Origin: an uncultured Anaerolineae bacterium
Lineage (GTDB): Bacteria > Chloroflexota > Anaerolineae > Anaerolineales > Villigracilaceae
DNA: 39,625 nt
Direction: 5' to 3'
Assembly (NCBI GenBank): GCA_903910795.1
Contig: CAIWAX010000157.1
Location: forward strand, 1 to 39,625
Below the pieces are notes generated by a model. That model had not been told where the DNA came from, did no database searches, and saw only the letters and a program-made list of their open reading frames with translations. Shown here one piece after another: positions 1-39,625 of this stretch (position 1 is its first letter; each line of letters starts with the position of its first letter). The position numbers were made by a program, and so were the translations under genes.

Positions 1-11
1 CACTCCCTATT

Positions 12-51
12 CTGCCATTGCGAGCCTGCTCCTGGCGAAGCAATCCCCCAA
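12..51. repeat. REP-like palindromic repeat at left edge
   Basis: The stretch contains ATTGCGAGC followed after a short spacer by GCGAAGCAAT, so the ends ATTGC (17-21) and GCAAT (40-44) are inverted repeats. From memory, ATTGCGAGC...GCGAAGCAATC motifs are dispersed intergenic repeats in many Chloroflexota and other genomes. Only one copy is seen in this window, so the family assignment rests on recall rather than on internal repetition. Confidence 0.45.
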
Positions 52-88
52 TTCACCTATGTTTCATATTTTCCAGGAGGAAAAGAAC

Positions 89-1843
89 ATGTTTGCAAGA
101 AAAAGTTTTGTCTGGATGCTCAGCCTGACAGTGTTGCTCAGCCTGCTGCTGGCCGCTTGCGCTCCAGCCGCCACGGCCACCCCGGTCGCCGTCACTTCGG
201 CTCCCGCCGCCACCCAACCACCGGCCGCTGCCAATACCGCCGTTCCAGCCGCCACGCAGGCTGCCCCGGCTGCCACCGCCACGACCGCTGCCCCAGCCGC
301 CCCGGCTGGTGGTGTCCTGCGCTGGAGCCTGGTAGGCATCAACGAACTCCCGGCTCTCGATCCGCCCCTGGCTGGCGCTTCCCAATCGGTGGGTGTCATC
401 AGCCTGGTCTTTGAAGGCCTGGTGCGTCTCGACAGCCAACTAAAAATTGCGCCCGCGGGCGCCGAATCGTGGGATATCAAAGATGGCGGCAAGACCTTCA
501 TCTTCCACATCCGCAAGGGTCTCAAATTCGCCAATGGCGACCCGGTCAGCGCTGATGATTTTGCCTATTCGCTCAACCGTGCCTTTGGCCCGGACTTTGC
601 CAACGGCAACGCTGGTTATTATCTCTCCAACATCGTCGGTTCGATGGATGTCACCAACGCCAAGGCCAAGACCATCTCGGGCGTCAAGGTCATTGATCCG
701 CAGACCCTCGAAATCGATCTGCAAACCCCCTCGGTTTACTTCCTGTACCAGTTGACCTTCCCGGCTTCTTTTGTGGTATCAAAGAAAGCCGTCGAAGCTG
801 ACCCAACCAAATGGACCGATACCGCCTTTGGCACCGGCCCATTCATGGTCAAGGAATGGAAACACAACGAGAGTATCAGCCTGGTGCCCAACCCCAATTA
901 CTGGCTGGGCAAACCGCAGATTTCCGAAATCGACATGCCTTTTATCCAGGATCCCGCCACTGCGCTCAAACTCTACCAGACCGGCGAACTGGATATCATG
1001 GGCTCCTATAACTTCCCCACCGATCAGATCTCGAGCGTTTCATCGCTGCCCGAGTTCAAACAGGTCAACCAGTTCTTTGTGGCCTATATTGGTTTCAACA
1101 ACGCCAAGGCGCCTTTCAAGGATGTGCGCGTGCGTCAGGCCTTTGCCAAGGCGCTTGATAAACCGACCCTGATCAACAAGGTACTGGAAGGCGCTGTGCT
1201 GCAGGCCGATACCATCATCCCGCCCGGTATGCCCGGTTTCAACCAGGCCGCCGCTGCTATCCAGCAGTTTAACGCCGCCGATGCCCAGAAGCTGCTGGCG
1301 GATGCCGGTTTCCCGGACGGCAAGGGCTTCCCGAAGGTCGCGCTCTCCATCAATAACCAGGACCCGAACTACGCCAAGATCGCGGCTACGCTGAAACAGA
1401 TGTGGAAGGAAAACCTGGGCGTCGATGTTGAGATCAACACCGAAGAGCTTGCCAAGTTCAATGATGATCTGACCGCCACGGCCAACAAGCCCGAAGACCC
1501 GGCCGCCTTCAGTATGTACATCAGCGTCTGGGGCGCGGATTATCCCGACCCACAGAACTTTGTATCCCAGCAGCTTCGCACCGGCGTGGGCAACAACAAC
1601 GGCCATTACTCCAATTCCCAGTTTGACAAGCTGGTCGACCAGGCCGATGTCGAAACCGATCAGGCCAAGCGGCTCGATCTATACCAGCAGGCCGAAAAGA
1701 TTGCCCTGACCGAAGTGGGCTGGCTGCCGCTCTTTTATGGCAAGGCCGACCTGTTGATCCGTCCGACGGTCAGCGGGCTGGTGGTGACACCCCAGGGCCT
1801 GTTTCCGCAGGGTGACTGGACCAAGGTTACCGTTGCAAAGTAA
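89..1843 (+). CDS. Peptide-type ABC transporter substrate-binding lipoprotein (SBP family 5)
   Basis: This is the extracytoplasmic substrate-binding component of an oligopeptide/dipeptide/nickel-type ABC importer. The N-terminus is a lipoprotein signal peptide (FARKSFVWML then lipobox LLAAC). A roughly 55-residue Ala/Pro/Thr linker follows, probably a flexible tether from the membrane, and then a full-length SBP_bac_5 domain with typical segments such as FHIRKGLKFANGDPV, FGTGPFMVKEW and VRQAFAKALDK. I place the start at 89 rather than the ORF-track 59, because AGGAGG at 75-80 is correctly spaced before this ATG and the signal peptide begins there. A strong hairpin separates it from the two permease genes downstream. 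The substrate (peptide, nickel, sugar acid or other) cannot be read from the sequence. Confidence 0.93.
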   Translation: MFARKSFVWMLSLTVLLSLLLAACAPAATATPVAVTSAPAATQPPAAANTAVPAATQAAPAATATTAAPAAPAGGVLRWSLVGINELPALDPPLAGASQSVGVISLVFEGLVRLDSQLKIAPAGAESWDIKDGGKTFIFHIRKGLKFANGDPVSADDFAYSLNRAFGPDFANGNAGYYLSNIVGSMDVTNAKAKTISGVKVIDPQTLEIDLQTPSVYFLYQLTFPASFVVSKKAVEADPTKWTDTAFGTGPFMVKEWKHNESISLVPNPNYWLGKPQISEIDMPFIQDPATALKLYQTGELDIMGSYNFPTDQISSVSSLPEFKQVNQFFVAYIGFNNAKAPFKDVRVRQAFAKALDKPTLINKVLEGAVLQADTIIPPGMPGFNQAAAAIQQFNAADAQKLLADAGFPDGKGFPKVALSINNQDPNYAKIAATLKQMWKENLGVDVEINTEELAKFNDDLTATANKPEDPAAFSMYISVWGADYPDPQNFVSQQLRTGVGNNNGHYSNSQFDKLVDQADVETDQAKRLDLYQQAEKIALTEVGWLPLFYGKADLLIRPTVSGLVVTPQGLFPQGDWTKVTVAK

Positions 1844-1873
1844 GCGCGGCTTGCCTGAACCTACCGTATAATA

Positions 1874-1902
1874 GAAGGGCGACCGGTTGCCGGTCGCCCT
1901 TC
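1874..1902 (+). terminator. Perfect 13-bp stem-loop between SBP and permease genes
   Basis: GAAGGGCGACCGG and CCGGTCGCCCTTC form a perfect 13-bp stem with a TTG loop. Only a weak T-rich tail (TTGTTC) follows. The position between a binding protein and its permeases suggests partial termination or protection of the mRNA 3' end, giving more binding protein than permease. Confidence 0.75.
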
Positions 1903-1917
1903 TTGTTCAATAAACCT

Positions 1918-2853
1918 ATGTGGAAAATCCTCTCCCGGCGCGCTCTCTCCCTGCTTTTTGTGCTTTTCTCGGTCACCTTTCTCACCTTCTTTGTGAGCTA
2001 TTTGGCGCCGGGTGACCCGATTCTGAATATGATGGGCGGCCGCCAGGATCCGGTGCGCTATGCTTTTTTGCGGCACCTCTACGGTCTGGACCAACCCTGG
2101 CTCTTCCAGTATGGTTCCTACCTGAATAATCTGCTGCACGGCAACCTGGGCTACTCCTTCAAGTATCCCGAACGGCCGGTCTGGGCTCTCATCTCCAATG
2201 GCGTGCCAGTCTCCTTGCAGTTGGGGCTGCTGGCGCTGGTCTTCAGCCTGGGCATCGGTGTGCTGGCCGGTGTGCTGGCCGCCCTCTGGCAGAACACTTG
2301 GCGTGATACCGGTATCATGGCGGTCATGCTGGCGCTTTATTCGGTGCCGTCTTTTGTGATCATCCCGCTGGCCTGGGCTATCGACCTGGCGCTGTACAAG
2401 GCCGGGCTGCCATCCCTGCCGGTGGCCGGTTGGGGCAAGCCCGAGCAGGTTATCCTGCCAGTGCTGGTGTTGGCAGCCGCCAATGTTGGTTTTATCGCGC
2501 GCCTGATGCGCAACAGCATGCTGCAGGTCATGCGCGAGGATTTTATCCGTACCGCGCGCGCCAAGGGTCTGCCCTGGCGGGTGGTCATCCGCAAGCATGT
2601 GCTCAGCAACGCCCTGTTGCCGCTGCTGACTGTACTCGGCCCGGCAACCGCCTTCCTGGTGACCGGCGCCTTTGTGGTTGAGAACCTGTTTGCCATCCCG
2701 GGCATCGGATACCTGGCGGTGCAGTCCATCGGTCAGCGCGATTACCCGGTCATCCAGGCCACCACCCTGCTGCTGGCGCTGGCAGTAGTGGTTATGAACT
2801 TGCTGACCGATATCGCCTACACCATCGCCGATCCGCGGGTGAGGGTGGAATGA
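1918..2853 (+). CDS. Peptide-type ABC transporter permease, DppB-like
   Basis: This is an integral membrane permease of the DppB/OppB/NikB family (BPD_transp_1 fold), forming half of the translocation channel for the importer whose binding protein lies upstream. An N-terminal membrane segment (LSLLFVLFSVTFLTFFVSY) is followed by the family's GDP...N motif region. The ATPase-contacting EAA-type loop appears as MREDFIRTARAKGLPWRVVIRKHVLSNA split over two helices, followed by VENLFAIPGIGYL. The ORF track starts at a TTG (1903) that abuts the preceding hairpin. ATG at 1918 gives the usual N-terminus MWKILSRRAL, so it is preferred, although no clear Shine-Dalgarno precedes it. The 3' end overlaps the next gene by 4 nt (ATGA), indicating translational coupling. 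Confidence 0.92.
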   Translation: MWKILSRRALSLLFVLFSVTFLTFFVSYLAPGDPILNMMGGRQDPVRYAFLRHLYGLDQPWLFQYGSYLNNLLHGNLGYSFKYPERPVWALISNGVPVSLQLGLLALVFSLGIGVLAGVLAALWQNTWRDTGIMAVMLALYSVPSFVIIPLAWAIDLALYKAGLPSLPVAGWGKPEQVILPVLVLAAANVGFIARLMRNSMLQVMREDFIRTARAKGLPWRVVIRKHVLSNALLPLLTVLGPATAFLVTGAFVVENLFAIPGIGYLAVQSIGQRDYPVIQATTLLLALAVVVMNLLTDIAYTIADPRVRVE

Positions 2854-3782
2854 GCCTGAACGCTGCCGATCTGCCCACTGGTCAGACCCACGTTCAAAAT
2901 AACTGGTGGCGGCGTCTGTTCCACAACCGGGCTGCCTCGATCAGCGGCATATTTGTGCTTGCGGCGATTTTGCTGGCGCTGGCCGGGCCCGCGCTCTACC
3001 AGAACACGCTGCCTTCCGATCAGTCACGCACCCGCGATGGGGTCTACCAGGATTACAACGCCATCAATGCCGGCCCCTCCGCCCAGCACTGGCTGGGCGC
3101 CGACTACCTCGGCCGGGATATGCTCACCCGCCTGTTCGTGGCGGTGGGTGTCTCGCTGCTGGTGGCCTTTGTGGTGGAGTTCCTGAATATCTTTCTGGGA
3201 GGCCTGCTTGGGCTGCTGGCCGGTTATTTTGGCGGCTGGATTGACATGCTCATCTCGCGCGCCGCGGATATGCTGTTCGCCTTCCCCGGTCTGCTGCTGG
3301 CTATCCTGGTTTCAGCGGTCTTTGGCACGGCGGCCCGCGAAGCCTATGGCGGCATGGGACGCCTCATCCTGGTGGCGGGCGCCCTTAGCCTGGTTTCCTG
3401 GCCGTTGATGGCGCGCCTGGTGCGCAGCGAAACCCTCTCGGTCAAATCCCGCGATTTTGTGATGGCCTCGCGCGGTCTGGGCGCCTCGGATTTCCAGATT
3501 ATCGCTGCCCACCTGCTGCCGAATGTTGCCTGGCTGATCGCTGTGGCCGCCACGCTGGATGTCGCCAGTGTGATCGTCAACGAGGCCACCCTCAGCCTAC
3601 TGGGGTTGGGCATCGAAGAGCCGGGCGCCAGCCTGGGCTTGATGATCTTCCGTGCTGCGGGTAAGCTCGAGCGTTTTCCATTGCAGGTTTTCATCCCGGC
3701 CGCCGCCATCACGCTGCTCGTGCTGGCTTTTTCATTCTTGGGCGATGGTCTGCGCGACGCCTTCGACCCGCATTCAAGTTAA
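2850..3782 (+). CDS. Peptide-type ABC transporter permease, DppC-like
   Basis: This is the second permease of the importer (DppC/OppC/NikC family), pairing with the upstream DppB-like protein in the cytoplasmic membrane. It has the OppC-type N-terminal segment (NNWWRRLFHNRAA plus a first membrane helix), the family signature HWLGADYLGRDMLTR, and the EAA loop SRDFVMASRGLGASDFQIIAAHLLPN. The end, FLGDGLRDAFDPH, is the classic C-terminus of this family, so the gene is intact. It starts inside the dppB-like stop (ATGA). No DppD/DppF ATPase genes follow; a terminator-like hairpin and a different exporter come next. The ATPases must be encoded elsewhere, perhaps shared between several importers. 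Confidence 0.93.
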   Translation: MSLNAADLPTGQTHVQNNWWRRLFHNRAASISGIFVLAAILLALAGPALYQNTLPSDQSRTRDGVYQDYNAINAGPSAQHWLGADYLGRDMLTRLFVAVGVSLLVAFVVEFLNIFLGGLLGLLAGYFGGWIDMLISRAADMLFAFPGLLLAILVSAVFGTAAREAYGGMGRLILVAGALSLVSWPLMARLVRSETLSVKSRDFVMASRGLGASDFQIIAAHLLPNVAWLIAVAATLDVASVIVNEATLSLLGLGIEEPGASLGLMIFRAAGKLERFPLQVFIPAAAITLLVLAFSFLGDGLRDAFDPHSS

Positions 3783-3810
3783 GACGATAAACACGAAATA
3801 CTTGAATAAA

Positions 3811-3836
3811 CACAAAAAGAGCCCTTTTTGTGTTTT
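3811..3836 (+). terminator. Rho-independent-like terminator of the importer operon
   Basis: CACAAAAAG, a short AGCC loop and CTTTTTGTG form a perfect 9-bp stem followed by TTTT. It lies 28 nt after the DppC-like stop. The ORF-track start of the next gene (TTG, 3828) falls inside this hairpin, which argues for the downstream ATG at 3870 instead. Confidence 0.65.
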
Positions 3837-3869
3837 CCTGATGTTTTCCGCCAAGGATCGAACGCTCTT

Positions 3870-4853
3870 ATGCCCCAATCTGCCGCAATCACTGTCGAAA
3901 AATTAAGCAAAACCTATCAGGTGTCTGAACGCGAAGGTGGCTTTAGCGCGGCTGTGCGCAGCTTTTTCAAGCGCACCTACCGCGATGTGCGCGCCGTGGA
4001 CACCGTCAGCTTTCAGATCGAACCCAGCGAAGTGGTTGGGTTCCTGGGGCCGAACGGCGCCGGGAAAACCACCACCCTCAAGATGCTTTCCGGCCTGCTG
4101 CACCCCACCGGCGGGCAGGCGCGCGTGCTCGGGTACACTCCCTGGGAACTCAAGCGTGAGTACCTGTCTTCCATGACCCTGGTCATGGGCCAGCGCAACC
4201 GGCTATCCTGGGACATCCCCGCCGCGGATTCTTTCCTGCTCAACCAGGCCATTTACCGCCTGCCGGATGCGGATTTCAAACGCACCCTGGCTGAACTGGA
4301 TGAGCTGCTCGATCTCAAGGAGATTATCAAAAAACCGGTCCGCAACCTGTCGCTTGGCGAGCGTATGAAATGCGAACTGGCCGCCGGGCTGCTGCACCGC
4401 CCTAAAGTGCTCTTCCTGGATGAACCCACCATCGGCCTGGATATCACAGCCCAGGTGCGTATCCGCGAGTTCCTCAAGGAGTACAACCGCCGCAGCGGCG
4501 CCACCATCCTGCTCACCAGTCACTACATGGCGGATGTGACTGCCCTGTGTGAACGCGTCATCATCATCCATCAGGGTAAATTGAAATATGACGGCGGGCT
4601 GAACGACCTGGCGCGCAAAATCGCCCCCTTCAAACTGATTGGCGTCCGGCTGGGTGATTCTGCCGCCCATGACCTCTCGCGCTACGGCAAACCGGCCCAG
4701 GCGGATGAGGAAAGCGAAATGTCCTTTATCGAGGTGCGCGCTGACCAGGTCACCTTAGTCACAGCCCGGCTGCTGGCCGACCTGCCCGTGCACGATATCA
4801 CCATCACCGACCCGCCGATCGAATCCGTGATCGAGCAGGCTTTTAACGGGTAA
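3870..4853 (+). CDS. ABC-2 type exporter ATP-binding protein (COG4586-like)
   Basis: This cytoplasmic ATPase drives a multidrug/ABC-2 type transporter with the two permeases immediately downstream. The Walker A motif is GPNGAGKTT, the ABC signature is a slightly divergent LSLGERMKCELA, and Walker B is VLFLDEPTIGLD, followed by the switch histidine in LLTSHYM. The N-terminal segment with a Lys/Arg-rich FFKRTYRDVRAVDTVSF preceding Walker A, and the LGERMKCE signature, are typical of the uncharacterised COG4586 subgroup whose partners are COG4587 and COG3694 permeases, which is exactly the arrangement here. I use ATG 3870, not the TTG at 3828 inside a terminator hairpin; AAGGA lies about 12 nt upstream. 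The substrate is unknown. Confidence 0.9.
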   Translation: MPQSAAITVEKLSKTYQVSEREGGFSAAVRSFFKRTYRDVRAVDTVSFQIEPSEVVGFLGPNGAGKTTTLKMLSGLLHPTGGQARVLGYTPWELKREYLSSMTLVMGQRNRLSWDIPAADSFLLNQAIYRLPDADFKRTLAELDELLDLKEIIKKPVRNLSLGERMKCELAAGLLHRPKVLFLDEPTIGLDITAQVRIREFLKEYNRRSGATILLTSHYMADVTALCERVIIIHQGKLKYDGGLNDLARKIAPFKLIGVRLGDSAAHDLSRYGKPAQADEESEMSFIEVRADQVTLVTARLLADLPVHDITITDPPIESVIEQAFNG

Positions 4854-4857
4854 TCCC

Positions 4858-5655
4858 ATGTTAAAAATTTACCAGCGTCTCTGGCAGGTCACCTGGGCCG
4901 AACAGTGGCAGTACCGCGCCAACACTTTGATGTACCTGTTGTACTGGCTGGTTTCACCTGTCGTCTATCTGTCTGTCTGGACGACCATCGCGCGCAGCCA
5001 GGGCAGCGTCAGCGGCCTGACCGCCAATGATTTCGTCATCTATTACATGACCCTGCTGATCATAGATCAGCTCACCAGCGATATCACCATTTACAATTTC
5101 GCCTCTAAAGTCCAGGACGGCACACTTTCCAACGACCTGATCCGCCCGATCCATCCCATGCTGACCACCACCCTGGTCAATAACATGGCTTTCAAGGTGC
5201 TCACGCTCCTGGCGCTGCTGCCGGTCTGGGGCGTTTTATGGTTCCTGTTCCAGCCCGACTTTACGGGGGTGACCTGGCAGGGCATCCTGCTGGTGATCCC
5301 GGCCGTAGTGCTTGGTTTTTTGATCAACTTCCTCCTGAACGCGGCCCTGACCTGTGTCGCCTTCTGGACTACGCGCATCTGGGCCCTGCATGAATTTTTT
5401 ATGGCCCTCGGAACGCTCTTTTCCGGCCAGTTTGTGCCGCTGACACTCATGCCGCCCCTGATCCAGAGCATCGCGCGCTTTTTACCCTTCCAACTCACCA
5501 AGTATTTTCTGATTGAGCTGATCCTGGGCCGTTTGTCGCCTTCTGATATTGTGCAGGGCTATTTGATGGGCGTTTTTTGGCTGGTTGTGTCCCTGTTGCT
5601 CTTCCGTTGGGCCTGGCGCAATGGCGTGAAGAAGTTTTCGGCGGTGGGTGCGTAA
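4858..5655 (+). CDS. ABC-2 type permease (COG4587-like)
   Basis: This is a six-helix-type ABC-2 membrane permease of 265 aa. It begins with a short cytoplasmic, amphipathic stretch (YQRLWQVTWAEQWQYRANTLMY) before the first membrane segment. The remaining hydrophobic segments (LTLLALLPVWGVLWFL, GILLVIPAVVLGFLINFLL, GVFWLVVSLLLFRWAW) are evenly spaced over the length. The DGTLSNDLIRPIHPM motif between helices is characteristic of this permease subgroup. The gene starts 4 nt after the ATPase stop and its own stop directly abuts the next ATG, so the three genes are clearly one operon. Confidence 0.85.
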   Translation: MLKIYQRLWQVTWAEQWQYRANTLMYLLYWLVSPVVYLSVWTTIARSQGSVSGLTANDFVIYYMTLLIIDQLTSDITIYNFASKVQDGTLSNDLIRPIHPMLTTTLVNNMAFKVLTLLALLPVWGVLWFLFQPDFTGVTWQGILLVIPAVVLGFLINFLLNAALTCVAFWTTRIWALHEFFMALGTLFSGQFVPLTLMPPLIQSIARFLPFQLTKYFLIELILGRLSPSDIVQGYLMGVFWLVVSLLLFRWAWRNGVKKFSAVGA

Positions 5656-6444
5656 ATGAAAAACACCCTGTGCCTGATCAAGGTTTTCCTGCAGGTCAAC
5701 CTGCAAATGTCGCTGGCCTACCGCGCCGACACAGTCATCAACCTGCTGCTCAACCTGATGTGGCTGGGCTGGGAACTGCTCAGCCTGAGTATCATCTTCA
5801 GCAACACCAAAACACTGGGCGGCTGGGGCGTTGGCGAGTTGATCACCCTGCTAGGCGTTTTCCGGCTGGTCAACACCCTCATGGCGGCCCTGCTCTGGCC
5901 AGCCACCGAAAAATTCAATGCCTCGGTGCGCGACGGCTCCATGGATTACACCCTGCTGCAGCCGGCCAACAGCCTGTTCCTGGTCACTTTTGCGCGCATC
6001 ACCGTCTGGCGTATCTGGGATCTGGTGCTGGCTGTGATCCTGGTAGTGGCTGGCACCTTCATGTCCGGGGCCGGCACCTCCCCGCTCAGCTTGTTGTACT
6101 TTGTCGTTCTCACACTTTCCGGGGTACTGATCATTTACAGCCTGTGGGTGGTGTTGATCGCGTTGACCTTCTGGTTTACCAAGTTTGACAACAACGTCAC
6201 CATCCTGGCGGCGCTTCTGGATGCAGGGCGCTACCCATCCACCGTCTATCCCGCCTGGCTGCGCATTATCGTCACTTTCGTCGTACCCATCGCGCTGGCC
6301 ACTACCGTGCCAGTGCAGGCCTTGCGTGGAGAGCTGGGCGGTCAGCAGGTTCTGATCTTCCTGGCCGTCAGCGCTGCCAGCCTTCTGGTCGCCTCCCAGG
6401 TCTGGAAATACGGTATCCGCCAGTATAGCGGCGCCAGCAGTTGA
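5656..6444 (+). CDS. ABC-2 type permease (COG3694-like)
   Basis: This is the second ABC-2 permease of the exporter, 262 aa, with about six membrane-spanning segments. It is a distant relative of its upstream partner: both have a matching inter-helix motif (here VRDGSMDYTLLQPANSL, upstream VQDGTLSNDLIRPIHPM), which fits a heterodimeric channel. ATG directly follows the TAA of the upstream gene (TAAATG), so translation is probably coupled. No substrate-specific feature can be read. A promoter-like and inverted-repeat region follows before the purine genes. Confidence 0.85.
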   Translation: MKNTLCLIKVFLQVNLQMSLAYRADTVINLLLNLMWLGWELLSLSIIFSNTKTLGGWGVGELITLLGVFRLVNTLMAALLWPATEKFNASVRDGSMDYTLLQPANSLFLVTFARITVWRIWDLVLAVILVVAGTFMSGAGTSPLSLLYFVVLTLSGVLIIYSLWVVLIALTFWFTKFDNNVTILAALLDAGRYPSTVYPAWLRIIVTFVVPIALATTVPVQALRGELGGQQVLIFLAVSAASLLVASQVWKYGIRQYSGASS

Positions 6445-6453
6445 AATTTTTCG

Positions 6454-6462
6454 TTATATAAT
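6454..6462 (+). promoter_or_regulatory. Possible -10 box upstream of inverted repeat
   Basis: TTATATAAT contains a perfect TATAAT (6457-6462), just downstream of the exporter operon stop. There is no convincing -35 at 16-18 bp. The same decamer TTATATAATG recurs at 6553-6562. Confidence 0.35.
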
Positions 6463-6467
6463 GCCCT

Positions 6468-6519
6468 CGGTCACAAATTGCGGTTCTTCACTTAAGCAAA
6501 AAAGCGCAATTTGTGACCG
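6468..6519. promoter_or_regulatory. 15-bp perfect inverted repeat upstream of the purine genes
   Basis: CGGTCACAAATTGCG (6468-6482) and its exact reverse complement CGCAATTTGTGACCG (6505-6519) flank a 22-nt AT-rich spacer. No T-run follows, so it is not a standard terminator. It could be a paired operator, or an RNA stem-loop in a leader transcribed from the upstream TATAAT. It lies 93 nt before the AICAR transformylase start. Confidence 0.6.
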
Positions 6520-6552
6520 TGAATGGTATATCTACGCATTTGAGAACGGGTA

Positions 6553-6562
6553 TTATATAATG
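6553..6562 (+). promoter_or_regulatory. Probable -10 box of the purH promoter
   Basis: TTATATAATG holds a perfect TATAAT at 6556-6561, about 50 nt before the gene start. There is no good -35 at canonical spacing, so this promoter may depend on an activator or on the neighbouring inverted repeat. Confidence 0.45.
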
Positions 6563-6611
6563 TTTCCAAAAACCGTTTTTACATTTTAAAATTTGCAAAA
6601 GGAAGCCTCCC

Positions 6612-7787
6612 ATGCCAGCCTCCCTCCCCCTCCGCTACGGAACCAACCCACAGCAAGCGCCCGCCCGCGTCTATATGAAAGATGGCGCGGAATTGCCCAT
6701 CACCATCTTGGGCGGATCACCGGGTTATATTAATCTACTGGACGGTCTGAATGCCTGGCAGCTTGTGCGTGAGCTGAAACAGGCCGCCGGGTTGCCTTCG
6801 GCAGCTTCCTTCAAACATGTCAGCCCATCTGGCGCGGCCATTGCCGTACCGCTTGGCGATACTCTGCGGAAAATATACTTTGTAGATGATCTGGAGCTTT
6901 CACCGTTGGCCGAAGCCTACGCGCGGGCGCGCGGTGTGGACCGCATGTCTTCGTTTGGCGACTTCATCGCGCTATCCGATACAGTGGATGTTTCCACCGC
7001 GCGCCTGATTGCGCGTGAGGTTTCGGATGGCGTGATCGCCCCTGGTTACGAACCTGCAGCTCTTGATATCCTCAGAGCAAAAAAGGGCGGCAAGTATGCA
7101 GTTGTGCAGATTGACCCTTCTTATGAGCCGGATCAAAACGAAACCCGCGAGGTGTTTGGCGTCAGTTTTGAGCAGCGCCGGCATGACCGTCCTGTAACTT
7201 CCGCGGATTTTTCCAACATTGTCTCTCTTAAACGGGATCTGCCTGCCGAAGCCGTGCGCGATATGAGTGTGGCCTGGATCACACTCAAGTACACCCAATC
7301 GAATTCGGTTTGTTTTGTTAAGGACGGGCAGACTATCGGTGTGGGCGCGGGGCAGCAGTCGCGGGTGCATTGTGTACGCCTGGCCGGGGGTAAGGCGGAT
7401 TTGTGGTATTTGCGGCAGCATCCGCGGGTGATGGGTCTCCCTTTTATTTCCGGGATTAAGCGTCCGGATCGTGATAATGCCATCGATCAGTTCCTGCAGC
7501 CGGGTGTGACGGCTGCCGAAAAGGCTAACTGGAAGAATATCTTCGGCGAACTTCCAGCGCAACTTAGCGATGATGAGCGGCGCGCCTGGCTGGACGGTTT
7601 GAGCGGTGTAACTCTGGGTTCAGATGCGTTTTTTCCCTTCCGCGACAGCCTGGATCGAGCTGCCCAGAGCGGTGTGCGCTATGTGCTGGAACCGGGCGGA
7701 TCCAACCGGGATGAAGATGTCATGGCGGCCTGTAATGAATACAGTATGACGATGGTCTTCACTGGTGTGCGCCTGTTCCATCATTAA
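6612..7787 (+). CDS. purH: AICAR transformylase (stand-alone PurH C-terminal domain)
   Basis: The protein transfers a formyl group from 10-formyl-THF to AICAR, the penultimate step of de novo IMP synthesis, in the cytoplasm. Diagnostic segments are LRYGTNPQQ at the N-terminus, the catalytic Lys-His pair in FKHVSPSGAA, DGVIAPGY, the substrate loop YTQSNSVCFVKDGQTIGVGA and the end segment SDAFFPFRDSLDRAA...PGGSNRDEDV. The 391-aa protein begins directly at the transformylase domain, with no MGS-like cyclohydrolase in front. That activity is encoded separately 157 nt downstream, so the usual bifunctional PurH is split and its domain order reversed. AAGGAAG is well placed before the ATG. Confidence 0.93.
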   Translation: MPASLPLRYGTNPQQAPARVYMKDGAELPITILGGSPGYINLLDGLNAWQLVRELKQAAGLPSAASFKHVSPSGAAIAVPLGDTLRKIYFVDDLELSPLAEAYARARGVDRMSSFGDFIALSDTVDVSTARLIAREVSDGVIAPGYEPAALDILRAKKGGKYAVVQIDPSYEPDQNETREVFGVSFEQRRHDRPVTSADFSNIVSLKRDLPAEAVRDMSVAWITLKYTQSNSVCFVKDGQTIGVGAGQQSRVHCVRLAGGKADLWYLRQHPRVMGLPFISGIKRPDRDNAIDQFLQPGVTAAEKANWKNIFGELPAQLSDDERRAWLDGLSGVTLGSDAFFPFRDSLDRAAQSGVRYVLEPGGSNRDEDVMAACNEYSMTMVFTGVRLFHH

Positions 7788-7883
7788 ACAGACGTTTGAC
7801 TGCGCCATTCCCGAGGCATCCGCAAATCAGAAGGGGCCTCGCTTTGAATATGAGTTCGTTTTTCGACGGATTGTCAATACCGA

Positions 7884-7904
7884 ACGATTTGCTTAGCAAA
7901 TCGT
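7884..7904. repeat. Palindromic repeat family A, copy 1 (intergenic)
   Basis: ACGATTTGC-TTA-GCAAATCGT is a perfect 9-bp inverted repeat with a 3-nt loop, between the two PurH genes. Closely similar elements occur at 17009-17033 and 17493-17517, both inside helicase-partner ORFs. It is a dispersed repeat rather than a gene-specific operator, though it could also act as an RNA hairpin between the two genes. Confidence 0.75.
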
Positions 7905-7943
7905 GGGTACTTTCCATTTTCTTTCATTTCTCGGAGTGTATAT

Positions 7944-8513
7944 ATGCCAATTGCCATACTTTCTGTACATGATAAAACTGGGCTGGTGGATTTTGCCAGG
8001 GGCCTGGCCGAACTGGGTTGGACGCTGCTGGCTTCGGGTGGGACGGCCCAGGCCCTGCGTGAGAATCACGTCCCTGTCCGTGAGGTGGCTGATTACACCA
8101 AATCGCCAGAAATTCTGGGCGGGCGGGTGAAAACGCTGCACCCTGCCATTCACGGCGGGCTGCTGGCGCGCCCCACGCAGGCTGACCATCTGCAATTGCT
8201 CAACCTGGGCTGGGATTATATCGATCTGGTGGCGGTCAATCTCTACCCGTTTGAACAAACCATCGCCAGACCGGGTGTAAGTTATGCTGAAGTGATCGAG
8301 AATATCGATATCGGGGGGGTGACTTTGATACGCGCGGCTGCCAAAAACCATGAAAGGGTGGGGTTGATTTGTGATCCTGCTGATTACGGAATGGTACTGG
8401 CGGAATTGCGCGGGGGCAGCCTGAGCGCTGAAACACGTAAGCGGCTGGCTATCAAGGGCTTTGCGCGCACTGCGCAGTATGATACCCGTATCCACGATTA
8501 TTTGAACAAATAA
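7944..8513 (+). CDS. purH: IMP cyclohydrolase (stand-alone PurH N-terminal domain)
   Basis: The protein closes the ring of FAICAR to IMP, the last step of de novo purine synthesis. The 189-aa protein is a complete MGS-like domain: [18 protein letters not shown] at the N-terminus, [11 protein letters not shown] phosphate-binding loop, [18 protein letters not shown] (the most diagnostic PurH motif) and [12 protein letters not shown]. It ends where bifunctional PurH would continue into the transformylase, and there is no remnant of that domain. GGAG lies 10 nt upstream of the ATG. It probably shares a transcript with the transformylase gene upstream, with a palindromic repeat in the 156-nt gap. 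Confidence 0.92.
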
Positions 8514-8666
8514 ATCAAATTCCCAGGGGAACGTCGCGCTAAAGCGCCTGCCCGGCGGCATTTTGAGCTCGGGAGGTTTCTCTCTGGCGCATAGCAGCAG
8601 GTTGGGGAAAGTATTTGTTTAGTTAATATGAGGGTAGATACTCATAATTATGGCAGTTTCGACAGG

Positions 8667-8693
8667 TATAATATTGTTACTGTGGTCCACAGT
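8667..8693 (+). promoter_or_regulatory. -10 box and palindrome upstream of the pilus-like operon
   Basis: TATAAT at 8667-8672 is followed at 8679-8693 by ACTGTGG-T-CCACAGT, a perfect 7+1+7 palindrome that would overlap the transcription start. No good -35 is visible. The arrangement suggests a repressor site, or a 5' hairpin on the mRNA of the operon starting at 8759. Confidence 0.5.
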
Positions 8694-8758
8694 ATTTGTG
8701 TCCTTAGAAGCATTTCTATCCCTTTATCCAAATTTCGCCAATTTTTCTTAGCAGGGCT

Positions 8759-9991
8759 ATGGCTATTTCTATCCTTCTCGTTGATGATAGTGAAATAATG
8801 CTCAAGCTTGTTTCAAAAGCCTTGAAAGCGGAAGGTTATGAAGTCTATCCTGCTCTGAACGGGAAGGAAGCCCTGGAAACCATCCAACGTGTTGTACCCA
8901 ACCTGGTGCTGCTGGATGTTTTTTTGCCCGATATGGATGGGTACCAGATCTGTAAAACACTGCGCAGTGACCCACGTACCGCAAGAATTCCCATTATCAT
9001 GCTAACCGGTTTTAATGATCTGGATAACCGCTTGAAGGCTTTTGATGCTGGTGCGGATGATTTTATGGAGAAGCCGTTCCAGCTTGAGGAGCTGCAGGCG
9101 CGGGTTAAGGTACATTTACGCCGCGCTGCGCTGTCTGTCCCAGCCCCAGCGCCTCGCGTGGAAGTCGACATCCCGCTTTACAAAATTGCGGTCTTCTCGT
9201 TGCGCGGCGGGATTGGCGTATCTACGCTGGCGGTTAACCTCGCGACTGGGTTGTCACAGTTATGGGCCACACCCACATTGTTGATGGATCTGGCTTTGTT
9301 GAGCGGGCAGGCTGCTCTCATGTTGGATATCCCGCCTCGCAATAACTGGGCCAACCTGGGCGGCGTAAAGCCGGGAGATATCGATGCAGATATATTAGGA
9401 AAAGTGGTCATCCGTCACTCATCTGGCGTGGAGTTGCTGGCTGCGCCGCGCAAGGCCGAAGAAGCAGAGTTGATCGGTGATAAGCATGTGCATCGCGTGG
9501 TGGAGTTGTGTAAAAGCCGGTACAAATACCTGGTGATGGATTTGCCGCATGATTATTCGTTTGCAACTGTCGCCGCATTGGATGAAGCAGACAGCATTCT
9601 CTTGCTGGTTGCTCCAGACCTGGCTTCGGTGCACTGCGCTTCTAGTGCGCTCAGCACTTTCAAAGACTTGGGGTACCCGGATGAAAAAGTACAACTGGTC
9701 TTGAACTGGAACTTTAATACCAGTGGCCTGGCGCGCAAGGAAATTGAAAAGGCGCTGCAAAAACCTGTCTCTGTGGTTATCCCGAATATGCCGGATACGC
9801 TCGTGATGGCCATTACGATGGGGAAACCCGTGGTCTTGGAAACAGATAAGCCTGAAGCAGCCTTGTTTGAAGACCTGGCATATTTATGGAGCACCGAAGA
9901 ATATAAAAAGAAAGAACCGGCTGTTCCAAGTGCTGCCTGGCAGCGGGTAATGGAACGCGCCCGGCGACGACAGCAGCCAAGCAAACAATAA
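8759..9991 (+). CDS. Receiver domain fused to CpaE/TadZ-like ATPase
   Basis: This is a two-domain protein. Residues 1-120 are a response-regulator receiver: acidic pair in ILLVDDSE, phospho-acceptor Asp near residue 52 in LLDVFLPDMDG, and the conserved Lys in DFMEKPF. Residues about 138-400 are a MinD/ParA-type ATPase with a deviant Walker A (LRGGIGVSTLAVN, lacking the lysines of KGGxGKT), as in CpaE/TadZ proteins that place Tad pili at a cell pole. A later YKYLVMDLPHD segment is the Walker B-like strand. An architecture of receiver plus ATPase is normal for CpaE/TadZ. The two downstream pilin-like genes begin 9 nt after its stop and fit a role in pilus or surface-structure localisation. No CpaF ATPase, TadB/C or secretin is in the window. 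Confidence 0.85.
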   Translation: MAISILLVDDSEIMLKLVSKALKAEGYEVYPALNGKEALETIQRVVPNLVLLDVFLPDMDGYQICKTLRSDPRTARIPIIMLTGFNDLDNRLKAFDAGADDFMEKPFQLEELQARVKVHLRRAALSVPAPAPRVEVDIPLYKIAVFSLRGGIGVSTLAVNLATGLSQLWATPTLLMDLALLSGQAALMLDIPPRNNWANLGGVKPGDIDADILGKVVIRHSSGVELLAAPRKAEEAELIGDKHVHRVVELCKSRYKYLVMDLPHDYSFATVAALDEADSILLLVAPDLASVHCASSALSTFKDLGYPDEKVQLVLNWNFNTSGLARKEIEKALQKPVSVVIPNMPDTLVMAITMGKPVVLETDKPEAALFEDLAYLWSTEEYKKKEPAVPSAAWQRVMERARRRQQPSKQ

Positions 9992-10000
9992 GGAGTTCCC

Positions 10001-10714
10001 ATGAATACGAAAAAACCATCCGGACAGGGAAACATGGAATATGCTCTTATATTGTTGTTGATCGCGGTGGCTGCGATTATGATCATGCAAATCACGGGGG
10101 TTTCAGTTGAGAGTGTTTTCTGTCGTGTGGCAGGCGGACTGGGCGCCAAAAACTGCGGCTCGTCTACCATCTGCCAGGATGATTTCACTGACTTGAGCGG
10201 TTCGCTGGTTAAAAGTGGCACCTGGACTGTTTCGAATGGTCAGCTTTGCAACAGCGGCGGCGGTGGCATGGTATACAATAAATGTTCCATGGGAAACGGT
10301 AGTCTTCCTACTAACGATTACACAGCGTCGCTCAACGTGGCAAATTTGACAGCCGGCAACGGGTATGGGATTTACTTTCACGCCACGGATACTGGATCAG
10401 GGATCAACGGTTATGCTTTCCAATACGACCCCGGGCTGGGTGGGTTTGTGATTCGCAAATGGGTGAATGGATCCGAAATCTTTAATCCTGTCTTGGCTGT
10501 GGCTTACGTTTCCAACTATAACTGGTACTCGCAACCTCACAACCTGACTGTAAAAGTAGTTGGTAATACTTTCATAGGTTATGTGGATGGTCAGCAAGTT
10601 TTGACTGGAACGGATCCAAACAACACCTACCCCAGCGGAGGTTCTGCCATCCGTACTTGGGACAGCACGAATCTGTGTGTTGATCAGTTCACACTGAGCC
10701 CTAACTCGCCCTAG
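10001..10714 (+). CDS. Pilin-like N-terminus fused to LamG-like secreted domain (paralogue 1)
   Basis: Residues 1-30 resemble a prepilin/class III-type signal: a short basic start, QGNMEYALILLL with the Glu-Tyr pair of Flp-like pilins, then a hydrophobic helix. The remaining about 190 residues are a Cys-containing, Gly/Asn/Tyr-rich beta domain with motifs such as DDFTDLSGSL, GNGYGIYFHA and VDGQQVLTGTD. These resemble LamG/concanavalin-like or DUF1080-type glycan-binding folds; this assignment is by pattern, not by search. Flp pilins are normally about 60 aa, so a 237-aa fusion is unusual. AAGGAG precedes the ATG. The next gene is a clear paralogue, suggesting a two-component filament or two decorated pseudopilins. 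Confidence 0.75.
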   Translation: MNTKKPSGQGNMEYALILLLIAVAAIMIMQITGVSVESVFCRVAGGLGAKNCGSSTICQDDFTDLSGSLVKSGTWTVSNGQLCNSGGGGMVYNKCSMGNGSLPTNDYTASLNVANLTAGNGYGIYFHATDTGSGINGYAFQYDPGLGGFVIRKWVNGSEIFNPVLAVAYVSNYNWYSQPHNLTVKVVGNTFIGYVDGQQVLTGTDPNNTYPSGGSAIRTWDSTNLCVDQFTLSPNSP

Positions 10715-10722
10715 GATTTTTG

Positions 10723-11439
10723 ATGAAAAGAAAGAGGCAGGCTGCACAGGGTAGCTTGGAGTACGCCTTGATATTACTGCTGATTGCGGTAGCTGCTATC
10801 ATTACCATGCAAATCATGGGGATTTCAGTACAGAGTGTTTACTGTCGTGTGGCTGGCGGATTGGGCGTCTCAAACTGTGCAGCCTCCGCCATTTGCCAGG
10901 ATGATTTCAACAATATTTCAAATGAACTCTTGAAGTATGGCACATGGCAATTTACCAACGGACAGATTTGCAATATTAACAACAATTATACCGGCGGGAT
11001 GTTGTATAACAAATGCTCGATGAACGGCAGCCTGTCCACCAGTGACTATACGGCATCCTTGAATGGAGCGGATTTGGCATCCGGGAACGGCTATGGAATA
11101 ATGTTCCGCACCTCAGATACAGGTTCTGGACTGAATGGGTATGCTTTTCAGTATGATCCCGGACTGGGTGGGTTTGTGATGCGCAAGTGGGTCAATGGGG
11201 CTGAAATCACTCCGCCGCTGGCCCAGAAATCTTATTCCGGTTACAACTGGTATGCTCAGACCCATAATCTCTCGGTCAAAGTGGTTGGAAACACATTTAC
11301 CGGTTATGTGGATGGCCAGGTGGTGCTGACCGGTACGGATCCAAACAATACCTATCCCAGCGGTGGCACAGCGATAAGAACCTGGGATAGCACCAATGTT
11401 TGTATAGATCAGTTCACATTAAACTCCAATACCCCTTGA
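10723..11439 (+). CDS. Pilin-like N-terminus fused to LamG-like secreted domain (paralogue 2)
   Basis: This is a close tandem paralogue of the preceding gene with the same architecture: basic N-terminus, AAQGSLEYALILLL pilin-type segment (here matching the Q-G-S-L-E-Y form often seen in class III signal peptides), CRVAGGLG hinge, and a LamG-like beta domain (YAFQYDPGLGGFV and VDGQVVLTGTDPNN shared with the paralogue). The Cys positions CRVAGGLG...C...ICQDDF are conserved between the two copies, consistent with disulphides in an exported domain. ATG at 10723 is preferred over the TTG at 10720; AGGA overlaps the upstream stop region. It is part of an operon with the CpaE-like gene. Confidence 0.75.
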   Translation: MKRKRQAAQGSLEYALILLLIAVAAIITMQIMGISVQSVYCRVAGGLGVSNCAASAICQDDFNNISNELLKYGTWQFTNGQICNINNNYTGGMLYNKCSMNGSLSTSDYTASLNGADLASGNGYGIMFRTSDTGSGLNGYAFQYDPGLGGFVMRKWVNGAEITPPLAQKSYSGYNWYAQTHNLSVKVVGNTFTGYVDGQVVLTGTDPNNTYPSGGTAIRTWDSTNVCIDQFTLNSNTP

Positions 11440-11449
11440 GGAAAAAACT

Positions 11450-11881
11450 ATGTCATTCGAAAAACCGCCTTCGTTGGATGATAATTTTTCGGCCACACCT
11501 GATCACGTAAGCGAGGCGACCCCCCAACAGAAACGAGTACGCATGCTGACTATCAGCCTTGCGGTACTTGTAATTATTCTTTTTATGGTAAATCTGTGGC
11601 AAAGCGATCTTTCGGCTTCCCTGCGCGGGATGGGGACTGTGCGTGGGGTGGCAATTGATGTGAATGGGCAGCCGTTTGCCGGTCAGATTTTTGTGGAGGG
11701 AACAAATTTGATCGCTCATCCCAACGCGGATGGGTCTTTTGAAGTAAAAAATGTTCCGGCCGGCAAGCGATTGATCGTTGTGGCCGATTCTTTGAGTGGG
11801 CGGGAATTTCCTGTACAGGTTATAGCCGGGCAGGTGACAGATATCGGCAAGGTTGTGTTTAAATCAACCGCGACGCCTTGA
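11450..11881 (+). CDS. Membrane-anchored carboxypeptidase-regulatory-like domain protein
   Basis: This small protein (143 aa) has a charged cytoplasmic N-terminus of about 30 residues, one membrane helix (MLTISLAVLVIILFMVNLW) and an external beta-sandwich domain. The external part (VRGVAIDVNGQPFAGQIFVEG...NADGSFEVKNVPAGKRLIVV) matches the pattern of carboxypeptidase-regulatory-like/CarboxypepD_reg domains, common as structural modules in surface proteins. Its Shine-Dalgarno (GAGGAAAA) overlaps the stop of the pilin-like gene, so it belongs to the same operon. A role as an accessory or anchoring subunit of the putative filament is inferred only from context. Confidence 0.7.
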   Translation: MSFEKPPSLDDNFSATPDHVSEATPQQKRVRMLTISLAVLVIILFMVNLWQSDLSASLRGMGTVRGVAIDVNGQPFAGQIFVEGTNLIAHPNADGSFEVKNVPAGKRLIVVADSLSGREFPVQVIAGQVTDIGKVVFKSTATP

Positions 11882-11975
11882 TATTTCAATAATTTGCACA
11901 AGAACAGCTCAGCGTGAATTTAACAGACATGGTGGTTGACTTTTTCGAAAATTGAACCGAAATTGAATTTTTCGG

Positions 11976-11990
11976 GTTGTAAATTACAAC
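11976..11990. promoter_or_regulatory. 15-nt palindrome upstream of degV-like gene
   Basis: GTTGTAA-A-TTACAAC is a perfect 7+1+7 palindrome ending 21 nt before the DegV start. A second small inverted repeat, CCGAAA...TTTCGG (11957-11975), lies directly before it. TTGACT at 11936-11941 could be a -35, but the matching -10 is poor. It is a possible operator. Confidence 0.4.
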
Positions 11991-12011
11991 CTTTCGCCCC
12001 AAGGAGAAACC

Positions 12012-12866
12012 ATGTCCAAAGTAGCCGTTGTTACAGATAGCAGTGCGTACATCCCCGATGAATTATGTAAAAGCCTGAATATCAGCGTTGTGCCCCTTTC
12101 GGTTATTTGGGGAGGGGAATCCTATTTCGATGGGCTGACGATCAAACCCAGCGAATTCTATACGCGCCTGAAAACCGCCAAAGTCATGCCGTCCACCTCC
12201 CAGGCAAGCCCGGTAGATATGCACAGGACCTTTTCTGGCTTGCTCGAACAGGGTTACGACATCATGGGGATTTTTATCTCCCAGAAGCTTTCGGGTACCC
12301 TGGCATCCGCTTTCCAGGCGCGCGAAGAACTTGTTTCAGCCAGAGACCGGATTTTCCTGTTTGATAGTGAGACTATTTCGATGGCGCTTGGTTTTCAGAC
12401 GCTTTTGGTGGCGCGGGCGGCCCAGGAGGGGGCTTCCCTGGCCGAATGCCAAAAGCTGGCGGAACAGATCATGCCCAACACAGGTGTGTATTTCGCGGTC
12501 GAAACTCTTGAGTTTTTGCATCGCGGTGGGCGGATCGGTGGCGCACAATGGCTATTGGGACAGGCACTTAACATGAAACCCATCCTGACGATTAAGGCTG
12601 GCATCGTGGATTCGGCTGACCGGGTGCGTACAACCAGCAAAGCGCTGGATCGGGTGATTGACCTGGTAGCTGAGAAGTGCGCCGGTAAATCAAATATTCG
12701 ACTGGCAACCCTACATGCCAATTCAGAAGCCAACGCCAGGTCGGTGCTCGAAACCGCCAGTGCAAAATTAGGGTCAGTGGAATCCATATTCTCTGAAGTC
12801 AGCCCGGCTATTGGAACGCACACTGGCCCTGGCACAGTCGGCCTGGCCTACTGCGTCGGCTTCTAA
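12012..12866 (+). CDS. DegV family fatty-acid-binding protein
   Basis: DegV proteins (FakB-like) bind a fatty acid. With a FakA kinase they can deliver acyl groups for phosphorylation and phospholipid synthesis. The 284-aa length and motifs fit the full family: VVTDSSAYIPDELC at the N-terminus, PSTSQASPVDMHRTF, the ISQKLSGTLASAFQAR loop, LEFLHRGGRIGGAQWLLG and the C-terminal GTHTGPGTVGLAY that contacts the carboxylate. AAGGAGA lies at ideal distance from the ATG. It is a single gene with its own terminator; no fakA kinase is adjacent. Confidence 0.93.
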   Translation: MSKVAVVTDSSAYIPDELCKSLNISVVPLSVIWGGESYFDGLTIKPSEFYTRLKTAKVMPSTSQASPVDMHRTFSGLLEQGYDIMGIFISQKLSGTLASAFQAREELVSARDRIFLFDSETISMALGFQTLLVARAAQEGASLAECQKLAEQIMPNTGVYFAVETLEFLHRGGRIGGAQWLLGQALNMKPILTIKAGIVDSADRVRTTSKALDRVIDLVAEKCAGKSNIRLATLHANSEANARSVLETASAKLGSVESIFSEVSPAIGTHTGPGTVGLAYCVGF

Positions 12867-12911
12867 AGTTCTCCGGAACTGGCGCATTTTCAACGCCAAA
12901 CCTGAATATTT

Positions 12912-12953
12912 CACCCAGGCTGAGCCCAATTTGGGGCAACCTGGGTGTTTTTT
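12912..12953 (+). terminator. Rho-independent terminator after degV-like gene
   Basis: CACCCAGG (12912-12919) pairs with CCTGGGTG (12940-12947). A nested GCCC/GGGC pairing lies inside the loop and TTTTTT follows. It is 46 nt after the DegV stop. Confidence 0.85.
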
Positions 12954-13064
12954 GTGATGAGAAGCACGAGCGTGGGCGTATCGACGGTATATCGACGGAG
13001 AAAAGGTGGTTTAAGACCCTGCCCTGTGGCTGTGGAGCATACTATATTTGTCTTGGAGCAAAGT

Positions 13065-13092
13065 TTGAAGACGGCTGTTCAGAAAGCATAAT
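13065..13092 (+). promoter_or_regulatory. Possible promoter of the MNT-domain gene
   Basis: TTGAAG (13065-13070) and CATAAT (13087-13092) are separated by 16 bp, about 70 nt before the gene. Further upstream TATCGACGG occurs twice (12979-12987 and 12990-12998), phased by 11 bp, a possible tandem protein-binding site. Confidence 0.35.
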
Positions 13093-13160
13093 AACCATGC
13101 CGTCAACCAACACTGGCAGAACGATCCTGTTCGCCAGACTAATCCCAGGAAAGGTAGCGC

Positions 13161-13454
13161 ATGAAACGTAACGAGGCAATCCGTATTTTGTGTGAACAGA
13201 AAAAAGAGTTAATGGAAAAGTACCATGTCATTTCGCTTTCTCTTTTTGGTTCTGTTGCGCGCGATGAAGCCCGTCCCGACAGTGATGTCAATCTACTTGT
13301 GAAATTTGCCCGACCGACCGGTTTGTTCCAGTTTTTAGATATGAAAAAACGGTTGGAGGCGCTGTTCGGATGTAAGGTCGATATGGGCAAGCCGCATTCC
13401 CTGCGGCCGCAGGTTAAAGACAGGGTGCTGCGGGAAGCCATTCGCGTTTTTTAG
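13161..13454 (+). CDS. Small MNT-type nucleotidyltransferase domain protein
   Basis: This 97-aa protein has the minimal nucleotidyltransferase fold found in MntA-type antitoxins (HEPN/MNT modules). The GS loop is intact (LFGSVARDEARPDSD), and the third acidic position is present in KVDMG. However, the usual D-x-D of this family reads SDVNLLVKF, with Asn replacing the second catalytic Asp. In active members this pair coordinates Mg-ATP, so catalytic competence is doubtful. No HEPN partner follows; the gene is directly followed by a terminator and convergent helicase genes. AGGAAAGG provides a good ribosome-binding site. It could be an orphan antitoxin remnant or a non-catalytic nucleotide binder. 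Confidence 0.8.
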   Translation: MKRNEAIRILCEQKKELMEKYHVISLSLFGSVARDEARPDSDVNLLVKFARPTGLFQFLDMKKRLEALFGCKVDMGKPHSLRPQVKDRVLREAIRVF

Positions 13455-13533
13455 CAAATGGCAAATCAACCCGGGATTATCCCAGCGTGGGGGATTTTGA
13501 GGAGACGTGACAGATAAAAAGTGAATCAAAGAG

Positions 13534-13559
13534 AACGCCCCGGAAATCGGGGCGTTTTT
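13534..13559. terminator. Terminator between convergent genes
   Basis: AACGCCCCG-GAAAT-CGGGGCGTT forms a perfect 9-bp stem followed on the + strand by a T-run (13555-13559). On the - strand the flank is less T-rich. It sits between the MNT gene (+) and the end of the XPB operon (-) and probably serves both. Confidence 0.8.
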
Positions 13560-13560
13560 G

Positions 13561-15240
13561 TCATAGCACTTCATTCTCGTATAGGATCTCGTATTTATAG
13601 CCCTGTTCGGTCAGGAATCTTTGCCGGTTGGCGGCGAAGGTCTGGTCAACCGTTTCGCGAGTGACGACCGTGTAGAAATGGGCGATGGCCCCATCGCTCT
13701 TGGGGCGCAGGATGCGTCCGAGGCGCTGGGCTTCTTCCTGGCGGCTGCCAAATGTCCCGGAAATTTCGATGGCAACGCTGGCATCCGGCAGGTCAATGCT
13801 GAAATTGGCGACCTTGGAAACCACCAGGATTTTCACCTGTCCGGTACGGAATTGTTCATAGAGTTTTTCTCGTTCTCGCACAGGGGTCTGTCCATTAATG
13901 AGCGGGGCCTGTATAAGCGTGGCGACTTCATCCAATTGGTCGAGGAACATGCCGATTACCAGTATGTTTTCACCGATGTGTCGTTCCAGGATGGCCTGCA
14001 TCACAGGGAGCTTGCGCGGGTTGTGCGCCGCTATCGAGTATTTCTCACGCTGCGCTGCTGTAGCGTACTCCATGCGGGCGCTTTCTGCCAGCGGCACGCG
14101 GATTTCATGACAAATGGCGGTAGCGATCCAGCCTTGCTTTTCCAAATCCCGCCACGGCACATTATATTTCTGCGGCCCAATCAGCGAGAAAACATCGCCT
14201 TCCATGCCATCTTCACGCACCAGCGTGGCGGTCAGCCCCAATCTGCGGCGGGCCTGAATTTCAGCGGTGATACGAAAAACGGGGGCGGGGAGCAGGTGGA
14301 CTTCATCATAGATGATCAAGCCCCAGTTGCGGGCGCTGAATAAGCCAAAATGCGGGTACTCATCAGCGGAGCCTCGTTTGCGATAGGTGAGGATCTGATA
14401 CGTGCTGACCGTGACAGGCCGGATATCTTTTTGTAAGCCCGAATATTCCCCCACCATATCTTCTGTCAGCGAGGTTTTATCCACCAGCTCGCTCATCCAT
14501 TGGCGGACGGCCACGGTGTTGGGAGTTAGAATCAACGTGGAAGTCTGTAACTGCGCCATGGTAGCCATACCCACAATGGTTTTTCCGGCACCGCAAGGCA
14601 GCACAATCACCCCACTGCCGCCGCTCGCCGCGCCGCCCGCGTGAAAGACTTCCGCAGACTCTTCCTGGTAGTGCCGCAAATGGAAAGGTTTCCCAGCGGT
14701 TGTTAACATGCGCAGCGAAATCGGTAAATCTTCACCCGCCACGTAACCGGCCAGATCTTCGGCGGGATAGCCGATTTGCAGCAGGGCCTGCTTCAGGTGC
14801 CCGCGCCGGCCAGGAGCTACCAGCGCGCGATGCTCATCCAGCCGCCCGTGCAGGTAGCGCGCGGTGGCTTTATGGGTTTGGATTTCCACCATCAAGGTAG
14901 TGTCTTCGCTGGTCACGATCAGGTTTTCGCCTTCGCGAATAAGTTTGACGCGCCCATAACGACCGATATATTCATCGATATCGCGCACCACGTTGGATGG
15001 CAATCCGTATTTGGAAAAATCCTCCAACTGTGCCAAAATCTCGGCGGCGGTCAGCCCGGATGAGGCCGCGTTCCACAGCGAAAGCGGCGTAATGCGGTAG
15101 GTATGGATGTATTCGGGGGATTTTTCCAATTCAGCAAAACGCGCCAGCGCATCGCGTGCGGCTTCGTAGCGCTCGTTTTGAACTTCGAGCAACAGACTTT
15201 TATCACCCTGAACGATCAATGGGTTAGATGGTGATGGCAT
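13561..15240 (-). CDS. XPB/ERCC3-type DNA helicase
   Basis: This is a superfamily 2 DNA translocase/helicase of the XPB family (559 aa), related to the TFIIH opening motor and to mycobacterial and archaeal XPB. An N-terminal region (residues 1-180) with the XPB damage-recognition-type fold precedes helicase domain 1: Walker A LPCGAGKT at 214-221, DEVH box at 312-315, GLTATLVREDG with the XPB-specific R-E-D motif near 342-344. Domain 2 ends in EAQRLGRILRPK (motif VI). All motifs look intact. ATG overlaps the TAA of the upstream partner by 1 nt (TAATG), so translation is coupled. Possible roles are repair, transcription-linked DNA opening or defence; no Bax1 nuclease is adjacent. Confidence 0.93.
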   Translation of the reverse strand: MPSPSNPLIVQGDKSLLLEVQNERYEAARDALARFAELEKSPEYIHTYRITPLSLWNAASSGLTAAEILAQLEDFSKYGLPSNVVRDIDEYIGRYGRVKLIREGENLIVTSEDTTLMVEIQTHKATARYLHGRLDEHRALVAPGRRGHLKQALLQIGYPAEDLAGYVAGEDLPISLRMLTTAGKPFHLRHYQEESAEVFHAGGAASGGSGVIVLPCGAGKTIVGMATMAQLQTSTLILTPNTVAVRQWMSELVDKTSLTEDMVGEYSGLQKDIRPVTVSTYQILTYRKRGSADEYPHFGLFSARNWGLIIYDEVHLLPAPVFRITAEIQARRRLGLTATLVREDGMEGDVFSLIGPQKYNVPWRDLEKQGWIATAICHEIRVPLAESARMEYATAAQREKYSIAAHNPRKLPVMQAILERHIGENILVIGMFLDQLDEVATLIQAPLINGQTPVREREKLYEQFRTGQVKILVVSKVANFSIDLPDASVAIEISGTFGSRQEEAQRLGRILRPKSDGAIAHFYTVVTRETVDQTFAANRQRFLTEQGYKYEILYENEVL

Positions 15241-17045
15241 TATTCAATCTCAATGATAAATTTACTCGCCAGTTTTGCGACTGCCTGATCAAATTTTGGC
15301 TGTTCTTTTTGTTGGAAGCTGACCGCGCGTGTGACCGGGTCGGATTGGAAGGGGCAGCGCAACTCAGCCAACATTTTCTTGAAAGTATCGAAAGATTCGT
15401 TATCCGGGAATTGGTAGCTGACAGTGATAACGCGCCTGATCTTAATCTGGCGGGCGGGCTGCGTGGCTGCATCGAAAGCTGTTTCTTTTGAGAATATGCT
15501 TTGGGCGGTTTCAGCGACTGGGGTGAATTCATCCATTTTGTGCTTTACCCGCACCGGCACACGACTGAGATTTTCTAACATGGAAAAAACAGCGTCCGGA
15601 TTGCGAACCAGGAATAGGCCGGAAGAAATTCTCTCGGCTATGAATTTTTCGGCTTCAATCGGCGGGTCCGTCATTTCGAGCAGGGAAAAGCCTTCGTACA
15701 ACGTAAACTGATCGGCATGACCAGACCATTCATCCAATTCGATTTGCACATTTGGCGGCAGGTCGCGCCCGCTGAGTTTTCTTAGCAGGGAATTCACATC
15801 CAAATCCGGATTTTTCACCTGCGCGGCGGCAACCAGGGCTTTCTTGAGTTGAAAAATGCCAACGTAGGCCACCTGCCCGCTCTGAGGATTGGACATTTGC
15901 TCTCCGAGCATGGCTATCTGGCGGAGGACAACCGCCGGGTAGAAGTCTGATTCAATGATGATATCAAAGTTAGGCTGAATAGTGACTTTTGGGGTGGTTT
16001 CGAGCCCCTTAAATAAATTAATAAATCGTTCGTTGATGCGAAAAGCCTTGAGATAACCGAGTTTGGGCAGCAATCCGGTGTAGGGCGCGGGATCATAGGC
16101 CACATCCACGAACCCCATGATGAGCGGGATGTTTTCGAGGAAGCGCTCAATGTAGCGCCCCTCAACACGCTCGAAGCCATCCTGTATGTCATCAGGAATG
16201 GGTTTATTGTTATTGTCCCAGTGACCAGCGCCTTCGTAAAAATTGCCGTAACGGGTGATGATCTCACCCCATTTATTTTTAGGTTCGGGCAGCTTTTCGG
16301 GGATGAGGAAGTAGCGGTGGTTGTCTCTGAGGTGCTCGATCAGCGATTGCGTACTGAGCCATTGACCTGCAGGACAATTTTGGAGCGCGGCCAGCAAAAA
16401 CTTGCGAATTTCCGGGAATTTGATGGTGGGCATCACCCCGGTGCCTGAACCCCGTATATAAAACCCATCCAGTTCGCCAACCACACTGGTTTTATAAAAC
16501 TCATTATTGCTGGATTGATCATATTCAGAAGCTGCCTTGATATCAAGGAGCGCATCGATGATACGCTTTTCCTGCGCTTCAGGAGAAAGATTAAGAAATT
16601 TTCCAATATCCGCATCATTGGCGTTGATGTAGTTTTCGTTGAAGGATTCTTCGGAACTGGTATAGCCGCGGTATTCCCCTTTTAAGGTGTAATAAACCAA
16701 CTTCAGGTTGAGCGCAAGTTTGTCAATAAGATCAATCCACATGTGCCCTGCGGGTTGGACGGGGTCAATTTGACCTGCGTTAGGTTCAAAGGTCAGGTTG
16801 CCAAATAGTTTGGCCATGCGATTCAAATCAGCACGCGGGATTACATTGCTGCGTGCCATGCGTTTAACGCTGTGTTCGCTGACGTAATCGAGGTAAGTAA
16901 ACAGATCGCGCAAAATGTCACGGTTATTGGAGAAGATTCGCAGGGGCTTGGGGTCGATGGGTTGTAATTGCATATTTAAGGTGATTTTCAAAAAGCTGAA
17001 ACGCTTTCGTACGATTTGCTTAGCGAATCGTACCTGGATATTCAT
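15240..17045 (-). CDS. Helicase-associated protein, XPB/Ssl2 N-terminal-like domain
   Basis: This is a large protein (601 aa from 17045) without helicase motifs. The region around KVTIQPNFDIIIESDFYPAVVLRQIAML resembles the XPB/Ssl2-like Helicase_C_3 domain found in proteins encoded beside bacterial XPB. The assignment is by pattern and context. The ORF overlaps the upstream gene by 1 nt (TGATG), which supports the start at 17045. A second plausible ATG at 16973 (MQLQPIDPKPLRIF) gives a cleaner N-terminus, because the first 24 codons include a palindromic repeat (17009-17033) read as [10 protein letters not shown]. Thus either the repeat extended the protein or it lies in a short untranslated spacer. 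The protein probably forms a complex with XPB. Confidence 0.75.
   Translation of the reverse strand: MNIQVRFAKQIVRKRFSFLKITLNMQLQPIDPKPLRIFSNNRDILRDLFTYLDYVSEHSVKRMARSNVIPRADLNRMAKLFGNLTFEPNAGQIDPVQPAGHMWIDLIDKLALNLKLVYYTLKGEYRGYTSSEESFNENYINANDADIGKFLNLSPEAQEKRIIDALLDIKAASEYDQSSNNEFYKTSVVGELDGFYIRGSGTGVMPTIKFPEIRKFLLAALQNCPAGQWLSTQSLIEHLRDNHRYFLIPEKLPEPKNKWGEIITRYGNFYEGAGHWDNNNKPIPDDIQDGFERVEGRYIERFLENIPLIMGFVDVAYDPAPYTGLLPKLGYLKAFRINERFINLFKGLETTPKVTIQPNFDIIIESDFYPAVVLRQIAMLGEQMSNPQSGQVAYVGIFQLKKALVAAAQVKNPDLDVNSLLRKLSGRDLPPNVQIELDEWSGHADQFTLYEGFSLLEMTDPPIEAEKFIAERISSGLFLVRNPDAVFSMLENLSRVPVRVKHKMDEFTPVAETAQSIFSKETAFDAATQPARQIKIRRVITVSYQFPDNESFDTFKKMLAELRCPFQSDPVTRAVSFQQKEQPKFDQAVAKLASKFIIEIE
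17009..17033. repeat. Palindromic repeat family A, copy 2 (within helicase-partner ORF 5' end)
   Basis: GTACGATTTGC-TTA-GCGAATCGTAC is an 11-bp inverted repeat with one G-T wobble. It shares ACGATTTGCTTAGC with copy 1 and the 16-mer TTTCGTACGATTTGCT with copy 3. It lies in the first codons of the 15240-17045 ORF on the minus strand and is in frame without stops. Confidence 0.75.
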
Positions 17046-18439
17046 CAGGGCTTGATCGTTTTAATGACAAATCCTGTTTTTTTGAGAACTTTCTCCACAT
17101 TAGGGCGAGATTCTTTCGGAAAGGCAATGTATTGTTCGCTTAGGATCACGATATTATTTTTTAGTTCGCGCTCAAGTTGAACGCGCAGGCTTAAATCACG
17201 AACGCAGGCGACCAGCAGGTTGTCGTGCTGAAGGGTTTTCCCCCAGCGAGCGTTGACCGTTTCGAGAGCTTTGCCAAAGCTTGGAATATTTTCTGCCAGC
17301 CAGCGCGAGAGTGGCGCCCGACGTTGGGCAGGGCTGGCCTGTCCAAGCTTGACCAGGCTCGGCGAGGCCAACAGGACGTTATTTTCGATGGCGAGACGCG
17401 CAAGGCTGTTGAGCTGGGTGAGATCGTGGAAGGGGATCAGGCGCAAATCCACTATCAGGGAACCTGGTTTGGATGTGGTGTCTGCCCATTTCGTACGATT
17501 TGCTAAGTAAATTGTGCCGGGATATTTATTGGACGAGGCAGGGTCGGGGGTACTGGGCTCAATGGGTAAATGCACTGGAGCGAGGCGATAATGGGGAACG
17601 GAATCAATATCCAGCCGCGATAGCAAGCCCAAATCCCAGCCTTTTTTTAGTAATTTTTCGGCGGGCGGAATCATACCCCCAAAACAGTATATTTTCAGGG
17701 CAGGCTCGAGAGTTTTCGGGTTTGTCCAGTCTGTGCTGGATAATAACTTGAGCACAGCTTCGGTGGGTGAGATCGAGGCGGGTACGGTAGGTTTGGGGGC
17801 GCCCAAGGCATTTCGCCAGGCTTCGGTCTGCCAGATGGCGATGGTGGCAAGCGAGAATGGGAAATCTTTGATATAAAGGCTGCCGTGTTTTATGCGGATC
17901 GGCATCTGGTCATGGGAGATGGCCGGGCTGCCGCCAACCAGTTCGAGCAGTTTGCGGCGGACAGAGGTCTCATTTTCCAGGCCGGCTTTTTCATCCCGGA
18001 CGGCGGTTAAAAGTGGAAGATAGGGGGCGAATTCTGCAGGCATGGCAAAGCGCCAGCGTTCAAGCTGGACGGTATCGCCACGCATTTTGATTTCAGCCAT
18101 AATAACCAATCCGCGCCGGACGAGATTTCTTTTAACGGTTTCAAAAATAGGCTTATATTTTTGAGAATATGTGCCATGTTGGTTGCTGACAGGATAGAGT
18201 CTCTCGAAAAAGGAGATGTCCACTTCGCCGGTTTCATGCAGCAGGCGCAGAGTAATAGTTTCCTCTGGGGTGAGCGCGGCTATGTTTTCCGCCACGCCAA
18301 TGGATGAGACATAAAAACTGGCATAGGAAGTGCGCGAAACAGTTTCTTTGTCGCTGAATCCACGCGCTTTCCGGATGGCATTTAAATCGGCGTCAGGAAG
18401 TTCAGCGCACATGCTGTGAAGCAATTGAAGAATGGACAT
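17045..18439 (-). CDS. Helicase-associated protein, first gene of XPB operon
   Basis: This is a 464-aa protein of uncertain function. Residues about 40-140 look like tandem winged-helix elements (LTPEETITLRLLHETGEVD, FETVKRNLVRRGLVIM). The C-terminus (RDLSLRVQLERELKNNIVILSEQ) resembles the helicase-associated proteins found with XPB. From memory, mycobacteria also encode a large helicase-associated protein next to XPB, so this and the next gene may be a split equivalent. I move the start from the ORF-track TTG (18475) to ATG 18439: a TTGACA/TACAAT promoter lies exactly in front, so the TTG would be upstream of transcription. The predicted start of transcription coincides with the ATG, suggesting a leaderless mRNA. 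A linker near the middle (TIYLANRTK) is encoded by a family A palindromic repeat. Confidence 0.75.
   Translation of the reverse strand: MSILQLLHSMCAELPDADLNAIRKARGFSDKETVSRTSYASFYVSSIGVAENIAALTPEETITLRLLHETGEVDISFFERLYPVSNQHGTYSQKYKPIFETVKRNLVRRGLVIMAEIKMRGDTVQLERWRFAMPAEFAPYLPLLTAVRDEKAGLENETSVRRKLLELVGGSPAISHDQMPIRIKHGSLYIKDFPFSLATIAIWQTEAWRNALGAPKPTVPASISPTEAVLKLLSSTDWTNPKTLEPALKIYCFGGMIPPAEKLLKKGWDLGLLSRLDIDSVPHYRLAPVHLPIEPSTPDPASSNKYPGTIYLANRTKWADTTSKPGSLIVDLRLIPFHDLTQLNSLARLAIENNVLLASPSLVKLGQASPAQRRAPLSRWLAENIPSFGKALETVNARWGKTLQHDNLLVACVRDLSLRVQLERELKNNIVILSEQYIAFPKESRPNVEKVLKKTGFVIKTIKP
17493..17517. repeat. Palindromic repeat family A, copy 3 (inside coding sequence)
   Basis: GTACGATTTGC-TAA-GTAAATTGTGC is a decayed inverted repeat. 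Its left part is identical over 16 nt (TTTCGTACGATTTGCT, 17489-17504) to the left part of copy 2 (17005-17020). On the minus strand it is read in frame as TIYLANRTK within a Pro/Ser/Thr-rich linker, so it probably inserted into the gene and was tolerated there. Confidence 0.7.
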
Positions 18440-18445
18440 ACCGCG

Positions 18446-18475
18446 ATTGTACGGTATGAATAGCAGGGCTGTCAA
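18446..18475 (-). promoter_or_regulatory. Promoter of the XPB operon (leaderless)
   Basis: On the minus strand TTGACA (18470-18475) and TACAAT (18446-18451) are separated by 18 bp. The -10 ends 6 nt before ATG 18439, so the transcript should begin at or within a base or two of the start codon. An inverted repeat CATACCG...CGGTATG (18437-18443 and 18452-18458) brackets the -10 and the start codon and may be an operator. Confidence 0.7.
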
Positions 18476-18588
18476 ATATTAAGTGCCCCGATTGTGAAAA
18501 GCCCTGTGAGTTTGTGAGCGGGAATGGCTCGCGGCGCGGTGTTTGCCTGTGATCTTCTACTAAATGTCTCTAAATTGCGCCAAAGGTC

Positions 18589-18617
18589 TTGACGAAACTA
18601 ACGATTGAATGTATTAT
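18589..18617 (+). promoter_or_regulatory. Promoter of the Wadjet operon
   Basis: TTGACG (18589-18594) and TATTAT (18612-18617) are spaced by exactly 17 bp. The ORF-track start of the XRE gene (TTG 18589) is in fact this -35 box, so the ATG at 18634 is the real start. The divergent XPB-operon promoter is about 110 bp away. Confidence 0.72.
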
Positions 18618-18619
18618 TA

Positions 18620-18631
18620 GAACAATTGTTC
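18620..18631. promoter_or_regulatory. Palindromic operator candidate of the Wadjet operon
   Basis: GAACAATTGTTC is a perfect 12-bp palindrome lying 3 nt after the -10 box and 2 nt before the XRE start codon, so it overlaps the expected transcription start. This is the usual place for an autorepressor site of a small XRE protein. A regulatory link to the gene that follows is inferred, not shown. Confidence 0.65.
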
Positions 18632-18633
18632 AC

Positions 18634-18885
18634 ATGAATACGAAACTCTCTACCACCGGACGTATCACCATCCTTTTGGGAAAACAGCAGGCCGAAACTG
18701 GGCAGCGCATATCGCCGCGCAAACTGGCCGAGCAGGCGGGCGTGCCAAAGGATTTTATCTACAGGCTGGATGCGGGTCAGGCGCGGCATATCGATCTGGA
18801 GTCGCTGGCGAAATTGTGCACGGCGTTGAAATGCCAGCCACAGGATATTTTGGTTTGGGAAGCAAAGTATGCCGAATCCATTTGA
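18634..18885 (+). CDS. Small XRE-family HTH regulator of the Wadjet operon
   Basis: This is an 83-aa protein consisting of a single Cro/C1-type helix-turn-helix domain: RITILLGKQQAE, then ISPRKLAEQAGVPKDFIYRLDAGQ (the turn and recognition helix) and ESLAKLCTALKCQPQDIL, typical of short HTH_26/YozG-like regulators. ATG 18634 is chosen because the upstream TTG start is the promoter -35. The gene overlaps jetA by 17 nt, so both are on one transcript and the regulator is translated first. It probably represses the operon through GAACAATTGTTC. Short XRE genes leading defence operons are a recurrent pattern; whether this one senses plasmid, stress or only its own level is unknown. Confidence 0.88.
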   Translation: MNTKLSTTGRITILLGKQQAETGQRISPRKLAEQAGVPKDFIYRLDAGQARHIDLESLAKLCTALKCQPQDILVWEAKYAESI

Positions 18886-20326
18886 TATTCTGCCGCTTAA
18901 CTTATTCAATCTGTTCAGTACAATGGGTTTTGGCTCCCTGCAGCGGCATTATATGGCGATTTTGCTGCGGATATATACCATGGCAGAGTTCAACCGCTTT
19001 GGACTGACAAGGGAAGTGGTAGTGGATGAAATCGTTCACTACTTGAAGGAGGCTAACGCCGAGGGGGAGATCGCCGCGGAAATGGCGAACGATGCTGTGA
19101 GGGCGGATTTGCCCGCCAGCATGGAAACCGAATCTGTTTCGATCACAGGACAAAAATCCGAGCAGTTGTACACCTCATATCTGATCCGTCGTTTGGCGGA
19201 TACCGGGTGGATTGAACGCGAGCAACATGCCGATTATTCTGAAACCATTATCCTGCCGGATTATGCCTTTACGCTGTTGGAAGCCTTGCGTACCATTCAG
19301 GAACAAAAACCGCGCGAATTTACTGGACAACTTTACGCCGCGCACCAATTGATTACCTCGGCAACCACCAACAAGGATTTTTCACCGGCACTGGCTGTTA
19401 CGCAAACATATGAAAATGTGCGACAGGTGGTGCGCGGGTTGAGCGAACTGAACCAGAACATACGCCGTTATGTGGAACGGGCCACCCGGCAAACCGAAGT
19501 TGCCACGCTTTTGCGCCTGCAATTTGATGATTACACCCAGACGCTGGGGCCTGCTTACCATGCCCTGAAGACATCCGATCATGTCTCGCGCTACCGGCGC
19601 GACATTATCAACCAGATCGAAAGCTGGCAGTTGGATGGCGACTGGCTGACCCATACCGCCGAAGAGCTGGCCGCGCAAAGCCGGCTTTCCCCAGCCCAGG
19701 CTGAGTCTGAAATCAGCCATTATCTGACGTTTATCTCCAATCAACTTGAGGGGTTGGATCCACTGCTGGCGGATATTGACAGCCGTCACGCCCAATACTT
19801 ACGCACATCCCTGCGCCAGGTACGTTACCAGCTTGGCAGCGCCGATGGAAGTTTCAAAGATAAACTGGTTTCGCTGGCCAAAGGTTTATCGGCTTTGCGT
19901 ACCAGTGGGCTGACTGAGCTTCCAGATGATGCACCGGGGCTGCGGCAAATGCCGGTGCGCTCGCCGGATGCACGCAGTTTTTACACTCCGCCCCAACGCC
20001 GCGCACCCTTCACTCCCGATGACATCATCCTGCCAGTCCTGCATCCCGATGACCTGCTGGCCTTGCATGCCGCCACCATGCAGGATGTAACCCAGGCTTT
20101 TTCACCCGAAAAAGTCAACCGCAAAGTGATGGGGTTTTTCAACGGTCAAAAACGCTTGAATATTATCGAAATCCCAACCGAAATTTGTCAGGATTTGCAC
20201 TGGCTGACCACTATTATCGCCTACGCCCACCATCCCGAAGTCAGTTACGGGCTGGAGACGGCAGCAGGTGAGCCGGTGCGAGTGGGCAATTACCGGGTGG
20301 CGCCTTTCGATTTAACGCGTAAATAA
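18869..20326 (+). CDS. jetA: Wadjet component JetA (MksF-like kleisin)
   Basis: This is the kleisin-like subunit of the Wadjet SMC complex, which closes the ring around DNA by bridging the JetC ATPase heads and carrying JetB. The 485-aa protein starts with the family-like segment FDILPLNLFNLFS...HYMAILLRIY, then a winged-helix-like region (LYTSYLIRRLADTGWIE) and long helical stretches (YENVRQVVRGLSELNQNIRRYVERAT). The C-terminal part includes an SPDARSFYTPPQRRAPF linker before the last wing. The identification relies on these patterns plus the complete jetBCD order downstream; the Wadjet subtype cannot be assigned by eye. It overlaps the XRE gene and is separated from jetB by 101 nt that contain a family B repeat. 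Confidence 0.88.
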   Translation: MPNPFDILPLNLFNLFSTMGFGSLQRHYMAILLRIYTMAEFNRFGLTREVVVDEIVHYLKEANAEGEIAAEMANDAVRADLPASMETESVSITGQKSEQLYTSYLIRRLADTGWIEREQHADYSETIILPDYAFTLLEALRTIQEQKPREFTGQLYAAHQLITSATTNKDFSPALAVTQTYENVRQVVRGLSELNQNIRRYVERATRQTEVATLLRLQFDDYTQTLGPAYHALKTSDHVSRYRRDIINQIESWQLDGDWLTHTAEELAAQSRLSPAQAESEISHYLTFISNQLEGLDPLLADIDSRHAQYLRTSLRQVRYQLGSADGSFKDKLVSLAKGLSALRTSGLTELPDDAPGLRQMPVRSPDARSFYTPPQRRAPFTPDDIILPVLHPDDLLALHAATMQDVTQAFSPEKVNRKVMGFFNGQKRLNIIEIPTEICQDLHWLTTIIAYAHHPEVSYGLETAAGEPVRVGNYRVAPFDLTRK

Positions 20327-20339
20327 CTCACAACCTGCC

Positions 20340-20364
20340 ATGGATATCCCGGTTTCAGTACGGG
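20340..20364 (+). repeat. Dispersed repeat family B, copy 1 (jetA-jetB gap)
   Basis: ATGGATATCCCGGTTTCAGTACGGG occurs 13 nt after the jetA stop. It differs at a single position from the copy at 28455-28479, also just after a gene end. CCCG and CGGG can pair across the middle. It is a short interspersed repeat of unknown nature. Confidence 0.75.
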
Positions 20365-20427
20365 TGCGTATCATAGGTAGCCCTATTTGCCGCAACCAAT
20401 CAATCTCAACCTCCCACGGAACCCAGC

Positions 20428-21054
20428 ATGCCTTTCTCGTCTGAAACTCTGCTTACTGACATCCCTGAAAAATCACGCCGCGATGTGCCGCGCATCGTCA
20501 ACCGCTTGCTCGGGCAGACTTTCCTCTACCAGGACGTGGATACCGACAAGGACGATTACTATTTTGTTCACCGGCATCGCCCGGTTTTTGAAGGACTGCT
20601 CGAACTGGCTGGTTTTAGCCTGCTGCATGATGATTATCACCGCATCTTTCAGGCTGTTTCTGATTTCAGTTACTGCCGCGCGCGCTACAAGCTTGATGAA
20701 AGCCTGATGATCGTTGTTTTGCGTAAACTGTACGAGGAGAAAATCGAGCACCTCAGCCTGGCCAACGATCCGGTGGTCACGATTGGCGAGGTACGCGAAG
20801 AATACCGTACCATTACAGGCAAGGAACGCGACCTGGGCGTAATCCAATACGAAGCTCTCTTACGTCGTTTGCGTTCGATCGGGTTGATTGACACCATCGA
20901 CGGCCGCTCGATCGATGTGCGTGACAGTGAATCCCGGCTTCGTCTGCGCGGTTCGGTCAGGCTGATCTTGCCGATCCAATCAGCCGATGAGTTGGAAGCC
21001 TGGCTGAGGAAATACAGGACTGGCGGCGATGAAAGTGAAAGCGAAGAAGAGTAA
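20428..21054 (+). CDS. jetB: Wadjet component JetB (MksE-like, DUF4194)
   Basis: This is the small winged-helix accessory subunit (208 aa) of the Wadjet SMC complex. It dimerises and binds the kleisin JetA. Recognisable features are the start PEKSRRDVPRIVNRLLGQTFLYQD, the core YHRIFQAVSDFSYCRARYKLDESLMIVVLRKLYEE, VTIGEVREEYRTI and LLRRLRSIGLI (second winged helix), and a C-terminal acidic tail (DESESEEE). Length and order match MksE/DUF4194 proteins. The start ATG 20428 has only a weak ribosome-binding site (CGGA). Confidence 0.9.
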   Translation: MPFSSETLLTDIPEKSRRDVPRIVNRLLGQTFLYQDVDTDKDDYYFVHRHRPVFEGLLELAGFSLLHDDYHRIFQAVSDFSYCRARYKLDESLMIVVLRKLYEEKIEHLSLANDPVVTIGEVREEYRTITGKERDLGVIQYEALLRRLRSIGLIDTIDGRSIDVRDSESRLRLRGSVRLILPIQSADELEAWLRKYRTGGDESESEEE

Positions 21055-21116
21055 AAAGTCAAAAATATCTTCTGCCCATCTTTTCCGTGCGCTTTGCCAA
21101 CATCGTCCCGACACCT

Positions 21117-21139
21117 GCACTTGCGTTCCAGTGCAAGTG
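21117..21139 (+). other. Stem-loop in the jetB-jetC gap
   Basis: CACTTGC and GCAAGTG (21118-21124, 21133-21139) form a 7-bp stem with an 8-nt loop in the 198-nt space between jetB and jetC. There is no T-run and no convincing second promoter. It could affect mRNA stability or the subunit ratio. The 70-aa ORF over this gap has no support. Confidence 0.4.
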
Positions 21140-21252
21140 TGCCCTGGCAGAGCCGGGAGCAAACCGCACCGGGATAATCCCATCCTCAGAATTGTTTGAC
21201 GAAACCAACAACAACGCTGCCCGGCAATTACTACGCAACAGGATAAACCTCC

Positions 21253-24200
21253 ATGAAACTTCTAACCCGAATCCGCCTTGTCAACTGGCATTTGTTTGAA
21301 AACACCACTATCAACTGCCAGGGAACCACTTATTTTATCGGCATTAATGGCGCGGGCAAGTCGACCGTGCTTGACGCCGTGCAGTTTGCCCTGGTAGGCG
21401 GGCAGCGGGATGTGCGTTTTAACCAGGCGGCGCTCAGCGGCGGCAAGCGTACGCTGGCAAGTTACGTGCGCGGCGAGCTGGGCACCGAAGGTCAGCGTTA
21501 CCTGCGCGCAGATGCCACGGGTGTGGTGGCGCTCGAATTCAAGAACCCGGATGGCACGTTCTTCACGCACGGAGCGGTCATCGATGCGTATGAGGATGGC
21601 CGCAACCCGGATGTGGCTTATTTTATTGTTCACAACGCAGCGATCAATGATGATTGGTTCTTCAAGTCACCCGGCCAGGTTTTCGATACGCGCAGTTTCA
21701 AGCGACATCTTGAAAACTTCGCTTTGCCTGCCGCAGGCCGCGCCCAGATCTTTTCGCGCCTGGAAGATTACCGGGTGCACCTGCTCAATCGTCTTGGGCA
21801 GCTTAAAGATACCTTTCCCGCCAAAATCGTCAAAGGCCTGGCATTCAGCCCATTGACCGATATTCGTTCCTTTGTGCATACCTACCTGCTCGATGAAAAC
21901 CTGGTGGATGTCAAAACCCTGCAAGCCCAACTTGAAACTTTACGACACTTTGAGAGCCTGGCTGTCAATGTCCGCGAGCGGATCGACTCTCTCAGCCGTA
22001 TTGAAGAGCTCGACAAAGAACGAACTGCTAATCGCCGCCGGCGCATTACCAATGCTTATGTCGCCCAGCGAGCGCAAGCGGATGTTTTTCTGGGCACCTT
22101 GAAAGCGCGCCGCCTGGAACTGGATGAAGTGAAACTGGCTCTCAGCCATGCTGAGCTTGAACGCGATGATCTGGCCCGTAACCTGGTGTTTGCCCAATCC
22201 GCGTTGACCGATGCGGAAGTTGCTCTGCGCACGGATCAGACTGCTGTGCACGAAAAAGACCTGCGCGAGAAAATAGCAGTTTTGAGCCACGAATTGGCTC
22301 TCCTGCAACAACGTAAACTTGAAATTGAGCGTTCGCTGGCGCGCGAACTGGCTGATGTAAAAAAGCTGCGCAATTATTTGCTGGCCGATAAAACCCCCAT
22401 TCCACCTGCCCTGAGTACATTTATCGCTGAAACCGTTGGGCGGATCACGCCCGAGGCAATCCGGGGGGTTCAAGAAGCCATCATGAGTCTCGCCCAAATT
22501 TTCTCCCGTTCAGAAACCCTGCTGATTGAAAAAGCTGCCGCTCTGCGTGAGGAAGCTTCAGGGCTCGAATCTGACATCCGCAAACTGCGGACCGGCGACC
22601 GCGATGCAAGCGTTGAGGTTGAAGCACCCAATACCGCAAAACTGCGGCGCATGATCCGCTCTGAACTTGGCCTGGGCGCCAACGAAGTCACATACCTGTG
22701 CAATGAGCTGATAATCCCAGATCTCACCTGGCAGGATGCGGTGGAAGGCATTCTTGGTATGAACCGCTTTGTCCTGCTGGTGCCGCCCGCGCAGTATGAG
22801 GCAGCCATGCAGCTTTATCGTCAAAATAAATCCGGTTTGCATGGCGCGATTTTGCTTGATAGCGATGCCATCATTCGCCACGGATCGCATAGTACAGCAT
22901 CTGAAAATGTCCTGGCATCCGAGGTTTCCACCAACGGGCCAGCCGCTCAGGCCTTCATTAACTTGATCCTGGGCAACTATACCAAATGCAATAGTATTGA
23001 AGAACTCCGACCCCACCGAACCGCCATCACGCGTGAATGCTTTGTGCGGCGCAACTATACCGACAGCCATCTAAACCCGCAGGTTTACAAGCGCTGGTTT
23101 ATCGGCGAACGCGCCATCCCACGTCAAATAGAACAACACCAGGCGCGGCTGGATGAAATTGCCAGCGAGATGATCCAACTTAATGAGCGTGCCAACGCGC
23201 TGCGCGAAAGATTGGCCCTGACACACGATAAAATCCGCCCGCTGGTGGAGCTCGAAGCGGCGCTGCCAACTTTGAGCCGGGTTGCGCCGCTCGAAGCGGA
23301 ACTCACCACTTTGAGGGATGAACTTTCCCGGCTGGATACCCGCTCGATCGACATACTCAAAGCCGAAGTGGAGCAGTGCCAATCGGTATTGCGAAAAGCG
23401 CAGGTTGAAGTTTCGTCCATCGAACGGAAACTTGGCAGTCTTGAAGGGGATGTCAAACATCTTGAAATGGAAGTTGTTCCCGGCCTGGAAAAATCTGCTG
23501 ATGATGCGCTGCAGAGCGCCGAGAATTTGCTTGTTCTGGAAAATGTTGACGAAAAGGGAGCGCAGGATTTGCGCTCCGATATTCAAAAAGAATACGAACG
23601 CCGCCGCGAACGCCAGCCGCTGGAAGTGATCCTCCAAAATGCAATCCACTACGAAAGCGATTACCAGACTGCTGAACAACGTTCGCGCGACCGCCTGAGG
23701 GAGGCCAAGCAGGAGTATTCGCTGCACTACGACTTCGGATACGATGAAACAGAATACGCAACACGCTATACGACCGAAAAAGAAAAGCTGGTGAATTCTG
23801 AGTTACCGGGCTATGAGACCCAAATCGCGCGCCAGCGCGGCCTGGCCGAGCAGGAACTGGTAGAAAATTTCATCCACCGCCTGCGCGAACAAATTGAGGA
23901 TGCCCGTCAGCAGTTGGCACATTTGAACAGTACCCTGGCTGGTCTGCGCTTTGGTGGTGAACGCTTTGAGTTTATCAACCAACCCGCTCCGCAGGTCAAA
24001 CAGGTTTATGACATGATCATGGACAGCCAGCAGGTCATGGGTATGGCGCTTTTTGATTCGGATTTTCGCCAGAAGCACCAGCAAGGTTGGGACCTGTTGT
24101 TTGAACGCCTGACCAGGAACGATGAGGAGAACATCGAACTGCGCGAACTGCAGGATTACCGCCGGTATTTACAATACGACATCCGCATTCATTATCCCAA

Positions 24201-24570
24201 CGGCGACCGGGCGCTGCTCAGCCAAATTAACGCCAAAAAGTCGGGCGGCGAAACCACCACGCCGTTTTACGTAGCCATGGCTGCTTCCTTTGCGCAGGCA
24301 TACAGGTTGAACCAGCCGCGCCCCTCAGATACCATCCGCCTGGCCCTTTTTGATGAAGCTTTTGGCAAAATGGATACAGCCCGCACTGCCAGCGCCCTGC
24401 AGTTTATGCGCCAGGCCGGGTTGCAGGTGCTGCTGGCTACCCCGCCTGATAAATCCGGGTCGCTGCTGCCGTATGTAGACAGCGTCTGCACCGTGGTTCG
24501 AAAGAATAACCACTCATTCGTGATTGAAATTGATAAAAGCGAGATGATCGCGGAGTTGGAAAAAGAGTAG
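21253..24570 (+). CDS. jetC: Wadjet component JetC (MksB-like SMC ATPase)
   Basis: This is the SMC-type motor ATPase of Wadjet (1105 aa). Two copies with JetA and JetB are known to extrude DNA loops and to recognise small circular DNA. The N-terminal head has Walker A GINGAGKST at residues 30-38. Two long coiled-coil arms (for example ESLAVNVRERIDSLSRIEELDKERTANRR and later AEVEQCQSVLRKAQVEVSS) flank a hinge region near residues 470-620. The C-terminal head has an ABC-signature-like KSGGETTTPF near 995 and Walker B LALFDEAFGKMD near 1030. All ATPase motifs appear intact. The start at ATG 21253 has AGGA upstream and gives the typical N-terminus LLTRIRLVNWHLFE. Confidence 0.95.
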   Translation: MKLLTRIRLVNWHLFENTTINCQGTTYFIGINGAGKSTVLDAVQFALVGGQRDVRFNQAALSGGKRTLASYVRGELGTEGQRYLRADATGVVALEFKNPDGTFFTHGAVIDAYEDGRNPDVAYFIVHNAAINDDWFFKSPGQVFDTRSFKRHLENFALPAAGRAQIFSRLEDYRVHLLNRLGQLKDTFPAKIVKGLAFSPLTDIRSFVHTYLLDENLVDVKTLQAQLETLRHFESLAVNVRERIDSLSRIEELDKERTANRRRRITNAYVAQRAQADVFLGTLKARRLELDEVKLALSHAELERDDLARNLVFAQSALTDAEVALRTDQTAVHEKDLREKIAVLSHELALLQQRKLEIERSLARELADVKKLRNYLLADKTPIPPALSTFIAETVGRITPEAIRGVQEAIMSLAQIFSRSETLLIEKAAALREEASGLESDIRKLRTGDRDASVEVEAPNTAKLRRMIRSELGLGANEVTYLCNELIIPDLTWQDAVEGILGMNRFVLLVPPAQYEAAMQLYRQNKSGLHGAILLDSDAIIRHGSHSTASENVLASEVSTNGPAAQAFINLILGNYTKCNSIEELRPHRTAITRECFVRRNYTDSHLNPQVYKRWFIGERAIPRQIEQHQARLDEIASEMIQLNERANALRERLALTHDKIRPLVELEAALPTLSRVAPLEAELTTLRDELSRLDTRSIDILKAEVEQCQSVLRKAQVEVSSIERKLGSLEGDVKHLEMEVVPGLEKSADDALQSAENLLVLENVDEKGAQDLRSDIQKEYERRRERQPLEVILQNAIHYESDYQTAEQRSRDRLREAKQEYSLHYDFGYDETEYATRYTTEKEKLVNSELPGYETQIARQRGLAEQELVENFIHRLREQIEDARQQLAHLNSTLAGLRFGGERFEFINQPAPQVKQVYDMIMDSQQVMGMALFDSDFRQKHQQGWDLLFERLTRNDEENIELRELQDYRRYLQYDIRIHYPNGDRALLSQINAKKSGGETTTPFYVAMAASFAQAYRLNQPRPSDTIRLALFDEAFGKMDTARTASALQFMRQAGLQVLLATPPDKSGSLLPYVDSVCTVVRKNNHSFVIEIDKSEMIAELEKE

Positions 24571-24581
24571 GCTGTGGATAT

Positions 24582-24621
24582 ATGGATATCCCGGTTTATA
24601 TACCCTGAGGGCCAGTACGGG
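24582..24621 (+). repeat. Dispersed repeat family B, copy 2 (jetC-jetD gap, long form)
   Basis: This has the same ATGGATATCCCGGTTT and CAGTACGGG ends as the other copies, but with 15 extra nt (ATATACCCTGAGGGC, containing a CCCTGAGGG mini-hairpin) between them. It lies 11 nt after the jetC stop. Its last bases, with the next two, form GGGAG, the Shine-Dalgarno-like stretch 9 nt upstream of the jetD start codon. Confidence 0.7.
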
Positions 24622-24632
24622 AGTAAGAGCTG

Positions 24633-25874
24633 ATGCAAATTTCTTTTAGCCCTTCGCCAGATGTTGCTTTTGTACTGAATACGCTGCTGGATACTTATGA
24701 ACGCCGCGCAACTCACAACGCTCTACGAAGCGGGGAGTATGCAGCGCGCGCCATTAAAGTTGATATTTCGGATGTGCCCATCCCGGCTTATTTCTCGCAG
24801 ACCGATCCCGGCCCGCGCATTTTAGCCAACGAACAATTCACAGCGCTTGAAAAGGCCGGTATGATCCATCTTGCTTGGCTGCCCGGCGAAACCGGTCATA
24901 TTCTACAGACCATTAAACTGGATGCGGAACAGGCCACCCGCCTTTATCCAGTGCTGAACCGCACGGCGTTGACCGCCCAGCGGGTGCGTCTCGAAGCCTT
25001 GCTTTTGGCTGATAAATTCCGCTTTGTCGATGACTGGCGGGCCAGGGCAATCCGGCAGATCCTGGCGAATCTGCGCGCCGGAAAATCTCCAATGCCCTTC
25101 AGTCTGACAGATAGCGAACTGGACAGCGACCTTCTGACAGTTTTGGAAGCCATCCCGGCGCTGCAGGCTGAAACGCCTTTCCGCGTTTTCAGTGTGCGTA
25201 TCTTCAATGACAGCAAGCGGCTGGAAGTGATCAAGGGCCAGCTTGTCAGCCTGGCGCGGATTGGGAATCCGGAATGGAAACGACTGCCAGCCGAGGAAGT
25301 TTTGCGGGAACTAAACCTGGTGCCCAACCCGAATTATCTACACCTCTCCGGGAACTGGCAACTTGGGCTGGAAAGCGGGGAAATTCTTTCGGTAGGCGGT
25401 TTCTTTCCTGCATTGGGGTTTCCCGCCGCTCAAACTGTTAACCTGCGGAGCGTGGCGGCTCACGCGAAGGCCATCCTGTCTATTGAAAATCTGACCACTT
25501 TCCACGAATTTATCCGTGCCCAGGATGGCAGTTATGCTGTCATCTGCACTTATGGAAATCCTGCGCCCGCAGTGCGGCGTTTGTTGCGCCTGGTTCCTGA
25601 TGAAACCCCGATCCTGCATTGGTCGGATCTGGATTACGGCGGTTTCAACATTCTCAGCCAGTTGCGGCGACTGGTCAGCGAGCGCATCCAACCCTACCGC
25701 ATGGATATCGCCACGTTGGATGGCAACTACGAGCGTTCCCGGCCGCTGACGCCCGCGGATAAGAGCAACCTCAAGAAACTGCTATTCCGGCCAGAACTGC
25801 GCGATATGCGCCCGGTGATTGAGCATTTACTCAAACGTGGGGTGAAATTGGAGCAGGAAGGCGTGGAAGTTTAG
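24633..25874 (+). CDS. jetD: Wadjet component JetD (MksG-like nuclease, Toprim-type)
   Basis: This is the nuclease subunit that cleaves the plasmid once the JetABC motor has extruded it. The 413-aa protein has a DUF3322-like N-terminal half and a DUF2220/Toprim-like C-terminal half. Toprim-type acidic residues are visible: Glu in LSIENLTTF (about residue 283) and the D-x-D in HWSDLDYGGFNIL (about residue 330), a close match to the JetD catalytic loop. The C-terminus continues with RMDIATLDGNYERSRPLT and helical segments. The gene is apparently intact, so the system should be active. The start ATG 24633 uses GGGAG that partly belongs to a dispersed repeat. Confidence 0.92.
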   Translation: MQISFSPSPDVAFVLNTLLDTYERRATHNALRSGEYAARAIKVDISDVPIPAYFSQTDPGPRILANEQFTALEKAGMIHLAWLPGETGHILQTIKLDAEQATRLYPVLNRTALTAQRVRLEALLLADKFRFVDDWRARAIRQILANLRAGKSPMPFSLTDSELDSDLLTVLEAIPALQAETPFRVFSVRIFNDSKRLEVIKGQLVSLARIGNPEWKRLPAEEVLRELNLVPNPNYLHLSGNWQLGLESGEILSVGGFFPALGFPAAQTVNLRSVAAHAKAILSIENLTTFHEFIRAQDGSYAVICTYGNPAPAVRRLLRLVPDETPILHWSDLDYGGFNILSQLRRLVSERIQPYRMDIATLDGNYERSRPLTPADKSNLKKLLFRPELRDMRPVIEHLLKRGVKLEQEGVEV

Positions 25875-26006
25875 AACAGTCCCGGCCGAGTCGGCAGCTT
25901 GGGGTCGGGCTGTCCGCCAGTCCGGGTTGAAGTACAGCAGATACCTTCGCCATGTCGATCTTCATCCGTAAGTGCACCAGCGATATTCGCCTGGTTTTAG
26001 TTCCCT

Positions 26007-26065
26007 AAAAGTGCTATGAAAAACCCACCGCACCCCCTATCTATGGGGGCACTTTTCGGTTTTTT
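26007..26065 (+). terminator. Probable terminator of the Wadjet operon
   Basis: AAAAGTGC (26007-26014) pairs with GCACTTTT (26049-26056). A CCCCC/GGGGG stem is nested inside, and a T-run (26060-26065) follows. It lies about 130 nt after the jetD stop. Confidence 0.55.
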
Positions 26066-26211
26066 CGTCTTGTATGAGCGGTTGTTGAGGGAGTAAAGCT
26101 GGAAACACGTTATTCTGCAAAACGGGGGTGCTGCGCAAGATTCAATCCGCCAGAAAAATGCCGGCTTTTTCTGTGATCATTTCGCCAATTCCAAGTTGGC
26201 GAAAATTGTTA

Positions 26212-26263
26212 TTGCTTTTTAGGAGGGGAGCAGTATAATTATTAGAGCTTATTGGAATAAGCT
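26212..26263 (+). promoter_or_regulatory. Promoter and palindromic operator of the GntR-led cassette
   Basis: TTGCTT (26212-26217) and a perfect TATAAT (26234-26239) are 16 bp apart. AGCTTATT-GG-AATAAGCT (26246-26263), an 8+2+8 perfect palindrome, starts 7 nt after the -10 and so covers the transcription start. The half-site AATAAGCTAAT is partly repeated directly downstream. This is a strong candidate site for the GntR/UTRA protein encoded next. Confidence 0.7.
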
Positions 26264-26329
26264 AATAAGCTAATCAGCCCCCACCCTATTTCAACGCTAA
26301 TTCCATAAAAAACTATTCCTTAGATTGCC

Positions 26330-27070
26330 ATGCCAAACAGGCCGTTGAACCGTAATAGCTTTGAGCCGTTGTACTTCCAGCTAGCGGAGAAGATCAAATT
26401 GATGATCCATCAGCAGTTCGCGCCTGGCGATATTTTGCCCTCTGAAACGGACCTGATCACCCGTTATAACGTCAGCCGCAACACGGTCCGCAATGCCACC
26501 GAGCTGCTTGAACAGCAGGGTTACGTTGTTTCCCGCCAGGGAAAAGGTACCTTTGTAGCACCCAAGGGCAGCCGGTATCAGCTCCATAAACTGGTCAGTT
26601 TCAGCGAAGATATGCGCCGCCGTGGTCTGAAACCTGGCATGCGCCTGCTGGGTCTGGCACAGGTTCTACCTCCCGACCCGATTGCCTCCCAGCTCAATTT
26701 ACTGCCTGGCGAGTTGGCTTTCGAGATACGGCGTTTGCGTCTGGCGGATAGCGAACCGATGGCTATCAGCACCACTTATGTGCCTTGCTCTCTGATCCCC
26801 ATCGGCCTAAATGAAGACTCGTTTGCCTCGGGCTCTCTGTTTGATTTGATGGCCCACTTTTTACCGCCGATTGGCCACGCCGACCGTTCCATCCGTCCAA
26901 CCCTGTCCACGCCTGAACAGGCCGAACTGCTGCAGATTTCGGTAGGAAGTGCATTGATGCTGGTCGAAGGCCCGGCTTACCTTGAAAATGACCAGCCGGT
27001 TGAATACGTGATTACTTATTACCGCGGAGATCGCTATGATTTTGTGTTCCACGCGGTTCGCAACCAATGA
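26330..27070 (+). CDS. GntR family regulator with UTRA ligand domain (HutC subfamily)
   Basis: This is a 246-aa DNA-binding regulator. Residues 10-80 are the GntR winged helix (EPLYFQLAEKIKLMI, LPSETDLITRYNVSRNTVRNATELLEQQGYVVSRQGKGTFV). Residues 90-240 are a UTRA (chorismate-lyase-like) ligand-binding domain with FSEDMRRRGLKPG, FEIRRLRLADSEPMAISTTYVP and the C-terminal YVITYYRGDRYDFVF. HutC-type regulators usually sense a substrate or intermediate of the pathway they control. The next genes encode an M24-fold protein, an amino-acid importer and UroD-fold proteins. The stop overlaps the region just before the M24 gene, so it is probably part of the operon and autoregulated through the upstream palindrome. 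Confidence 0.93.
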   Translation: MPNRPLNRNSFEPLYFQLAEKIKLMIHQQFAPGDILPSETDLITRYNVSRNTVRNATELLEQQGYVVSRQGKGTFVAPKGSRYQLHKLVSFSEDMRRRGLKPGMRLLGLAQVLPPDPIASQLNLLPGELAFEIRRLRLADSEPMAISTTYVPCSLIPIGLNEDSFASGSLFDLMAHFLPPIGHADRSIRPTLSTPEQAELLQISVGSALMLVEGPAYLENDQPVEYVITYYRGDRYDFVFHAVRNQ

Positions 27071-27084
27071 TTTGTGGAGATTCT

Positions 27085-28449
27085 ATGAAAGTCGTTTTAA
27101 AGCACGTTCCCATGCCTCGCTTCGAGTTCCCGGAAGATATCCCGGCCGTTCCTACCTATCAATACGAGGCCAGACTGGCCGACCTGTACCAGGCCACTGG
27201 CGCGGACTGGGTGCTGGTTTTTGCCGATCGTGAACATTCCGCCAACCTCACCTGGCTGGTCAATTACGACCCGCGCTTTGAGGAAGCCCTGCTGGCGCTG
27301 GGTCCCAATGGCAAACGTACCCTGATTGTTGGGAACGAAGGCCTGGGCTATCTGCCCATTGTGCGCGTTCCAGTCGATGTGGAACTATGCCAGACCTTTA
27401 GTCTCAACTCCCAGCCACGCACTACTGCCGCCCGCCTTAAGGATGTATTATTCAAAATCGGTCTGTGTGCCGGTCAATCCGCCAGTCTGGTGGGTTGGAA
27501 GTACCTGGATGCCTACGAAACTGATGACCCGACCGCCCCGGCCTTCCTGCCGGCTTTCTTTGTGGATGTGGTGCGCGGCTTGCTGGGGCCTGCCGCCAAA
27601 ATAGTGGATGGCACTGCCCTGCTGATGCACCCCGAGACCGGTCTGCGCAATATCAACTCGGCTGAGCAGATTGCCGCTTTCGAATGGGCCGCTCGCACGG
27701 CTTCCGCGGCGGTCTTCAACATTCTCAAGAGTACCCGCCCGGGCATGAGCGAGATGCAGGCTGTTAGCCGGATGAACTATACCGGGCAGCCTTTCACTAT
27801 GCACCCCATCTTTGTTTCGGGCAAAAGCGAGGTCAATGGCCTGCGCAGCGCCAGCGCCAAGCTGATCGAATACGGCGATGGCGTCTCCGTCGGCCTGGGC
27901 TATTGGGGCAGCTTGTCCTGCCGGGCAGGCATGATGCTCGGTGAACCGGATGAAGCCTTCTTCCAGAACATCGCTGCGCCCTATTTCAGCGCGGTGACCA
28001 CCTGGCACCAGACTATGCGCATCGGCGTGACTGGCGCGCAAGTTTTCCAGGCCGTTTCTGCTGGTTTTGGCGCCAGCGGGTTGCACTCTATGCTGAACCC
28101 GGGCCATCTGACCTCTTACGAGGAATGGATCAGCTCTCCCATCCGCCCTGACAGTCAGGAGAAAATCCGCTCGGGCATGGTTTTCCAGGTGGATATCATT
28201 CCAACCCCGCTGCCGACCGGCAAACAGATGAACTGCGAGGACACCGTGGCCGTGGCCGATGCCTCTCTGCGGGCCGAGCTAAGTTCCCGCTATCCCGAGC
28301 TTTGGGCCCGCGTCCAAGCCCGTCGCAAACTGATGACTGAGGCGCTGGGCATCCAGTTGGCCGAAGAAATGCTGCCACTGACCGACGCCACCGCCTACCT
28401 GCCGCCCTTCTGGCTGGCCAGCGACCTGGTCTGTGTGCTGGAGGCTTAG
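27085..28449 (+). CDS. M24-fold (creatinase/prolidase-like) protein lacking canonical metal Asp residues
   Basis: This protein of about 454 aa has an N-terminal creatinase/prolidase-N-like domain and a C-terminal pita-bread (M24) domain. The M24 landmarks are recognisable but altered. Where metallopeptidases have vD.G...Y..D.tR, this protein reads YGDGVSVGLGYWGSLSCRAG, without the two metal-binding Asp. The His region is NPGHLTSYEEW, and the Glu sites read GMVFQVD and NCEDTVAV. Non-metallo M24 relatives (for example creatinase) hydrolyse small C-N compounds, so a hydrolase for the imported compound is a reasonable guess. A non-catalytic role is also possible. ATG 27085 has GTGGAG just upstream and is preferred over ATG 27067. 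Confidence 0.8.
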   Translation: MKVVLKHVPMPRFEFPEDIPAVPTYQYEARLADLYQATGADWVLVFADREHSANLTWLVNYDPRFEEALLALGPNGKRTLIVGNEGLGYLPIVRVPVDVELCQTFSLNSQPRTTAARLKDVLFKIGLCAGQSASLVGWKYLDAYETDDPTAPAFLPAFFVDVVRGLLGPAAKIVDGTALLMHPETGLRNINSAEQIAAFEWAARTASAAVFNILKSTRPGMSEMQAVSRMNYTGQPFTMHPIFVSGKSEVNGLRSASAKLIEYGDGVSVGLGYWGSLSCRAGMMLGEPDEAFFQNIAAPYFSAVTTWHQTMRIGVTGAQVFQAVSAGFGASGLHSMLNPGHLTSYEEWISSPIRPDSQEKIRSGMVFQVDIIPTPLPTGKQMNCEDTVAVADASLRAELSSRYPELWARVQARRKLMTEALGIQLAEEMLPLTDATAYLPPFWLASDLVCVLEA

Positions 28450-28454
28450 TGGAA

Positions 28455-28479
28455 ATGGATATCCCGGTTCCAGTACGGG
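28455..28479 (+). repeat. Dispersed repeat family B, copy 3
   Basis: ATGGATATCCCGGTTCCAGTACGGG lies 5 nt after the M24 stop, with one mismatch to copy 1. Ten nt further on, AAAGGAGG (28489-28496) is a perfect Shine-Dalgarno without a properly spaced start codon. Confidence 0.75.
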
Positions 28480-28588
28480 ACAGCCAATAAAGGAGGTGTG
28501 TTCTCAAATAAAAGAACCCATGGTCGTTTCAATTTTTCGTAGTTCACCCTATTCCTGATACTTGTTTCGATAGCATGAAGGAGAGAGA

Positions 28589-29704
28589 ATGCGCAAGATT
28601 TTGTTTGTCATGGTAATTCTGTCTGTTCTACTGGCTGCCTGCGCTCCGGCAGCCACCCCTGCCCCTGCTCCCGCCGCTACCACGGCGCCTGCTGCTGCTC
28701 CCGCCGCCACCGCGGCTACCGGCAACGCCGCTGTGAAACCCACCGGCTTCGGAGACATCCTGAAGGGTGTGCTGGCCCGTGGCAAGCTGAAATGTGGTAT
28801 CAACCCCTCCAACCCCGGTTTCTCTGTGATCGACTCCACTGGCGCTGCCTCTGGTCTCGATATTGACATGTGCCGCGCCGTAGCTGCGGCAGTTCTGGGT
28901 GACCCGAAACTGGTTGAGTTCGTTCCTACCACCGGCGACACACGCTTCACCATGCTGCAGACAGGCGACATCGATGTCCTGATCCGCTCCACCACCTACA
29001 CTTTCACCCGCGACACCGACCTGGGCCTGAACTTCGCGCCGCCCTATTTCTATGACGGACAGGGCATCATGGTCAAGAAGGCCAGCGGCTTTACCAAGCT
29101 CGAAGACCTGAACGGCGCTTCCATCTGCATGGGCCGCGGCGCCACCACCGAACTTAACCTGGCGGATGCCATGGCTGCCAAGAAACTGAAATACACCGCC
29201 AGCCTGTTCGATAACCCGGATGATGTCTTCTCGACCTTTGAACAAGGCCGCTGCGATGCCATGTCGAATGACAAGTCCGGCCTGATCGCCCAGCGCTCAA
29301 TGGCCAAGAATCCCGATGACTATGTCATCCTGGATGTGACCCTTTCCAAGGAACCGCTCGCACCAGTCGTCCGCCAGGGCGATGACCAGTGGTACGATAT
29401 CATCCGCTGGACCGAATTTGCCTTGTGGATTGCCGATGAAAAGGGCGTCACCCAGGCCAATGTCGATGACACCAAGGCCAAGAGCCAGGACGCTGAACTC
29501 CAGCGCTTGCTGGGCGTCAACGGTGAAATGGGCGCCAAGCTGGGCCTCAAGAATGAGTGGGCTTACAACCTGATTAAGTCCGTTGGCAACTTCGATGAGA
29601 TTTGGCAGCGCAACCTCGGCCCGACCACCAAGACTGCTATCCAGCGCGGTATTAACAACCAGTGGACCAAGGGCGGTTTGCTGTACGCCATGCCCCTCCG
29701 CTAA
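28589..29704 (+). CDS. aapJ: Amino-acid ABC transporter substrate-binding lipoprotein (AapJ-like)
   Basis: This is an extracytoplasmic binding protein of the polar/general L-amino-acid family (SBP_bac_3, AapJ/BztA type). The lipobox is LLAAC, followed by an Ala/Pro/Thr linker of about 35 residues. The binding domain shows typical segments: LKCGINPSNPGFS, GLDIDMCRAVAAAVLGD, TRFTMLQTGDIDVLIRSTTYTFTRD, GATTELNLAD and RQGDDQWYDIIRWTEFAL. The family binds amino acids broadly; the cassette context (GntR, M24, UroD genes) suggests a modified amino acid, but this is inference. AAGGAGAG precedes ATG. A perfect stem-loop after the stop probably sets expression relative to the permeases. Confidence 0.93.
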   Translation: MRKILFVMVILSVLLAACAPAATPAPAPAATTAPAAAPAATAATGNAAVKPTGFGDILKGVLARGKLKCGINPSNPGFSVIDSTGAASGLDIDMCRAVAAAVLGDPKLVEFVPTTGDTRFTMLQTGDIDVLIRSTTYTFTRDTDLGLNFAPPYFYDGQGIMVKKASGFTKLEDLNGASICMGRGATTELNLADAMAAKKLKYTASLFDNPDDVFSTFEQGRCDAMSNDKSGLIAQRSMAKNPDDYVILDVTLSKEPLAPVVRQGDDQWYDIIRWTEFALWIADEKGVTQANVDDTKAKSQDAELQRLLGVNGEMGAKLGLKNEWAYNLIKSVGNFDEIWQRNLGPTTKTAIQRGINNQWTKGGLLYAMPLR

Positions 29705-29722
29705 GCAATAACTGATACCAAC

Positions 29723-29756
29723 CCTGGCAGGCGGGCCTCCTGACTCGCCTGCCAGG
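29723..29756 (+). other. Intra-operon stem-loop after aapJ
   Basis: CCTGGCAGGCG and CGCCTGCCAGG form a perfect 11-bp stem with a 12-nt loop. No T-run follows, so it is more likely an mRNA-stabilising hairpin than a full terminator, favouring excess binding protein over permeases. Confidence 0.7.
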
Positions 29757-29788
29757 CCCCTTCTTCAGCCGCATCCACAGGACGGCCT

Positions 29789-30985
29789 ATGAATGATCGC
29801 GTTGAAAAGAAAGTTTTAAAATGGAATCGTCAGAGTCTCGCGGCCTGGCTACTGGATGAGCGCTTCCTGCAGATTTTTGCCCAGGTTGTATTCGCCGGAA
29901 TTGTTGTGCTGGTAGGCTATACTCTTTACCAGAACATGGCCAATGCGTTGGCGAAGCAGGGCATGGTGCTGGGTTTCAACTTCCTGCGCCTGAATAGCGG
30001 CTTTGATATCGGCTTTACCCTCATCCACCAGACCTACGCCAGCAGCAATCTGACGGCCCTTGAAGTCGGCCTGCTCAATACCATCCTGGTTTCCATCATT
30101 TCCATCATCCTCTCCACAGTGCTGGGAGTGCTGGTGGGTATCATGCGCGTTTCGAATAACTGGCTGGTCAACCGGTTAGCATGGTTCTACATTGAAATCT
30201 TCCGCAACATCCCCCTGCTCCTGGTCATTGTCTTTTCTTATACGCTGTATGTATTCAACCTGCCGGATGTCAAGAATGCCGCGGTTCTGCCCGGGCCGTC
30301 CTTTCTAAGCAACCGTGGTTTGAACACTCCCAGTCTGGTGCCGACTGCCACCAATACCCCTTACTTGATCACGCTGCTGGTTTGCCTGTTTGCCACGATT
30401 TTCCTTGTGCGGCTGGTGGTCAAACGTTTCCGGTTGGATAACTTTATTGGCGGTCTGATCGGCCTGGGAATGATGATCATCCTGGGCGCCATCGCATGGC
30501 TGGTCATGCCGTCCGCGCCCTATAGCGTTGAAGTGCCGGTCAAGCTTGGTTTGAACTATACGGGCGGCAATGTCCTGCCACCCGAGCTGATGGGAATCGT
30601 CATCGGTCTGGTGTTGGGCAGCTCACCCTTCACTGCCGATACTGTACGGGCCGGGCTGCAATCAGTCTCCAACGGCCAGATCGAAGCCGCCCACGCCCTG
30701 GGGCTTTCCGGCTACCAGACCATGCGCCTGGTGATCTTCCCACAGGCCATGCGCGTGATCGTCCCGCCCATGACCAGCAACTACCTGAGCCTGACCAAGA
30801 ACTCCTCGCTGGCATCTGCCATCGCCTTCCCTGAAATCGTGCATATCGCCTCCAGCATCACCAGCCAGACCGGGCGCGCGGTTGAAATCATGACGATCGT
30901 TATGGGCATGTACGCTTGCCTCAGCCTGATCACCTCTTTGTTTATGAACTGGTACAACAACAAAGTCAAGATAGTGGAGCGCTGA
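29789..30985 (+). CDS. aapQ: Amino-acid ABC transporter permease (AapQ-like)
   Basis: This is the first permease of the importer, 398 aa, longer than the usual HisQ/M permeases (about 220 aa) because of the extra N-terminal helices typical of AapQ/BztB. An N-terminal membrane segment (IFAQVVFAGIVVLVGYTLY) is followed by a periplasmic stretch (LNSGFDIGFTLIHQTY) and the BPD_transp_1 core (GLLNTILVSIISIILSTVLGVLVGIMR, WFYIEIFRNIPLLLVIVFSY). The EAA loop is GQIEAAHALGLSGYQTMRLVIFPQAMR. The gene order J-Q-M-P is the canonical one. The next gene begins 1 nt after its stop. Confidence 0.93.
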   Translation: MNDRVEKKVLKWNRQSLAAWLLDERFLQIFAQVVFAGIVVLVGYTLYQNMANALAKQGMVLGFNFLRLNSGFDIGFTLIHQTYASSNLTALEVGLLNTILVSIISIILSTVLGVLVGIMRVSNNWLVNRLAWFYIEIFRNIPLLLVIVFSYTLYVFNLPDVKNAAVLPGPSFLSNRGLNTPSLVPTATNTPYLITLLVCLFATIFLVRLVVKRFRLDNFIGGLIGLGMMIILGAIAWLVMPSAPYSVEVPVKLGLNYTGGNVLPPELMGIVIGLVLGSSPFTADTVRAGLQSVSNGQIEAAHALGLSGYQTMRLVIFPQAMRVIVPPMTSNYLSLTKNSSLASAIAFPEIVHIASSITSQTGRAVEIMTIVMGMYACLSLITSLFMNWYNNKVKIVER

Positions 30986-30986
30986 T

Positions 30987-32189
30987 ATGACTGCATCAAA
31001 CCAGATCCTTCCGCCCCCTACTGAACGTTACACCATTTTAAACTGGCTGCGCAAGAACCTGTTCCAGAACTGGCTGAGCAGTATTGTCACCCTGGTGATG
31101 TTGTATGTCATCTTTGTGTCTCTGCGTGGCATCCTGGTCTGGACCTTGACTGAGGGCCAGTGGCAAGTCATCATCGCCAATCTACGCCTACTGATGGTTG
31201 GGCAGTATCCCCTCCAGCAGATCTGGCGCATCTGGATCGCGGTCGGCATCTTTGGAGCCCTGATCGGGCTGTCCTGGGGGCTGTGGATCCGACAGAAGCT
31301 AGCGGCCACCCTCATCACGCTGGGCGGGCCGTTCCTGCTGGCCCTGCTGCCGGTGGACACCGCCACCCGCCTGACCTGGGTGGGGGTCGGCTTTATCACG
31401 GCGGCCGGATTTGGGTTGGCCAGGGTTTTCCCGAGGTTCTTGCGCCGGATTGTGCTGGTGGCCTGGCTGGTATACCTGCCGGTGGTGCTGTTGTTGGTGC
31501 GCGGCTGGACTGCCGAAAACGGCCCTATCCCAACGGTCGGCACCAACATCTGGGGCGGGCTGATGCTTTCCGGCCTGATCGCGGCGGTTGGAATTATCCT
31601 GTCCTTCCCGATCGGCGCCGCCCTGGCTATCGGGCGCATGTCGCGTTACCCATTGATCAGCGCCTTCTGCGTGGTCTATATCGAATTGATCCGCGCCGTT
31701 CCGTTGATCACGGTTTTCTTCATGTCGCAGACCATGCTGCCGCTCTTTCTGCCTTCGGGTTTCAACATTGATCCGTTGATGCGTGCCATGACCGCTTTTA
31801 CCCTCTTCAATGCGGCCTACATGGCCGAAAACGTGCGCGGCGGGCTGCAGGCCATTCCCAAGGGCCAACACGAAGCCGCCGCAGCCCTCGGGCTGAGCTC
31901 CTTCCAGAGCCTGCGTCTGATCATCCTGCCGCAGGCCCTGCGCAACATCCTGCCCATCCTGACTGCTTCGGTTATCGGCAGTTTCCGCGATACCTCGCTG
32001 GTCATGATCGTCGGCCTGCTGGACTTCCTCGGCATTGCCCGGGTAGTCCTGGCCCAACCGCAGTTCCTGGGCCGGCATATCGAAGTCTACATCTTCCTGG
32101 CATTTGTTTACTGGCTGATCAGCTACATCGTATCCTACATCGGGCAGATGATCGAAGCCCGCACAGGTGTGGATGCCACGCGGCGCTGA
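30987..32189 (+). CDS. aapM: Amino-acid ABC transporter permease (AapM-like)
   Basis: This is the second permease of the importer (400 aa), forming a heterodimer with AapQ in the membrane. An N-terminal part with several extra hydrophobic helices is followed by the conserved core: [40 protein letters not shown] and the EAA loop [27 protein letters not shown], ending with [20 protein letters not shown]. The pattern closely parallels AapQ and the paired family members in Rhizobium-type systems. Coupling to aapP is suggested by short spacing (19 nt). Confidence 0.92.
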
Positions 32190-32208
32190 GCAACTTGGAG
32201 AAAATACG

Positions 32209-32991
32209 ATGGAAAACCAAACTCCTCAACCCAAATCTGAAGCTTTTGCGGCGGGGCAACCCATTATTTCCTGCCATGACGTGCATAAATGGTACGGGCA
32301 GTTCCACGCACTGCGCGGCATTAACATGGAGGTTCAAAAAGGTGAAGTAATCGTCATCTTTGGCCCCTCCGGCTCGGGCAAGTCCACCTTCATCCGTACC
32401 CTCAACCGCCTGGAAGAACACCAGCGTGGCCAGATTATGGTTGACGGTATCGAACTGACCCACAACCTGCGTAACATTGAGAAGGTGCGCACCGAGACTG
32501 GTATGGTCTTCCAATCCTTCAACCTGTTCCCGCACCTGACCGTGATCGACAACATCACTCTGGCTCCCATTCAAGTGCGCGGTTTAAACAAAAAGCAGGC
32601 CGGGGAATTGGCCATGCAGCTTCTCAAACGCGTCGGTATCCCGGAGCAGGCCGATAAATTCCCCGGTCAGCTTTCCGGCGGGCAGCAGCAGCGCGTGGCC
32701 ATTGCCCGTGCCCTGGCCATGCAGCCCAAGATCATGCTTTTCGATGAACCTACATCCGCGCTTGACCCCGAAATGATCAAGGAAGTTCTGGATGTGATGA
32801 TCGAACTGGCCCGCAGTGGTATGACCATGCTGGTGGTGACCCATGAAATGGGTTTTGCCCGGGCCGTTGCCAAGCGCATGTTTTTCTTTGACCAGGGTCA
32901 AATCGTGGAAGAAGGCAGCCCCGACCAGATTTTCAACAACCCACAATCGGACCGTACCAAGCTATTTCTCTCACAAATCCTGGAGAAATAG
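32209..32991 (+). CDS. aapP: Amino-acid ABC transporter ATPase (AapP/GlnQ-like)
   Basis: This cytoplasmic ATPase (260 aa) powers the AapJQMP importer. All motifs are intact: Walker [11 protein letters not shown]-loop [14 protein letters not shown], signature [15 protein letters not shown], Walker [16 protein letters not shown] and the H-loop [13 protein letters not shown]. The high similarity to GlnQ/HisP is typical of polar-amino-acid transporters. The ORF-track start at 32167 overlaps aapM. ATG 32209 (MENQTPQPK), with TTGGAG upstream, is preferred. The UroD-fold gene begins 4 nt after its stop, which places that enzyme on the same transcript as the transporter. Confidence 0.95.
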
Positions 32992-32995
32992 CCGA

Positions 32996-34147
32996 TTGAA
33001 TCAACGCCAGCGATTTAATGCCGCCCTGCATTACCAGCCGGTCGACCGCTGCCCCATCACTGATTTCGGATTTTGGGATGAGACGCTGGTATTCTGGCGT
33101 GAGCAGGGCCTGCCCATGTCGATTGACATGAGCAGCATCCGTGATTACCTAGGCATGGACTTCAGCATGACCGGTATCGATGAGACGACCGGCATCATTA
33201 ACAAGCTCGACCCGCTTTTTGATGAGCGTGTGCTTGAAGACCGCGGCGATCACGAAGTGATCCAGCAACCGGATGGGGTGCAGGTGCTGCGCCGTAAGTT
33301 TATGAGTTCCATTCCACATCCGGTCAAGCACTTGCTGACCGACCGCGAGAGCTGGCGAAAGTATTACAAACCGCGCCTTAACCCATCCACGACCGGGCGC
33401 TACCCGCTTGACTGGGCTGCGCGCGTGCCTAATTGGCGCGATGCCGAGCGATCCAATATTATCTTCCTGCGTGGCGGCGGGTTGTACGGATATTTGCGCG
33501 ATTGGATGGGCATGCAGAATCTGTCGCTGGTGTTGTACGATGATCCGGCCTGGTTTGAAGAGATGGTCGAAACGCTTTGCGATCTATTCGTTGGCATGCT
33601 TGAGTATGTCCTCTCCACTGGCGGCATCTTTGACGGCTGTCACATGTGGGAAGATATGTGCTATAACGCCGGCCCGCTTATCAGCCCAAAACATTTCCGC
33701 CAATTTCTGATGCCACACTACCGGCGCATTATCGATGTGCTGCACAAACATGGAGTGGATATCGTCTCGCTGGATTGCGATGGCCGCATCGACAAGCTGG
33801 CTCCACTCTGGTTGGAGGTTGGCATCAACGTCATGTTTCCGTTCGAAATCGGCTCATGGCATGCTGATCCTTATGACTTCCGGCGGCGTTTTGGCAAAGA
33901 CCTGCGCATCATTGGCGGCTTTGACAAAAACATCCTGCGCGGCGATCTGGCAGGGATCGCCGCCGAGGTTCGCCGCCTGGGCCCACTGGTCGAGGAGGGT
34001 GGTTTCATCCCGCACTGCGACCATCTTGTCCCCCCGGATGTGCCTCTGAAAAACTATCTTTTCTATCTACGCGAAGCCCGCGCCGTGTGGGGCCAAGGTT
34101 TTAGCCTGAGACCCTCCCCGGCCTTGCGCGAATTTGGTTTGGAGTAA
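32996..34147 (+). CDS. Uroporphyrinogen decarboxylase/MtaA-fold protein (tandem copy 1)
   Basis: This 383-aa (beta/alpha)8 protein is of the UroD superfamily, whose non-haem members include zinc-dependent methyltransferases acting on corrinoid proteins (MtaA/MtbA type). Family-like features are the start NQRQRFNAALHYQPVDRCP, DVLHKHGVDIVSLDCDG, and the C-terminal GGFIPHCDHLVPPDVP, with a Cys at each of the two sites expected for a methyltransferase zinc (LDCDG, PHCDH). The starting codon is probably TTG at 32996: its N-terminus aligns exactly with the paralogue that starts with ATG 34159, and TGGAGA is properly spaced. The long ORF-track extension overlaps aapP. A methyltransferase role is inferred; no corrinoid protein gene is in view. 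Confidence 0.82.
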   Translation: MNQRQRFNAALHYQPVDRCPITDFGFWDETLVFWREQGLPMSIDMSSIRDYLGMDFSMTGIDETTGIINKLDPLFDERVLEDRGDHEVIQQPDGVQVLRRKFMSSIPHPVKHLLTDRESWRKYYKPRLNPSTTGRYPLDWAARVPNWRDAERSNIIFLRGGGLYGYLRDWMGMQNLSLVLYDDPAWFEEMVETLCDLFVGMLEYVLSTGGIFDGCHMWEDMCYNAGPLISPKHFRQFLMPHYRRIIDVLHKHGVDIVSLDCDGRIDKLAPLWLEVGINVMFPFEIGSWHADPYDFRRRFGKDLRIIGGFDKNILRGDLAGIAAEVRRLGPLVEEGGFIPHCDHLVPPDVPLKNYLFYLREARAVWGQGFSLRPSPALREFGLE

Positions 34148-34158
34148 AAAACCGCTCT

Positions 34159-35298
34159 ATGAACGAACGCCAGCGCTTCAATGCCACCATGCACTACCAG
34201 CCGGTCGATCGCTGTCCAATGGCAGACTACGGTTTTTGGGATGAGACCATCCCTGTTTGGCATGAACAAGGCCTGCCCCTTGAAATAAACAAGGCCAACA
34301 TTCACGCTTTCCTGGGAATGGATTACAACGTGGACGACCTCTACGACACGACCGGCGTGGATGTCAAATGGTATCCAAAATTTCCAGAAATCCAGCTCGA
34401 AGATCGCGGCGATCACGAAGTTATCCAGCAAGATGATGGCGTGCAGGTACTGCGGCGCAAATTTATGAGCTCAATTCCGCACCCCATCCGGCATTTACTC
34501 AGTGATCGCGAGAGCTGGGAAAAGCATTACAAACCGCGTCTTGACCCTGCTACTCCTGGGCGTTATCCCGCGGATTGGGAGGCACGTGTTTCTAACTGGC
34601 GCGACCCTGGGCGCTCCAACCTGGTGGTGGTGCGCGGCGGCGGGCTGTATGGCTACCTGCGCAACTGGATGGGGCTGGAAAATCTCTCGCTGGTGCTATA
34701 TGATGATCCGGCCTGGTTTGGTGAGATGGTTGAGACCCTGGCGGATTGTTCGATCGGCTCTCTGGAGCGCGTGTTGGGCACCGGCGGACATTTCGATGCC
34801 TGCGCCATGTGGGAGGATATGTGCTACAACGCCGGCCCTCTCATCAGTCCCAGGCACTTTCGACAGTACCTGATGCCACACTACCGGCGTATCACTGACT
34901 TGCTGCATAACCACGGGGTTGATATTGTGTTTCTGGACTGCGACGGTGACATTCGCAAGCTGGCTCCGCTCTGGCTGGATGTGGGGGTTAACACCATGTT
35001 CCCGTTTGAGGTTGGAACCTGGCACGCTGATCCATACGATTACCGTCGCCAATTCGGCAAGGACATGCGCTTCATCGGCGGTTTTGATAAGAATATCCTG
35101 ATATCCTCCAGGGAGGCAATTGCTGCTGAAGTCCGGCGGCTGGCTCCACTGGTTGAAGAAGGGGGTTTTATCCCGCACTGTGACCACCTGGTACCGCCTT
35201 ATGTGCCCTATGAAAATTATCTGTTTTATCTAAAAGAGGCCCGGCAGGTTTGGGGCCAGAATACGGAAAGGATTATAGACAAACCAAAATGCCCGTGA
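34159..35298 (+). CDS. Uroporphyrinogen decarboxylase/MtaA-fold protein (tandem copy 2)
   Basis: This is a tandem paralogue of the preceding gene, 379 aa, collinear over its full length. The two share long identical blocks such as RGDHEVIQQ, VQVLRRKFMSSIPHP and ISLVLYDDPAW-like segments. The presumed metal-site Cys residues recur (FLDCDG, PHCDHLVPP). The main differences are in the region about residues 45-80, which often shapes the substrate pocket, so the pair may have diverged in substrate or work as a heteromer. The start ATG 34159 is 11 nt after the previous stop. The 3' end is 10 bp from the convergent M24 gene, with no terminator seen between them. Confidence 0.82.
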   Translation: MNERQRFNATMHYQPVDRCPMADYGFWDETIPVWHEQGLPLEINKANIHAFLGMDYNVDDLYDTTGVDVKWYPKFPEIQLEDRGDHEVIQQDDGVQVLRRKFMSSIPHPIRHLLSDRESWEKHYKPRLDPATPGRYPADWEARVSNWRDPGRSNLVVVRGGGLYGYLRNWMGLENLSLVLYDDPAWFGEMVETLADCSIGSLERVLGTGGHFDACAMWEDMCYNAGPLISPRHFRQYLMPHYRRITDLLHNHGVDIVFLDCDGDIRKLAPLWLDVGVNTMFPFEVGTWHADPYDYRRQFGKDMRFIGGFDKNILISSREAIAAEVRRLAPLVEEGGFIPHCDHLVPPYVPYENYLFYLKEARQVWGQNTERIIDKPKCP

Positions 35299-35308
35299 AT
35301 AGGTTCCT

Positions 35309-36493
35309 TTATTTTCGAATCCAATAAGGGGTGTTGTGGAGCGGTTCTGAGCCGTTGGCTGTGATCAAATAGCCATTTTCAATCCGCAAACCACCCCAGG
35401 GGGCATTGAACATGGGGATATCAATGGAAATTATCATATCCTGCGCCAGCGTAGCCGGGCTGCTCGGCCCAAATATGGGGGCTTCAAACTCTATCACCCC
35501 GAGGCTGTGCACGCCCGAATAGAGAAAATACTGTCCCAAGTTTCCGTTTTCTACAATTTGCCGGCCAATAGCTTCTACCTGCCGGCCTTGGATGCCTGGG
35601 CGCAGGGCGCTGGCACAGGCCTGCTGGGCTTGAATGGCAATCTCCAGGGCACGGGTAATCTCGGGGTCTGGATTCCCGACCAGAACGACCCGGCCAATCG
35701 CGGCGTGATAGCCTTCGTAGCGTGGCGCAATCGTCAACAGCACCAGGTCATTGGCCGCAATCGGCCGGAAGGTGGAGCGGGCCAGGATTGGCCGAGTGTT
35801 GGGGCCGGAGGCGACAATGGTGTCAATGCCGGTGCCTTCAGAGCCTGCCCGCCGCATGGCTGCATCAATTTCGGCGGCAACCTGACGTTCCGTCACCCCA
35901 ACCTTGATCGTATCAGTTGCGGCCTGAAAACCCGTTTCGGCAATTTTATAGGCCTGCCGGATCACTTCAATCTCAGCAGGCGATTTGCATGCTCTGATAT
36001 CACACAGGGCGTTTTCCATATCCACCCAAACCAGGTTGGGCAGAGCTGCCTGCCAGGCGGCCATCAGGTCATTTCCAATTAATCCGCGCCCGGCCAGCCC
36101 GACTCTTTTGACTGATTGGGGAGTGTGTCCCATTTCGGACATGATCTCGTTCAGGCTCTGGATGCGGGAGTATGGATAATCTTCGTCTGGATGTGTGAAT
36201 TCGCGCATGACACGCACATCGGCTATCTGTCCAACCAGAAGGGCGTATTGGTCACTCTCTGGCCCAACCAGCATAACGGGGTCGCCATTCCTGGGTAGAA
36301 GAATGCAGACAGGTTCGAAATGAACTGGGAAATTAGCCAACCAGCGGGCATGTGCCGGGCCGAAAGTGGCGCGGTCATCCGCATAGGCAATTAAAAAATC
36401 AAGCTCAAATTTAGCCATGGCAGCCTGCAGCCTGCGCCAGCGCTGCGGGTATTCTGAAACCGGGATGATCGGGTGGGAAGATTGTGTGGTCAT
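35309..36493 (-). CDS. M24-fold (creatinase/prolidase-like) protein lacking canonical metal Asp residues
   Basis: This 394-aa protein has a creatinase-N-type domain (YPQRWRRLQAAMAKFELDFLIAY) and an M24 C-terminal domain. As in the + strand M24 gene, the metal-binding Asp pair is absent: the equivalent of vDxG...D reads LVLLTIAPRYEGYHAAIGRVVLVG. The region for the active-site His is SGVHSLGVIEFEAP, and the Glu sites read DMIISIDIPMF and RIENGYLIT. It is therefore probably not a metallopeptidase; it may be a creatinase-like C-N hydrolase or a pseudoenzyme. ATG 36493 (MTTQSSHPII) with GAGGAG upstream is preferred to the ORF-track start at 36535. It is convergent with the UroD-fold pair. Confidence 0.8.
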   Translation of the reverse strand: MTTQSSHPIIPVSEYPQRWRRLQAAMAKFELDFLIAYADDRATFGPAHARWLANFPVHFEPVCILLPRNGDPVMLVGPESDQYALLVGQIADVRVMREFTHPDEDYPYSRIQSLNEIMSEMGHTPQSVKRVGLAGRGLIGNDLMAAWQAALPNLVWVDMENALCDIRACKSPAEIEVIRQAYKIAETGFQAATDTIKVGVTERQVAAEIDAAMRRAGSEGTGIDTIVASGPNTRPILARSTFRPIAANDLVLLTIAPRYEGYHAAIGRVVLVGNPDPEITRALEIAIQAQQACASALRPGIQGRQVEAIGRQIVENGNLGQYFLYSGVHSLGVIEFEAPIFGPSSPATLAQDMIISIDIPMFNAPWGGLRIENGYLITANGSEPLHNTPYWIRK

Positions 36494-36762
36494 TTTTTTA
36501 CGCTCCTCATTTTTTGATTTGAAAAACTGGCGCAAGTTGATTACCAGGGTTTTTATCCAAAAAATCGTAATTGCTCACGGGGTGGGTGCTGTTTGGCAGA
36601 AACCCATCCTCGCTAAGAGCGTGCGGGGTGAAAGAACCCTTCCCAAAATCGGGGAGGAGGAGACAGTACTTGCGAGGGAAGCCAGCGATTAGCATTTCAC
36701 TTGGGCAATTAAATCGTGATGGTTATGCCAAACCAAGACACGGGTGAGCAGTTACCTTAAAT

Positions 36763-37935
36763 TTATAACTTCTGAATGACACGGGTATACAATCCGCAGG
36801 CGTCCAGGATTTGCTGTATTTCACAGCTCTCATTGCGCATGTGAGCCAGTTTGTATTCACCTGGGCCAAAACCGATGGTGGGGATTCCCAGGCTGACAGG
36901 TGTGACGGCGTTCGTGCTGAAATCCCAGAAATCATACCCGGCGGGCGGCGCGCCAAATTGAGCCTGATAGGCAGCCAGACAGGTTTTTGAAAGTTCGTGA
37001 TCCAGGTCTATCTTCCAGGCCAGGTGGAAGGGTTCATATTTAATCGGCAGACCGGTCCAGCTTTTCCGGTAAAGCGTGCCAACTTCCCAGCTTGCGTTTT
37101 TCCCCGCGATGATTTGATCCATTTCCAACTGGATGGCTTCCTTCGTTTCACCGGGCACCAGCCTGCGATCCAGATAGACTTCACATTCAGAGGGGACGGC
37201 GTTCAACGATACGCTGACGCTCGAAATTTTGGACATCACCAGGGTGCCCCTCAATCCCGATTGCTTCATCAGGTCAAGGTTGGTCTTTTCAACCCGCTGG
37301 ATGATGTCGGCCATTTCGTAAATGGCATTCACCCCTTTTTCGGGCGCCGATCCGTGCGCGGAAACACCGTGGGTTTTAATTGATATTTGGGCTTTGCCCT
37401 TGTGACCGAGCGCTATAACATTGTTGGATGGCTCGCAGATGACCACGTTTTGGGGTTTGAGCTCAAACTCTGCGAACAGGTGCTTCAAATTCTCTCCGTC
37501 ACAATCTTCTTCAAAGACCGTGCAGGAGACATAAATGGTTTTGCCCCCGGCAAACCCCAGGTTTTTGGCGAGCGCGGCGGCGAAAATGGCGGCGGCGGCG
37601 CCGGACTTCATATCGACGGAGCCGCGGCCCTGCAGCCGCCCATTTACAACCTGGCCGCCGAAAGCAGGAAAATCCCAGAGATTTTCATCCTTGACTTCCA
37701 CGGTATCGACATGTGAATCAAACAAAATGCTTTTTGGGCCGCTGCCGATTCGGCCGAGGAGATTGCCCATCGCATCAATGCGAACTTCATCAAATTCGAG
37801 TGCCAGCATTTTTTGCTGGATGAATTTGATGATTTCCTCTTCCTGGCCTGAATAGCTTTTTAGCCTGACCAGGTTTTGTGTAAATTCGATCAGTTCCTGG
37901 CTTTGTTCCGGTGTCAGTAAATCGGAGGGTTTCAT
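36763..37935 (-). CDS. M20 family metal hydrolase, YgeY-like
   Basis: This is a di-zinc M20 peptidase/amidohydrolase (390 aa). Metal ligands and their order are visible: LFDSHVDTV (His), GRGSVDMKSG (bridging Asp), FEEDCDG (catalytic Glu-Glu-Asp region), HGSAPEKG in the lid domain, and the final His in EYKLAHMRNE. The FEEDCDG, HGSAPEKGVNAIYEM and YDFWDFSTNAV...IGFGPG segments closely resemble E. coli YgeY, linked by others to purine/hydantoin-type breakdown. This is recall and pattern only. It overlaps the preceding 291-aa gene by 4 nt (ATGA), so both are in one operon. Confidence 0.9.
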   Translation of the reverse strand: MKPSDLLTPEQSQELIEFTQNLVRLKSYSGQEEEIIKFIQQKMLALEFDEVRIDAMGNLLGRIGSGPKSILFDSHVDTVEVKDENLWDFPAFGGQVVNGRLQGRGSVDMKSGAAAAIFAAALAKNLGFAGGKTIYVSCTVFEEDCDGENLKHLFAEFELKPQNVVICEPSNNVIALGHKGKAQISIKTHGVSAHGSAPEKGVNAIYEMADIIQRVEKTNLDLMKQSGLRGTLVMSKISSVSVSLNAVPSECEVYLDRRLVPGETKEAIQLEMDQIIAGKNASWEVGTLYRKSWTGLPIKYEPFHLAWKIDLDHELSKTCLAAYQAQFGAPPAGYDFWDFSTNAVTPVSLGIPTIGFGPGEYKLAHMRNESCEIQQILDACGLYTRVIQKL

Positions 37936-38807
37936 CGCTTGAAAAATCCTTTCAGTCCGTTCAATATTCCATCCGCTGGCTGTGTGTTGGGTTGGACGGG
38001 TTTTAATCCTGGCTGCTCAAAAGAATTGGAAGCCATGACGATTGCAAATTTGACATCTTCGTATAATTCTTTTGTAACTTTTTCATATTCCTGGCGGGTT
38101 TGCGAATCTTTGAAGCCCAGGTCATTCCAGGAGCCCATGCCGCCAAAAACATAAGCCTGGGTCGCAGCAGCCAGCACCTGGCGCGCTTCCAGGCTGTAGC
38201 CTTCGGCAGGCAGCATATCCGAATGAAATGGGGCAGCGGGCGTGGATGAATCAAGCAGTTCCAAAGATTTTCCAAAGCAGGCAGCCCAATTTCCGGCATT
38301 TACATCCGGGCGTCTGGAAAAATTTTCAGCCAGTGAAAGGGTCTTCCTTAGTTGAGCCTTCACAAAATCCATTTTTTCCAGCGGCCGGATGTAGGAATTT
38401 GGAAACATCAGGCTGCGATATTCCACATTCCAGGGCTTTTTCTCGGGAGCGCCGGTTTTCCACTGCGGGTACCAGAGTTCAAACCCATCCGGCAGATCGA
38501 CCTGAATGGCCATGCTCACGCTGCCCGAGGAAGAAACAGCAATATATTCTGGAATATCCTTGCGCTGCCAGCCAAAAGCTATATTCCACAAACGGGTTGC
38601 CTTGATGGAACGCAAAAAAGCAAACCAATCAGAAACGCTGGCGGCTATTTCCAGGCCTTGTTTGTCTTGATTGGTTTTATAACGGGCAAATTTAAGCGCC
38701 GAGACAAATTGAAATGTGGAATTCGCGGAGAGGTCAGTCTTTCCGCCGTTCAGGAAGAAATTCCCGTGCGCTACCAATGCGACAATCTGTGCTAATTCAC
38801 CATTCAT
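37932..38807 (-). CDS. Unrecognised 291-aa protein coupled to the YgeY-like hydrolase
   Basis: I do not recognise the family. The protein is soluble in appearance, with no signal peptide or membrane helix, and rich in aromatic residues (LWNIAFGWQRKDIPEYIAV, FELWYPQWKTG). The middle segment AIQVDLPDGFELWYPQWKTG suggests beta-rich structure. The C-terminal third looks helical, with an Ala-rich stretch (SLEARQVLAAATQAYVFGGMGSWNDLG) and a final linker plus basic end (LNGLKGFFKR). Its stop overlaps the ATG of the M20 gene, so the two are translationally coupled and probably work together, but what it does cannot be said. No Shine-Dalgarno is visible before ATG 38807; the upstream region is T-rich. 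Confidence 0.65.
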   Translation of the reverse strand: MNGELAQIVALVAHGNFFLNGGKTDLSANSTFQFVSALKFARYKTNQDKQGLEIAASVSDWFAFLRSIKATRLWNIAFGWQRKDIPEYIAVSSSGSVSMAIQVDLPDGFELWYPQWKTGAPEKKPWNVEYRSLMFPNSYIRPLEKMDFVKAQLRKTLSLAENFSRRPDVNAGNWAACFGKSLELLDSSTPAAPFHSDMLPAEGYSLEARQVLAAATQAYVFGGMGSWNDLGFKDSQTRQEYEKVTKELYEDVKFAIVMASNSFEQPGLKPVQPNTQPADGILNGLKGFFKR

Positions 38808-38882
38808 ATTTTTTTATATAGACCTGTTCATGATTTTGTAAAAGGCCAGCTCGGAAACAGACTTTTCCGCTAAAGGCACAGG

Positions 38883-39278
38883 TCATCCCATGCTGATGAC
38901 TTTTTCGGGTTCGATCACGATGATCACACGCACCTGGCTGCGCCCGCCGTACCAGCGGTAGGGCGCGCCGGTATATTTCTGCGCGAGTATCTCGATGTGT
39001 TCGGCGGCTCCATCTGTGGTGGTTTTGATTACCCGGCCGCGGATCTGGAAGTAACGTGTGGGGTTGTCTGGCGATGAAAGGGCCACCGCCACGCGCGGGT
39101 CACGCGCGATGTTCTTGAGTTTGACGTAGCCCTGCACGCTGTTGATGATGACGTTTTCACCATCCGTATCTACCCAGGTCTGGGTGATCTGGGGCGAACC
39201 GTCCGCCATTGTGGTTGCCAGGTAGCAGGTGCTTGGTTTGCGCAGCAACGCGAGCATGTCTTCAGAAAATTTGATCAT
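38883..39278 (-). CDS. PPOX-class F420/flavin-dependent protein
   Basis: This small split-barrel protein (131 aa) is of the pyridoxamine-5'-phosphate-oxidase-like fold. MLALLRKPSTCYLATTMADGSPQITQTWVDTDG is the typical N-terminus of the F420-dependent PPOX class, followed by VKLKNIARDPRVAVALSSPDNP and a C-terminal AEHIEILAQKYTGAPYRWYGG, diagnostic for this class. Members use F420 (or FMN) to reduce small substrates or to bind the cofactor. AAGGAAA is properly spaced before the ATG. It is in the same orientation as the upstream M20 pair, but a 75-nt gap leaves the operon link open. Confidence 0.88.
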   Translation of the reverse strand: MIKFSEDMLALLRKPSTCYLATTMADGSPQITQTWVDTDGENVIINSVQGYVKLKNIARDPRVAVALSSPDNPTRYFQIRGRVIKTTTDGAAEHIEILAQKYTGAPYRWYGGRSQVRVIIVIEPEKVISMG

Positions 39279-39625
39279 GGTTTCCTTGTATTATTTGTAA
39301 TTAATGACGGATGTTGGTTTTTACCAAAATTGTCCTGATTTTTTGTGTGTACAGAGATACATTATCAATTGTTTTCCTCAAAAAACAAGCGGTCCGTGGG
39401 TCGTTATGGCGGCTCTTTTAAAAGACTCCGGTCTGGCCGCGTGGCTTGGTTGGCATTCTCGAATCCCACAGGAAAAGTATACAACAAATATAAATGTATG
39501 ATGATCGAAAGTGCCTCGAGGGTATAGCGCAAAACTGTTGGTAAATTTTTGGCAAACTTCCACGCACACCATTTCGGCGGGCTGACCCACAGGGCACACT
39601 TCGTGCGAGGCCCTTCCTCAGTACA
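39279..39625. other. 347-bp right-end region without supported gene
   Basis: The listed short ORFs are low-complexity shadows with no recognisable domain. The first 20 nt probably hold the ribosome-binding site of the PPOX gene on the minus strand. At the far end AGGGC (39591-39595) and GCCCT (39610-39614) bracket a short stem-loop that may be the edge of another dispersed repeat. Nothing else is visible. Confidence 0.5.

Follow-up and report, generated by a model that had tools for sequence, protein, structure and literature searches.

Until now, the main examples of in-frame protein-coding palindromes have come from Rickettsia and certain genomes rich in REPs; they have mainly been treated as a rickettsial feature, and intragenic REPs were reported later. 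The Rickettsia palindromic elements (RPEs; Ogata et al. 2000, 2002) are about 105-150 bp long and form several families, many members of which lie in-frame within unrelated conserved genes and others of which are intergenic (PMC10969869, PMC2229807). REPs are palindromes of 20-40 bp that often constitute species-specific families; they are mostly extragenic, some being located inside ORFs, as reported for O. terrae, R. conorii and others, and apparent N-terminal copies are often extragenic since translation starts downstream of them (PMC3733652). Bacterial MITEs with ORFs (ERIC/RU-1, Correia and the Coxiella MITEs) are small non-autonomous elements, about 100-200 bp in length, that are bounded by terminal inverted repeats and TSDs and form in-frame gene fusions (PMC2229807, PMC2759123, PMC5896051). 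PARCEL, palindromic amphipathic repeat coding sequences, are outlined in PMC2996958 as intragenic tandem repeats common to several microbes. Here we describe a freshwater Anaerolineae bacterium (Chloroflexota) whose genome holds very short DNA repeats by the hundred, most of them palindromic; some have been inserted in-frame into genes.

Results

Repeat copies in the window

The window, a stretch of 39,625 nucleotides, is contig C157 of the 5.01-Mb, 496-contig assembly of this bacterium (G000), which is 92% complete. The best named matches of its XPB helicase belong to uncultured Anaerolineae (Chloroflexota), several of which come from lakes and groundwater according to their record titles. 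The pattern ACGATTTGCTTAGCAAATCGT, with up to 3 mismatches allowed, retrieved three copies of ACGATTTGCTNAGCAAATCGT (Table 1); these are real, the chance expectation being none (0 matches in 100 dinucleotide shuffles), and Rfam gave no match within the window. The initial annotation had reported an exact 16-mer common to copies 2 and 3, stop-free readings of both in different frames and an intergenic third copy, and all of this was confirmed. The 16-mer TTTCGTACGATTTGCT is found at 17005-17020 and 17489-17504. On the minus strand copy 3 is read as TIYLANRTK in the ORF 17045-18475, and copy 2 gives a stop-free 10-residue reading in the ORF 15240-17045 if translation starts at 17045. Copy 1 lies between a gene ending at 7787 and a gene starting at 7944. 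The copies at 17009 and 17493 have the ends AATATCC...CGTACGAAA in common, and a 38-mer search of the first 818 kb of the genome found no further copy with them; since these two alone share such ends there, one was probably derived from the other.

Two further observations concern the surroundings of the repeats. The purH functions appear to be split over two genes, AICAR formyltransferase-type (6612-7787) and IMP cyclohydrolase-like (7944-8513), and a family A element sits between them. A complete Wadjet type I system (jetA, jetB, jetC and jetD; PADLOC) occupies 18869-25874, and all three spacers of this system hold family B-like repeats.

Table 1. Coordinates of genes and repeat copies in the window
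Feature	Position	Strand	Basis or remark
Family A long element between two purH-like genes, intergenic	7877..7917	-	A_long consensus, 2 mismatches
Palindromic core copy 1, perfect ACGATTTGCTTAGCAAATCGT	7884..7904	.	pattern search, exact
DNA repair helicase XPB (NF045503)	13561..15240	-	
Second XPB-helicase partner gene P0002, from conserved ATG	15240..16973	-	homologue starts
Sister copy, 41 nt, 83% identical to 17489-17529	17005..17045	-	spacer between two partner genes
Palindromic core copy 2, GTAC...GTAC ends	17009..17033	.	pattern at 17011-17031, 1 mismatch
XPB-helicase partner gene P0001, insertion carrier; conserved start probably 18439	17045..18475	-	
In-frame insertion, 39 nt, family B-like, core inside, encodes KYPGTIYLANRTK	17489..17527	-	missing in 9 homologues
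Palindromic core copy 3, within 39-nt insertion	17493..17517	.	pattern at 17495-17515, 2-3 mismatches by strand
Family B-like short repeat ATGGATATCCCGGTTTCAGTACGGG, jetA/jetB spacer	20340..20364	+	
Family B-like head, jetB/jetC spacer	21168..21183	-	
Family B-like short repeat, jetC/jetD spacer	24582..24606	+	
Family B-like short repeat, intergenic	28455..28479	+	

Copies in the helicase-partner genes

Pfam, NCBIfam and PADLOC gave no family name for either helicase-partner gene. P0001 was aligned with nine homologues, among them one from the same genus (G004), its own paralogue (G000:C213) and two in G008. These are 54-72% identical to it by tblastn, the G004 protein being 72% identical by tblastn and 74% in the multiple alignment. 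The peptide KYPGTIYLANRTK, which comprises exactly 13 residues and directly precedes the conserved WADTT segment, is missing in 9/9 homologues, and the insert has clean alignment ends. An AlphaFold2 model computed from this alignment, with a mean pLDDT of 69, is least confident at residues 290-314, and the insert (residues 305-317), which overlaps this stretch, is predicted to lie largely in a flexible linker. Judged by these homologues, the 17493 copy is a true coding insertion of 39 nt, presumably translated as 13 codons.

The initial annotation had taken both copies as coding and had placed the 17009 copy at an N-terminal extension; the former claim stands for 17493, and for 17009 most likely neither it nor the extension holds. 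The homologues of P0002 start at the ATG equivalent to 16973, the G004 homologue has an in-frame TGA two codons upstream of this ATG, and the spacers upstream of the homologues vary in length and sequence. The ORF start at 17045 is mechanical and does no more than overlap the stop codon of the upstream P0001. Given the start shared by the homologues and the in-frame stop in G004, we take the 17009-17033 copy to be intergenic, most likely lying in the spacer before the conserved ATG. In relatives (L078, L082 and L081 junctions; G034, G017 and G043), this spacer carries other, unrelated repeat-like sequences, AAAGGTCGAAAGTC...GACTTTCGACCT and CACTTGACACTTGAAACTT, as if the region between the two partner genes were a repeat hot spot.

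Repeat families and their common core

Instead of the single element initially proposed, at least three repeat families were found to share the core CGATTTGCTNAGCAAATCG, in 818 kb and then in 1.27 Mb of the genome. The exact 19-bp core occurs at 76 sites in the 5.0-Mb genome. A whole-genome search with a 15-base core and 1 mismatch gave 116 forward and 128 reverse matches, each palindrome being scored on both strands, and the reversed-sequence control gave 0. The core is near-invariant over its 19 bp, the outer position being C/G in 99%, and its sequence was not found in the literature searched.

Family A is a 24-mer, ATGGAAAGTACCCATAAGTTCAGT, often in tandem (57 spacings of 24), for which folding yields a stem of 5 bp only; its long form of 39 nt has the core in place of the centre. 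Family B, TGGAATAATCCCGGTACTTGATTGGGATT, also has a long form and shows tandem spacings of 27 and 25. In family C the core lies within a longer hairpin, and the long form nests a second core in the first. In each family the step from short to long form adds 15 nt: GGTAC[TT]GATTGG becomes GGTAC[GATTTGCTAAGCAAATC]GATTGG in B, GCC[AA]GC becomes GCC[GATTTGCTAAGCAAATC]GC in C, and CCCA[TAAG]TTC becomes CCCA[CGATTTGCTAAGCAAATCG]TTC in A, which does not retain the left C. The core insertion site of families B and C is the hairpin tip.

The principal units, of 24, 27 and 39 nt, and the 15-nt step are all divisible by three, between genes as well as within them, and insertion thus need not shift the reading frame. 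The 25-nt variant of family B, which is not a multiple of three, was inside genes in 0/13 clusters versus 44/216 for the others, a difference that is only suggestive (Fisher p about 0.08). A second palindrome, AGCCTGAGGCT, inserted in L050, was considered as a further family and rejected as single-copy. Many core copies lie at most about 100 nt from G000 contig ends (for example C10:37, C33:40, C94:16 and C187:56); the repeats thus probably broke the assembly, and the true copy number is probably higher.

Insertions into genes across the genome

The initial annotation had called for a genome search for units inside genes. The 1.27 Mb used were sampled by contigs, most of them chosen for holding copies, and the counts represent no unbiased genome census; genes were called with a simple codon model on a fragmented MAG (902 genes, coding density 0.81). 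The search yielded 229 repeat clusters, those at contig edges being excluded and three weak core matches without family flanks (L031:13510, L030:3055 and L020:19267) left out: 44 are inside predicted genes, 140 between genes and 45 overlap a gene end. A control with the reversed pattern gave 0. Random insertion would place about 80% of them inside genes, and the observed depletion has a binomial p of about 1e-86 on contigs that were picked for copies and not for the position of the copies in genes. With 44/229 clusters inside genes at a coding density of 0.81, genes are strongly avoided.

Exact 24-nt in-frame insertions, the empty sites of which were read from homologues in G001, G004 and G008, are present in genes that we take, from sequence recognition and homologue alignment, to encode a NuoE/F-like fusion (TELMGTFH), MTHFR, a DUF2298-like membrane protein, glutamate synthase GltB (compared with an 84% identical homologue) and an NnrU-like protein. 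The ATPase domain of a histidine kinase contains five MESTHEFN-type units and a RecJ-like protein four TELMGTFH-type units; overall, proteins are predicted to gain between 5 and about 40 amino acids from the repeats. The reading of family A is MESTH in 16 clusters, TELMGTFH in 9 and WKVPISS in 3. It follows that no single peptide is required, which argues against a selected peptide function. Family A is flanked by AT..AT in most copies, and an exact duplication is not seen in all gene insertions with a clear empty site.

Comparison with homologues indicates that the core alone adds 15 nt in L050 and L016; 5 codons are gained in this way in L050 and in the NuoE/F-like gene. A gain of 15 nt keeps the frame, and as the main readings RFAKQI, DLLSKS and ICLANR are stop-free, the core could live inside genes. 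A small contig of the relative G008 (L316, G008:C300), with SSB, a sliding-clamp-like gene and another gene, has cores at 999 and 2405, each in a gene, and may be a plasmid or phage. One of these two copies has a clear empty site in G010 and G004: the G008 gene reads GTC AC[GATTTGCTTAGCAAATC]GC GAC versus the empty GTG AC[CT]GC GAT. Alignments of the L051, L071, L030, L185 and L181 insertions are ragged, so that their exact size is not proven, and L063:6361 and L035:4059 were rejected as clean insertions on homologue alignment.

Distribution among relatives and viral contigs

Family A has 187 exact copies in G000 and 0 in 60 relatives, and among 395 genomes of the class a search returned one single site, with 1 mismatch. 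The core was found in four relatives (3 copies in G004, 5 in G008, 1 in G010 and 1 in G023), with unrelated flanks, and in none of 297 other genomes of the class. By these genome comparisons, the burst happened recently and hardly extends beyond the species, family A being essentially limited to G000. The exact 19-mer core is also present in 11 IMG/VR viral contigs (L303-L313), again in unrelated flanks, and three scrambled control palindromes of like form matched 0 IMG/VR contigs; the viral contigs suggest a possible route of core spread. In L306 and L311 the core flanks can pair, by eye, as if the core stood at a hairpin tip. Five of the 11 contigs (5/11) come from one metagenome (3300021090), and some viral cores fall within ORFs that look like those for portal, prohead protease and tyrosine recombinase.

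A search for a mobilising enzyme of the RAYT/Y1_Tnp kind returned a single Y1_Tnp match in G000, and no match flanked by repeat copies in this incomplete assembly. In the match (L202:10321-12006, G000:C496) a receiver-like region at the N terminus is joined to a Y1 transposase-like domain at the C terminus. Several congeners have Y1-containing ORFs of comparable length, and the hairpin AATCCCGGT near the match looks like a terminator.

Discussion

We consider it very probable, as far as the description goes, that these are mobile short palindromic repeats inserted in-frame into genes and presumably translated there. The genome would have been invaded by very short, non-autonomous palindromes of several families that settled mostly between genes, and in-frame copies would be kept where the added peptide is tolerated, in linkers or turns. 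As the 15-, 24-, 27- and 39-nt units keep the frame, insertions at tolerant sites would survive and others be purged, a reading drawn from the depletion in genes. The elements would be selfish or neutral and not useful to the host protein.

The core may spread as the 17-bp palindrome GATTTGCTNAGCAAATC, which would replace the two bases of a C-NN-G site for a net gain of 15 and would prefer the tips of existing hairpins, generating the nested mosaic forms. The C-NN-G rule is based on an exact fit in families B and C, a looser one in family A and three gene comparisons, in two of which (2/3) the empty sites come from homologues with other changes. The likeliest route would be the copying or insertion of the hairpin at exposed loops by a trans-acting activity, possibly a structure-specific enzyme, HUH-type or other, that acts in trans on single-stranded hairpins. 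Taken alone, the enzyme-driven mechanism is a tentative proposal that we hold at somewhat below an even chance. We give the same odds, somewhat below even, to the idea that CGATTTGCTNAGCAAATCG is a mobile palindrome in its own right, 17-19 bp long, which Anaerolineae and viruses exchange and which inserts at C-NN-G, often at hairpin tips, with a net gain of 15 bp. To our knowledge, the mobile elements described so far are all far larger than this palindrome.

The main rival is polymerase template switching, or microhomology-primed copying between hairpins, with no dedicated enzyme. The nested growth of hairpins in family C, where a core lies inside a core, the tandem 24-mers and the gene insertions without a consistent target duplication speak for it, and at the empty sites of the MTHFR homologues and of the G004 homologue of the DUF2298-like gene stands ATGGAA, which resembles the head of family A. 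Template switching, however, hardly explains why the same exact 19-mer recurs in unrelated flanks in other species and viral contigs, and we regard it as unlikely, though a serious contender. That RAYT (TnpA_REP) transposases move the repeats, which would then be members of the known REP superfamily and fall in genes by chance, is clearly less probable. In their size of 20-40 bp, their palindromy, their preference for spacers and their occasional presence within genes they agree with REPs (PMC3733652), but the tags GTAG and CGTC are absent from the ends of A and B copies (each is near at most 2/175 A_short copies per end and 0/29 B_short copies), family A is a tandem 24-mer with a stem of merely 5 bp, and the lone Y1_Tnp match is fused to a receiver-like region and has counterparts of similar length in congeners without the repeats.

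A selected binding site evolved in place, whether a nucleoid, partition, restriction or uptake signal, would account for the near-invariance of the core, its outer C/G and the many intergenic copies. Homologues, however, show insertion and no build-up of point mutations, and the copies are nested and mosaic, with hardly any elsewhere in the class; this explanation is very improbable. Hardly credible at all are ancestral protein segments with coincidental DNA similarity, for which nothing speaks beyond the open reading through the copies. The initial annotation had named homologues with the same peptide and no DNA repeat as the sign of such ancestry; this comparison, run for the 17493 copy, found the peptide missing in every aligned P0001 homologue, which refutes ancestry for this copy. 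For five further genes, too, the homologues lack the peptides at the exact positions, and at 17009 the spacer reading takes the place of this rival.

Mobile repeats inserted in-frame, our preferred reading, thus give a Chloroflexota lineage in which a recent burst, nearly limited to one species, has left candidate in-frame insertions by the dozen, with clear empty sites in congeners. These empty sites make the insertion rules, the tolerance of proteins and the mobiliser directly testable, and the nested mosaics illustrate a way in which a tiny core could give rise to larger palindromic repeats.

How do these repeats compare with the described systems? The likeness to Rickettsia palindromic elements noted in the initial annotation is apt in behaviour: palindromic families lie in-frame in unrelated conserved genes, are missing in homologues and have intergenic copies too. 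By contrast with the long stem-loops of RPEs (about 105-150 bp), compared here by description, the units are of 15, 24, 27 and 39 nt, the repeats are read in at least 3 frames, one core is nested modularly in several families, and the host, within Anaerolineae, belongs to another phylum. With REPs they have in common a palindrome of 20-40 bp (weak in family A with its short stem), a high copy number and a mostly extragenic location, and the 17009 copy, apparently N-terminal and really in a spacer, follows the correction made for REPs (PMC3733652). They differ from REPs by the tandem 24- and 27-mers, and no RAYT flanked by copies was found in the incomplete assembly. Like MITEs, they are small non-autonomous repeats joined in-frame to genes; unlike them, they measure only 15-39 bp. 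A clear TSD was not made out. They resemble PARCEL, as outlined in PMC2996958, in being palindromic coding repeats, and depart from that outline of an intragenic tandem repeat by their dispersed single insertions into housekeeping genes. The repeats are therefore a variant of dispersed coding palindromes, set apart from RPEs by length and lineage and from REPs by tag and RAYT features.
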